This document shows, piece after piece, positions 1-47,603 of a stretch of DNA of 47,603 nt. Source of the stretch: Actinomyces culturomici (GTDB taxonomy: Bacteria; Actinomycetota; Actinomycetes; Actinomycetales; Actinomycetaceae); assembly GCF_900499005.1 (NCBI RefSeq), contig NZ_LS991316.1, forward strand, positions 1,407,218 to 1,454,820, in the 5' to 3' direction. The position numbers and the translations under genes are program-made. The first letter of the stretch is position 1. The number at the start of each line of letters is the position of its first letter. Below the pieces are notes generated by a model. The model was not told the origin of the DNA and made no database searches. It saw only the letters and a program-made list of their open reading frames with translations.

Positions 1-96
1 CACCTGCCTAACCGGCACACCCTCAATCAGCAGATCCAACACCTGGCGGCGAACCGCCTCAGAACAACGAAAACCCACAGCAACCACCCCACACAC
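1..96 (-). CDS. IS30 transposase, N-terminal 32 codons only (partial)
   Basis: GTG start at 96-94. The 32 codons match the first 32 residues of the transposase at 4844-6082 exactly (start MCGVVAVGFRC). They cover the beginning of the N-terminal helix-turn-helix DNA-binding region; the DDE catalytic domain would lie outside the window. The reading frame is open to the window edge, so nothing here shows whether this copy is intact. Confidence 0.85.
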   Translation of the reverse strand, partial: MCGVVAVGFRCSEAVRRQVLDLLIEGVPVRQV

Positions 97-128
97 TCAA
101 GGCGTTGCACTCACCACCTGAAACCGCC
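1..128 (-). mobile_element. IS30-family element, truncated by the window edge (copy 1)
   Basis: These 128 bases are identical to 5987-6114, the transposase-start end of the complete IS30 element at 4837-6114. The terminal inverted repeat ends at 128 with GAAACCGCC. The rest of this copy lies to the left of the window, so the left edge is probably an assembly break inside a multicopy IS. It has the same orientation as the second copy. The sequence right after its end (ATGCTCTCG) is the reverse complement of the 22-bp repeat flank seen beside copy 2. Confidence 0.93.
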
Positions 129-165
129 ATGCTCTCGACGCACAAAGGTGATGCTCTCGGTGAAG
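129..165 (-). repeat. 22-bp-period repeat next to IS30 copy 1
   Basis: ATGCTCTCG occurs at 129-137 and again at 151-159, a 22-bp period. Read on the minus strand the unit is CGAGAGCATCAC followed by a more variable ten bases ending in CGT. The same arrangement occurs on the plus strand at 4806-4836 and continues at 6115-6134 after IS30 copy 2 is removed. IS30 copy 1 sits directly after the CGAGAGCAT half of a unit. The nature of the repeat is unknown. Confidence 0.7.
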
Positions 166-224
166 GAGGGGTAATGCCGTCGGCGGGGGCGAGCTCGGGG
201 CAGGGCCCGGACGCTACGTAACGA

Positions 225-2249
225 TCAGTCCTGGGTCGGCGGTTCGACGGCCTCGCCGCGGACGATCGCGAGGACGTCGTCGCCGAACATCGTCGCCTTG
301 ACCTCGCCGATCCCCTTGACCGAGAGCAGATCGCGGTGGGTCGCGGGCCGCGACATCGCGATGTCGCGCAGAGTCTGGTCGGTGAAGACCGCGTAGGGCG
401 GGCGCCCGGCCGCCTTCGCGAGTGCGGTGCGCCAGGTCTTGAGATCCTCGTAGAGCGCGAGCGCCTCAGCGGGGGCGTGCGCCTCGAAATCGCGCGCCGC
501 CTCCTTCGAACTCGTCCTCGCGTGCGAGGGCTCGCGCCGACGCGCCTCGGATTCCGGCCACATTCCCTCGAGAAGGCCGGAGCGCCTGCGGCCTCCTCGC
601 CCTCCGGTACCCCGCGACTTCGACCACGAGATCTCGAGGACGTCGCGCGCCCGGGTGATCCCGACGTAGAGGAGACGGCGCTCCTCCTCGCGGGCGGCGG
701 GCGTCTTCGCGTAGGAGATCGGGAGGAGCCCTTCGGCCGCGCCGACGAGGAAGACGGCGTCCCACTCGAGGCCCTTGGCCGCGTGGAGGGTGACGAGTTC
801 GACGCCCTGCTTGTCGGGTTCGACCTGGTACTGGGCGCGCTCCTCGAGCTCGGCGACGAATCCGGCGAGGTCGGACGCGGACGAGTCCTCCGCCCACTGG
901 ACGATCGAGCGGAGATTCCCCCAACGCTCCTCGGCGGCGCGTCCGGCGGGGGCCTCCTCGGTCCAGCCGACGGCGACGAGCTGGGCGGCGACCCGCTCGG
1001 CGAGGGGTCCGGCCCCCTCCTCCCCCGTCCGCGCGGCGGTCGTGAGGACGCGCAGCGCGCCCCGCACGTCGTCGCGCTCGAAGAAGGGCCGCGCGTTCGC
1101 GAGGGCCACGGGGATCCGGCGCTCCGCGAAGACCTCCTCGAAGATCTGCGATTGGCCGTTCGTCCGGAAGAGGACGGCGATCGAGTGCGCGGGGGTTCCG
1201 CGGGCGATGAGCGCGGCGATCTTGTCGGCGACCCCCTCCGCTTCGGCGCGATCCGATGCGTAGGTGGAGAACTCGACGCCCGCTCCGCTCGGGCGCTGCG
1301 ACTGGAGATGAACGGCGCCGGAGGCCGGGCCCGCGGCCGCCATCAGGCGATTCGCGACGGCGACGATCTGCGGAGTCGACCGGTAATCGCGGGTGAGCTG
1401 GAGGACGCGCGCGCCCCGATGAGACTTCGGGAAGTCGACGAGGTGCGCGGGATCGGCGCCGGCGAAGGAATAGATCGTCTGGGCGACGTCGCCGACGACG
1501 CAGACGTCGTGGCGGTCGCCGAGCCAGAGGTCGAGGAGGCGGCGCTGAAGGAGGGAGACGTCCTGGAACTCGTCGACGACGAAGTGCCGGTACTGGGCGC
1601 GGACCTTCGACGCGACGTCGCCGCGCTCCTGAAGCATGCCGCACAGGACGGCGAGGATGTCCTCGAAGTCGATCGCCCCGCGCTCCGCCTTCGCGTCCTC
1701 GTAGACGTCGAGGAGTCGCGCCATGTCGTCGGCGCTCAAACCCCCGGGCACGTCGTGCCCCGCGCGGACGCGCTCCGCATAGTGCTCGGAGTCGACCATG
1801 GAGACCTTCGCCCATTCGATCTCATTCGCGAGGTCGCGCACCATCGTCCGATCGGCGGCGATGCCGAGGCGCGCGGCGGCCGAGGAGACGATCGACGCCT
1901 TGTGCTCGATGATCTGCGGGAGCGGCCCGCCGACGACGGTCGGCCAGAAGTAGTGGAGCTGGCGCAGGGCCGCCGAGTGGAAGTTCCGCGCCTGCGCACC
2001 CGGAACGCCGAGCTCGGCGAGTCGGTAGCGCATCTCCCGGGCGGCGCGCTGCGTGAAGGTGACCGCGAGGACGGAGTCGGGCGAATAGGCGCCGATCGCC
2101 GTCCCGTAGGCGATCCGGTACGTGATGGCCCGCGTCTTGCCCGTGCCCGCGCCGGCGAGGACGGCGAGCGGTCCCGTGACCTGGAGCGCGACGGCCCGCT
2201 GATCGGGGTCGAGGGCGTCGAGGAGGGATTCGGGGTCGCGTTCGCTCAT
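225..2249 (-). CDS. uvrD2: UvrD2-like superfamily 1 DNA helicase with HRDC domain
   Basis: 674-aa ATP-dependent 3'-5' DNA helicase of the UvrD/PcrA superfamily, acting in DNA repair. Walker A GAGTGKT is at residues 33-39; further helicase motifs visible include [27 protein letters not shown] and a LLYVGITRA motif VI. The last ~70 residues, from [11 protein letters not shown] onward, form an HRDC domain, the architecture of mycobacterial UvrD2. I chose [10 protein letters not shown] at 2249 because Walker A then has the usual N-terminal distance; the open frame runs further upstream only as antisense to nudC. Oddity: the linker between helicase and HRDC ([12 protein letters not shown] to DFEAHA) contains no cysteine, whereas mycobacterial UvrD2 carries a tetracysteine motif there. 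It lies about 100 bp downstream of nudC on the same strand, an arrangement also found in mycobacteria, so the two may be cotranscribed. Confidence 0.92.
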
Positions 2250-2352
2250 GGGTGGATCATCCCACGACCCGCCGTCGTCTCCGATTCGAGCCCCTGCGCC
2301 CCGGGGACGGCCCGCCGCCCTCCTGACGGCCGCCCCGCGGGCGGAAAGGCGA

Positions 2353-3360
2353 TCAGGGCCGCCGCAGCGGATCGAGGGCGAGCGGCGAGCGCGGCATGGG
2401 CGCGCCCAGCCACTCGGCGACGAGGGCGTGGGCGATCGAGGTCGGCCCGGGCGCCGTGATGGCGCCCGCCTCGACCTCGGCGACGAATTCCTCGCGGCTG
2501 AAGAACCGCGCCCACGCGATCTCCGAGCCATCGGGAACGGGCTCGGGCGCGCAGCCGGGAGCCAGGCGCGCTTCGAAGCCGAGCATCTGGGAGCGCGGGA
2601 AGGGCCAGGGCTGAGTCGCCCGGTAAACGGGGGCGGAGATCTCGAGGCCGACCTCTTCGCGGACCTCGCGGACGACCGCGCGCTCGGGAGCCTCGCCCGC
2701 CTCGACGAAACCGGCGATGAGCGAGCACATCGGCTCGACCCACCCGGTGTTGTGAGCGAGGAGGATCCGCTCGTCGGCGTCCTCGATCCGCACGATGATC
2801 GCGGGATCCTGCCGCGGGTACTCGAGCCGCCCGCAGCCGGGGCACTCGGTCGCCCAGCCGCCGAGGACGATGCGCAGCCGCGCGCCGCACCGCGAGCAGA
2901 AGCGATTGACCTCGTGCCAGGAGGCGAGCGCGACCGCCGACATCGCGAGAGCCGAGTCCTGCGCCTCCAGGAGGTGCCCCGCCCAGCGCAGATGCGCCCA
3001 CTGGACGCCGGGCTCATCGATCCGCTCGTCGACGACGAGACCGATCGCGCATTCGCCGGAGGCGGTCGCGCCGATGAGGAGCGGCGTCGCCCCCGTTTCC
3101 AGGAGATGGGCCGCGTCCTCGTCGATCAGCCGGTGGAGGCGCAGGGGGCCGGATCCCCCGCGGGCCGGCTCGATGCCGATGGCGCCGCGGCGGCCGACGA
3201 GGAAGGCGGCCACCGAGCGGACGGCGGCACGATCCTCGGCGGACGTCCCCTCCCCGAGGGCGGCGGGGCCGCGCAGGAGGAGGTCGGCGGGATCGACGGC
3301 GGCGCGCGCGCTCACGAGGGCGTCGACGCTACCCCGAACGAGCGGAAGGGCGAGGCTCAT
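2353..3360 (-). CDS. nudC: NAD(H) pyrophosphatase, Nudix family (NudC)
   Basis: 335 aa. It hydrolyses NAD(H) to NMN(H) and AMP, and NudC proteins also remove NAD caps from RNA. A zinc ribbon with Cys155, 158, 173 and 176 (CSRCG, CPGCG) precedes the Nudix fold. The Nudix box (G-x5-E-x7-REVREEVGL) lies at about residues 217-239. The NudC signature TQPWPFPRS at 249-257 separates it from other Nudix enzymes. The N-terminal ~150 residues form the usual poorly conserved domain. The start at 3360 is supported by a -10 box read as TAGCGT six bases upstream, predicting a leaderless mRNA. It is divergent from rph with only 36 bp between the start codons and lies upstream of the helicase gene. Confidence 0.93.
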
Positions 3361-3366
3361 GAGTCC

Positions 3367-3389
3367 ACGCTAACGCCCTCGACTAGGGT
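3367..3389. promoter_or_regulatory. Back-to-back leaderless promoters for nudC and rph
   Basis: The 36 bp between the two start codons hold a minus-strand TAGCGT at 3372-3367, six bases from the nudC ATG, and a plus-strand TAGGGT at 3384-3389, seven bases from the rph ATG. That distance places transcription start at or near the A of each ATG, and no Shine-Dalgarno sequence is needed or obvious. The -35 region of each promoter would overlap the other gene's -10 region. Confidence 0.6.
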
Positions 3390-3396
3390 GGGCATC

Positions 3397-4164
3397 ATGA
3401 CGAACAGTGATCTTCGCGCCGACGGGCGCGCATTCGACGAACTCCGCCCCGTGTCCATCACCCGCGGGTGGTCCGGCACCGGAGAGGGGTCGGCCCTCGT
3501 GGAATTCGGGAGGACCCGCGTCCTCTGCGTCGCCTCCCTCACCGAGGGCGTGCCGCGCTGGCGCAAGGGCAGCGGCGAGGGCTGGGTGACCGCCGAATAC
3601 GCGATGCTTCCGCGCGCCACCGCCGAGCGCTCGCAGCGCGAATCCGTCAAGGGCAAGATCGGCGGGCGCACGCAGGAGATCTCGCGCCTCATCGGCCGCT
3701 CGCTGCGCGCGATCATCGACGTCTCCGCCCTCGGCGAGAACACGATCGTCGTCGACTGCGACGTCCTGCGCGCCGACGGCGGCACCCGCACCGCCTCCGT
3801 GACGGGCGCGTACGTCGCCCTCGCCGAGGCCGTCCGCTGGGGCACCGAGCAGGGGCTCATCACCCCGAAGGCCGGCTCGCCCGTCCTCACCGACTCCGTG
3901 TCGGCGATCTCCGTCGGCATCATCGACGGCACGCCGATGCTCGACCTCCCCTACGTCGAGGACGTTCGCGCCCAGACGGACATGAACGTCGTCCAGGTCG
4001 GCTCCGGCGCCTTCGTCGAGGTCCAGGGCACCGCAGAGCACGCGCCCTTCGACCGCTCCGAGCTCGGGGACCTCCTCGACCTCGCGGCGATCGGCAACGC
4101 GCAGCTCGCCGACCTGCAGCGCCGCAGCCTCGAGGCCCCCTCCAACGAGCGAGTCTCCCTCTGA
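3397..4164 (+). CDS. rph: Ribonuclease PH
   Basis: 255-aa phosphorolytic 3'-5' exoribonuclease that trims tRNA 3' ends and degrades structured RNA, releasing nucleoside diphosphates. Near the N terminus the family pattern R.DGR..DELRP is present, followed by the EFGRTRVLC strand, the [16 protein letters not shown] segment and the phosphate-binding [15 protein letters not shown] region; later come [19 protein letters not shown] and the C-terminal [11 protein letters not shown]. Length matches the family. The start is set by [11 protein letters not shown] and by the -10 box seven bases upstream; the longer open frame upstream is antisense to nudC. Its TGA overlaps the rdgB ATG by one base, so the two are translationally coupled, the standard actinobacterial rph-rdgB pair. 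Confidence 0.95.
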
Positions 4165-4784
4165 TGCCCGTCCCCAGGCTCGTCTTCGCGACCGGCAATG
4201 CCCACAAGATCGCCGAGCTCGAGGCCATCCTCGCCCCCGCGTGGGAGGGGTACGAGGTCGGGGCGGTGGCCCGGATGTCGGATTTCAACGCGCTCGAGCC
4301 CGTCGAGGACGGCGCGAGCTTCGAGGAGAACTCCCTCATCAAGGCGCGTTCCCTCGTCGCCCTCACCGGTCTGCCGGCGATCGCCGACGACTCGGGGATC
4401 TGCGTCGACGTCATGGGCGGGGCGCCGGGAATCTTCTCGGCCCGTTGGTCGGGGCGCCACGGCGACGACGCGGCGAACCTCGATCTGCTGCTCGCCCAGC
4501 TCGCGGACGTGCCCGATCGCCATCGGGGCGCGGCGTTCGTGTCGGCCGCGGCCTTCGTCCTTCCCGACGGTCGCGAGTTCGTCGAGCGCGGGGAGGTCCA
4601 CGGGCGCCTCATCCACGAGCGCCGGGGCTCCGGCGGTTTCGGCTACGACCCGATCTTCGTCCCGGACGGGTTCGAGGTGACGACGGCGCAGATGAGCGCC
4701 GAGGAGAAGAACGCGATCAGCCACCGCGGCATCGCGTTCCGGGCGCTCGCCCCGCGCATCGTCGAGGCGCTGCGCGCACACTAG
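4164..4784 (+). CDS. rdgB: XTP/dITP pyrophosphatase (RdgB/HAM1)
   Basis: 206-aa nucleotide-pool sanitising enzyme that hydrolyses dITP, XTP and similar deaminated purine nucleotides to monophosphates. It begins with the diagnostic VFATGNAHKIAEL substrate-binding motif, followed by SFEENSLIKAR, the metal-binding ADDSGICVD loop, APGIFSARW, GFGYDPIF and a C-terminal ISHRGIAFRAL. It overlaps the rph stop codon (ATGA). The stop TAG at 4782-4784 is itself part of a CTAG tetranucleotide after which an IS481-like end sequence begins, so the gene ends exactly at a possible IS target; the protein nevertheless looks full length. Confidence 0.95.
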   Translation: MPVPRLVFATGNAHKIAELEAILAPAWEGYEVGAVARMSDFNALEPVEDGASFEENSLIKARSLVALTGLPAIADDSGICVDVMGGAPGIFSARWSGRHGDDAANLDLLLAQLADVPDRHRGAAFVSAAAFVLPDGREFVERGEVHGRLIHERRGSGGFGYDPIFVPDGFEVTTAQMSAEEKNAISHRGIAFRALAPRIVEALRAH

Positions 4785-4797
4785 GTGTACTTCCTCG
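4781..4797 (+). repeat. IS481-type terminal sequence remnant at CTAG
   Basis: The 17-mer CTAGGTGTACTTCCTCG occurs here and at 46516-46532, where it marks the left end of the IS481-family element. CTAG is the core of the target reported for Bordetella IS481 (recalled, not checked). After the shared 17 bases the two loci diverge, so only an end, or a related element's end, is present here. The CTAG includes the rdgB stop codon. Confidence 0.55.
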
Positions 4798-4805
4798 CCC
4801 CCCAC

Positions 4806-4836
4806 CGAGAGCATCACGTTCCTTCGTCGAAAGCAT
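4806..4836 (+). repeat. 22-bp repeat interrupted by IS30 copy 2
   Basis: CGAGAGCATCAC at 4806-4817 is followed one 22-bp period later by CGAAAGCAT at 4828-4836, where IS30 begins. The repeat resumes after the element at 6115 with CATCACCTTCGCGCGT and then CGAGGGGATGCG. Removing IS30 and one copy of the CAT duplication restores continuous units of 22 bp. The same sequence in reverse complement lies beside IS30 copy 1 at 129-165. No match to a known element could be made by eye. Confidence 0.65.
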
Positions 4837-6114
4837 GGCGGTTTCAGGCGGTGAGTGCAACGGCGTTGTCGTCGAGTAATTTTTGCATGAGTTCGGCGGG
4901 TGTTTTCCAGCCGTGGCGTTTGCGGGGTCGGGTGTTGAGTTGGCGTTCGGCCTCGGCGAATGCTTCTGGGGGATAGTCGTTCAGGTCGGTGCCTTTAGGG
5001 AAGTAGTCGCGCAACAGGCCGTTGGTGTTCTCGTTGGACCCGCGCTGCCAGGGCGAATGCGGGTCGGCGAAATACACCTTCGTTTTGGTCCGGCTGGTCA
5101 GGTCTTTCGCGTTCGCCATCTCCCCTCCCTGGTCCCACGTGATCGTCTCGCGAAGCGTGAGCGGGAAAGGGCTGATCATGTCGGCGAGCACGTCGATCAC
5201 ACTTGCCGTGTCGTGGCACGCTGGCAGGGGCCGGACGAGCAGGTAGCCCGTGGTGCGTTCCACCAGGGTGATCGCGGCGCTCTTGTTGTTCGCCCCCACG
5301 ATCAGATCCCCCTCCCAATGGCCCGGAACCTGGCGTCCTTCCACCTCTTGGGGCCGGTCCACGATCCTGGCGCCCTCCACCCACGACTTCCCCTTCGAGC
5401 GCGCCAGAGCCAGCGGCGAACGCGCCAGGCGACGCGTGCGCCCCGACCGCAACGCCTTTTCCACCTTGAGCTCTTGACGCAACGCGCCGCGCCCATGCAC
5501 ATACAGGGCCTGATAGATCGTCTCCGGGCTGATCGTCACCCCCCTATTGTCCCCACACGCCCAGGCCCGCGAGATCTGCTCAGGCGACCAGTGCTCGTTA
5601 AGCTTGGCGACCACGAAGGCGCGCAGCCGAGGATCCTCCAGCTTGAACGGCTTGGGACGAGCCCGCCTCCCGGCAGCCTCCTCATGAGCGCGTACCGCCC
5701 GATACTGGCCGCCCCCACGATCCAACTCCCGCTTCACCGTCGAGGCCGCCACCCCAAGCTCGCGGGCGATCCCCCGCATGCTCATCCCCTGACCGTGCAA
5801 GTACTCGATGAGCTGGCGGCCCCCGATCGTCAACCGGGCCCCATGCCCGACCCCGCTGACCAGCCCCTCCACAGGGTCGGCGGGCGCACTGCCCACCCAC
5901 CCGCCTCGCGAACCCACACGAAACGTCATGCCCCAATCTTTGGCCCACTTGCGGATCGTGCACACCGCGACACCCACCCGCAAATGCACCTGCCTAACCG
6001 GCACACCCTCAATCAGCAGATCCAACACCTGGCGGCGAACCGCCTCAGAACAACGAAAACCCACAGCAACCACCCCACACACTCAAGGCGTTGCACTCAC
6101 CACCTGAAACCGCC
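4837..6114 (-). mobile_element. IS30-family insertion sequence, complete (1278 bp)
   Basis: The ends are inverted repeats: GGCGGTTTCAGGCGGTGAGT at the left, and its imperfect reverse complement (GGTGGTGAGT variant) at the right end, 6114. A 3-bp duplication CAT flanks it at 4834-4836 and 6115-6117, in the range known for IS30 elements. It encodes one transposase on the minus strand filling nearly the whole element. Its right end is identical over 128 bp to the fragment at 1-128, suggesting recent mobility. The insertion lies inside a 22-bp repeat. Confidence 0.93.
4844..6082 (-). CDS. IS30-family transposase
   Basis: 412 aa with GTG start at 6082-6080. The N-terminal part holds two helix-turn-helix regions, the second in RGIARELGVAASTVKRELDRGG. 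The integrase-like catalytic core has the IS30 pattern: GHWEGDLIVG (first Asp), TWDQGGEM (second Asp) and FADPHSPWQRGSNENTNGLLRDY (catalytic Glu in SNENTNG), followed by NTRPRKRHGWKTPAE. The reading frame is undisturbed and the domains are complete, so it should be functional. The stop codon lies about 8 bp inside the left end of the element. Only five bases separate the coding end from the terminal base pairs, typical of compact IS30 elements. Confidence 0.95.
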   Translation of the reverse strand: MCGVVAVGFRCSEAVRRQVLDLLIEGVPVRQVHLRVGVAVCTIRKWAKDWGMTFRVGSRGGWVGSAPADPVEGLVSGVGHGARLTIGGRQLIEYLHGQGMSMRGIARELGVAASTVKRELDRGGGQYRAVRAHEEAAGRRARPKPFKLEDPRLRAFVVAKLNEHWSPEQISRAWACGDNRGVTISPETIYQALYVHGRGALRQELKVEKALRSGRTRRLARSPLALARSKGKSWVEGARIVDRPQEVEGRQVPGHWEGDLIVGANNKSAAITLVERTTGYLLVRPLPACHDTASVIDVLADMISPFPLTLRETITWDQGGEMANAKDLTSRTKTKVYFADPHSPWQRGSNENTNGLLRDYFPKGTDLNDYPPEAFAEAERQLNTRPRKRHGWKTPAELMQKLLDDNAVALTA

Positions 6115-6134
6115 CATCACCTTCGCGCGTCGAG

Positions 6135-6387
6135 GGGATGCGCGCCGCGGGCCGACTCACGGCGGGCGCGCCAAGGATCCGAAGAGCACATGGCCGACGG
6201 CGCATGACCGCGCGACGGCGCGACGAGGACGCGCGCCGCGGGCCGGGCCGGGTAGGCCCCGGACGTCTGCAGGACCTCGGATCGCGGTCCGAGGCGGGCG
6301 GGGCCCGGCTCGTGGTGCGCGGGCCACTGGTCCGACGGGCTCGCAGCCGAAGGCGCAGGACTTCGCTGGAAGGGCGGGGATAGCCGA
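6135..6387. other. Stretch without a recognised gene
   Basis: Very GC-rich DNA between the 22-bp repeat remnant and the terminator at 6388. Short open frames exist on both strands but none has a ribosome binding site plus recognisable protein. It is probably old intergenic DNA shortened or rearranged with the mobile element insertions. Confidence 0.4.
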
Positions 6388-6413
6388 AGGGGCCGCGCAT
6401 TCGCGCGGCCCCT
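6388..6413 (-). terminator. Intrinsic terminator-like hairpin after the 42-aa gene
   Basis: AGGGGCCGCGC (6388-6398), a four-base loop and GCGCGGCCCCT (6403-6413) form a perfect 11-bp stem about 20 bp downstream of the stop codon of the small minus-strand gene. There is no strong T-tract on either strand, as is common in high-GC actinobacteria. It is the only candidate end for that transcript. Confidence 0.6.
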
Positions 6414-6431
6414 CTTCCCCGTCTACGCCCC

Positions 6432-6560
6432 TCAGCGCGCGATGAGCGCGCCGTAGATCGGCCGGTCCATGCAGAACTGGAGTTCGTCCCTCTGCTGGCG
6501 ACGGTACCGGGTGACGTAGGAGCGGAACTGGACGAGTCGAGCATGGATGAACGCTGACAT
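6432..6560 (-). CDS. 42-aa small basic protein, divergent from a LysR regulator
   Basis: The reading frame starts MSAFIHARLVQFRSYVTRYR and ends CMDRPIYGALIAR, 42 residues with 9 Arg, no transmembrane segment and one Cys. A good Shine-Dalgarno AAAGGAGT lies 6 nt before the ATG at 6560, and a hairpin terminator follows the stop. I do not recognise a family; the Arg/Tyr-rich amphipathic stretch faintly resembles very short DUF1127-like proteins but the usual core is not evident. It is transcribed away from lysR across a 136-bp spacer containing a palindromic LysR-type operator, so it is the probable regulated target of that regulator. The RBS and terminator argue that it is real despite its size; function unknown. 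Confidence 0.6.
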   Translation of the reverse strand: MSAFIHARLVQFRSYVTRYRRQQRDELQFCMDRPIYGALIAR

Positions 6561-6645
6561 GTCAGACTCCTTTCATCGGTTCCCGGGGGCCTCTACGTCC
6601 CCGGTTCGCACTACCATGGTCGCGCTCCCATGCCTGAAGCGCAAT

Positions 6646-6664
6646 TGAAGTACCCTTCACTTCA
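6646..6664. promoter_or_regulatory. Palindromic LysR-type operator
   Basis: TGAAGT-N7-ACTTCA forms a perfect interrupted palindrome with the T-N11-A style geometry usual for LysR regulators. A further TGAAG half-site lies at 6634-6638. It lies 33 bp upstream of the LysR gene start and about 86 bp upstream of the divergent 42-aa gene, consistent with autoregulation and control of the small gene. Confidence 0.6.
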
Positions 6665-6696
6665 GATTCATTTTCCCTACACCCCAGGGAGCCCCC

Positions 6697-7617
6697 GTGC
6701 GCATCGATCCGAGACGTCTCGCCCACCTCCTCGCCGTCCACCGCGAGGGCGGAATCGTCGCCGCCGCCGACGTCCTCGGACTCACCCCGTCCGCGGTGTC
6801 CCAGCAGATCAGACGCCTCGAGGACGAGGTCGGCCTCGTCCTCCTCGACCGCACCCCGGCGGGCGCGATCCTCACCCCCGCCGGGCGGATCCTCGTCGCC
6901 GGGGCCGAGCGCATCGAGAACGACCTCGACGAGATCGCCCGCGACTTGCGCCCCATCACCGGGCAGGTGACCGGCGTCGTCGGGATCGGCGGATTCCAGT
7001 CGGTGATCCGCAACGTCCTCCTCCCCCTCGAGGCCGAGCTCGAGAAGGACCTCCCCGGCGTCGAGATCCACATCGACGAGACCGACGAGGCGGACGGCAT
7101 GGCCGACCTTCGCGCCGGCCGCACGGACCTCCTCATGCTCGAGCGCGACACGGCGCCCGGCCCCGCACCGCGCGGCTTCGTCGACGTCGCGTGCATCGAC
7201 GAGCCCTGGGTCCTCGTCAGCCCCGAATCCGCGCCGCGCGTCGGCTCCGAGCGCGACCTCGCCGAGGTCGAGTGGCTCCGCGTCAACCCCCTCACCGTCG
7301 GCTACCACACGATGGAGCGGATCGTCGCCGCCCTCCCCCACCCCCGCTGGGTGCCGTACTCCTATATCAATTACGAGGCGGCCCACGCGCTCGTGAGAAC
7401 GGGGAAGGGATCGACGATCATGCCGTCGATGGCGGTCCGCGGCATCTCGACCGAGGGAATGCGGATCACGACGCTGCCGGGCCTCGGCTATCGGCGGATC
7501 CTCGTGCGGCACCGCTTGGGCGAGGACGCCGTGCAGACCGCGACGGGCCAGGTGCTCGCGGCGCTCTTCCAGTGGATCGCCGACCACCACGGTCAGTGGC
7601 GCGATCCCGAGGACTAG
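6697..7617 (+). CDS. LysR-family transcriptional regulator
   Basis: 306 aa. The N-terminal winged helix-turn-helix begins RRLAHLLAVHREGGIVAAAD, with the recognition helix in TPSAVSQQIRRLEDEVGLVLLDR, a classic LysR signature. Residues from about 90 form the effector-binding domain with two alpha/beta subdomains. The start is GTG at 6697 with CAGGGAG a few bases upstream. The effector is unknown. Because LysR genes usually regulate the divergent neighbour, the 42-aa gene at 6432-6560 is the first candidate target, and the palindrome at 6646-6664 the likely operator. It lies downstream of the IS30 insertion and converges with the MBL gene, their stop codons being 12 bp apart. Confidence 0.88.
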   Translation: MRIDPRRLAHLLAVHREGGIVAAADVLGLTPSAVSQQIRRLEDEVGLVLLDRTPAGAILTPAGRILVAGAERIENDLDEIARDLRPITGQVTGVVGIGGFQSVIRNVLLPLEAELEKDLPGVEIHIDETDEADGMADLRAGRTDLLMLERDTAPGPAPRGFVDVACIDEPWVLVSPESAPRVGSERDLAEVEWLRVNPLTVGYHTMERIVAALPHPRWVPYSYINYEAAHALVRTGKGSTIMPSMAVRGISTEGMRITTLPGLGYRRILVRHRLGEDAVQTATGQVLAALFQWIADHHGQWRDPED

Positions 7618-7630
7618 GCCCGCGGAGGAA

Positions 7631-8434
7631 TCACTCGCCGACGAGGAAGGTCGTCTCCGAATCGGCGAAGTCGAGCGGGCCGTCCCAGGTGGTGCGGAGT
7701 TCGCGTTCGACCTCGGCCCGGTCGGTCCACGGCTGGATGTGCGTGGCGACGAGTCGTCCGACGCCGGCGCGGGAGGCGAGCCGCCCGGCGCGCACGCCGT
7801 CCATGTGGATCCCGCGAGTCGTGTCGGCCGTCGTGAAGCCGACCTCGGACAGGAGCAGGTCGACGCCGCGCGCGCCCTCGAGGATCGCGGGGGCCTCGTC
7901 GGTGTCGCCGGTGAAGAACATCTCGACGGTGCGGGCCGGATCGGACTCGGACGGGCCCGCGATGCGCGTGCCGAAGGACTCGACGGTGTGGATCCCGGGG
8001 AAGGAGGTGAGCGTGAAGGGGCCGACCCGGTAGGAGTGGCCGGCGCGGACCGTGCGGATCGCGAATTCGCCCTCGTACTCGTCGGGCAGCCGGGTGCCGT
8101 CGATCTGGCGGATGCGCTCGAGCGTGCCGACGGGACCCGCGAGGAGCAGTGGGTCGAGGCCGCGGGCGGGGCCCCAGCGCCGGTGCACCTGGAGGGAGAT
8201 GATGTCGGCCATGTGGTCGGCGTGCGTGTGCGAGAGGACGAGGGCGTCGAGCTCGCACGGGTCGACATGGCGCCACAGCGCGCCGAAGGAGCCGGGGCCG
8301 AGCTCGAGGGCGATGTTCCAGTCCCGGACCTCGCCGGTCCGCGGATCGGGGCCCTTGGCCTGGACGAGGTAGCACGAGGCGGGGGACGCCGGACCCGACA
8401 TCGATCCGGTGCAGCCGACGATCGTGAGCCGCAT
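7631..8434 (-). CDS. MBL-fold phosphodiesterase (Rv1339-like)
   Basis: 267-aa metallo-beta-lactamase-fold hydrolase. The metal-binding motif SHTHADH is at residues 68-74; further ligands appear as the His of FPGIHTVESFG, the Asp of FFTGDTDE and a His near the C terminus (VATHIQPW). In mycobacteria the orthologue next to murI is Rv1339, reported as an atypical cyclic-AMP phosphodiesterase; that substrate is inferred here from family and position. The ATG shares a base with the murI stop (TGATG), so it is translationally coupled. It is the last gene of the clpS-DUF2017-murI-MBL operon; in many actinobacteria rph-rdgB follow, but here they lie separately at 3397-4784 in the opposite orientation. 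Confidence 0.88.
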   Translation of the reverse strand: MRLTIVGCTGSMSGPASPASCYLVQAKGPDPRTGEVRDWNIALELGPGSFGALWRHVDPCELDALVLSHTHADHMADIISLQVHRRWGPARGLDPLLLAGPVGTLERIRQIDGTRLPDEYEGEFAIRTVRAGHSYRVGPFTLTSFPGIHTVESFGTRIAGPSESDPARTVEMFFTGDTDEAPAILEGARGVDLLLSEVGFTTADTTRGIHMDGVRAGRLASRAGVGRLVATHIQPWTDRAEVERELRTTWDGPLDFADSETTFLVGE

Positions 8435-9267
8435 CAGCCCACCGCCGATTCGTGGACGGCGACCTCGTGGACGTTCGCGACCTCGGGGCCGAGGAACCGG
8501 CGCGCGAGCTTGGGGAACGCCTCGCCCGCGCCCGTCGTGAGGAACTCGTGCGAGGGCCCCTCCCCCTCCGGCCACGGCTCGTGGAGGAGGTCCCGGTCGA
8601 TGAGCTCGTTGTAGGCGACGTTCGCGGTCGCCTCGGACGAGGTGACGAGGGAGACGTCCTCGCCCATGACGCGCCCGATGACGCCGGTGAGGAGCGGGTA
8701 GTGCGTGCACCCGAGGATCAGGGTGTCGACCTCGGCGTCCTTGAGGGGCTGGAGGTACTCGCGGGCGACGGACTCGAGCTCGGCGCCGGTCGTCACGCCC
8801 TTCTCGACGAACTCGACGAAGGCGGGGCACGCCTGCTGGACGACGGTGAGGCCGGGAACGGCGGCGAGGGCGTTGCGGTACGCCTCCGACTGAATGGTCG
8901 CGTTCGTCCCGATGACGCCGATCCGACGGTTGCGGGTCGTCGCGACCGCTTGCCGAGCAGCGGGAGTGATGACCTCGATGACCGGGATGTGCGCGTCGAT
9001 CCAGTAGCGCTCGCGCGCGTCGGAGAGGGCGGCCGCGGTCGCCGTGTTGCAGGCGATGACGATCGCCTTGACGCCGCGCGAGGCGAGGGCGTCGAGGCAC
9101 TCGAGCGTGTAGCGGCGGGCCTCCGCGATCGGCCGCGGGCCGTAGGGCGTGTGGAGCGTGTCGCCGAGGTAGAGGATCTGCTCGTCGGGGAGTTTGTCGA
9201 TCACCGCGCGCGCGACGGTCAGCCCTCCCAATCCGGAGTCGAAGATGCCGATCGGCGCGTTGTCCAT
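8434..9267 (-). CDS. murI: Glutamate racemase
   Basis: 277 aa. It interconverts L- and D-glutamate to supply D-Glu for peptidoglycan precursor synthesis in the cytoplasm. It starts with the typical PIGIFDSGLGGLTVAR. The two catalytic cysteines are Cys73 in VIACNTATA and Cys187 in LILGCTHYPLL, and GDTLHTPYGPRP is the conserved substrate loop. I chose MDNAPIGIFDS at 9267 rather than the longer frame because family members start a few residues before IGIFDSG. It lies 11 bp after the DUF2017 gene and overlaps the MBL gene by one base. Confidence 0.95.
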   Translation of the reverse strand: MDNAPIGIFDSGLGGLTVARAVIDKLPDEQILYLGDTLHTPYGPRPIAEARRYTLECLDALASRGVKAIVIACNTATAAALSDARERYWIDAHIPVIEVITPAARQAVATTRNRRIGVIGTNATIQSEAYRNALAAVPGLTVVQQACPAFVEFVEKGVTTGAELESVAREYLQPLKDAEVDTLILGCTHYPLLTGVIGRVMGEDVSLVTSSEATANVAYNELIDRDLLHEPWPEGEGPSHEFLTTGAGEAFPKLARRFLGPEVANVHEVAVHESAVG

Positions 9268-9278
9268 GGCTCCCGACC

Positions 9279-9854
9279 CTAGTTCGCGTTCCCCCCGGAG
9301 TTGAGGGCGGCGATGAGTGAATCCTGCCACCAGGTGAGGACGAGGTAGATCGCCGCCGCCGACTGCTCGCGCGTACCGTTCGGCTCCTCGCCTGCGAGTT
9401 CCTCGATCCGCGCGACGTCGGCGTCCGATTCGATGCCGAGCTCGCCCGCCAGACCGAGACGAACGTCATTGAGGGCCGCGAGCCACTCCCAGACCTCGTC
9501 CTCGTCGATCGCGATCTCCGGGAGGCCGGCGCGCTCGCTCCGCTCGATCTGCGAGCCGACGGCGCGCAGGCGCGAGGACTTCTCGGCGCGCAGGAAGTCC
9601 TCGGTGAGGGCGCGCAGCCCCGACGCGTCCCCCGGGTCGAGGCTCATCGCCGGGAGGAGATAGCCGAGGGCCTTCTCCTCGGGCGCCTCACGCTCCGTCT
9701 CCAGAGAGGTCGCGGCCGACACGAAGGCGGCGAGGTCGCCGGGCTCGTCGAGGACGACGAGGATCTCGCGCATGAGGCGGGCGACGAGCGTCGAGTACGG
9801 CGGTTCGAGGGGCGCCCGGTACGCCCCGTCCTCGTAGCGGAAGGGCCCGATCAT
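9279..9854 (-). CDS. DUF2017 family protein
   Basis: 191 aa, mostly helical and acidic. In actinobacteria this family is encoded directly after clpS, as here, where the ATG overlaps the clpS stop codon by four bases (ATGA). Family function is unknown; the constant linkage to the N-degron adaptor suggests a role near ClpCP proteolysis, which is inference. Two helical halves are visible, starting around YSTLVARLMREILVVLDEP and DEDEVWEWLAALNDVRLGLAGELG. No signal peptide or membrane segment is present. Confidence 0.85.
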   Translation of the reverse strand: MIGPFRYEDGAYRAPLEPPYSTLVARLMREILVVLDEPGDLAAFVSAATSLETEREAPEEKALGYLLPAMSLDPGDASGLRALTEDFLRAEKSSRLRAVGSQIERSERAGLPEIAIDEDEVWEWLAALNDVRLGLAGELGIESDADVARIEELAGEEPNGTREQSAAAIYLVLTWWQDSLIAALNSGGNAN

Positions 9855-10138
9855 CGGCTCGGTTCCAGGGTCGCCCTCAGGCCGTAGCCGTGCATCGCGA
9901 CGACGTCGGCCTCCATGCGCTCGCGCATGCCGCTCGAGACGACGGCGCGGCCCGCCGTGTGGACCTCGAGCATGAGGGTCCGCGCCTTCTCCGCCGAGTA
10001 GCCGAAGTGCCGGATGAAGACGTTCGTCACGTAGTCCATGAGGTTGATCGGGTCGTCCCACACGACGGTGCGCCACGTGGGGATCGTGGCGGTGGAGGTC
10101 CCGACAGCGGCGTCGGGGCTGGTCGTCGTGCTCGGCAT
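9851..10138 (-). CDS. clpS: ATP-dependent Clp protease adaptor ClpS
   Basis: 95 aa. It delivers N-degron substrates with bulky hydrophobic N-terminal residues to the ClpCP/ClpAP protease. The core reads TWRTVVWDDPINLMDYVTNV (the VVxxDDxxxxxxYV pattern) followed by FGYSAEKARTLMLEVHTAGRAVV, matching the substrate-binding and Clp-contact helices. I chose MPSTTTSPD at 10138, with a minus-strand TAGTGT -10 box seven bases upstream (leaderless); a longer frame exists but has no support. It is divergent from pncB, the same arrangement as Rv1330c-Rv1331 in Mycobacterium tuberculosis. Confidence 0.92.
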   Translation of the reverse strand: MPSTTTSPDAAVGTSTATIPTWRTVVWDDPINLMDYVTNVFIRHFGYSAEKARTLMLEVHTAGRAVVSSGMRERMEADVVAMHGYGLRATLEPSR

Positions 10139-10145
10139 ATCCCCC

Positions 10146-10214
10146 ACACTAGGCAAGGTTCCCGCAACTCGTGGCGGTTTCGCCGCCCCTGCGGCGAGCC
10201 GATCGCGATACCGT
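10146..10214. promoter_or_regulatory. Divergent leaderless promoters of clpS and pncB
   Basis: Minus-strand TAGTGT (10151-10146) lies seven bases before the clpS ATG, and plus-strand TACCGT (10209-10214) lies six bases before the pncB ATG. Both predict mRNAs beginning at the start codon. Nothing resembling a NadR or NrtR operator could be picked out in the 82-bp spacer. Confidence 0.5.
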
Positions 10215-10220
10215 GTGCAC

Positions 10221-11561
10221 ATGCCATCTTCAGTCTCCACGTCGTTGCTGACGGACATGTACGAGCTCACGATGATCGACGCGGCGCTCAAGGCGGGTAC
10301 CGCCTTCCGCCACTCGGTCTTCGAGGTCTTCGGCCGCCGCTTCCCGGCGACCCGCCGCTTCGGCGTCGTCGCGGGCACGGGCCGCATCCTCGAGGCGCTC
10401 GAGCGCTTCGAGTTCGAACCCGAGCAGATCGACTACCTCCACCGCGAGGGGATCGTCTCCGACGAGACCCTCGACTACCTCAAGGACTTCCGCTTCTCCG
10501 GCGACATCTCCGGCTACGCCGAGGGCGAGTGCTACTTCCCCGGCTCCCCGCTCCTCACCGTCGAGGGCACCTTCGCCGAGTGCACGATCCTCGAGACGCT
10601 GCTCCTCTCGATCCTCAACCACGACTGCGCGATCGCCTCGGCGGCCTCGCGCATGACGATCGCCGCCCACGGACGCCCCTGCATGGACATGGGCGCGCGC
10701 CGCGCCCACGAGCGCGCCGCCGTGTCGGCCGCCCGCGCCGCGATCATCGGCGGCTTCGGCGGCACCTCGGACCTCGAGGCGGGCAAGCGCTACGGGATCC
10801 GCGCGATCGGCACGGCCGCCCACTCCTTCACGCTCCTTCACGATTCGGAGCGGGAGGCCTTCGACGCGCAGATCGCGCTCCTCGGCCCGGGCACGACCCT
10901 TCTCGTCGACACCTACGACATCCCCCAGGGCGTCGAGAACGCGGTCGCCGCGGCCCGCGCCGCCGGCGGCGAGCTCGGGGCCGTCCGCATCGACTCGGGC
11001 GACCTCGTCGCCCAGGCCTTCAAGGTCCGCGGCCAGCTCGACGCGCTCGGCGCGACGACGACGAAGATCACGGTGACGAACGACCTCGACGAGTACGCGA
11101 TCGCCGCGCTCGGCGCCGCTCCCATCGATTCCTACGGCGTCGGCACGAAGCTCGTCACGGGCTCGGGCGTCCCGACGGCGGCCCTCGTCTACAAGATCGT
11201 CGCCCGCGAGGGCGAGAACGGGGAGATGATCCCCGTCGCGAAGAAGTCGGAGTCGAAGTCGACGGTCGGCGGTCGCAAGTACGCGGGCCGCGTCCTCGAC
11301 GAGGAGGGCTACGCGTCGGAGGAGGTCCTCGTCGTCGCCGACACCGCCGAGGCCGCCTACGCGGAGCTCGACCGCCTCGGCGCCCGCCGCCTCCAGATCC
11401 CGCTCATCGTCGGCGGCGAGATCCACTCCGAACTGTGGCGCGACGGCGCCCTCGAGAAGGCGCAGGCCCACCACGTCCGCACCCGCAACGAGCTCCCCTA
11501 CCAGGCGTGGAGGCTCTCCGAGGGCGAGGCCGCGATCCCGACGCGCTACGTGCGCGTCTGA
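10221..11561 (+). CDS. pncB: Nicotinate phosphoribosyltransferase
   Basis: 446 aa. It converts nicotinate, PRPP and ATP to nicotinate mononucleotide in the NAD salvage pathway. Family landmarks include the N-terminal SLLTDMYELTMIDAALKAG, the EGTFAECTILETLLLSILNHDCAIASAA strand-helix, GARRAHERAAVSAARAAIIGGFGGTSD with the presumed phosphoenzyme His in the HSFTLLHDSE region, the PRPP-binding VRIDSGDL, and VGTKLVTGSGVP. Length matches the actinobacterial PncB type. Start MPSSVSTSLLTDMY at 10221 is supported by the -10 box just upstream. A strong hairpin terminator follows 20 bp after the stop. Confidence 0.95.
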   Translation: MPSSVSTSLLTDMYELTMIDAALKAGTAFRHSVFEVFGRRFPATRRFGVVAGTGRILEALERFEFEPEQIDYLHREGIVSDETLDYLKDFRFSGDISGYAEGECYFPGSPLLTVEGTFAECTILETLLLSILNHDCAIASAASRMTIAAHGRPCMDMGARRAHERAAVSAARAAIIGGFGGTSDLEAGKRYGIRAIGTAAHSFTLLHDSEREAFDAQIALLGPGTTLLVDTYDIPQGVENAVAAARAAGGELGAVRIDSGDLVAQAFKVRGQLDALGATTTKITVTNDLDEYAIAALGAAPIDSYGVGTKLVTGSGVPTAALVYKIVAREGENGEMIPVAKKSESKSTVGGRKYAGRVLDEEGYASEEVLVVADTAEAAYAELDRLGARRLQIPLIVGGEIHSELWRDGALEKAQAHHVRTRNELPYQAWRLSEGEAAIPTRYVRV

Positions 11562-11581
11562 CCGCTTCGACGACACGGATT

Positions 11582-11611
11582 CCGGCCCCGGGCGTTCGCG
11601 CTCGGGGCCGG
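11582..11611 (+). terminator. Intrinsic terminator of pncB
   Basis: CCGGCCCCG (11582-11590), a 12-base loop and CGGGGCCGG (11603-11611) form a 9-bp GC stem followed by a short T-rich TTCGTCT, 20 bp after the pncB stop codon. Confidence 0.7.
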
Positions 11612-11660
11612 TTCGTCTCTGCGGGCCCGCCGCCCGTCCGCTTCCGCCCGGAGTGCGCGG

Positions 11661-11675
11661 CGCCCCGCCCTCGTC
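11661..11675 (-). repeat. G-rich 15-mer intergenic motif, copy a
   Basis: On the minus strand this reads GACGAGGGCGGGGCG, 35 bp after the stop codon of the helicase gene at 11711. The same 15-mer occurs at 13966-13980, 34263-34277 and 34650-34664, each within about 40 bp of a gene's 3' end. Function unknown. Confidence 0.5.
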
Positions 11676-11710
11676 GATGAACGAGGCCTGGGCGGGCGTC
11701 GACGGAGGGG

Positions 11711-13522
11711 TCAGGAGCGGCCGACGAACCACTGGCGCAGGAGCGCGATCCTCGCCTCGATCTGCTCGGTCGTCGCGAGGGCGATCTCCGGGCCACCGCA
11801 GCGCTGGCGGAGCTGGGAGTGGATCATCGCGTGCGTGTCGCCGGAGCGGCGCGACCACGAGGAGACGAGGTGCGAGAGCTCCTTGCGCTTCGCGGCGCGC
11901 AACCGGTGATCGGAGATCCCGGCGTTCGCCTCCCGTCGGCGGGCGGCGTCGGAGGACTTGCGCTGGGCGGCCATCTGCTCGGCCTGACGTGCCCGCAGGA
12001 GCGTCGTCACCTGGTCGGCGTCGAGGAGGCCCGGGATCCCGAGGTACTCCTGCTCCTCGGCGGACCCGACTTCGGCGCCCTGGCCCCACGCGGCGCCGTC
12101 GAAGAGGACCGAGTCGAACTCGGCGTCCGCGCCGAGGACCTCGAACTGGCTGAGGAGGTCCGACGAGGCGGCGTCCTCCCGGTTCGCGGCCGCGACCATC
12201 GCGTCCTCGGGGTTCCACATCGCGTCCTCGCCCTCGGGCTTCGGACGGTCGAGGGCGTGGTCGCGCTCGACCTCCATCTGCCCGGCGAGGTCGAGGAGCT
12301 GGACGACCGAGGGGATGAAGACGGTCGCGGTCTCGCCGCGACGCCGGGCCCGGACGAAGCGCCCGACGGCCTGGGCGAAGAAGAGCGAGGTCGAGGTGTT
12401 CGTCGCGTAGACGCCGACCGAGAGGCGCGGGACGTCGACGCCCTCGGACACCATGCGGACGGCCACCATCCACTTGTCGTCGGACTCGCGGAAGGCGTCG
12501 ATCCGGTCGGAGGCGTCCGCGTCGTCGGAGAGGACGAGCGTCGCCGACCTCCCGGTGATCTCGCGGAGGTGGCGCGCGTAGGCGCGCGCCTGCGTCTGAT
12601 CGGAGGCGATGACGAGTCCGCCGGCGTCGGGGATCTGGCGGCGGACCTCCTCGAGGCGCAGGTCGGCGGCGCGCAGCACCGCGGGGATCCACTCGCCCTT
12701 GGGGTCGAGCGCCGTGCGCCACGCCTGCTTCATGAGGTCCTTCGTCAGCGGCTCGCCGAGCCGCGCGGACATCTCGTCGCCGGCGCGCGTGCGCCACGAC
12801 ATCTGCCCGGAGTAGGACATGAAGAGGACGGGCCGGACGACGCTGTCGCGCAGCGCGTCCCCGTAGCCGTACGTGTAGTCGGCCTTCGAGCGGCGGATCC
12901 CGTCGGCGTCCTCCTCGTAGCGGACGAAGGGGATCGGGGAGGTGTCCGAGCGGAAGGGGGTGCCGGTGAGGGCGAGGCGCCGTGTCGCGTCGGCGAAGGC
13001 CTCGCGCACGCCGTCGCCCCACGAGAGGGCGTCGCCCGCGTGGTGGATCTCGTCGAGGATGACGAGGGTCGGGTGGGCGCGGGGGCGCGCCGAGTGGACG
13101 GGCGGGTTTGCCGCGACCTGCGCGTAGGTGACGGCGACGCCGTCGTAGTGGGAGCCGGCACGCCCCTGCGAGTTGGAGAACGCCGGGTCGATGTGGATGC
13201 CGACCCGGGCGGCCGCGTCCGCCCACTGGCCCTTGAGATGCTCGGTCGGGCAGACGACGGTGACCTTTTCGACGACCCCGGCGCCCATGAGCTCGACGGC
13301 GATCCGCAGCGCGAAGGTCGTCTTGCCGGCGCCCGGTGTGGCGACGGCGAGGAAATCCCGAGGAGCCGCCGCGAGGTAGCGCTCCAGGGCGGCCGCCTGC
13401 CACGCGCGCAGGCTCGACGCCGTGCCCTTGCGGGCGCGGTCGGGGAAGGCGGGGGGAAGGCTCTTCGCTGCGAAGTGGGAGGCGCGGGACGGGCTGTGGT
13501 GTCGATCCTGCGCGGGCGTCAC
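11711..13522 (-). CDS. DEAD/DEAH-box (superfamily 2) helicase of the DUF3039-linked type
   Basis: 603 aa. The N-terminal RecA-like domain has Walker A ATPGAGKTTFALRIA, DEAH-like box ILDEIHHAGDAL, and motif III LALTGTPFRSD. The C-terminal helicase domain shows VAVRMVSEGVDVPRLSVGVYAT and QAVGRFVRARR (motif VI). The last ~200 residues are charged and helical without a recognised domain. GTG start at 13522 overlaps the stop of the DUF3039 gene (GTGA), which fixes the start; the frame continues upstream only as overlap. This helicase next to a DUF3039 gene is a conserved actinobacterial pair of unknown function; the substrate is probably DNA by similarity to UvrB/XPB-like SF2 helicases, an inference. 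Confidence 0.88.
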   Translation of the reverse strand: MTPAQDRHHSPSRASHFAAKSLPPAFPDRARKGTASSLRAWQAAALERYLAAAPRDFLAVATPGAGKTTFALRIAVELMGAGVVEKVTVVCPTEHLKGQWADAAARVGIHIDPAFSNSQGRAGSHYDGVAVTYAQVAANPPVHSARPRAHPTLVILDEIHHAGDALSWGDGVREAFADATRRLALTGTPFRSDTSPIPFVRYEEDADGIRRSKADYTYGYGDALRDSVVRPVLFMSYSGQMSWRTRAGDEMSARLGEPLTKDLMKQAWRTALDPKGEWIPAVLRAADLRLEEVRRQIPDAGGLVIASDQTQARAYARHLREITGRSATLVLSDDADASDRIDAFRESDDKWMVAVRMVSEGVDVPRLSVGVYATNTSTSLFFAQAVGRFVRARRRGETATVFIPSVVQLLDLAGQMEVERDHALDRPKPEGEDAMWNPEDAMVAAANREDAASSDLLSQFEVLGADAEFDSVLFDGAAWGQGAEVGSAEEQEYLGIPGLLDADQVTTLLRARQAEQMAAQRKSSDAARRREANAGISDHRLRAAKRKELSHLVSSWSRRSGDTHAMIHSQLRQRCGGPEIALATTEQIEARIALLRQWFVGRS

Positions 13523-13860
13523 TTGCCGGTGCCCCCCGAGCCGTCGGAGAAGGGCCAGTTGCGGCCGTTCTTGCCCATCGAGTCGCGCAGCTCCTTGCAC
13601 GTCGGGCACACCGGGTACTTCGAGGCGTCGCGCGAGGGGATCCACACCTTGCCGCAGAGGGCGACGACCGGCTGGCCGGTCATCATCGAGGAGTCGGCCT
13701 TGTCGCGCCGCACGAAGTGGGCGAAGCGGTCGCCGTCGCCCGGGGACTTCTCCTGCTCGACCTCGGTCCGCTCGAGGAGTCCGGTCGACGTCTGGGTCGA
13801 CGGTCCGCCCGGGCCGGTCGGGGCTCCGGGTCCTGTCGGTTCATCGAGGGCATCGCGCAT
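13519..13860 (-). CDS. DUF3039 family protein
   Basis: 113 aa. The C-terminal half is the conserved DUF3039 core: GDGDRFAHFVRRDKADSSMM, then PVVALCGKVWIPSRDASKYPVCPTCKEL, with three cysteines (ALCGK and CPTC) suggesting a metal-binding knuckle. The N-terminal ~40 residues are Pro/Gly/Thr-rich and disordered. The start at 13860 (MRDALDEPTG) is supported by a minus-strand TACAAT -10 box six bases upstream, again leaderless. Its stop overlaps the helicase start. Family function is unknown. Confidence 0.85.
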   Translation of the reverse strand: MRDALDEPTGPGAPTGPGGPSTQTSTGLLERTEVEQEKSPGDGDRFAHFVRRDKADSSMMTGQPVVALCGKVWIPSRDASKYPVCPTCKELRDSMGKNGRNWPFSDGSGGTGK

Positions 13861-13866
13861 GGGCCC

Positions 13867-13872
13867 ATTGTA
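13867..13872 (-). promoter_or_regulatory. Leaderless promoter -10 of the DUF3039-helicase operon
   Basis: TACAAT on the minus strand, followed by six bases (GGGCCC) and the ATG. A near-perfect -10 hexamer at this distance implies that the mRNA starts at the start codon. Confidence 0.6.
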
Positions 13873-13965
13873 GAGCCGCCCGCCCTCGTCACCAGTTCGG
13901 GGTACTCCGCGGGGAGCCATCGCGGGGATCCCTCGCGAGGATCCCGGGGTTCTCACGGCCCGCGG

Positions 13966-13985
13966 GACGAGGGCGGGGCGGGGCG
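13966..13985 (+). repeat. G-rich intergenic motif, extended 20-mer, copy b
   Basis: GACGAGGGCGGGGCGGGGCG directly abuts the stop codon of nagB (TCA at 13986-13988). The identical 20-mer occurs in reverse orientation at 34645-34664, overlapping the stop codon of the sodium symporter gene. Its 15-base core is also at 11661 and 34263. Confidence 0.5.
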
Positions 13986-14750
13986 TCAGCGGGCGGAGGC
14001 CGCTTGGACCTCGAGGTAGAAGTCGAGGAGCTCGAGGCGCGACGCGGCGGCGCGGTCGAGGAGGACGAGGACGTCGGGGTGCATCTGGAGGATCGACGCC
14101 GGGCAGCGGGCCGACACTCCCCCCTCGATCATCGCGGCGACGGCCTCGGCCTTGCCCTCGCCCGTCGCGACGAGGACGCAGGAGCGCGCCTCCATGATCG
14201 TGCCGAGCCCCTGCGTGACGCAGTGGGTGGGGACGGCGTCGAGGTCGCCCCCGAAGAAGCGGGAGTTGTCGCGTCGGGTCCGCTCGGTGAGGACGCCGAC
14301 GTGCGTGCGGCTCACGAGGGAGCCGCCCGGCTCGTTGAAGCCGATATGCCCGTCGGACCCGATCCCGAGGACCTGAACGTCGACGCCCCCGGCCTCGCGG
14401 ATCGTCCGATCGTAGTCGGCCGCGCCCTCGTCGAGGTCCGTCCGCCAGCCGTCGGGTCCGTGAGCGGCGCCCTCGGGCATGTCGACGAGGTGACGGTGAA
14501 TGAAGTTCGCGTACCCCTCCTCGTGGCCGCGGTCGAGCCCGACGTATTCGTCGAGGTTGAAGGAGCGGGCCCGCTCGAAGGAGATCCGGCCCTGCTCGTT
14601 CCTGCGAACGAGCTCCGCGTAGAGCGGAAGCGGCGAGGACCCCGTCGCGAGCCCGATGACGAAGTCCGGCTTGGACCGGTAGACCTCCTCGATCCGGTCG
14701 GCCGCCGCGGTGGCGATCGCGAGCTCGTCCTCGAGCACTGCGATTCTCAT
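13986..14750 (-). CDS. nagB: Glucosamine-6-phosphate deaminase
   Basis: 254 aa. It converts glucosamine-6-phosphate to fructose-6-phosphate and ammonia, the committed step of amino-sugar catabolism. Diagnostic segments are GLATGSSPLPLY (substrate loop), FNLDEYVGL (catalytic Asp), GIGSDGHIGFNEPG (catalytic His/Glu) and SRTHVGVL, followed by VTQGLGTIMEAR. Start at 14750 is preceded by a strong GAGGAGG. Ten bases separate it from the upstream chimeric gene, so the two form an operon, probably repressed by the divergent ROK regulator whose usual ligands are GlcNAc-6-P or related sugars. Confidence 0.94.
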   Translation of the reverse strand: MRIAVLEDELAIATAAADRIEEVYRSKPDFVIGLATGSSPLPLYAELVRRNEQGRISFERARSFNLDEYVGLDRGHEEGYANFIHRHLVDMPEGAAHGPDGWRTDLDEGAADYDRTIREAGGVDVQVLGIGSDGHIGFNEPGGSLVSRTHVGVLTERTRRDNSRFFGGDLDAVPTHCVTQGLGTIMEARSCVLVATGEGKAEAVAAMIEGGVSARCPASILQMHPDVLVLLDRAAASRLELLDFYLEVQAASAR

Positions 14751-14760
14751 GAATTCCTCC

Positions 14761-15963
14761 TCATTCCTCGCGCCGCGCGTCCCTGAGCGCGGCGATGATC
14801 CTGTCGATCTCCGCGCGGCTCGTCCCTCCATCCGGTCCGGGCGCGCGCATGTGGACCTCCTTCGCTCCACTCGCCTCGACGATATCGGAGACGTTGGCGG
14901 ACCGGAGGCCCCCCGAGGCGAGGATCCCGATCCGCTCCCCCGCGGCGTCGACGAGGGCGGCGAGGCCCGCGGGATCCGCGGTCGACGGGCTCCCGCCCGT
15001 CGTGAGGACCCGGTCGTAGCCGAGCCGCACGAGGGCCTCGAGGCCCTCGAATTGATCGGGGACGAGGTCGAATCCCCTGTGGAAGGTGAGGGGCGCGTTC
15101 CCGGCGGCCGCGCGGAGGCGGGCCGCCGCATCCTCGTCGATCGTGGAATCCGAGCGCAGCGCGCCGACGACGAACCCGAGGCGGACCGGGGCGCCGGAGC
15201 CGAGGGAGCGCAGGGCCGCGACGTCCGCGGCGATCCGATCGACCTCGGACGGGGTGTGGACGAAGTCGCCGGGGATGTCGAGGCGGTCGTTGACGAGGAT
15301 CCCGGGCTGGAGCTCGGTCACCATCTCGAGGAGCTCCTCCGAGCCCCAGTCGTCCTTGCCCTTGCCCGTCCAGCCGTCGACCTCCCAGGGGTAGGAGAAG
15401 TCGAAGAAGATGTAGTCGATCGTCCCGTAGCGGGTGAGGAGCTCACGGACCTGGCCCTTGAGGTACTTCCGGTACTCGACCATCGTCCTTTCGGGGTGGG
15501 CGTCCCGCGCGTCGGCGTCGTCGCGCCTCGGGTGGTGGAAGTCGTAGGGGAAATCGGGGTGGTGCCAGTCGAGGAGCGAATGGTAGAGGCCGACCTTGAG
15601 GCCGGCGGCCCGGAGGGCCTCGACCCATTCGGCGACGAAGTCGCGGCCCTGGTGGCGCATCGACGTGTAGTCGGTGAGGTCGGAGTCCCAGAGGCAGAAA
15701 CCGTCGTGATGCTTCGTCGTGAGGACCGCGTATCCCATGCCCGCGCTCTTCGCCAGCTCGGCGATCCGCGTCGCGTCGAAGAGATCGGGCTCGAAGAACT
15801 CGGCGTACTTCTCGTAGTCCTCGACCGTCCTGCGCTCGCGGGTCATCACCCATTCATGCCGGGCGGCGACCGAGTAGAGGCCGAAGTGAACGAAGAGTCC
15901 GAACCTGTCGTGGTCGAACCACGCTTGCGCGGCTGCCTGCTCCGCGGATGTCGACCGAGTCAT
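14761..15963 (-). CDS. Chimeric gene: GH29 alpha-L-fucosidase N-terminal part fused to CutC C-terminal part
   Basis: 400 aa in one uninterrupted frame. Residues 1-231 resemble the N-terminal part of GH29 alpha-L-fucosidases: WFDHDRFGLFVHFGLYS, EWV, YAVLTTKHHDGFCLWDS, GLYHSLLDWHHPDFPYD, and IDYIFFDFSYP with Asp188 as candidate nucleophile, up to QPGILVNDRLDIP. From GDFV (232-235) the sequence switches to CutC: PSEVDRIAADVAALRSLG, FVVGALRSDSTID, PLTFHRGFDLV (292-301), LGYDRVLTTGG, ILASGGLRSANVSDIV, GAKEVHM. The CutC part starts where Escherichia coli CutC has GGDF, about residue 66, so the beta strands before it are missing, as is the GH29 acid/base region and C-terminal domain. Both parents are TIM barrels. 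No signal peptide. Operon with nagB; divergent from ROK. Whether it folds or acts is unknown; a deletion between adjacent genes, or a misassembly, could have made it. Confidence 0.75.
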   Translation of the reverse strand: MTRSTSAEQAAAQAWFDHDRFGLFVHFGLYSVAARHEWVMTRERRTVEDYEKYAEFFEPDLFDATRIAELAKSAGMGYAVLTTKHHDGFCLWDSDLTDYTSMRHQGRDFVAEWVEALRAAGLKVGLYHSLLDWHHPDFPYDFHHPRRDDADARDAHPERTMVEYRKYLKGQVRELLTRYGTIDYIFFDFSYPWEVDGWTGKGKDDWGSEELLEMVTELQPGILVNDRLDIPGDFVHTPSEVDRIAADVAALRSLGSGAPVRLGFVVGALRSDSTIDEDAAARLRAAAGNAPLTFHRGFDLVPDQFEGLEALVRLGYDRVLTTGGSPSTADPAGLAALVDAAGERIGILASGGLRSANVSDIVEASGAKEVHMRAPGPDGGTSRAEIDRIIAALRDARREE

Positions 15964-15974
15964 ACACCCCTTCT

Positions 15975-15988
15975 TTCGATCTATCGAA
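15975..15988. promoter_or_regulatory. Palindrome upstream of the chimeric gene, candidate ROK operator
   Basis: TTCGAT-CT-ATCGAA is a perfect interrupted palindrome 12 bp upstream of the start of the fucosidase/CutC-nagB operon. A second imperfect inverted repeat (ATTGGAC...GTCCTAT) follows at about 15990-16010. Either could bind the divergently encoded ROK repressor. Confidence 0.45.
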
Positions 15989-16109
15989 CTATTGGACTAC
16001 CTTTGTCCTATCGATGTGACTGAGCGTACACGATTCTTCATCGGTGACAAGGGGCCTAAAACACGCACATTGATAACAAGATGGTCGCACCGTCGAAGAA
16101 AATAGCGTC

Positions 16110-16115
16110 TAGAAT
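16110..16115 (+). promoter_or_regulatory. Candidate -10 element of the ROK regulator gene
   Basis: TAGAAT lies 40 bp before the ATG at 16155 in an AT-rich stretch. A convincing -35 hexamer at 16-18 bp spacing is not visible. The gene also has an AGGAG ribosome binding site at 16145-16149. Confidence 0.4.
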
Positions 16116-16154
16116 CGAAATAAGTCGGTGCACTTCTCACGGCCAGGAGCAGCC

Positions 16155-17297
16155 ATGGAGGACCCCCTCACCCCCCAGCGGACCCTCGAGATCCATCGCA
16201 GGATCCTCGACCTCGTTCGATCTGGCCGAGCGTCGACCCGAAACGACCTCGTCGAGCTCCTCCCGGCCTCGCCCTCGACGGTCTCCCTGCGCACTCGCGA
16301 GCTCATCGACTCGGGCGAGCTCGTCGACTCCGGCGCGGCCCCCTCGACCGGCGGGCGCCCCTCCCACGTCCTGCGGCCCGCGACCGCCGAGACCCTCATC
16401 CTCGGCGCCGACCTCGGCACGCAGCACGCGAGGATCGGCATCGCGAAGGGCGACGGCACCGTCCTCGCCGTCCGCCAGATCGTCATCGACGCGACGCAGA
16501 GCCCGCAGGACGTCCTCGATCTCGTCTTCTCCGCATTCGACAGCCTCCTCAAGGCGCAGGGCGGCGCCTGCTCCCCCGCCGCCATCTGCATCGGTCTCCC
16601 TGCCCCCATCGATCACGCCCACGGGTGGGTCGACACGGGATCGCGCCTGCGCGGATGGCACCACTTCCCCGTCGCCGATGAAGTGCGGCGCCGCTACGGC
16701 TCGCGGGTCGCCATCGAGAACGACGCCGACCTCATGGCGATCGGCGAGCACCGCGCTCATCCCGGGATCGCCCACTCGATCACCGTCAAGGCGGGCACGT
16801 CGATCGGCGTCGGCGTCATCATCGACTCGCGCGTCCACCGCGGGGCGACCGGCGCGGCCGGGGACATCTCCCATGTCCGCATGCCCGCGTTCGGGAACCT
16901 CACCTGCGCCTGCGGGAAGACCGGATGCCTCGACACGGTCGTCTCCGGCCACGCCCTCGCGAATCAGTGGCAGGCGATCGCGGGAGAGAGCCGCACCTTC
17001 GCCGACCTTCTCGCGGCGGCGGCTAATGGCGACGCGCGGGCCATCGAGCTCCTCCGTACCGCGGGCTCGCGGCTCGGCGAGGCCCTGAGCGCGATCGCGG
17101 GCCTCCTCAACCCGGACGCGATCTTCATCGGCGGGCTCCTCTCGACCTCGGAGGACTTCCTCGCCGCGATCCGCGCCGTCCTCTACGCGAGCTGCCACCC
17201 GCTCATCACGCGCCGACTCCTCATCGAGGCGACGTCGACCGGGCACGACGCCGGCCTGCGGGGCGCCCTCGCCGTCGCGAAGTCGCTGCTCGACTGA
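16155..17297 (+). CDS. ROK-family transcriptional regulator (NagC/XylR type)
   Basis: 380 aa. The N-terminal winged helix-turn-helix spans roughly residues 10-70 (LEIHRRILDLVRSGRASTRNDLVELLPASPSTVSLRTREL). The ROK sugar-kinase-like domain follows, with ILGADLGTQHARIGIAKGDG (phosphate loop), IENDADLMAIGEH, GTSIGVGVIIDSRVHRG, and the zinc site GDISHVRMPAFGNLTCACGKTGCLD. Start at 16155 is chosen for its AGGAG five bases upstream; a GTG at 16128 would add nine residues. It is divergent from the chimeric gene-nagB operon, so GlcNAc-6-P or a related sugar phosphate is a likely effector (inference). Confidence 0.88.
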   Translation: MEDPLTPQRTLEIHRRILDLVRSGRASTRNDLVELLPASPSTVSLRTRELIDSGELVDSGAAPSTGGRPSHVLRPATAETLILGADLGTQHARIGIAKGDGTVLAVRQIVIDATQSPQDVLDLVFSAFDSLLKAQGGACSPAAICIGLPAPIDHAHGWVDTGSRLRGWHHFPVADEVRRRYGSRVAIENDADLMAIGEHRAHPGIAHSITVKAGTSIGVGVIIDSRVHRGATGAAGDISHVRMPAFGNLTCACGKTGCLDTVVSGHALANQWQAIAGESRTFADLLAAAANGDARAIELLRTAGSRLGEALSAIAGLLNPDAIFIGGLLSTSEDFLAAIRAVLYASCHPLITRRLLIEATSTGHDAGLRGALAVAKSLLD

Positions 17298-17436
17298 GGG
17301 AACCGCGCCGTTCGGCGCATGCTGACGACGACCCCGACGACTCGTCTTCCACTCGCCCGAGCCGCGGCGGGCGCCGCCGCGAAGGCTCGATGATCCGTCC
17401 GGGTGATTCACCGGGCCCGAGTCCGGGCATGAAGAA

Positions 17437-17467
17437 GCGGGGCGGGCGCCATCGGCGCCCGCCCCGC
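17437..17467. terminator. Bidirectional terminator between ROK gene and hup
   Basis: GCGGGGCGGGCGCC and GGCGCCCGCCCCGC form a perfect 14-bp stem with a 3-base loop. It lies 24 bp downstream of the hup stop (minus strand) and between two convergent genes. The remaining 140 bp up to the ROK stop codon hold nothing recognisable. Confidence 0.75.
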
Positions 17468-17490
17468 TCTCGTCGTCTAGAGGACTCGAC

Positions 17491-17775
17491 TCACTTGGAG
17501 GAGACGGCCTTCTTGAGCGAGGAGCCGGCGGAGAGCTTCACGCCGTAGCCCGCGGGGATCTGGATCTCCTCGCGCGTGCGGGGGTTGCGGCCCGTGCGGG
17601 CGGCGCGCTCGACGCGCTCGACCGAGAAGAGGCCGGTGACCTTGACGGCCTCGCCCTTGGCGAGCGACTCGACGAGGACATCCTGGAAGGCGCCGAGGGC
17701 GGCGTCCGCCTCGACCTTGGTGAGGTTGGCGCGCTCGGCGATCTGGGCGACGAGCTCGGTGCGATTCACGGACAT
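17491..17775 (-). CDS. hup: HU-family nucleoid-associated DNA-binding protein
   Basis: 94 aa. MSVNRTELVAQIAERANLTK is the HU N terminus, and GRNPRTREEIQIPAGYGVKLSAG matches the beta-arm signature GRNP.TG..I.IPA. It is of the short HU type without the Lys/Ala-rich C-terminal tail of mycobacterial HupB. It binds and bends DNA without sequence specificity. The Shine-Dalgarno GGAAGAGG precedes the ATG at 17775. It appears monocistronic, with the terminator at 17437. Confidence 0.95.
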   Translation of the reverse strand: MSVNRTELVAQIAERANLTKVEADAALGAFQDVLVESLAKGEAVKVTGLFSVERVERAARTGRNPRTREEIQIPAGYGVKLSAGSSLKKAVSSK

Positions 17776-17916
17776 TGAGGAACCTCTTCCTGTTCGTAAC
17801 TCGGCCGCCACCGCGGCGGCCACTGGGAAAACAGTACGGAACAGTCGCCCGGATTGTCGCTTCAAGCGCCGCATTTCACCGATTTCTCACGGTTTTCCCG
17901 CCATTCGGGCGCGAAA

Positions 17917-17946
17917 CGGCCCCCTCGAGGGGTCTCGAGGGGGCCG
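17917..17946 (-). terminator. Terminator after the YtfQRT-YjfF operon
   Basis: CGGCCCCCTCGAG and CTCGAGGGGGCCG form a 13-bp stem with a 4-base loop, 38 bp downstream of the yjfF-like stop codon on the minus strand. Confidence 0.7.
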
Positions 17947-17983
17947 ATCCAGGGCACGTCGGGGCGCCCGAGCCGCGTTCCGC

Positions 17984-19006
17984 CTATTCGCGCTTGACGG
18001 CGATCACGCGCTGGAGGATGACGAAACCGAGGAGGACGACGCCGATGAAGACCTTCGTCCACCACGAGTCGAGGCCCTCTCGCGCGATGAGCACCTGGAT
18101 GAGACCGTAGACGAGGACGCCGATCCCGGACCCGAGGACGAACCCGTAGCCGCCGGCGAGGAGCGTTCCGCCGATGACGACCGAGGCGATCGCGTCGAGC
18201 TCCATGCCGATGCCCGTGAGGTTGAAGCCGGACTTCGTGTAGAGGGCGAAGAGGATGCCCGCGATGCCGGCGCAGGTGCCCGAGATGACGTAGACGAGGA
18301 TCCTCGTCCGCCCCTCGTTGAGGCCCATGAGCCGCACGGCCTGCCCCTGATCCCCCGCTCCGAGCCCGTAGACGGTGCGCCCGAATCGCGTGTAGTGGAG
18401 GAGGTAGAACCCGATGAGGAGGACGACGATCGCGACGATCATCGACGCGTTGATCCTCCAGATCCCCTTGCCGGTGCCGAACTTCAGGGCCCAGGAGGCG
18501 AGTGCCGCGAAGCCCTGGTCGTCAATCGGCAGGGACTGCACGGAGACGACGTTCGCCAGGCCCCTCGCGAGGAACATGACGGCGAGGGAGGCGATGAAGG
18601 GCTGGATGTCGAACACTTGGACGAGGATCCCGATGAGGAGCCCGCACGCGGTGCCGATGAGGACGTCGACGACGAGGACGATCGGGAGGGCGACTCCCGC
18701 GAGGAACAGCTTCGCGGTGACGAGGCCGACGAGGGCGACGACCGCGCCGACCGAGAGGTCGATGCCGCCGGTGAGGATGACGAAGGTCATTCCCACGGCG
18801 AGGACGAGGAGGTAGGAGTTGTCGACGAGGAGGTTGGAGAGGAGCTTCATCGAGATGAAGGCCCTCCGCCCATCGCCGAGTCCGTAGCGCATCTCGCCGA
18901 TGACGAGGATGACGACGAGCGTGGCGATCGTGCCGAGGACGGGGAGGAACCTCCTGTCGATCCTCGGGGCGCGGACCTGCTTCGCGGTGGGGGTGGCGGT
19001 GCTCAT
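17984..19006 (-). CDS. yjfF: Sugar ABC transporter permease, YjfF type
   Basis: 340-aa inner-membrane permease of the BPD_transp_2 (ribose/galactofuranose) family with about nine predicted membrane segments. The family motif GGIDLSVGAVVALVG is present, along with FDIQPFIASLAVMFLARGLANVVS and the EAA-like LGAGDQGQAVRLMGLN loop. Closest named type by eye is YjfF of the E. coli YtfQRT-YjfF galactofuranose importer. The ATG overlaps the preceding ytfT stop (ATGA). The two different permeases would form a heterodimer. Actual substrate is uncertain; the araDA genes upstream suggest arabinose. Confidence 0.85.
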   Translation of the reverse strand: MSTATPTAKQVRAPRIDRRFLPVLGTIATLVVILVIGEMRYGLGDGRRAFISMKLLSNLLVDNSYLLVLAVGMTFVILTGGIDLSVGAVVALVGLVTAKLFLAGVALPIVLVVDVLIGTACGLLIGILVQVFDIQPFIASLAVMFLARGLANVVSVQSLPIDDQGFAALASWALKFGTGKGIWRINASMIVAIVVLLIGFYLLHYTRFGRTVYGLGAGDQGQAVRLMGLNEGRTRILVYVISGTCAGIAGILFALYTKSGFNLTGIGMELDAIASVVIGGTLLAGGYGFVLGSGIGVLVYGLIQVLIAREGLDSWWTKVFIGVVLLGFVILQRVIAVKRE

Positions 19007-20085
19007 CGGGCAGCCTCGCTTCCGGTCGTCGCGGCGGCGGCCTCGCGGCGCGCCCTTCGCATCCTCATCCGCTCCCGGAAGAGGGGCGAGGCCGCGACGC
19101 AGACGGCGATGAGGACGATCGCTTTGAACAGGGGCGTCGTCTGGGAGGGCAGTTCGAAGATGACGACCGCGCGCTCGAGCGCGGACAGGATGAGCGCGCC
19201 GACGACCGTGCCGCCGAGGGAGAAGCGGCCGCCGTCGAGCTTCGTGCCGCCGAGGACGACGACCATGATCGCGTCCATCTCCTTCATGAGGCCGATGTTG
19301 TTCGCGTCGGCCGCCATCGTCGGGGCGCCGTAGACGATGCCCGCGAGGCCGGCGAGAAGGCCGCACACGATGTAGACGATCCAGGTCGTCGACGCGGCTT
19401 TGACGCCCGCGAGTCTCGACGCCTCGCGGTTGATGCCGATCGACTCGAGCATCATGCCGAAGGCGGACTTGCGGACGAGGAGCACGAGCACGACGAAGAC
19501 GACCGCGGCGATGATCACCGGCATGGGGATCCCGAAGAGGAACCCTGATCCGATCGCCTTGAACGGCGGCGAGGTGACGGTCGTGATCTGCCCCTTCGTG
19601 AGGAGCATCGCGATGCCGCGGCCGGCGACCATGAGGATCATCGTCGCGATGAACGGCTGGATCTCGAGGACGGTGACGAGGAAGCCGTTGAAGATGCCGA
19701 TGGCGAGGGCGACGGCGAGGCCGAGGACGATCGCCGTGAGGACGACGCCGAGATCGGACCCGTTGCCGGACTTGTCGATCCACGTGAGCGAGACGGCGAG
19801 CGAGATCGCCATGACCGCGCCGACCGAGAGGTCGATGCCGCCGGTCGCGATGACGAGGCACATGCCGAGCGCGAGGAGCAGCGGGGTCGCCGAATTCCTC
19901 AGGATGTCGATGAGCTGGCCGAAGAGGTGCCCGTCCTGGATCGTCACGTCGAGGAAGCCGGGCGACTTGACGCCGCAGGCGACGACGAGGACGACGAGGG
20001 CGATCGCCGGCCAGAATGCGGAGTGCCCGGAGGCCCTCTTGAACGCGTCCCCGATGTCGAAGGAGCGTTTCGCCGCGTCAGTCAT
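19003..20085 (-). CDS. ytfT: Sugar ABC transporter permease, YtfT type
   Basis: 360-aa multi-pass permease, partner of the YjfF-type subunit. It has the TGGIDLSVGAVMAISLAVS signature, VLEIQPFIATMILMVAGRGIAMLL and ESIGINREASRLAGVK, typical of YtfT. I chose MTDAAKRSFDIG at 20085, which overlaps the end of the ATPase gene by 8 bp; the frame extends seven codons further upstream without a ribosome binding site. The Arg-rich C terminus is cytoplasmic. Confidence 0.85.
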   Translation of the reverse strand: MTDAAKRSFDIGDAFKRASGHSAFWPAIALVVLVVACGVKSPGFLDVTIQDGHLFGQLIDILRNSATPLLLALGMCLVIATGGIDLSVGAVMAISLAVSLTWIDKSGNGSDLGVVLTAIVLGLAVALAIGIFNGFLVTVLEIQPFIATMILMVAGRGIAMLLTKGQITTVTSPPFKAIGSGFLFGIPMPVIIAAVVFVVLVLLVRKSAFGMMLESIGINREASRLAGVKAASTTWIVYIVCGLLAGLAGIVYGAPTMAADANNIGLMKEMDAIMVVVLGGTKLDGGRFSLGGTVVGALILSALERAVVIFELPSQTTPLFKAIVLIAVCVAASPLFRERMRMRRARREAAAATTGSEAAR

Positions 20086-21640
20086 TCGAGCCTCCCGGGT
20101 TCTCATCGCGGGCCGCCGAGGCGATCGTCTCGAGGACGGTCGACTGGGTGACGCCGGGGCCGTTGTCGAGGGTCGCGATCATCTCGCGGTCCCTCATCAC
20201 GCAGATCTTGTGGCAGAGGCGCATGACCTCCTCGAGTTCGGAGGAGATGTAGACGACCGAGCGCCCTTCGGCGGCGAGCTCGGCGACGAGCTTCTGGATC
20301 TCCGCCTTCGCTCCGACGTCGATGCCGCGGGTGGGCTCGTCGAGGAGGAGGAGCGACGGGTCGGTCGCGAGCCAGCGCGCGAGGAGGACCTTCTGCTGGT
20401 TGCCGCCCGACAGGTTCTTGATGAGCGCGTTGGGGTTGCGCGGCTGGATGTTCATCGCGTTCATGAAGCGGTCGACGATCTCGTCGAGTTCCTTGCGCGG
20501 GATCGGCTTGAAGGAGCCGCGCGACGCCTGGAGGGCGAGGGCGATGTTCTCCCTCACCGAGAGGTCGCCGACGATGCCGTCCTTCTTGCGGTCCTCGGTG
20601 GAGTAGGCGATCCCCTTCTTGAGCGCGGCGAGGGGGTTCTTGAGGGGGGTCCTCTCCCCGCGGATCTCGAGCGCGCCCGAGTCGGACTGGTCGGCGCCGC
20701 ACAGGAGGCGCGCGGCCTCGGTGCGGCCGGAGCCGAGGAGGCCGGCGAATCCGACGATCTCGTTCGCGTGGATGTCGAGGTCGAAGGGGGCGATCGCGCG
20801 ACCGCGGCCCACGCCCTCGGCGCGCATGAAGGTCGACGGCGCGGCGGCGTCGGCGGCCTCCTGCGCGCTCGTCTCGATGGCCGCGAGGGAGTCGATCGTG
20901 TGTCCGACCATGGCGGAGATGAGGTCGCGCCGGTCGAGGTCCTTCGTGAGGTACTCGCCGATGAACTTCCCGTTCCGAAGGACGGTCATGCGGTCGGAGA
21001 TCTCGTAGACCTGGTCGAGGAAGTGGGAGACGAAGAGGATCGCGACGCCCTGGTCGCGCAGTTCGCGCACGACGGTGAAGAGCTGCTCGACCTCGCCCGG
21101 GTCGAGGGAGGAGGTCGGCTCGTCGAGGATGAGGACCTTCGCATCGGAGACGAGGGCGCGGGCGATCGCGCAGAGCTGCTGGACGGCGATCGTGTGCGAG
21201 GAGAGCTGCGACCTCGGATCGATCTCGAGGTGCATCCGTCGAAGATTCTCGGCGGCGACGCGGCGCGTCGCCCGCCAGTCGATGAAGGGCCCCTTGTGGA
21301 TCTCGTGGCCGAGCATGACGTTCTCGGCGACGGTCATGTTCGGGCAGAGGTTGACCTCCTGGTACACGGTCGCGATGCCGTGATCCTCCGCGTCCTCCGG
21401 CCCGCTCGGCCGGTAGTCCTCGCCGAGGACGGTGATCGTCCCGGACGCGAGGGAGTTGATGCCCGTGAGGGCCTTGATGAGCGTCGATTTACCGGCGCCG
21501 TTCTCCCCCATGAGCGCGTGGACCTCGCCCGCGCGCAGTGAGAAGTCGACCCCGTCGAGGGCGCGGACGCCCGGGAAGACGACTCCGATCCCCTTCATCT
21601 CGACGACCGGGCGCGCTTCTTCGCCGTTGGTCGGACTCAT
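20078..21640 (-). CDS. ytfR: Sugar ABC transporter ATP-binding protein, YtfR/MglA type (two ABC domains)
   Basis: 520 aa with two tandem ABC domains. Domain 1 has Walker [10 protein letters not shown], an atypical signature region (SSHTIAVQQLCAIARAL, no LSGGQ) and Walker B LILDEPTSSLD. Domain 2 has a degenerate Walker A (GLLGSGRTE), the signature [15 protein letters not shown] and [15 protein letters not shown]. This asymmetry is normal for carbohydrate-uptake class 2 ATPases. An AAGGAG precedes the ATG at 21640. It is separated from the binding-protein gene by a long hairpin at 21661-21698 and overlaps ytfT. Confidence 0.92.
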   Translation of the reverse strand: MSPTNGEEARPVVEMKGIGVVFPGVRALDGVDFSLRAGEVHALMGENGAGKSTLIKALTGINSLASGTITVLGEDYRPSGPEDAEDHGIATVYQEVNLCPNMTVAENVMLGHEIHKGPFIDWRATRRVAAENLRRMHLEIDPRSQLSSHTIAVQQLCAIARALVSDAKVLILDEPTSSLDPGEVEQLFTVVRELRDQGVAILFVSHFLDQVYEISDRMTVLRNGKFIGEYLTKDLDRRDLISAMVGHTIDSLAAIETSAQEAADAAAPSTFMRAEGVGRGRAIAPFDLDIHANEIVGFAGLLGSGRTEAARLLCGADQSDSGALEIRGERTPLKNPLAALKKGIAYSTEDRKKDGIVGDLSVRENIALALQASRGSFKPIPRKELDEIVDRFMNAMNIQPRNPNALIKNLSGGNQQKVLLARWLATDPSLLLLDEPTRGIDVGAKAEIQKLVAELAAEGRSVVYISSELEEVMRLCHKICVMRDREMIATLDNGPGVTQSTVLETIASAARDENPGGSND

Positions 21641-21660
21641 TGCTCCTTCTTCCTCGATCG

Positions 21661-21698
21661 GGTCCGTGCGCCGACTCCGGGGAGTCGGCGCACGGACC
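21661..21698 (-). terminator. Intercistronic 18-bp hairpin after the binding-protein gene
   Basis: GGTCCGTGCGCCGACTCC and GGAGTCGGCGCACGGACC form a perfect 18-bp stem with a 2-base loop, between the ytfQ stop (21732) and the ytfR start (21640). Such hairpins usually act as leaky terminators or 3' stabilisers so the binding protein is made in excess of the membrane subunits. Confidence 0.75.
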
Positions 21699-21731
21699 GC
21701 GTCATTCAGTCAGTTGCCGGTAGGCGCCCGA

Positions 21732-22736
21732 TCAGTAGGCTCGGGCGTCGACCTCGGCCTGGGTGATCGACTGATCGAAGGTCTTGTCCTGAACGACCGT
21801 CTTCTCGGGGACGGACTCGCCGGCGGCGACCTTCTTGACGAGTTCGAGGAGCTGATTGCCGAAGACCGGGTTGCACTCGACGACGTAGTTGAACTTCTTG
21901 TCAACGAGGGCCTGGAGACCATCGTGGACGGCGTCGATCGTCACGATCTTGATGTCGGTGCCGGGGGTCTTGCCGGCGGCCTCGATGGCCTCGATGGCGC
22001 CGAGGCCCATGTCGTCGTTGTGGGAGAAGACGAGGTCCATGTCCGGGTACGCCTGGAGGGCGGCCTCCATGGTCGTCTTGCCCTCCGCGCGGGTGAAGTT
22101 GCCGGAGGCCTTGCCGAGGATGTGGTCGACGCCGACGACCTCATCGAAGGCGGCTTCGCGCTCGATCTGCGGACCGGAGCCCATCGTGCCCTGGAGCTCG
22201 AAGATCTTCGCGTCGGGGTAGTTCGCCTTGACCCATTCGCCGGCGGCCTTGCCCTCGGACGACATGTCGGAGCCGATGTGCGTGACGTAGGCGTCCTCGA
22301 CGGTGGTCTTCACCGAGCGGTCGACGAGGATGACGGGGATGCCGGCGTCCTTGATCTCCTGGAGGACCTCGTCCCATCCGGTCTCGATGACCGGGGAGAA
22401 GGCGATGACGTCGACGTCCTGGGCGACGAAGTCGCGGAGGGCCTTGATCTGGTTCTCCTGCTTCTGCTGGGCGTCGACGAAGGTGAGGTCGATGCCGTTC
22501 TCCTTGGTGAGGGAGGCCTTGACCGACTCGGTGTTCGCGGTGCGCCATCCGGACTCGGCGCCGAGCTGCGAGTAGCCGACCTTGACGAGGTCGGAAGAGG
22601 ACGAGGTCGAGCCCGAGTCGGTGCCGGACTCCGACGAGGCGGATCCGCCGGACGAGCCGCACGCGGTGAGGGAGAGGGCGACGAGGGATGAGACTGCCGC
22701 GGCGGCGAAGCGCCGCCAGGTGCGGGCCTGAGACAT
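21732..22736 (-). CDS. ytfQ: Sugar-binding lipoprotein of ABC transporter, YtfQ type
   Basis: 334-aa lipoprotein. The signal peptide ends in the lipobox LTAC (Cys26), followed by a Ser/Gly-rich linker. The periplasmic-binding-protein type 1 fold begins with VGYSQLGAESGWRTANTESVK, a strong YtfQ-like start. Later landmarks are SPVIETGWDEVL, ILVDRSVK, HNDDMGLGAIEAIEAAGKTPG and VECNPVFGNQLLELV. E. coli YtfQ binds galactofuranose; here linkage to araDA and a shared LacI-type operator suggests L-arabinose or another furanose. AGGAGG precedes the ATG. First gene of the operon, with an operator at 22817. Confidence 0.88.
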   Translation of the reverse strand: MSQARTWRRFAAAAVSSLVALSLTACGSSGGSASSESGTDSGSTSSSSDLVKVGYSQLGAESGWRTANTESVKASLTKENGIDLTFVDAQQKQENQIKALRDFVAQDVDVIAFSPVIETGWDEVLQEIKDAGIPVILVDRSVKTTVEDAYVTHIGSDMSSEGKAAGEWVKANYPDAKIFELQGTMGSGPQIEREAAFDEVVGVDHILGKASGNFTRAEGKTTMEAALQAYPDMDLVFSHNDDMGLGAIEAIEAAGKTPGTDIKIVTIDAVHDGLQALVDKKFNYVVECNPVFGNQLLELVKKVAAGESVPEKTVVQDKTFDQSITQAEVDARAY

Positions 22737-22816
22737 GAAGTTCCTCCTTGAACTTGGACGAGTCGACAGGTGCCATGCGATGGATGAAGAGCGGCTCTGC
22801 CGTTCATCCGTTTCAG

Positions 22817-22828
22817 GTTAGCGTTCAC
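22817..22828. promoter_or_regulatory. LacI-type operator upstream of ytfQ
   Basis: GTTAGCGTTCAC, with the central CG typical of LacI/GalR operators. Near-identical sites lie before araD (25350-25361) and at 30781-30792 before the ChvE-type operon. It lies 80 bp upstream of the ytfQ start codon. Confidence 0.6.
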
Positions 22829-22912
22829 ACTCTCACCGATGAGAACGTTCCCTCAATCGTGATCTTTTCGTAATCATTGCCGATGAAGGCCCCTCGACCT
22901 GCGCGCATGCAC

Positions 22913-22950
22913 GCGGGGCGCGACCCCGGAGAACCGGAGTCGCGCCCCGC
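22913..22950 (-). terminator. Terminator of the araDA operon
   Basis: GCGGGGCGCGAC and GTCGCGCCCCGC form a 12-bp stem with a 14-base loop, 33 bp after the araA stop codon and upstream of the ytfQ promoter region. Confidence 0.7.
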
Positions 22951-22983
22951 GGACGCGTCGGCGCTCGCGCGCCCGACGAGGGC

Positions 22984-24492
22984 TCAGAGCCCTTCGGCGA
23001 GGCGGTGGTACGCCTGGTTCCACTTCGAGCTCGACGCGAAATCGCGCCGCGTCGTCGACTCGTCGATGACGAGGAGCTCCATCTTCGCGATCTTCGCGAA
23101 CATCTCCCACACGTCGGCGCCGACCTGGGTCGACATGCACGTGTGGTGCGCGGCGCCGGCGGTGAGCCAGGCCTCGACGGAGGTGTAGAAGTCGGGCTTC
23201 GGGATCCACATCGCACGGGCGACGGGGAGCTTCGGCATGTCGTGCGGGGGCTCCACGACGTCGACGACGTTCGCGGTGAGGCGGAAGCGGTCGCGCATGT
23301 CGGACATCGCGACGACGACGCCGGGGCGCGCGTCCGCGTTGAAGACCATGCGGACCGGATCCTCCTTGCCGCCGATGCCGAGCGGGTGGATCTCGATGCG
23401 GGGCTTCTTCTCCGTGAGCGAGGGGCAGACCTCGAGCATGTGGGCGCCGAGGATCATCTCCTTCCCGTCGACGAAGTTGTAGCAGTAGTCCTCCATGAGC
23501 GACGCGCCGCCGGGCAGCCCCTCCCCCATCACCTTCGCCGCGCGGACGAGGACGGCCGTCTTCCAGTCGCCCTCCGCGCCGAAGCCGTAGCCGTCGGCCA
23601 TGAGGCGCTGAACCGCGAGGCCCGGGAGCTGGCGGAGCGTGCCGAGGTCCTCGAAGTTCGTTGTGAAGGCCATCGCCCCGCGCTCCTCGAGGAAGCGGCG
23701 CATGCCGATCTCCTCGCGGGCGGCGTAGCGGAGGGAGTCGTGCTTCTCGCCGCCCGCCTTGAGGGCGTCCTCGACCTCGTACTCGGCCTCGTAGAGGGCG
23801 ACGAGTTCGTCGATCGCCTCCTCCTCGACCGCATCGACCGCGGCGATGAGGTCGTTGACGCCCCAGGTGTTGACCGACACGCCGAGGCGGCGCTCCGCCT
23901 CGGTCTTGTCGCCCTCGGTGACGGCGACGTTGCGCATGTTGTCGCCGAAGCGGACGACGCGCAGCTCATTCGTCGCGGCGAAGCCGGCGGCGGCGCGGAT
24001 CCAGTCGGCGACGCGCGAGCAGGTCGAGGCGTTGGACGCGTGGCCGACGACGGTCGCGCGGGCGACGCCGAGGCGCGTGAGGATGTACGCGTACTCGCGG
24101 TCGCCGTGCGCGGCCTGGTTGAGGTTCATGAAGTCCATGTCGATGGTGTCCCACGGGATCTCGACATTGGCCTGCGTCGCGAGGTGGAGCAGCGGCTTGG
24201 AGAGGACCTCGAGGCCGCGGATCCACATCTTCGCCGGGCTGAAGGTGTGCATCCACGAGATGACGCCGAGGACTCGGTCGTCGGCGGAGGCGTCGAGCAT
24301 CGCGCGGCGGATCGAGTCGGAGTCCTTGAGGACGGGCTTCCACACGACGGGCGCGGGCATGAGCCCGGAGTCGTTGAGGAGGCGGACGACCTCCTGGGAC
24401 TGCTCGGCGACCTGCCGGAGGGTCTCCTCGCCGTAGAGGTCCTGGGATCCGGTGTAGAACCAGACCTCGCGGCCTTCGTAGAATCCGGGCAT
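22984..24492 (-). CDS. araA: L-arabinose isomerase
   Basis: 502 aa. It isomerises L-arabinose to L-ribulose using Mn2+. It starts with [20 protein letters not shown]. The metal and catalytic residues are seen in [34 protein letters not shown] (two Glu), [11 protein letters not shown] (His) and [11 protein letters not shown] (His). [12 protein letters not shown] and [28 protein letters not shown] are further conserved blocks. The start ATG shares a base with the araD stop (TGATG). It is translationally coupled to araD. araB (ribulokinase) is not in this window. Confidence 0.96.
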
Positions 24493-25238
24493 CAGTGCTG
24501 CTCTCCTTCCGCGGCGGCGTCGCCGTCGTGCTGTCCGTAGACGAATTGGTAGCGGTTGTACAGGCTGTCGATCTTGTCCTGGGGGATCGGGATCGGCTCC
24601 CCCAGCTGGCGGGCGATGTGGACGGTGCGGGCGACCTCCTCGACCATGGCGGCGGCCTTGACGGCGGCGCGCGCGTCCTTGCCGATCGTGAAGGGGCCGT
24701 GGTTCTGCATGAGGACGGCGGGGCTGCGCGACTCGGAGAGGGTTTCGACGATGCCGCGCCCGATCGAGTCGTCGCCGATGAGGGCGAAGGGCCCGACCGG
24801 CACCGGGCCGCCGAACTCGTCGCCCATCATCGTGAGGACGCAGGGGATGGACTCGCCGCGGGCGGCCCATGCGGTCGCGTAGGTCGAGTGCGTGTGGACG
24901 ACGCCGCCGACCTCGGGCATGTGCGAGTAGACGTAGGCGTGGGCCGCGGTGTCGGAGGAGGGCGAGCCCTCGCCTTCGACGAGGGTGGCGTCGAGGTCGC
25001 AGACGACCATCGACTCGGGAGTGAGATCGTCGTAGGAGACGCCGGAGGGCTTGATGACGAGGAGGTCCTGGGAGCCGTCCGCCGCCGGCCCCTTCACCCG
25101 CTGGGAAACGTTGCCAGCCGTCCACACGATGAGCCCCCAGCGCGGGAGCTCGGCGTGGAGTCGCGCGACGACCTCGCGGGTGCGCGCGACCTCGGCCGCG
25201 AATTCTGCGTCCCAGGTCGAGGGATCGCGATGGTCCAT
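24492..25238 (-). CDS. araD: L-ribulose-5-phosphate 4-epimerase
   Basis: 248-aa class II aldolase-family epimerase that converts L-ribulose-5-phosphate to D-xylulose-5-phosphate for the pentose phosphate pathway. Zinc ligands are in [13 protein letters not shown] (two His) and a later His in [18 protein letters not shown] and [18 protein letters not shown] are the phosphate-binding segments. I chose [10 protein letters not shown] at 25238, with GAGAGGAC upstream; the longer frame runs into the promoter region. First gene of araDA; the LacI-type operator lies 112 bp upstream. Confidence 0.92.
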
Positions 25239-25349
25239 GAGTTGTCCTCTCGTTCGTCCGCGGCGCGGGCGGTCTGCCCGCCGCACCTCTTCGTGCGCCC
25301 CGAGGGGCCGAAGTCCGGGGGCGGGCGAAGCCGTCCCCGACGGAATTAG

Positions 25350-25361
25350 GTTAGCGCTCAC
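25350..25361. promoter_or_regulatory. LacI-type operator upstream of araD
   Basis: GTTAGCGCTCAC, the most symmetric of three related sites (see 22817 and 30781). It lies in the 323-bp spacer between araD and the LacI gene. The rest of that spacer (25239-25349 and 25362-25561) shows no supported gene; it must contain the araD promoter, but no clear -35/-10 pair could be chosen. Confidence 0.6.
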
Positions 25362-25561
25362 ATGGCCGGAATGTCCACGATTTCAAAAGCGGGAATGCGC
25401 GGTTCCGGCGGCCGGCGGGCCGATCTCGGGAAGTGCTCACGAGGCCGAGGCGCGGCGCCGGAATGAGCCGGAGAGCCGACGACTCGTCGATCGGGCGAGC
25501 CTGTTCGTCTCCGGCCGAATCGACGCGCCGCCCCGGCCTCGTGAACGACGTCGCCGCCGAC

Positions 25562-26593
25562 TCAGCCCAGCGGCGCCGTCGAATCGCGGACGATGAGCTC
25601 GGGGGCGAGAGAGATGCCCGATCCGCCCGAGCCGGGCTCGCGGATCTCCTTCAGGAGCGTCGACAGAACCGTCCGCCCGAGGTTCGGGAAGCCCTGGCGG
25701 ACGGTCGTGAGCGCCGGGGAGTAGAACCTCGCGGCCGGCATATCGTCGAAGCCGACGATCGACACATCACCCGGCACCGACTTCCCCGCCTCCTCGAGGG
25801 CCCGGTAGAGGCCGAGAGCGATCTGGTCGTTCGCGCAGAACACCGCGGTCGGCAGGCCCTCCGCGAGGAATCGACGGCCCTCGTCGTAGCCGACGTCGAA
25901 CTCCCAGCCCCTCTCCCCCAGGGACCTGCACTCGAGGCCGTGCTCCGCCATGAACTCGCGCCACGCCTGCTCGCGCTTCTTCGCCTCGAAGAACTTCGCC
26001 TCGCCCGCGATGTGCGCGATGTCGCGGTGCCCGAGACCGTAGAGGTGCTCGAGGACGAGGCGCGCGCCCTTCTCCTGGTCGACGGCGACCGGAATCACGC
26101 CGGCCTCGTCGCCGAGCTCCTGGGTCGTGACGGCGACGACCGGGACCGGGATCGTCTTCGTCGCCATGTCGGCGGCGACGTCGCGCAGAGGCGCGATGAG
26201 CACGATGCCCTCGACCGCGAGGGAGAGGAAGCGGTCGAAGACCTTCGAGATCGACGCGTCGTCGTAGTCCTCCACCGGGGCGACGACCGTGTAGTAACCC
26301 GCCTCCCGGGCCGCGAGCTCGATCTCCATGAGGATCGAGGACGGACCGTAATCGAGCGAGGTCGTCGTGAGGACCCCGATCATCTCGGACTTGCGGCGCG
26401 CGAGGGCGCGCGCGACCGAGTTCCGCCGGTATCCGAGCTCGTCGATCGCCGCCTGGACGCGGGCGCGCGTCGCCGGGAGGACGTTCTCGGAATCGTTGAG
26501 GACGCGGGAGACGGTCTGGTGGGACACGCCTGCGACCGCGGCGACGTCGAGAATCGACGGAGCGCCTTTCGCTCGACGGGGACGGGGCATCAT
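25562..26593 (-). CDS. LacI-family transcriptional regulator (arabinose cluster)
   Basis: 343 aa. The N-terminal DNA-binding domain is SILDVAAVAGVSHQTVSRVLNDSENVLPATR with the hinge helix LGYRRNSVARALARRKS. The ligand-binding domain has GVLTTTSLDYGPSSILMEIE, VFCANDQIALGLYRALEEAG, DVSIVGFDDMPAARFYSPALTTVRQ. Start is ATGATG at 26593/26590 with AAGGAAA upstream. It follows araDA on the same strand and, with the second LacI at 31003, shares the hinge sequence RRNSVARALA; one or both probably bind the GTTARCGNTCAC operators. The ligand is probably a pentose (inference). Confidence 0.9.
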   Translation of the reverse strand: MMPRPRRAKGAPSILDVAAVAGVSHQTVSRVLNDSENVLPATRARVQAAIDELGYRRNSVARALARRKSEMIGVLTTTSLDYGPSSILMEIELAAREAGYYTVVAPVEDYDDASISKVFDRFLSLAVEGIVLIAPLRDVAADMATKTIPVPVVAVTTQELGDEAGVIPVAVDQEKGARLVLEHLYGLGHRDIAHIAGEAKFFEAKKREQAWREFMAEHGLECRSLGERGWEFDVGYDEGRRFLAEGLPTAVFCANDQIALGLYRALEEAGKSVPGDVSIVGFDDMPAARFYSPALTTVRQGFPNLGRTVLSTLLKEIREPGSGGSGISLAPELIVRDSTAPLG

Positions 26594-26648
26594 TTTTCCT
26601 TCACCACTTCGCTGTGATTACAGGCTACGCGCTGATCTGGACGTACGA

Positions 26649-26682
26649 GGCGGGGCCGCGTCGCGGGGGACGCGGCCCCGCC
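26649..26682 (-). terminator. Terminator of the ChvE-GguAB type operon
   Basis: GGCGGGGCCGCGTC and GACGCGGCCCCGCC form a 14-bp stem with a 6-base loop directly after the permease stop codon at 26688 (minus strand). It also insulates the lacI promoter just downstream. Confidence 0.75.
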
Positions 26683-26687
26683 GGGGC

Positions 26688-27884
26688 TCAGGGCTCGCGC
26701 CCCCGTGCCGTCGCCCAGGACGCGCGGCGCTTGTTCCACACGTCGAAGGCGACCGCGAGGAGAAGGACCAGGCCCTTCACCATCTGCTGGGTCGACGTCG
26801 ACGCGCCCATGAGCTGCATGCCATTCGACATGACGGCCATGATGAGACCGCCGACGAGGGCTCCGGAGAGCTTGCCGATGCCGCCGGTCGTCGAGGCGCC
26901 GCCGATGAAGCAGGCCGCGATGGCGTCGAGCTCGAACATGTTGCCTGCCGAGGGCTGGGCGCCGTTCATGCGGGCGGAGTAGATGATGCCCGCGACTGCG
27001 GAGAGGAAGCCCATGTTGACGTAGGTCCAGAAGGTCACCGACTTGACGTTGATGCCCGAGAGGGCCGCGGCGGCGGTGTTGCCGCCGATCGCGTAGACGT
27101 CGCGGCCGAAGACCGTCGAGTTCGCGAGGGTGCCGTAGATGAGCACGAGGATCGCGAGGATGATGAGGACGAACGGGAGGCCGCGCGAGCGGGAGAGCTG
27201 GTACGCGAACCACATGACGAACGCCGCGATGACGACGATCTTGCCGATGAAGAGGCCCATCGACTCGACGGCCTGGTTGTAGGCGATCCGCGCCTGGCGG
27301 GAGCGGAACTGCTGGTAGGCGAACCCGACGACGCCGATGCCGAACACGACGAGCGTGAACACGTCGAAGCCCATGCCGCCGAGGAGGCCGTTGAAGAAGC
27401 CGTTCGCGATGTTGTAGTAGGGCTTCGGGAAGGGCGAGAGCGAGACGTTCGCGAGCACCTGGAAGGTGAGGCCGCGGAAGAGGAGCATGCCGGCGAGGGT
27501 GACGATGAAGCCGGGGATCCCGACGTACGCGACCCAGAAGCCCTGCCACGCGCCGATGATGAGGCCGAGGACGATCGCGGCGATCGCTCCCATCCACCAG
27601 GGCATCCCGTGCTTGATGACGAGGACCGCGGAGAGCGCGCCGGTCACGGCGACGACCGAGCCGACCGAGAGGTCGATCTGCGCGAGGACGATGACGAAGA
27701 GCATGCCGATCGCGAGAACGAGGATGTAGGAGTACTGGAGAACGATGTTCGTGAGGTTGCCCGGGCTGAGGAACGACGGGTTGAGCACCGCGAACAGGAT
27801 GGCGATGGCGAGGAAGGCGAAGAAAATGCCGCTCTGGCGGATGTTGCCCTTGAACATCTCGCCGAGGCTCTTGGTGGTGCTCAC
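26688..27884 (-). CDS. gguB: Multiple-monosaccharide ABC transporter permease (GguB/MmsB/XylH type)
   Basis: 398-aa BPD_transp_2 family permease with about ten membrane segments. Motifs include [44 protein letters not shown] and [19 protein letters not shown]. The extended middle part (residues ~170-235) with an extra loop is typical of the XylH/GguB subgroup rather than RbsC. GTG start at 27884 overlaps the ATPase stop (GTGA). A single permease gene means a homodimer, in contrast to the heterodimer of the other importer. Confidence 0.88.
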
Positions 27885-29428
27885 AGTTCGTTCTCCCTTG
27901 AGGGTTCAATGGTCATGAGTTCCATGAGGTTCTCCTGGTTCGCTTCCGCGATCGGGACCTCGCCGGTGATCCGCCCGTACGCGAGCGCGTAGACGCGATC
28001 GGAGATGCCGAGGATCTCTTCGAGTTCGGAGGAGATGACGATGACGGCCTTGCCCGCCTCGACCATCTTGTTGATGAGGGTGTAGATCTCGAACTTCGCG
28101 CCGACGTCGATGCCGCGCGTCGGCTCGTCGAGGATGAGGACGTCCGCGTCGGTGTACAGCCACTTCGAGAGGACGACCTTCTGCTGGTTGCCGCCCGACA
28201 GCGAGCCCGCGAGCTGCATGACCGACTGGGAGCGGATGTTCATCTTCTCCTTGTAGTCGGAGGCGACGGCGAGCTCCTCGTTGGCGTTCACCATGCCGCG
28301 CTTCGCGAGCTTGAAGAGGCCCGCGGTCGCGATGTTGTGGCGGATGTCGTCGATGAGGTTGAGGCCGTACTGCTTGCGATCCTCGGTCGCGTAGGCGATG
28401 CCGTTCTTGATCGCGTCGGACACCGACTTCACCTGGATCTCCTTGCCGTCCTTGTAGAGGCGGCCGGTGATGTCGCGCCCGTAGGAGCGGCCGAAGATGC
28501 TCATCGCGAGCTCGGTGCGACCCGCGCCCATGAGGCCCGCGATGCCGACGACCTCGCCGTGACGGACGTTGAAGGACGCGTCCTTGATGATGACGCGGCC
28601 CTCCTGGGTCGGGTGGTAGACGGTCCAGTCCTCGACTCGGAAGATCTCCTCGCCGATGTGGGACTCCCTCGAGGGGTAGCGCTGGGAGAGTTCGCGGCCG
28701 ACCATGAGCGAGATGATCTTGTTCTGCGTCGACGCGGGGTCGTGCATGTCGAGGGTCTCGATCGTCTGGCCGTCGCGGAGGATCGTCGTGCGATCGGCGA
28801 TCGCGGCGATCTCGTTGAGCTTGTGGGAGATGATGACGATCGAGACGCCGGCCTCCTTGAGCTGACGGACGAGCTCGAGGAGCTGGGCGGAGTCGTTGTC
28901 GTTGAGGGCGGCCGTCGGCTCGTCGAGGATGAGGAGCTTGACGTCCTTCGAGAGGGCCTTCCCGATTTCGACGAGCTGCTGCTTGCCGACGCCGAGCTGA
29001 CCGACGCGGGTGCGCACGTTCTCGTCGAGGCCGACCTTCGCGAGGGCCTGCTCGGCGAGGTGGTTGACCGCGTGCCAGTCGATGAGGCCGTGCTTGCGAG
29101 GCTTGTCGATGCCGAGGAAGAGGTTCTCCGCGATGGAGAGGTACGGGACGAGGGCGAGCTCCTGGTGGATGATGCCGATGCCGAGGCTCTCGGAGTCCTT
29201 GATGGAGGAGAACTTCACCTCCTGGCCCTCCCAGATGATGGTCCCGTCGTACTGACCGTGGGGGTAGACGCCGGAGAGGACCTTCATGAGGGTGGACTTG
29301 CCGGCGCCGTTCTCGCCGCAGAGCGCGTGGACTTCGCCGCGCCGGACCTCGAGGTTGACGTGCTTGAGCACGGGCACCCCGTTGAATCCTTTGTCGATGT
29401 CGCGCATCTCCAAGATATTTGACGTCAT
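27881..29428 (-). CDS. gguA: Multiple-monosaccharide ABC transporter ATP-binding protein (GguA/MmsA type)
   Basis: 515 aa with two ABC domains. Domain 1: Walker [26 protein letters not shown] and [15 protein letters not shown]. Domain 2: [11 protein letters not shown], signature [16 protein letters not shown] and [15 protein letters not shown]. The insert [21 protein letters not shown] is characteristic of the ChvE/GguA group. It is the second gene of the operon after a 28-base palindrome and overlaps the permease gene. Confidence 0.93.
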
Positions 29429-29471
29429 TTCACTTCCGCATTCGCGAGCTAGAAGACTGAAGGGCAGTGGA

Positions 29472-29499
29472 CGGGGCGGGCACCGCGGTGCCCGCCCCG
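29472..29499 (-). terminator. Intercistronic hairpin after the binding-protein gene
   Basis: CGGGGCGGGCACCG and CGGTGCCCGCCCCG are contiguous, a perfect 28-base palindrome located 12 bp after the stop of the binding-protein gene and about 43 bp before the ATPase start. It has the same position as the hairpin in the ytfQRT-yjfF operon, so it is probably a differential-expression element. Confidence 0.75.
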
Positions 29500-29511
29500 C
29501 TCACCGATGGG

Positions 29512-30699
29512 TCACTTGGTGACGCCTGCGGCGACCTCGTCGGCCGTGTAGTAGCCGGAGCCGATGATGTCGGACTCGATGTTGTCCTTGTAGATCGTCT
29601 GAACCTCGAGGAGGTAGGACGGGACGACCTTCACGCCGTTGTCGTAGGTCTTCGTGTCGTTGGCCTCGGGCTCCTTGCCGGAGCCGATCGACTCGACCGT
29701 CTTGACGGCCTGGTCGGCGAGGAGGCGGGTGTCCTTGAAGATCGTCGACTGCTGAACGCCGTCGTTGATGAGCTTGATCGAGGCGATCTCGGCGTCCTGA
29801 CCGGTCACGACCGGGAGGCCGTCGGCGATCGTCGGGCCGTAGCCCGCGCCCTGAAGGGCGGTGATGATGCCGCGGGAGATGCCGTCGAAGGGCGAGAGGA
29901 CGCCGGCGAGGGGCTCGGTGCCGCCGCCGTACGTCGAGGTGAGGATGTCCTCCATGCGCTTCTGGGCGGCCTCCTGCGACCAGCGGAGGGTCGCGGCCTG
30001 GTCGAAGGAGGTCTGGCCCGACTTGATGACGAGCGTGCCGTCGTCGATGAAGGGCTTGAGGGTGTCCATGGCGCCGTTGAAGAAGAATCCGGCGTTGTTG
30101 TCGTCGGGCGAGCCGGCGAAGAGCTCGATGTTGAGCGGGCCCTTCGGGGCGTCGGCGGCCTTGTTGCCGTCCTTGTCGGTGAGGCCGAGGCCGTAGAGGA
30201 GGGCCTTGCCCTGCGCGACGCCGACCTTGTAGTTGTCGAACGAGACGTAGAAGTCGACGTTCTCGTTGTCGCGGATGAGGCGGTCGTAGGAGACGACCGG
30301 GATGTTCGCGGCGCCGGCGGCGTCGAGCTGGCTCGAGAGGGCGGTGCCGTCGATCGACGCGATGACGAGGATCTTCGCGCCGTTCGTGATCATCTGATCG
30401 ATCTGCTGGGTCTGGGTCGGGATGTCGTCGTTCGCGAACTGGAGGTCGACGGTGTAGCCGGCCTTCTCCAGGCCCTCCTTGACGGCCTTGCCGTCTGCGA
30501 TCCAACGCTCGGAGGTCTGGGTCGGCATCGCGACGCCGACCTTGATCGACTCGCCGGAGGCGGACGAGCCGGAGGCGGAAGAGTCGGAAGCGGTGGACCC
30601 CGCGCCGCCGCCCGCGCAGGCGGTGAGGGCGAGGGCGCCGGCCGCGAAGACCGTCGCGAGGCCCGCGGCGCGAGCGCCGAAGGTGCGCCTGATGTTCAT
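29512..30699 (-). CDS. chvE: Multiple-monosaccharide-binding lipoprotein (ChvE type)
   Basis: 395-aa lipoprotein with signal peptide and lipobox LTAC (Cys28), then a Ser-rich linker. The binding fold starts IKVGVAMPTQTSERWIADGKAVKEGLEKAGY, the ChvE/XylF start. Other landmarks are VVSYDRLIRDNENVDFYVSFDNYKVG, ELFAGSPDDNNAGFFFNGAMD and VVTGQDAEIASIKLI. Family members bind xylose, galactose, glucose or arabinose. GAGGAGA precedes the ATG. A very dense operator region lies upstream at 30781-30872. Confidence 0.9.
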   Translation of the reverse strand: MNIRRTFGARAAGLATVFAAGALALTACAGGGAGSTASDSSASGSSASGESIKVGVAMPTQTSERWIADGKAVKEGLEKAGYTVDLQFANDDIPTQTQQIDQMITNGAKILVIASIDGTALSSQLDAAGAANIPVVSYDRLIRDNENVDFYVSFDNYKVGVAQGKALLYGLGLTDKDGNKAADAPKGPLNIELFAGSPDDNNAGFFFNGAMDTLKPFIDDGTLVIKSGQTSFDQAATLRWSQEAAQKRMEDILTSTYGGGTEPLAGVLSPFDGISRGIITALQGAGYGPTIADGLPVVTGQDAEIASIKLINDGVQQSTIFKDTRLLADQAVKTVESIGSGKEPEANDTKTYDNGVKVVPSYLLEVQTIYKDNIESDIIGSGYYTADEVAAGVTK

Positions 30700-30780
30700 A
30701 GAAGTCTCCTCGTTGAGCAACCAAGTGTGGATGAGAGAATCCGAATCGCCGCTCTTCGTAGCGCGGACGATGGAGGAAAC

Positions 30781-30872
30781 GTTAACGATCACATGCGATC
30801 GGCGCAACACCTCGAGGTTAAGTTTCGATAACAATGTGCACGTGCACATGAACGTTCACATTTCGTGAACGA
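30781..30872. promoter_or_regulatory. Cluster of palindromic operators upstream of chvE
   Basis: Within 92 bp there are: GTTAACGATCAC (30781-30792, same type as the sites before ytfQ and araD); GTTA-N8-TAAC (30817-30832); the perfect palindrome ATGTGCACGTGCACAT (30834-30849); TGAACGTTCA (30849-30858), a LacI-type core with central CG; and CGTTCACATTTCGTGAACG (30854-30872). Several repressors, or one repressor at several sites, may act here. The remaining spacer to 31002 shows no gene. Confidence 0.6.
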
Positions 30873-31002
30873 ATGTGCGGCCATCTGCGGTTACTTGAAA
30901 ATCTCGGCCGAAGAGCGCTGTCGGCGGCCTTCGCGCCGTGCCAACGCCGGTCCGGGGGCCGGTCGGCGCACGACGACCCCGCCCCTGAATCCTGAGGCTC
31001 CC

Positions 31003-32034
31003 TCAGCCTCGCTGGGCCGGAGCCGTCGAGTCGCGGACGACGAGGGTTGTCGGAACGACGACCGGGCTCACCGACGCGGGATCGACGACCGCGGTCTTCA
31101 CCGTCTCGATCGCGAGGCGTCCGAGGGAGTTGAAGTCCTGCCGGACCGTCGTGAGCGAGGGCGCGAAGAAGGCGGCCGAGGACGCGTCATCAAATCCGAC
31201 GACCGACACATCGCCGGGGACGGTGAAGCCGGCCTCCGAGAGCGCCTTGAAGGCGCCGAGGGCGAGAAGGTCGTTCGCCGCGAAGATCGCGCTCGGCACC
31301 GCCCGCTTGTCGATGAGAGAGCGCACGGCCGCGTACCCGGTCCCCGCCTCCCAGCCGAAACCGATCGGCTCGGGGGCCTCGAGGCCCGCGGCCTCGAGCT
31401 CTGCGCGCCACCCCGCCATGCGCGCGCGGGCCTCGTACCAGTCGAGCGGTCCGGCGATGTGGACGATGTCGCGATGGCCGAGGTCGAGGAGGTGCCGGAC
31501 CGCGGCGGACGCTCCCCCGCGCTGATCCATCTGGACCGTCTGGATGCGCATCTCGTGCTCGGACTGGACCGCTGACACGGCGACGACCGGAACGGGCACG
31601 TGGATGGCGTCGAGAGCCTCGGCGAGGCCGACGACCGGAGCGATGACGACGACCGCCTCGACGGCGAGCCCGAGGAAGTGATCGATCGCGGACGTCAGCG
31701 ACTCGGCGCCGAAGTCCTCGATCGCGACGACGCCCGTGAAGTAGCCGGCCTCCCTGGCGGCCACCTCGATGGCGATGAGCGTCGACGTCGGCCCGAAGTT
31801 CACGGACGTCGTCGTGATGACGCCGAGAATGCCCGACCGCTTCGCCGCGAGCGCGCGGGCGACAGAATTGCGCCGGTACCCGAGCTTGGCGATCGCCTCG
31901 AGGATCCTCTCGCGCGTCTCGGGGGCGACCTTCCCCGTTCCGTTGAGAACCCGCGACACGGTCTGGTGGGAGACGCCCGCCTCCGCGGCGACGTCCGACA
32001 TCGACGGGGCTCGTCCGGTCCGGTTGATCGTCAT
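31003..32034 (-). CDS. LacI-family transcriptional regulator (second)
   Basis: 343 aa. SMSDVAAEAGVSHQTVSRVLNGTGKVAPETR is the helix-turn-helix and LGYRRNSVARALAAKRS the hinge. The sensor domain shows GVITTTSVNFGPTSTLIAIEVAAREAGYFTGVV, AIFAANDLLALGAFKALSEAG and VVGFDDASSAAFFAPSLTTVRQD. It is a close paralogue of the LacI at 25562, with the same length and many shared blocks, suggesting duplication. I chose MTINRTGRAPSM at 32034. It lies upstream of the chvE operon on the same strand across the operator cluster, so that operon is its likely target. Confidence 0.9.
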   Translation of the reverse strand: MTINRTGRAPSMSDVAAEAGVSHQTVSRVLNGTGKVAPETRERILEAIAKLGYRRNSVARALAAKRSGILGVITTTSVNFGPTSTLIAIEVAAREAGYFTGVVAIEDFGAESLTSAIDHFLGLAVEAVVVIAPVVGLAEALDAIHVPVPVVAVSAVQSEHEMRIQTVQMDQRGGASAAVRHLLDLGHRDIVHIAGPLDWYEARARMAGWRAELEAAGLEAPEPIGFGWEAGTGYAAVRSLIDKRAVPSAIFAANDLLALGAFKALSEAGFTVPGDVSVVGFDDASSAAFFAPSLTTVRQDFNSLGRLAIETVKTAVVDPASVSPVVVPTTLVVRDSTAPAQRG

Positions 32035-32277
32035 GGGGCCTTGCACCTCGCTCGTTCGAGCGCGCCCTCCTCGTCCTCGCGGAACGGGCGCGACGCGCGA
32101 CGGGGGCGGCCTTCCGTCTCGACCCCTCGGGCGCGTTCTCCCGAGTCTAGCCGGATCGGCGGCCCCCTCGTGACCACGTCCCGAACCCACTGCGAGATGC
32201 GCCACGGGATTCAACCGCGGAGCGCGGGCGAGAGGAGGATGAAGGCGCCCACCCCGCACCTCCCCTCAGGAGATCCC

Positions 32278-34239
32278 ATGGCACACGGACGCGGTACCAC
32301 GGCCTCGAAGGCCGCCTCCCCCCTCCACCCCGTCGATCAGGTGCCCCCGGCCGGCAAACTCGCCGTCCTCGGCATCCAGCACGTCCTCGCCTTCTACGCC
32401 GGCGCGGTCGTCGTCCCCCTCGTCATCGCCTCGGGCCTCGCCCTCGATTCGGCGACCCTCGTCCACCTCATCAACGCCGACCTCTTCACCTGCGGCATCG
32501 CGACGATCATCCAGTCGGCGGGCCTCGGCCCGAAGATCGGCGTCAAGCTCCCCCTCATCCAGGGCGTGACCTTCACCGCGGTCTCCCCGCTCATCGCGAT
32601 CGGCATCGCCGCGACCCCGGCGGGCGCCGATCCGATGACGGGCCTCGCGACGATGTACGGGTCGATCATCGCCGCCGGTCTCGCGACGTTCCTCGTCGCC
32701 CCCTACTTCGCGAAGCTCCTCCGATTCTTCCCGCCGGTCGTCACCGGCACGCTCCTCACCGTCATGGGCATCACGCTCATCGCGGTGTCGGCCGGGGACA
32801 TCGTGTCGCTCGCGACCTACGCGCCCGAGGGCGCCGATCTCACGGCGCTCACGCTCAAGGGCCTCGCCTACGCGATGGGGACGCTCGCGCTCATCGTCGC
32901 GGTTCAGCGGATCTTCAAGGGCTTCATGTCGACGATCTCCGTCCTCGTCGGCCTCGTCGTCATGACCGCAATCGCCTTCGCCCTGGGCGACGCGAACTTC
33001 TCCTCCGTCGGCGACTCCGCGTGGGTCGGCGTGACGACCCCGTTCTTCTTCGGCCTCCCCCGCTTCTCGATCGCCGCGATCCTCTCGATGCTCATCGTCA
33101 TGGCGGTGACCGCGGTCGAGACGACCGGCGACGTCTTCGCGACCGGCGAGGTCGTCGGCAAGCGCATCACGCCCGAACACGTCGCGAACGCCCTGCGCGC
33201 CGACGGCCTGTCGACGCTCCTCGGCGGCGTCCTCAACTCCTTCCCCTACACGTGCTTCGCGCAGAACGTCGGCCTCGTGCGCCTCACCCGCGTGAAGTCC
33301 CGCTGGGTCGTCACCGTCGCCGGCGCGCTCATGATCGTCCTCGGCCTCCTCCCGAAGGCCGGAGCGGTCGTCGCCTCGATCCCCGCTCCCGTCATCGGCG
33401 GCGCCTCGCTCGCGATGTTCGCGAACGTCGCGGTCGTCGGCATCCAGACGCTCGGCAAGGTCGACATGCGCGATAACCGCAACGCCGTCATCGTCTCGAC
33501 CTCGATCGGCCTCGCGATGCTCGTCACCCTCAAGCCCGACATCGCGACGATGCTCCCGAGCTGGCTCCAGATCCTCTTCGGCTCGGGCGTGACGATCGGC
33601 GCGCTCACCGCTTTCCTCCTCAACCTCCTCTTCTTCCACGTCGGCAAGGGCGACTCCCCGGACGTCGCGCTCGTCGACGGGCGGGCCGTCAACCTCGAGG
33701 AGGTCAACGCGATGGACCGCGACGCCTTCGTCACCGCGTTCTCCGGCATGTACGAGGGACCGCGATGGCCCGTCGAGCGGGCGTGGGAGCACCGGCCCTT
33801 CGCCGATGCCTCCGAGCTGCGCCGCGCCTTCGAAGACGAGGTCCTCGGCGCGTCCGCGGAGGAGCAGGAGGCCCTCATCGCCTCGTACGCCGACATCGCG
33901 GACCTCGCGCGCGGCGAGGGCGACGAGCGCGCTCACCTCGACACCGCGGCCCTCGGCCTCGGCGAGTTCGACGACGCGGAGCTCGCGGACCTTCAGGCGG
34001 CGTCGGCCGCCTACCGGGAGAAGTTCCACCGTCCGCTCGTCGTCTGCGTGACGAACCTCGACGACCGCGGGCGCCTCATCGAGTCGGCGTGGCGCCGCGT
34101 CGAGTCCTCGCAGGCCCGCGAGGCGCGCTTCGCCCTCGGCGAGGTCGTCGACATCGCCGACGAGCGCTTCAACATCCTCGTCGCGGACGCCAATCCGATC
34201 CGCACGGCCTGGGGTCGCAAGTTCGACCAGGTGGACTGA
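32278..34239 (+). CDS. NCS2 nucleobase (xanthine/uracil) permease fused to an OHCU-decarboxylase-like domain
   Basis: 653 aa. Residues ~20-460 are a complete NCS2 transporter: LGIQHVLAFYAGAVVVPLVIA, GVTFTAVSPLIAIG (in place of QGTSFA), a central AVETTGDVFATGEV motif and NSFPYTCFAQNVGLVRLTRVKSR, with about 12-14 membrane segments. Residues 471-653 resemble 2-oxo-4-hydroxy-4-carboxy-5-ureidoimidazoline decarboxylase of urate breakdown: WEHRPFADASEL and AAYREKFHRPLVVCV are present. The catalytic HP.IG motif is replaced by SYADIAD (from residue 536) and the EQ of the active-site helix is also missing, so decarboxylase activity is doubtful. Start at 32278 is set by AGGAG six bases upstream. No urate-pathway gene is near. 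Confidence 0.8.
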   Translation: MAHGRGTTASKAASPLHPVDQVPPAGKLAVLGIQHVLAFYAGAVVVPLVIASGLALDSATLVHLINADLFTCGIATIIQSAGLGPKIGVKLPLIQGVTFTAVSPLIAIGIAATPAGADPMTGLATMYGSIIAAGLATFLVAPYFAKLLRFFPPVVTGTLLTVMGITLIAVSAGDIVSLATYAPEGADLTALTLKGLAYAMGTLALIVAVQRIFKGFMSTISVLVGLVVMTAIAFALGDANFSSVGDSAWVGVTTPFFFGLPRFSIAAILSMLIVMAVTAVETTGDVFATGEVVGKRITPEHVANALRADGLSTLLGGVLNSFPYTCFAQNVGLVRLTRVKSRWVVTVAGALMIVLGLLPKAGAVVASIPAPVIGGASLAMFANVAVVGIQTLGKVDMRDNRNAVIVSTSIGLAMLVTLKPDIATMLPSWLQILFGSGVTIGALTAFLLNLLFFHVGKGDSPDVALVDGRAVNLEEVNAMDRDAFVTAFSGMYEGPRWPVERAWEHRPFADASELRRAFEDEVLGASAEEQEALIASYADIADLARGEGDERAHLDTAALGLGEFDDAELADLQAASAAYREKFHRPLVVCVTNLDDRGRLIESAWRRVESSQAREARFALGEVVDIADERFNILVADANPIRTAWGRKFDQVD

Positions 34240-34262
34240 CGCCCGTCGTCCTCGTCCCCATC

Positions 34263-34277
34263 GACGAGGGCGGGGCG
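34263..34277 (+). repeat. G-rich 15-mer intergenic motif, copy c
   Basis: GACGAGGGCGGGGCG, 23 bp after the stop of the permease gene. The flanking bases CATC before it are also shared with copy a at 11661-11675 in reverse complement, giving 19 identical bases. Confidence 0.5.
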
Positions 34278-34300
34278 GCGCGCCGACGACGCGGACGTCA

Positions 34301-34330
34301 CGAGGGGCCGGCTGAAAAGCCAGCCCCTCG
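34301..34330 (+). terminator. Terminator of the permease gene
   Basis: CGAGGGGCCGGCT, loop GAAA, then AGCCAGCCCCTCG form a 12-bp stem with one mismatch, 62 bp after the stop codon. Confidence 0.65.
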
Positions 34331-34331
34331 T

Positions 34332-34644
34332 GGCATCCCATCAACACAGTGCGAGTTCGTCCGAATCGGTCTCCTCATGAATCCCATCGTCGGCGGTCGC
34401 GGCCCCTGGTGGGCCGTTCGCCGTATTCCCTTGTGATGGAAACCAAGGTAGAGGGCCGACCTCGGAGGGCGATGGGGAGGACCTTGGAATTCCCTGGGAT
34501 TTCGATTCGGGTCGGGCAGGCGGCGTTCGCGGCGCGGAAACTCCGGGCGAACGCGAGCTCACCGGGCCGCGAACCGCGAGGCTCCGGGTGACGGCGACGG
34601 CGACGGACCGACCGAGGGCGCGGACTCATCCTCTCCGCACTCGG
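34332..34644. other. 313-bp stretch without a supported gene
   Basis: Short open frames occur on both strands but none has a ribosome binding site and a recognisable protein. One inverted repeat (CCTTG...CAAGG near 34430-34450) is visible. The segment may contain degraded sequence; nothing else could be identified. Confidence 0.5.
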
Positions 34645-34664
34645 CGCCCCGCCCCGCCCTCGTC
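34645..34664 (-). repeat. G-rich intergenic motif, extended 20-mer, copy d
   Basis: Read on the minus strand it is GACGAGGGCGGGGCGGGGCG, identical to 13966-13985. Its first two bases are part of the TGA stop codon of the sodium symporter gene. Confidence 0.5.
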
Positions 34665-35640
34665 AATCGCGGATGGGACGGCGCTGGAAGAACGCGGCGA
34701 GGGCGGACCCGGAGACGTTGTGCCAGACGGAGAAGATCGCGCCGGGAACCGCGGCCTCCGGGGTGAAGTACTGGGCGGCGAGGCCCGCGGCGAGGCCGGA
34801 GTTCTGCATGCCGACCTCGATGGCGATCGTGCGGGCGGCTCGCTCCCCCACGCCGGTCGCCTTCGCGGAGAAGTAGCCGAGGGCGAGGCCCAGCCCGTTG
34901 TGGACGATGACGACCGCGAGGACGAGAAGCCCGCCGGTGAGGATTCGACCGGCGGAGGCGCCGACGAGGCCGATCACCGCGTAGGAGATCCCGATGACCG
35001 AGAGCCACGGCAGGGCGGGCATCACGGCGTCGACGAAGCGCGGCGCGAAGCGGCGGACGAGCAGGCCGAGGACGACGGGGATGAAGACGATCATCATGAT
35101 GGACTTCGCCATCGCGCCCGCGTCGACCGGCATGTAGGCGCCCGCGAGCCACTTCGTGAGCAGCGGCGTGACGAGCGGCGAGAGCAGGGTCGACACCGAG
35201 GTCATCGCGACGGAGAGGGCGACGTCGCCCTTCGCGAGGTAGGCGACGACGTTCGAGGCCGTCCCGCCCGGCGCGCAGCCCACGAGAATGACGCCGACCG
35301 CGAGCGCGGGATCCAGACGGAAGGCCCAGGCGATAGCGACCGCGGTGAGCGGCATGATGACGTACTGCGCGAGGACGCCGACGAGGATCGGCCACGGCCT
35401 CTTCGCGATGACGGAGAAGTCCGGAACCGTCAGAGTGAGGCCCATCCCGAACATGATGAGCATGAGCGCGTAGTTGACGCCCTTGACGAGGGGGGCGGTC
35501 TGCGCGGGGAAGAGGAGGCCCCCGACGAGGGCGCCGAGGATGATGAGCGGGAAGACCGTCACGGCGATTCGCGCCGACCGATCCTCCTTCGTCGTCGACT
35601 TCTGCTCGGGTGCGGATACTGCTAACGCGTTGATGCTCAT
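34663..35640 (-). CDS. Bile acid:sodium symporter family transporter
   Basis: 325-aa membrane protein of the BASS/SBF family with about ten helices. Family motifs are MFGMGLTLTVPDFSVIAKRP, LVGCAPGGTASNVVAYLAKGDVALSVAMT (Na+ and substrate crossover region), and TIAIEVGMQNSGLAAGLAAQYF. Bacterial members move bile acids, pantoate or other organic anions with Na+; the substrate is unknown here. I chose MSINALAVSAPEQ at 35640; an ATG seven codons upstream is possible. Monocistronic, divergent from the ywiC-like gene. Confidence 0.88.
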   Translation of the reverse strand: MSINALAVSAPEQKSTTKEDRSARIAVTVFPLIILGALVGGLLFPAQTAPLVKGVNYALMLIMFGMGLTLTVPDFSVIAKRPWPILVGVLAQYVIMPLTAVAIAWAFRLDPALAVGVILVGCAPGGTASNVVAYLAKGDVALSVAMTSVSTLLSPLVTPLLTKWLAGAYMPVDAGAMAKSIMMIVFIPVVLGLLVRRFAPRFVDAVMPALPWLSVIGISYAVIGLVGASAGRILTGGLLVLAVVIVHNGLGLALGYFSAKATGVGERAARTIAIEVGMQNSGLAAGLAAQYFTPEAAVPGAIFSVWHNVSGSALAAFFQRRPIRD

Positions 35641-35767
35641 GGGCCGATTCTCGCCCATGCGTGGGGCGAATACGCAATCTCGTTCCTCAGGCCGGACACC
35701 GACTTTTCGGCGTGAACGCTCGCATTGAGGTGACGCGCCGTTACCTCCGACGGCCGCCCGCCCGTCG

Positions 35768-35773
35768 TAGAGT
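35768..35773 (+). promoter_or_regulatory. Leaderless promoter -10 of the YwiC-like gene
   Basis: TAGAGT followed by six bases and the GTG start at 35780, the same geometry as nudC, pncB and the DUF3039 gene. Confidence 0.5.
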
Positions 35774-35779
35774 CGGGAT

Positions 35780-36628
35780 GTGACCTCGTACCCGGAACCC
35801 CATTCCACACAGGGGACGAGGCCGTCCTCGGCCCGATCGAAGAGGCGTCGAAGCCTCGCGCGCAAGGGATGGATCCCCGACCAGCACGGCGCCTGGCCGA
35901 TGGCGACGGTCCCCCTGATCCTCGGCGCCTGCGAGGGCGGAGTCCGACCGCCGACGACGCTCCTCGTTCTCGCATGGCTCGCGGCCTTCGGCTGCTTCCA
36001 CGCCTTCGAGGTCATCATGAAGGCCCCGGCGCGTCGGCGCGCCCAGGTGCGTCCGGCACTCCTCACGTGGGCGGGGCTCACCGCCGTATTCGGCGCTCCC
36101 CTCCTCGTCCTCGCGCCCTCGCTCCTCGCCTGGGCACCGTTCTTCGCTCCTCTCGCCCTCATCGCCCTCTGGGAGGTCTGGCGCGGATCGGAGCGCGCGA
36201 TGCTCGCGCGCCTCACCTCGGTCCTCGCCGCGGCCCTCATGACTCCTGTCGCGGCGTCGCTGGGATCCGCCCCGCCCCTCGGGCCGTTGAATCCCGAACT
36301 CGCGCGCGCCTGGATGCTCGGCGGATTCATCGGCGCCTACTTCCTCGGGACCGTTCCCTTCGTCCGCTCCCTCATCCGCGGGAGGGGCGAGGACCGATGG
36401 ATCATCGCGAGCGGAATCTGGCACGCCGTTTCCATCGCCGCCTCCGTCGTCGCCGTCGCACGGGGGCTCCTCCACCCGGTCCTCGTCCTCCTTCAGCTCG
36501 GACTCCTCGCGCGCGCCCTGTGGATGCCGTTGCGCCAGCGCTCGCGCGGCCCCTACACGCCCCTGCAGATCGGCCTGGCCGAGATGGCGTGGTGCGCGGC
36601 CGTAACGGTCGTGCTGCTCCTCCCCTGA
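35780..36628 (+). CDS. YwiC-like membrane protein
   Basis: 282 aa. The family signature WIPDQHGAWPMATVPLILG follows a ~30-residue Arg/Ser-rich N-terminal tail. Eight or so hydrophobic helices make up the rest, ending in MAWCAAVTVVLLLP. YwiC-like proteins are integral membrane proteins of unknown function, often near anaerobic respiration genes in Bacillus; no such neighbour is seen here. GTG start at 35780 with a leaderless-type -10 box. A strong bidirectional terminator follows. Confidence 0.8.
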   Translation: MTSYPEPHSTQGTRPSSARSKRRRSLARKGWIPDQHGAWPMATVPLILGACEGGVRPPTTLLVLAWLAAFGCFHAFEVIMKAPARRRAQVRPALLTWAGLTAVFGAPLLVLAPSLLAWAPFFAPLALIALWEVWRGSERAMLARLTSVLAAALMTPVAASLGSAPPLGPLNPELARAWMLGGFIGAYFLGTVPFVRSLIRGRGEDRWIIASGIWHAVSIAASVVAVARGLLHPVLVLLQLGLLARALWMPLRQRSRGPYTPLQIGLAEMAWCAAVTVVLLLP

Positions 36629-36675
36629 GGCGCCCACGGCATCGATCGCCCTCCCCAGAACCATGGGACGGAGAA

Positions 36676-36712
36676 CGGGGGTGCGGGAGCCCGACGGACT
36701 CCCGCACCCCCG
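36676..36712. terminator. Bidirectional terminator between the YwiC-like and surface-protein genes
   Basis: CGGGGGTGCGGGAG and CTCCCGCACCCCCG form a perfect 14-bp stem with a 9-base loop between two convergent genes. Confidence 0.75.
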
Positions 36713-36765
36713 CGCGGTTTCGGCGAGTCAGCGCCTCACCGGATCGGTGAATGCGCCCGCGCGTC

Positions 36766-39316
36766 TCATCCGAGCCGGCGGCGCCTCATGCCCAGCGCGC
36801 CGACGCCACCGAGAGTGAAGAGGAGCGACGCCGCGGCGGCGCTTTCGACTCCCGCGGCGCCGGTCGAGGCCAGACCCGAGCCCTTGGACGACTCGGCTCC
36901 CTTCGCAGGCGCATCCTTCCGCGTTTCCGTTCCGGCCTGAGCCGACTTCTCCGCGGACGCGCTCGTCGAAACGTTCTCGGGCGAACTCGGCGCCGGAGCG
37001 GCCGGGGCGGAGGGCTCCGCGGGGATCGACGGCTGAGGCTTCGGCTCCACGGGACCCGACTGCGGCTCTTCCGGCTGAGGCTGAGGCTGCGGCTCCACGG
37101 GACCCGGAGTCGGCTCCTCGGGCTCGGGCTTTGGCTCCTCGATCTCAGTCGAGCTGCCGACCAGCCAGGTGTAGGTGGCGACCTTTGAGACGAGCGGCTG
37201 CGCATCCGCCGACCGATTCACCGGCCACGCCTTCGCGCGCACCTTCATGGTGTAGTCGCCGGGCGCGGTGAAGAGCCAGTTGGTGTGGACGTGGGCCGGA
37301 CGCTCCTGGCGGATCACCGACCCCGCGCCGATCGCGAGTTCGCCGTTCGTGAAGGCGGGCTCGACGCCGCCGAAGCGCTTCGTGTTGAACATGTAGGCGG
37401 CGCCGCCCTTCGGGGCGCTGATGTCGACCACTTCGAGGTCGACGGCGCCGAAGTCGGGTCGCACGGCGTTGGTGTCCCACCCGGGGAAGAGCATCTCCTG
37501 CTGGGCCTGACCGCCCGCGTCGAGGAAGTAGCCCCTTTCGGGTAGACCGGGTGCGAGACCCTTCCCGATCGTCGCGAGCGCGTTGTCCCGGATGCGCAGG
37601 GTGATGTCGGACGGATCGCGGAGGATCGCCGCGCCGGTCGAGTCGTCCTTCGCGACGAGGTGGAGCACGCCGTCCTTGACGATCGTGGTGAGCAGGTCGA
37701 GGTGCCCGTGATCGAGTTCGACCTTCTCATGGGTGGTCGCGACGTCCGCGGAACCGGTGCTCGGCCCCTCCGGACTCGGCTTCGGCTCCGGCGCGGGGCC
37801 GATCGGACCGCTCGGATTCGACGGGTCCTCGATGCCGTCGCCGGGGGCGGGGGTCGAACCGGAACCGACGGCGGGATCCCCGGGGTTGGGTTCGACGACG
37901 AAGGTGTAGGTCTGGAGGGTGGACTCGCTTTCACGTCCGTCGTCCGCGGTCGCGACCGCCTTCGCGGTCAGCGTGTACGTGCCCGCGCGGGTGAACAGCC
38001 AGTAGCCGTGGGCGTGACCCGTGACGGGAAGCGAGGATCCGGACACGAGGTAGCGGCTCGCATTCGTCAGGACCGGGGCGAGGGTGCCGTCGAGGGACGG
38101 CGTGCGGGTGAGGACGATGCGCCCGGGGCCCTCCACCGATTCGAATCGCACCTCGACCTTCGAGAATCCGTTCGCCTTGTAGTCATCGACCGACCAGCCC
38201 GGGGAGTAGACGCTCATGCCGCGCCCGATCGCGTTCGAGTGGTAACCGGCCTTCTCGTCGATGGAGCCCTGGAAGTCCCCGGTCTGCTCGTAGCGCTCCT
38301 TGACGAAGACCATCTTCACCGAGGAGGGCTCCCGCGCGGTCGGCTCTGAGGCCGTGACGTCCTCCTTGAGGAAGAGCTGCGGCTGCCCGTCGAGCGTGCC
38401 GACGTAGAAGGCGTCCATGTGTCCGCTCGAGAACACGACCGGGTCGCTCTTCACCTCGTAGCCCGCGGGGGCGCTCCCGCCCTCGCCCGGATCTCCGGGC
38501 GAGGGCGCGTCCGGCGCGGGCTCATCGCCCGGTCCCGGCTGAGGCTCGGGATTCGGCGCAGGTTCACCGGAGCTCGGTTCGAGCGGATTCTTCTCAACGT
38601 CGAAGACCGAGGTGACGGGTGCGGACTCGACGGTGGACCCGTCCGCCTTCATGGCGACGGCCTTGCCCGTGAGGGAGTAGCGCCCCGAGGCGGTGAAGAA
38701 CCAGTGCGCATGCGTGTGTCCGAAGACCGGGAGGGTCATTCCCGCGCCGAGGTAGTACGACCCGTCGGGAATCCCGGTTGTCGCGAAGGCCGCCGCGGAC
38801 TGCCCGTTCTTCAGGGAGTCGGCGAGGCCGAGGATCTCTCCCGCGCGCGAGGTCGGGAGGAGGAACTTGGCGAAGGGAGCGGACGTCCAGGCGATTGCCG
38901 AGGATCGCGACGTCCCCGGGCCCTTGGACATCGGTGAAGTCGATCCTCACCGCGGAGTAGCCGTTCTCCCTGAACGCGGGCGCCGACCATCCGGGTTCGA
39001 AGTAGTCGTCGGCCTCCTCCGACGCCGTGTAGTAGCCGGAGTGCCCGCGGTCGAGGTACGGCGCGAAGGGTTCGTAGGTCCCGTACGTCGTGTCGTCGAT
39101 CCCGAAGGAGATCGTGTTCGGATCGAACTTCTCGTTCTGGAGTCCGTGGTTCACCTGGACGAGGGGCGCGTCGCCGCTCGTGTCGATGAAGAAAGCGTCG
39201 GTGTGCCCTTCGTCGATGACGCGTCTGTCCGCCGCGAGCGCCGACGGCGCGAGCGTTCCGAGCGCCACGACGCACGCCAGGATTCCGGCTGCGAGTGTCG
39301 GTTGGGCGAGTCTCAT
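36766..39316 (-). pseudogene. LAxTG wall-anchored protein with three actinobacterial surface-anchored repeat modules, frameshifted in module 1
   Basis: About 850 aa if the frame is joined. The start MRLAQPTLAAGILACVVALG with ALA cleavage is a signal peptide (ATG at 39316). Three modules follow, each beginning with a GHxD motif (EGHTDAFFIDT, SGHMDAFYVGT, HGHLDLLTTIV) and ending in a His-aromatic strand (GHTHAHWFFTASGRY, GHAHGYWLFTRAGTY, AHVHTNWLFTAPGDY), the TIGR03769-type domain usually found with metal ABC transporters. Pro/Glu-rich linkers separate them; the C terminus has LASTG, a hydrophobic helix and RRRR for a class E type sortase. Near 38877-38900 the frame shifts: module 1 runs out of frame after VAILGNRLDV and continues in another frame at APFAKFLLPTSRAGEIL; removing one base restores it. 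It could be a true mutation or a sequencing error. A Zur-like box lies upstream. Confidence 0.75.
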
Positions 39317-39346
39317 CTGCTGCTTTCCTAGTCGATGGTTGCGCGC

Positions 39347-39368
39347 TCGCCCCGATCCACCGGGGCGA
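39347..39368 (-). other. Hairpin in the 5' region of the surface-protein gene
   Basis: TCGCCCCG, six bases, then CGGGGCGA form a perfect 8-bp stem between the Zur-like box and the start codon, in the probable mRNA leader. Possible stabiliser or translation-affecting structure. Confidence 0.35.
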
Positions 39369-39399
39369 GGACGGTTCGGACCGTCGCCCTCCACTTTAT

Positions 39400-39414
39400 T
39401 GATAACGCTTCTCA
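39400..39414 (-). promoter_or_regulatory. Zur-like zinc-repressor box
   Basis: TGATAACGCTTCTCA fits the 7-1-7 palindrome TGANAANNNTTNTCA of actinobacterial Zur boxes. It lies 84 bp upstream of the surface-protein start codon. Surface proteins with this repeat domain are often encoded with zinc/manganese ABC transporters, so zinc control is plausible. Confidence 0.55.
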
Positions 39415-39516
39415 TCGTTTAGTCCGTGAGGATTCCTCTCTCGAATTCGGCTCGCCCGAAGACCCGATGATCGCCCTCCTCGACCTCGTCGATCCCCGGA
39501 CGACCCGCGCGAGAGG

Positions 39517-39522
39517 GACAAT
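39517..39522 (+). promoter_or_regulatory. Candidate leaderless -10 of the macrodomain gene
   Basis: GACAAT (one mismatch to TANNNT) with five bases to the ATG at 39528 and no ribosome binding site. Confidence 0.35.
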
Positions 39523-39527
39523 CGAGC

Positions 39528-40295
39528 ATGATCACGAGCCCCGTCCGATCCGACCCCCGCGTTCACACCCTCGTCGACGGGCTGCTCGCCGAGCGCGGCG
39601 ACGCCGACACGGCCGACAACCTCGCCACGGCCTTCGGCTCCGAGCGCCTCGCCCTGCGCGCCCTCATGAACGTCCGCGAGCCCGCGCCGCTCGACCCCGC
39701 CTGGCTCGCCCTTCAGGACGAACTCCTCTCCGAGGAGAACACGGCTCGCGCCCTCACTCCCCCGATGCCCCAGCGCCTCAGCGTCTGGCGCGGCGACATC
39801 ACGCGCCTACGGGTCGACGGGATCGTCAACGCCGCGAACTCGGCGCTCCTCGGCTGCTTCGGACCTCTCCACATGTGCATCGACAACGCCATCCACTCCG
39901 CCGCGGGCCTCCAGTTGCGCGCAGAGTGCGATCGGATCATGAAGGGCGGACGCCTGCCCACCGGCGACGTCGTCGTGACGCCCGCCTACAACCTGCCCTC
40001 CCGCTTCGTCCTCCACACCGTCGGGCCGATCGTCTCCGGTCCGCTCACCGCCGAGCACAGGGCACTCCTCGCGCGGTGCTACGACTCGATTCTCGGGGCC
40101 GCGGCCGAGCATTCGATGAAGTCCATCGCACTGTGCTCGATCTCGACCGGAGTCTTCGGATTCCCGAAGGGACCCGCCGCGAAGATCGCCGTCGAGAGGG
40201 TGCGCGCGTTCTGCGCGTCCTCTCCGCTTCCCGAGCACGTCGTCTTCTGCGTCTTCTCCGAGGCCGATGAGGCGATCTACGAGGAGCTCCTCTGA
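39528..40295 (+). CDS. Zinc-containing macrodomain protein-ADP-ribose hydrolase
   Basis: 255 aa. An N-terminal helical region (~80 residues) precedes the macrodomain. The signature IVNAANSALLGCFGPLHMCIDNAIHSAAGLQLRAEC contains the ADP-ribose-binding NAAN (101-104) and the Cys110/His115/Cys117 zinc site that defines the Zn-macro class. ISTGVFGFPKG is the second nucleotide loop. Zn-macrodomains remove ADP-ribose placed by SirTM sirtuins, mostly encoded beside GcvH-L and lipoate ligase; none of these partners is nearby here, so it acts alone or in trans. Confidence 0.9.
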   Translation: MITSPVRSDPRVHTLVDGLLAERGDADTADNLATAFGSERLALRALMNVREPAPLDPAWLALQDELLSEENTARALTPPMPQRLSVWRGDITRLRVDGIVNAANSALLGCFGPLHMCIDNAIHSAAGLQLRAECDRIMKGGRLPTGDVVVTPAYNLPSRFVLHTVGPIVSGPLTAEHRALLARCYDSILGAAAEHSMKSIALCSISTGVFGFPKGPAAKIAVERVRAFCASSPLPEHVVFCVFSEADEAIYEELL

Positions 40296-40759
40296 TGACG
40301 CCGGACGCCCCGACGGAGGACCCATCGAAGCATCCCAGGCGCGAACGGCGCCGGCTTCCCCGCTCCCGATTCGCGGAAGTGTGACCGACCATGCGCGCAC
40401 CTTGTGAGTCGGGTGCTTTCCCTGAGGATCGGAGGATCCACCATCACCGACTCGACACGGCCCAGCAGCCTCCCACAGCCCTTCGGTCACCCTTGTGGGC
40501 CCCTCACCTGCACCGATGAAAAGGGGGGTGCAGCGCCCGCTTCGACACACGAACGAAAGGCCCCGATCCTTTTCTTCATATTTCCTTATGACAAGTATTC
40601 ATTCCGATTATTAAAGACCGCCTGACCACTGCGGATGCCCCATCCGTCGACATTTGGCAACAATTCTCGCGTGCTACGATCCCTGCCCTAGGAGCGGGAC
40701 AATTCGCGGATTTGCAAAGGCCTTGTCCCGAGGGAATTCTCATCAATGGAGGGAACACA
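40296..40759. other. 464-bp intergenic region with an AT-rich core and a candidate promoter
   Basis: No coding region is supported. 40560-40620 is clearly more AT-rich than the surroundings. Upstream of the next gene, TTGGCA (40656-40661) and TACGAT (40677-40682) form a possible promoter with a short 15-bp spacing, followed by a ~75-nt leader with GGAGGG just before the ATG at 40760. Confidence 0.4.
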
Positions 40760-41347
40760 ATGTTCAAGGGATTCGTGACGTGGCGCGGCCTCGCGCTCCT
40801 CGGCGGAATCGTCGCGCCGGTCGTCGGCGGCGCCGCCCTGTTCGCGGGCAACTTCGGTCGTGGCTACATCCGCGACTAGCTCAACAAGGAGAACATCACC
40901 ATGCCGACCGGCCCGGCCCTCGCCGAGCTTCCGGCCGAGGACCAGGCCGTCCTCAAGCAGTACGAGGGCCAGCCGATGACGACCGGCCCGCAGGCGAAGG
41001 CCTTCGCCGAGCAGTACATCTCGGTCCACCTCGAGCGTTCCTGTCAGAACCTCGTGTCCGCCGACGGCACCAAGACCTTCGATCCGATCCCCGAGGGCAT
41101 GCGCAATCACAACGGGATCGGCGGCATTCTCCGCTCCGGCGCACTCACCGATCCCGATGAGATCCAGGCGTACGCGGCCCTGCGTCAGGACTTCTTCATG
41201 GGCGACATGCTGCGCGGTACGCTCCTCAACGTCGACGGCTGGTCGATCCTCGCGTCGATCGGCTACTACGCCGGCATCGCCCTGTGCGGCGCGACCCCGC
41301 TGCTGCTCGGCGCCGCCGCCGTCCTCAAGCCGAAGGGCGACTGCTGA
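40760..41347 (+). pseudogene. Two-helix membrane protein gene split by an in-frame TAG
   Basis: The ATG at 40760 (RBS GGAGGG) starts a 39-residue peptide with one membrane helix, ending GNFGRGYIRD-TAG at 40877-40879. The same frame continues without shift as LNKENITMPTGPALAELPAE, an ~80-residue extracytoplasmic segment (QYEGQPMTTGPQAKAFAEQYISVHLE) and a C-terminal helix (SIGYYAGIALCGATPLLLGAA), stop at 41347. Together they make a normal 195-aa actinobacterial membrane protein in which related sequences (from memory) read VxDQL at this point, so CAG to TAG is the simplest explanation. The second part has its own ATG at 40901 with AAGGAG nine bases upstream, so it could be made separately. A strong terminator follows. 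Function unknown. Confidence 0.75.
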
Positions 41348-41436
41348 GTTCATCCGTCATCCGCGCCGATCGCCGTCTCCTCGGATTCGATCGCCGAGGA
41401 CGGAGCGGCGGCGCTGATCGCCGGAAGTGACATGAC

Positions 41437-41466
41437 GGGGGGCAAGGGCTGCGGCCCTTGCCCCCC
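41437..41466 (+). terminator. Strong terminator
   Basis: GGGGGGCAAGGGC, four-base loop, GCCCTTGCCCCCC: a 13-bp stem followed by a T-containing TCGGTTCTGTTTC tract. It ends the transcript of the membrane-protein locus. Confidence 0.8.
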
Positions 41467-41520
41467 CTCGGTTCTGTTTCTGAATGCCCCCGATCCCTGA
41501 CGATTGACCGCACTATCCCC

Positions 41521-41607
41521 TCCCCCGCCAGTGCCCGTCGGCTGCTCGACTCCATCGACCGCCTGGAGCGGGGCGAGGGCGCCCGGCACGAACTCCTCGC
41601 GGATTGA
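41521..41607 (+). pseudogene. YefM-type antitoxin, C-terminal remnant
   Basis: The frame reads SPASARRLLDSIDRLERGEG then ARHELLAD-stop, matching the toxin-binding C terminus of YefM antitoxins (SPAN.RRL..SI..L..G.). The N-terminal DNA-binding two-thirds is missing; the sequence upstream is the terminator of the previous gene. It lies three bases before the yoeB remnant. Confidence 0.8.
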
Positions 41608-41610
41608 ACA

Positions 41611-41871
41611 GTGCTCCTGGTGTGAGATGAGTCCGCCTGGGACGACTAGCTGTGGTGGCCAGCCGAGGAGCGCAAGACTCTCAAGCGGATCAACCTGCTC
41701 CTGCGGGACATCGCCCGCAACGGCAACGACGGTATCGGCAAGCCCGAAGCGCTCAAGTACGGATTCTTCGGCTATTGGTCGCGTCGAATCGCCGACGAGC
41801 ATCGACTCGCCGACAAGGTCGATCGAGACAAGATTCGCATCGCGACTTGTCGGTACTGCTACGGGCGCTGA
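41611..41871 (+). pseudogene. YoeB-type toxin with two nonsense codons and lost catalytic His
   Basis: A single frame of 86 codons aligns without gaps to YoeB: MLLV-stop-DESAWDD-stop-LWWPAEERKTLKRINLLLRD, then GKPEALK, GYWSRRIADEHRL and CRYCYGR. TGA at codon 5 stands where YoeB has Trp5, and TAG at codon 13 where it has Tyr13. Glu46 and Arg65, two RNase residues, remain, but His83 is Cys. The frame is otherwise intact. The toxin cannot be made as a full protein, and its antitoxin is truncated, so the module is dead. Confidence 0.88.
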
Positions 41872-42101
41872 TCACGCGAGCAGGCGGTTTGCAGGAGCGA
41901 GGGCCGCACCCGCAAAGCCCGCCCAGCGATATCCGACGAATGCATGATCGTCGGCACCGACGCGCGAGAGCGCAAGATCGGCGCAGGAGCGAGTGTCACC
42001 TTTCGGGATACCGGCAAGAATGTGTGGCATCGGCCCGGACTTTTCGTTGATCTGGCCGCGTAAAGTCGTGTTCACCATAGGGGTGGGGCCTATATGAGCG
42101 G

Positions 42102-44057
<1,956 letters not shown>

Positions 44058-44060
44058 ACG

Positions 44061-44321
44061 CAACACGGCGTCATTCCCTGATCCTACCCAACCTATTAGT
44101 GACCCAAAATCACCCACCACACGCCCCTGACCAGCACAAACAGGAACGAAAACCCGAAAACTTCGAAAAGTTGCACGAGTCAGGCGAAGCAGCGCGGCAA
44201 GCTCGCCGTCATTATGAGCAGTACCGACATGCTCCAGCACGACATCGCGTCGATCGCGGCGCTCAGCGATCTGCACTTTGACCGCACCATTACGCCCCGG
44301 CACCTTGCGAACGAACACCAC
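44061..44321 (-). pseudogene. IS1634-family transposase, N-terminal fragment
   Basis: GTG start at 44321: VFVRKVPGRNGAVKVQIAER, then VLEHVGTAHNDGELAALLR, resembling the first ~50 residues of IS1634-type transposases (AFVRKV..SGA.AVQI...EHIGSAH). The remaining ~400 residues are absent; the fragment is cut by the IS3 element. The region 44322-44470 shows no other gene; an inverted repeat CAGACC...GGTCTG (44412-44438) may be near the lost element's end. Confidence 0.7.
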
Positions 44322-44470
44322 GAGCCCACAATACCCAGCCCGCGGGGTGTGTCATCCACACCAACCAAACACAACCCCACCAGGCAAAACGCACTCACAA
44401 AGAGCCGAAATCAGACCCAACTGTGCAACTCAGGTCTGTGGGAGCTTCCCCGTGAGGGCGTGGAGATGCG

Positions 44471-44509
44471 CGGGAGCGCACGAGGCCACAGGTACATCGT
44501 GCGCTCCCG
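44471..44509 (-). terminator. Terminator of the LAHTG surface-protein gene
   Basis: CGGGAGCGCACGA and TCGTGCGCTCCCG form a perfect 13-bp stem with a 13-base loop, 22 bp after the stop codon on the minus strand. Confidence 0.7.
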
Positions 44510-44530
44510 GTGTGTGAGAACAGGAGAAGG

Positions 44531-46354
44531 TCAGTCGCGCTGACGGTTCCTTCGCAGGCTCAGTGCGCCAGCACCGGCCAGCAGGGAACCCGCGAACGCG
44601 AGCTGAGCTGCATCCGAACCGGTGTGGGCGAGCTTCTTGCTCTGAGCCTTAGGGGTCGTCTTCTGATCCACGGCAGGCATGCCGTCACCTTCGGCCTGGC
44701 CGTTGCCTTCACCGGTGCTCTGGCCATCACCTTCACCCTGGGTGTTGGATTCCTCCGTGCGAGTGTCATCTCCTTCCAGGTAGAAGATGTCCAGGGATGC
44801 TCCGGCTTCGGGGTTTGCCACCTGAGCCTTGAATGCGGCGACCTGGTTGCCCATAGAGTCCGTGAGGATACGCACCAGGCGCAGGCTGGAGTCATCGGAT
44901 GCGAAGTGGAAGGTCGACGGGTGGTATCCCTCGAACTTCTTCACCAGGTCGCTGGTGATCGGAATACGCACCTCCTCACCGTTGAGGACGGTCAGGCTCT
45001 CTTCGATCATGGTGCCGTTTTCTTCAAAGTACTCGCGCAGCAGCGAGGAGACAGCATCCTTCGCGGGGTGCACGTAACGCACCTTGATGGTGACAGGCTT
45101 CGAGGTGTCGAGCTTTTCTTCCGCGAGGGCGTTCAGTGCCTGCTGGAGGGCGGTCTGAGCCGCGGTCACGTCAGCTTCTGTCGTGTAGGTCTTGTTGGCC
45201 AGAAGGTTGCTGGCCTCTTCGATCTGGTCGAGCAGAGCGGTACGGGTGTCTGCGGTGAATCCGTATCCTTCGGCGGGGACGCGGGCAATGGCCTGGTCGC
45301 GCAGGGCGCTCAGAGCCGAGGTGTCGGGAGCGGTGTACTGCTCTTTCTGAATCCCTTCAATGGCGGCTTTCAGCGCGTTTTCCGCGGCGGTGAAATCGCG
45401 GTGCGTGGGCAGCGGATCACCTTCGCGCGGAGGAAGAATTCCCTTGAGATCCTCGGTGTTCACCAGCTCTGCGGCGCGGGCTGCCGCTGCGTTCAGTGCG
45501 TCGAAGGTTGCCTTGGTCAGGCGCTCACCGTTCATGCCGTTGTTGGCAACGATCTGGTCGGCCTGGGCGAGCAGGTTGGTGAGGGTTTCGCGCATGAAGG
45601 GGACGGGCTTGAGGTCACCGAACACCTCGTTGAGCGAGGTGCGCATGGCGCTGAGCTGCTCATTCGTGACGGTGGTGTCGGGCTTGGCGGCTTCTGCCAG
45701 GAGCGCGCGGGCTTCGTCGTTCTTCGCGAGGTAGGCCTTTTCGGTTGCCTCGTCGATCTTCAGGCCACTATTGGTTGCAGCCTGGTAGTCCGTCCAGTGT
45801 TCGTTAACCGCTTCTTCCAGTTCCGAGGTGTTGAGGATGGAGCTGTTCTGGGCGATCTTGACGGTGAGTTCCTGGCCTTCGAGTGTCAGGGTGATGCTGT
45901 CGCCCTTGACCCAGATCTTGTCCGGAACACGGAAACGGGTTTTATCGTACTTCGCCTTGGGATCGTTCTCGTCCCACATCAGGTGTCCACGGATGTATTC
46001 GTTGTATTTGAAGAAGTTGTCGTCTTGACCCAAGTAGAAGTGCCCGTCGAATTCTTCGACGTCAAAGTCCGTTGCGTTCAGGGGAAGACCAAATTCTCCG
46101 TACAGCAGGACTTGGCGGGCATTGCTGCGGGTATCGACGCTCAACGTGGCGGCGTAGATGGTGACGGGGCCGCCGAGATCCAGGTTGAATTTCTGGGGTG
46201 TGGAGTGCTCCTGCGCATACTCGAAGCTGTCGGAGCTATCGGCTGAGGCAGCGGCTGCCAGGGGCAAAGCCTGGGCGGGGGTCAGGGTGAGGGCGGGAAG
46301 GCACACACCGGCGCTGAGGGCAAAAACTGCAAGGGCAGCAACATGTTTCTTCAT
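44531..46354 (-). CDS. LAHTG wall-anchored surface protein under an IdeR/DtxR box
   Basis: 607 aa. A signal peptide ends around AQA (residue 29). Residues ~40-165 form a beta-rich domain with DGHFYLGQDDNFFKYNEYIRGHLMWDENDP that I do not recognise. Two helical FIVAR-like repeats follow, each ending in a YTTEADVTAAQTALQQALNAL-like pattern. A second beta domain (KPVTIKVRYVHPAKDAV to FYLEGDD) precedes an acidic Gly/Glu-rich stretch, the sorting motif LAHTG, a hydrophobic helix and RRNRQRD. It would be displayed on the wall. The near-consensus IdeR box 38 bp upstream implies iron-repressed expression, so heme/iron binding is a plausible role (inference). GC and codon use are visibly lower than in the neighbours, suggesting transfer. 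Confidence 0.85.
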   Translation of the reverse strand: MKKHVAALAVFALSAGVCLPALTLTPAQALPLAAAASADSSDSFEYAQEHSTPQKFNLDLGGPVTIYAATLSVDTRSNARQVLLYGEFGLPLNATDFDVEEFDGHFYLGQDDNFFKYNEYIRGHLMWDENDPKAKYDKTRFRVPDKIWVKGDSITLTLEGQELTVKIAQNSSILNTSELEEAVNEHWTDYQAATNSGLKIDEATEKAYLAKNDEARALLAEAAKPDTTVTNEQLSAMRTSLNEVFGDLKPVPFMRETLTNLLAQADQIVANNGMNGERLTKATFDALNAAAARAAELVNTEDLKGILPPREGDPLPTHRDFTAAENALKAAIEGIQKEQYTAPDTSALSALRDQAIARVPAEGYGFTADTRTALLDQIEEASNLLANKTYTTEADVTAAQTALQQALNALAEEKLDTSKPVTIKVRYVHPAKDAVSSLLREYFEENGTMIEESLTVLNGEEVRIPITSDLVKKFEGYHPSTFHFASDDSSLRLVRILTDSMGNQVAAFKAQVANPEAGASLDIFYLEGDDTRTEESNTQGEGDGQSTGEGNGQAEGDGMPAVDQKTTPKAQSKKLAHTGSDAAQLAFAGSLLAGAGALSLRRNRQRD

Positions 46355-46391
46355 GGTGTCAAAGCGTCCTTACTTTCACAAGAGTAGGAGA

Positions 46392-46410
46392 TTAGCTTAG
46401 GCTAACCTTA
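46392..46410. promoter_or_regulatory. IdeR/DtxR iron-repressor box
   Basis: TTAGCTTAGGCTAACCTTA matches the 19-bp iron-box consensus TTAGGTTAGGCTAACCTAA at 17 of 19 positions. It lies 38 bp before the surface-protein ATG, where bound repressor would block transcription when iron is plentiful. Confidence 0.85.
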
Positions 46411-46519
46411 TAGAGAATAGCCAAGGTGATCCTTTTTAGAAAGTTTCGCGACAGCTGTTCAGATCCCTCTACAGCAACACGCAACTCACGCTCGCGTCAG
46501 ACGCTTCAACACCCCCTAG

Positions 46520-47603
46520 GTGTACTTCCTCGGGAGGTTGTGAACGGCGTGGTGAGGTGAAGGCCTCCTTGGCAGGATGTGGGTTACCACACTCGCAACC
46601 TGTACAAGGAGGCCTTCGTGACACACGCTCATGCACCGTTGACGCCGGAGGGAAGGCGCCGCCTTGCTGTTCTTGTCGTCGATCAGGGCTGGTCCCTGCG
46701 GCGCGCGGCCGAACGGTTCGGATGCTCGCCGGCAACGGTCAAGCGGTGGGTGGACCGGTATCGGGCGGGCGCGCCCCTTTCCGGCCGGTCCTCCCGCCCC
46801 CATCACTGCCCCACCCGCCTGCCCAAGCGCGTCGAGCGGCGCATCATCGCCTTGCGTTTCACTCGCCACTGGGCCCGCATCGCATCGCCTACCACCTGCA
46901 TTTGGCCCGCTCCACGGTCGGGCGGGTCCTGAACCGCTACCACATGCCGCTCCTCGCGCACGTCGACCGGGCCACAGGGCTCGCGGTGCGCAAACCCCGG
47001 CCGGTGCGCTACGAGAGGCCCCGTCCGGGTGATCTGGTCCATGTGGACATCAAGAAGCTTGGCCGCATCCCCGACGGCGGGGGCTGGCGTGTTCACGGTC
47101 GCGGATCGGCCCAGGACCGCGCCGCGGGCGCGGCCCGCGACAGGGCCGCGAGGAAAGGAGCCTCAGGGGCGCGCGGCTACCGGTACCTGCACCACGCGGT
47201 CGACGATTACTCGCGTCTGGTCTACTCCGAGATCCTCGACGATGAGACCAAGGCGACGGCCGCGGGCTTTTGGAAGCGGGCGGCTGCTTTCTTCTCCGAA
47301 GCGGGGATCAGTGTGCGCGAAGTGCTCACCGACAACGGGTCCTGCTACCGGTCGCACGTGTTCAACAGGGCGCTCACAGACGCGGTGAAACACCGGTACA
47401 CCAGGCCCTACCGCCCCCAAACGAACGGGAAGGTCGAACGCTTCAACCGGACCCTGCTCGCCGAATGGGCCTACGCGCGCCCCTACACCAGCGAAACCGA
47501 ACGCGAAGCCGCCTACACGCACTGGCTCCACACCTACAATCACCACCGACCCCACACCGGCATCAAAGGCCAAACCCCCGCACAACGCGTTCACAACCTC
47601 ACG
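46520..47603 (+). mobile_element. IS481-family insertion sequence, cut by the window edge
   Basis: The left end GTGTACTTCCTCGGGAGGTT follows CTAG (46516-46519). An internal inverted repeat is visible: GAGGTTGTGAAC at 46534-46545 and GTTCACAACCTC at 47589-47600, so the window stops within the right terminal repeat. The element is about 1.1 kb, encoding one transposase on the plus strand. Confidence 0.85.
46618..47603 (+). pseudogene. IS481-family transposase, frameshifted; 3' end outside window
   Basis: GTG start at 46618 gives THAHAPLTPEGRRRLAVLV with helix-turn-helix WSLRRAAERFGCSPATVKRWVDRYR. Near 46872 one G is missing in TGGGCCCGC: the intact form would continue GPHRIAYHLHLARSTVGRVL, seen in the next frame. 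That frame stays open to the window end with the DDE core: PRPGDLVHVDIKKLGRI (Asp), REVLTDNGSCYRS (Asp), TNGKVERFNRTLL (Glu) and HHRPHTGIKGQTPAQR. A single base restores it, so it is recent decay or a sequence error. Confidence 0.82.

Follow-up and report, generated by a model that had tools for sequence, protein, structure and literature searches.

Comparison with related genomes indicates that a 400-aa open reading frame in the window (the whole 47,603-nt stretch of Actinomyces culturomici DNA that was analysed, to which all positions refer) is probably the scar of one short-homology deletion that removed about 6.4-6.5 kb from an accessory fucoside/amino-sugar operon. The frame is single and unbroken, running on the minus strand, which the earlier note left unstated, from an ATG at 15963 to a TGA ending at 14761, and it joins the front of a GH29 alpha-L-fucosidase to the rear of CutC. 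The earlier note had proposed such an in-frame chimera, and this is borne out: Pfam and the PDB sequences give the same split.

14761..15963, minus strand: chimeric 400-aa ORF, GH29 alpha-L-fucosidase N-terminal 231 residues followed by a CutC C-terminal part (Pfam, PDB sequences)
15271..15963, minus strand: GH29-derived half, residues 1-231, including Asp188 of the FFDF motif (Pfam, alignment)
14764..15270, minus strand: CutC-derived part, from residue 232 (Pfam)

The two Pfam matches are above their cut-offs and far beyond chance: PF01120 (GH29) covers residues 5-229 (profile positions 19-249 of 345, E 5.1e-55, 187.7 bits vs a cut-off of 25.2) and PF03932 (CutC) covers residues 232-373 (profile positions 62-199 of 202, E 4e-29, 102 bits vs a cut-off of 23.3). 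Among PDB sequences searched with phmmer, the alpha-L-fucosidase 6gn6 is the nearest solved sequence to the GH29 half (residues 13-229, E 6.3e-70) and the human CutC homolog 3iwp matches residues 231-376 (E 1e-20). Set beside the GH29 alpha-L-fucosidases (PF01120, 6gn6), the first 231 residues of the chimera align throughout and profile positions 250-345 are missing, so that the catalytic domain is incomplete; set beside the CutC family (PF03932; 3iwp, 1twd, 2bdq), positions 1-61, close to one third of the profile, are missing, so that the CutC barrel is incomplete as well. The claim that both parents are partial thus stands, and the intact proteins of a relative (G034) span positions 22-343 of the GH29 profile and 2-199 of the CutC profile. 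The chimera scores 65.3 bits with the NCBIfam CutC equivalog model, below its cut-off of 311; this is a weak test because the intact CutC of G034 (128.6 bits) also fails. Asp188, which we take to be the GH29 catalytic nucleophile, is invariant across 35 aligned GH29 rows (window included; 20 columns are invariant in all), and the GH29 acid/base residue presumably falls within the absent part. The CutC part keeps the FHRxFD, LTTGG, SGGLR and EVHMR stretches.

The arrangement from which the chimera would derive is still visible in relatives, including the sister species. Six genus genomes (G008, G029, G034, G027, G028 and G033), which are all those where a close GH29 shares its contig with a cutC, carry an intact seven-gene operon in the order: GH29, ABC binding protein, two permeases, M81/MlrC-like, ROK kinase and cutC (Pfam names taken from G034). 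Throughout these six the GH29 (71-84% identity to the window) and cutC are full-length and lie on the same strand in the same order, with match starts about 7 kb apart. The operon of G008, G029 and G034 is placed between the flanks that the window also has, i.e. a divergent ROK regulator on one side and a hypothetical gene, a helicase and NAPRT on the other; that of G027, G028 and G033 lies away from the hypothetical-helicase-NAPRT block. As the earlier note had it, nagB follows the chimera and a ROK-family regulator diverges from it.

10221..11561, plus strand: nicotinate phosphoribosyltransferase (NAPRT), retained right flank, species-tree marker (tree, identity)
11711..13645, minus strand: DEAD/ResIII helicase, retained right flank (comparison with relatives)
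13519..13860, minus strand: small, conserved hypothetical gene with which the retained right flank begins (comparison with relatives)
13986..14750, minus strand: nagB, glucosamine-6-phosphate deaminase, the sole nagB match in the genome at 1e-10 (profile/sequence match)
15964..16127, no strand assigned: divergent promoter region, with TAGGACAAAG (TGGAACAAAG in G034) upstream of GH29 in the window, G008, G029 and G034
16128..17297, plus strand: ROK-family (NagC-like) regulator, divergent, forming the operon's retained left flank (comparison with relatives)

At window positions 16000-16080, between the ROK regulator and the chimera, the same four genomes have retained TAGGACAAAG (varied in G034) and a GTTAT word in front of GH29 despite poor overall similarity; these words are possibly an operator or promoter element.

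When the window is aligned to the operon, only GH29 residues 1-239 and CutC from residue 57 on find a match, and the five middle genes are unmatched. The spacing from junction to junction in the intact operon amounts to 6459 nt in G008, 6418 nt in G029 and 6435 nt in G034. The window's own genome (2.56 Mb in 19 contigs, with a completeness rating of 100%) was searched for the missing parts: a 6531-nt segment of G008 matched at best at 68% over 211 nt (best 40 of 509 candidates), the rear half of the G034 GH29 hit nothing but a distant GH29 (35% over residues 17-114, C19:9556-9855), the whole G034 CutC matched the chimera alone, from CutC residue 62 on, and the G034 M81 protein gave no match, an empty result that alone shows little. 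Since the lost genes were not found elsewhere in this genome, about 6.4 kb of DNA appears to have been lost, with no sign of relocation. The earlier note had suggested a deletion between neighbouring fucosidase and cutC genes; the deletion holds, but the direct join of two neighbours is rejected, as each of the six operon carriers has five whole genes separating GH29 from cutC.

The same searches bear on the idea that the assembly falsely joined two real, separate genes at a short repeat. The genome is indeed a 19-contig assembly, but it is rated complete and the missing genes and gene halves were not found elsewhere in it, a 10-nt word would be too short to mislead an assembler, and the junction lies inside a 1.6-Mb contig; we regard an artefact as very unlikely.

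The flanks tie the window to G008, with identities of 92% for NAPRT, 95% over 104 residues for the hypothetical gene and 85% for the GH29 half. A NAPRT tree of 30 rows (quick method; G007, G013, G014, G021 and G030 excluded) places the window as sister to G008 with an SH-aLRT of 98.

The junction falls on a short motif that both parents share.

15265..15274, minus strand: junction block CCCCGGCGAC, last base of I230 through D233 (alignment with relatives)

The six GH29 relatives read NDRLDIP(G/A/S)DLVTPEQ at this place and the CutC relatives RPRPGDFVHT or near it, and the window reads NDRLDIPGDFVHTPSE; the alignment thus agrees with the earlier statement that the junction lies on a GD motif common to both parents. 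The motif (P)GD stands in the same codon phase in the two genes (DIP-GD-LV vs RP-GD-FV), and the join is therefore in frame without further change. After GAC/GAT the six GH29 relatives carry a Leu codon, CTC or CTG; CutC and the window carry TTC for Phe at this point. The 10-mer CCCCGGCGAC occurs in the GH29 of three of the six relatives (G029, G027, G033) but not in any of the 13 cutC genes, and the 9-nt word CCCGGCGAC occurs in both GH29 and cutC of G029 alone; the other relatives share less at the junction sites (6 nt in G027), mostly owing to third-base differences. The block CCCCGGCGAC is thus likely the shared stretch where the parents met, and a homology of some 9-10 nt in the lost parents can be inferred from one relative and the amino-acid motif. 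That a single relative shows the exact word in both genes counts slightly against the short-homology deletion. The exact word that the earlier note had put forward, GGCGACTTCGTC at 15259-15270, is not shared in the relatives and was dropped.

The fusion was found in this genome alone. Apart from itself, the chimera as query recovered from its own genome only a distant GH29 at C19:10186-10458 (43% over residues 48-134), next to which lies a further weak piece. Matches at an E-value of 1e-5 or better were present in 33 of the 35 genus genomes and matches at 1e-75 or better in 36 of 396 sampled genomes of the order (own genome included in both), and in both sets the window alone spans the junction; with the threshold of 1e-75 and at most the best four candidates per genome in the order sample, a distant fusion could be missed there. 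The search of related genomes that had been proposed thus gave no counterpart in the 34 other genus genomes or among the order matches, and a conserved fusion family is rejected within these two samples. Among 80 further loci, long matches to the chimera were obtained in L109 (residues 14-349) and L087 (residues 13-330); a tblastn search with the G012 CutC gave no match in loci L033-L112, and CutC queries found no relatives in the viral contigs scanned. Titles and abstract beginnings in the literature on CutC in sugar operons, fucosidase-CutC fusions, TIM-barrel chimeras, GH29 with nagB operons, short-repeat in-frame fusions and homology-facilitated illegitimate recombination did not describe a GH29/CutC fusion.

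The ATG of nagB lies 10 nt after the stop of the chimera, with GGAGGA between them. Of the 34 genomes that have both nagB and NAPRT (own included), 27 have the two no more than 5 kb apart, so that the nagB of the window is in its customary place. No nagB lies between cutC and the hypothetical gene in G008, G029 and G034, which counts against a simple deletion, since this would need several parallel losses of nagB. These three genomes have nagB within about 3 kb of a murB-like gene (murB/nan names were given by eye), and the stretch before the murB-like gene in the window's own genome holds no nagB. At L185 10396-12228 (G000 C19) two transposase-like frames, recognised by eye, precede the murB-like gene, with one ambiguous base at 12177.

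An import would avoid these losses with one transfer. Foreign DNA with cutC, nagB and the hypothetical gene in the order found in G012 would have replaced the rear of the operon, entering by homologous recombination near the hypothetical gene or helicase and joining GH29 at its other end by short homology. In homology-facilitated illegitimate recombination one end is homologous and the other is joined by short homology, and recipient DNA is lost; for the window it is a rival explanation only. Five genomes (G012, G020, G026, G017 and G001) carry M81-ROK kinase-cutC-nagB-hypothetical-helicase-NAPRT, with neighbours as in the window, and the CutC part and nagB of the window both branch near the base of a larger clade, with flanks that group with G008. 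The CutC part is 61-67% identical to the cutC of the G012 type and 51-58% to that of G008, G029 and G034. However, when G008 is included in the CutC tree (row G013 44% filled) the CutC part falls beside it (83/76, long branch). An AU p of 0.085 leaves one clade of the CutC part with G008, G029 and G034 doubtful, which counts against simple deletion. In trees without G008 (left out along with G028, G016, G013, G023, G005, G004 and G022) neither origin is rejected: the AU p is 0.14 for descent with G029/G034 and 0.25 for grouping with the G012 type. Likewise, for nagB none of the following groupings is rejected: with the G012 type (AU 0.18), with G008/G003/G010 (0.09) or with these and G029/G034 (0.33); a clade of the nagB genes of G008, G003, G010, G029 and G034 is not rejected either (0.34). 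A position of the window nagB (long branch, of length 0.34) as sister to that of G008 is rejected (AU p 0.00018), which again counts against simple deletion. In GC3 the CutC part (0.92) and nagB (0.94) resemble the flanks (0.92-0.97), and no donor was found; both points count against an import. The trees leave vertical descent and import undecided; we put simple deletion first and import, which we hold to be unlikely, second.

The operon cutC of G008 (L113 4577-5059) has a very long branch (1.31), though the NAPRT and hypothetical gene beside it share 92-95% identity with those of the window; it would be either fast evolving or replaced. The C-terminal end of the window nagB is unlike the EVWEKEHL-type end of neighbours such as G012.

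According to the simple deletion that we favour, the ancestor would have had nagB directly after cutC, as in many genus members, and slippage or end joining on the shared word of about 9-10 nt would have removed the intervening DNA. The GH29 start, its promoter and the ROK control would now lead a two-gene unit, chimera-nagB, in which ribosomes would read the chimera to its stop 10 nt before nagB and nagB would be spared polarity.

That the two parts are in frame is less telling than it may seem. The exact 10-mers common to GH29 and cutC (overlapping words counted separately) are in the same codon phase in eight of nine cases in G008, 24 of 26 in G029 and six of seven in G027; G034 had none. 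When 22 window genes (mean GC3 0.90) are compared, the shared words of at least 10 nt are in one phase in 2869 of 3809 cases (75%), and this share is 78% after codon shuffling vs 34% after base shuffling, so that the phase bias reflects codon composition, not homology. Among 71 loci of diverse bacteria the in-phase share of words of at least 9 nt rises with GC3 (Spearman 0.66): it is 51-54% where GC3 is below 0.5 and reaches 75% where GC3 is 0.9 or higher. The genes of both surveys are ORF-based guesses; one locus with a single gene (L117) gave no data and another (L115) had no words at k=12. With three quarters of the shared 10-nt words in one phase, an in-frame outcome is no great coincidence, and because codon-phased words make in-frame fusion likely it is no sign of selection for the fusion protein. 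The bias points to a general explanation, open to testing, of why long chimeric frames could be numerous in GC-rich genomes, a point that may be worth more than the ORF itself. A bolder version, in which high-GC bacteria make in-frame fusions as a rule through GC3-phased words, short-homology deletions inside operons yield long open chimeras in about three quarters rather than one third of cases, and the chimera is a fresh translated product, perhaps with a residual or new sugar-binding role, seems to us improbable.

The structure prediction that had been proposed for the 400-aa product gave a divided answer. AlphaFold (35 rows, the other 34 covering the GH29 half only) returned a mean pLDDT of 74.1 and a pTM of 0.63; the block means are confident for residues 61-230 of the GH29 half (88-98) and low for residues 231-400 (34-68), where the alignment had no CutC rows, and the low values may only reflect these missing rows. 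Core strands are predicted at residues 22-25, 78-84, 123-129, 184-188 and 223-225. From the model and the sequence, the join would unite about five GH29 core strands with about five CutC strands at non-equivalent positions, and not a complementary 4+4. The chimera is most likely without fucosidase and without CutC activity, the protein is likely unstable, and the only effect of the frame is likely to carry ribosomes to nagB.

In its GH29 half the chimera shows no sign of decay. When 229 codons were polarised with G029/G034, one residue change was found in the window only and 12 in G008 only (nucleotide changes: N3/S9 in the window, N24/S20 in G008). The corresponding window-only and G008-only residue changes are 2 and 1 for the hypothetical gene, 14 and 24 for the helicase, 9 and 5 for NAPRT and 12 and 10 for the ROK regulator. 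The CutC part, which aligns poorly, has 6 and 18 (N19/S11 in the window, N41/S8 in G008), i.e. many nonsynonymous changes on both sides, and it breaks one of the 34 residues that are invariant in its 11 aligned relatives. A recent deletion and constraint both fit the lack of decay, and the data do not separate them.

The open frame, the well-preserved GH29 half and the single invariant residue broken in the CutC part are what a working chimeric barrel, kept by selection for a new or residual activity, would lead one to expect. We nevertheless consider such a barrel highly improbable: much of the barrel is missing from both GH29 and CutC, which would meet as about 5+5 strands, no counterpart was found in the 34 other genus genomes or the order sample, and the lack of decay is accounted for just as well by a recent deletion; the low-confidence model of the CutC part is no real test of the fold. 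With the in-frame outcome likely in any case, the suggestion of a natural barrel recombinant was not upheld in a functional sense.

Laboratory TIM-barrel chimeras such as CheY/HisF have been made on purpose, and stable ones are reported in the excerpted text of PMC8250049. Like these, the chimera of the window joins pieces of different alpha/beta proteins in one chain; unlike them, it would have arisen by deletion and would join non-equivalent points. It is a clean natural example of a deletion that fuses two unrelated operon genes in frame, and a warning that an intact frame and two good domain matches do not prove a functional fusion protein.

As for the pathway itself, excerpts of PMC6109692 describe the GH29 enzymes AlfB and AlfC of Lactobacillus casei in pathways acting on fucosyl-GlcNAc disaccharides. 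By analogy, a fucosyl-GlcNAc role is plausible for the operon in its intact form, together with the kinase and nagB, the substrate being a guess; unlike the pathway described in those excerpts, the operon has an ABC importer, and in the window the pathway would be destroyed. In G012 (L153 3937-7848), and likewise in L154, L155, L156 and L165, M81/MlrC-like, ROK kinase, cutC and nagB genes form a compact cluster that adjoins the hypothetical-helicase-NAPRT block, and the grouping of cutC with nagB and the ROK kinase suggests that CutC may work in amino-sugar metabolism.
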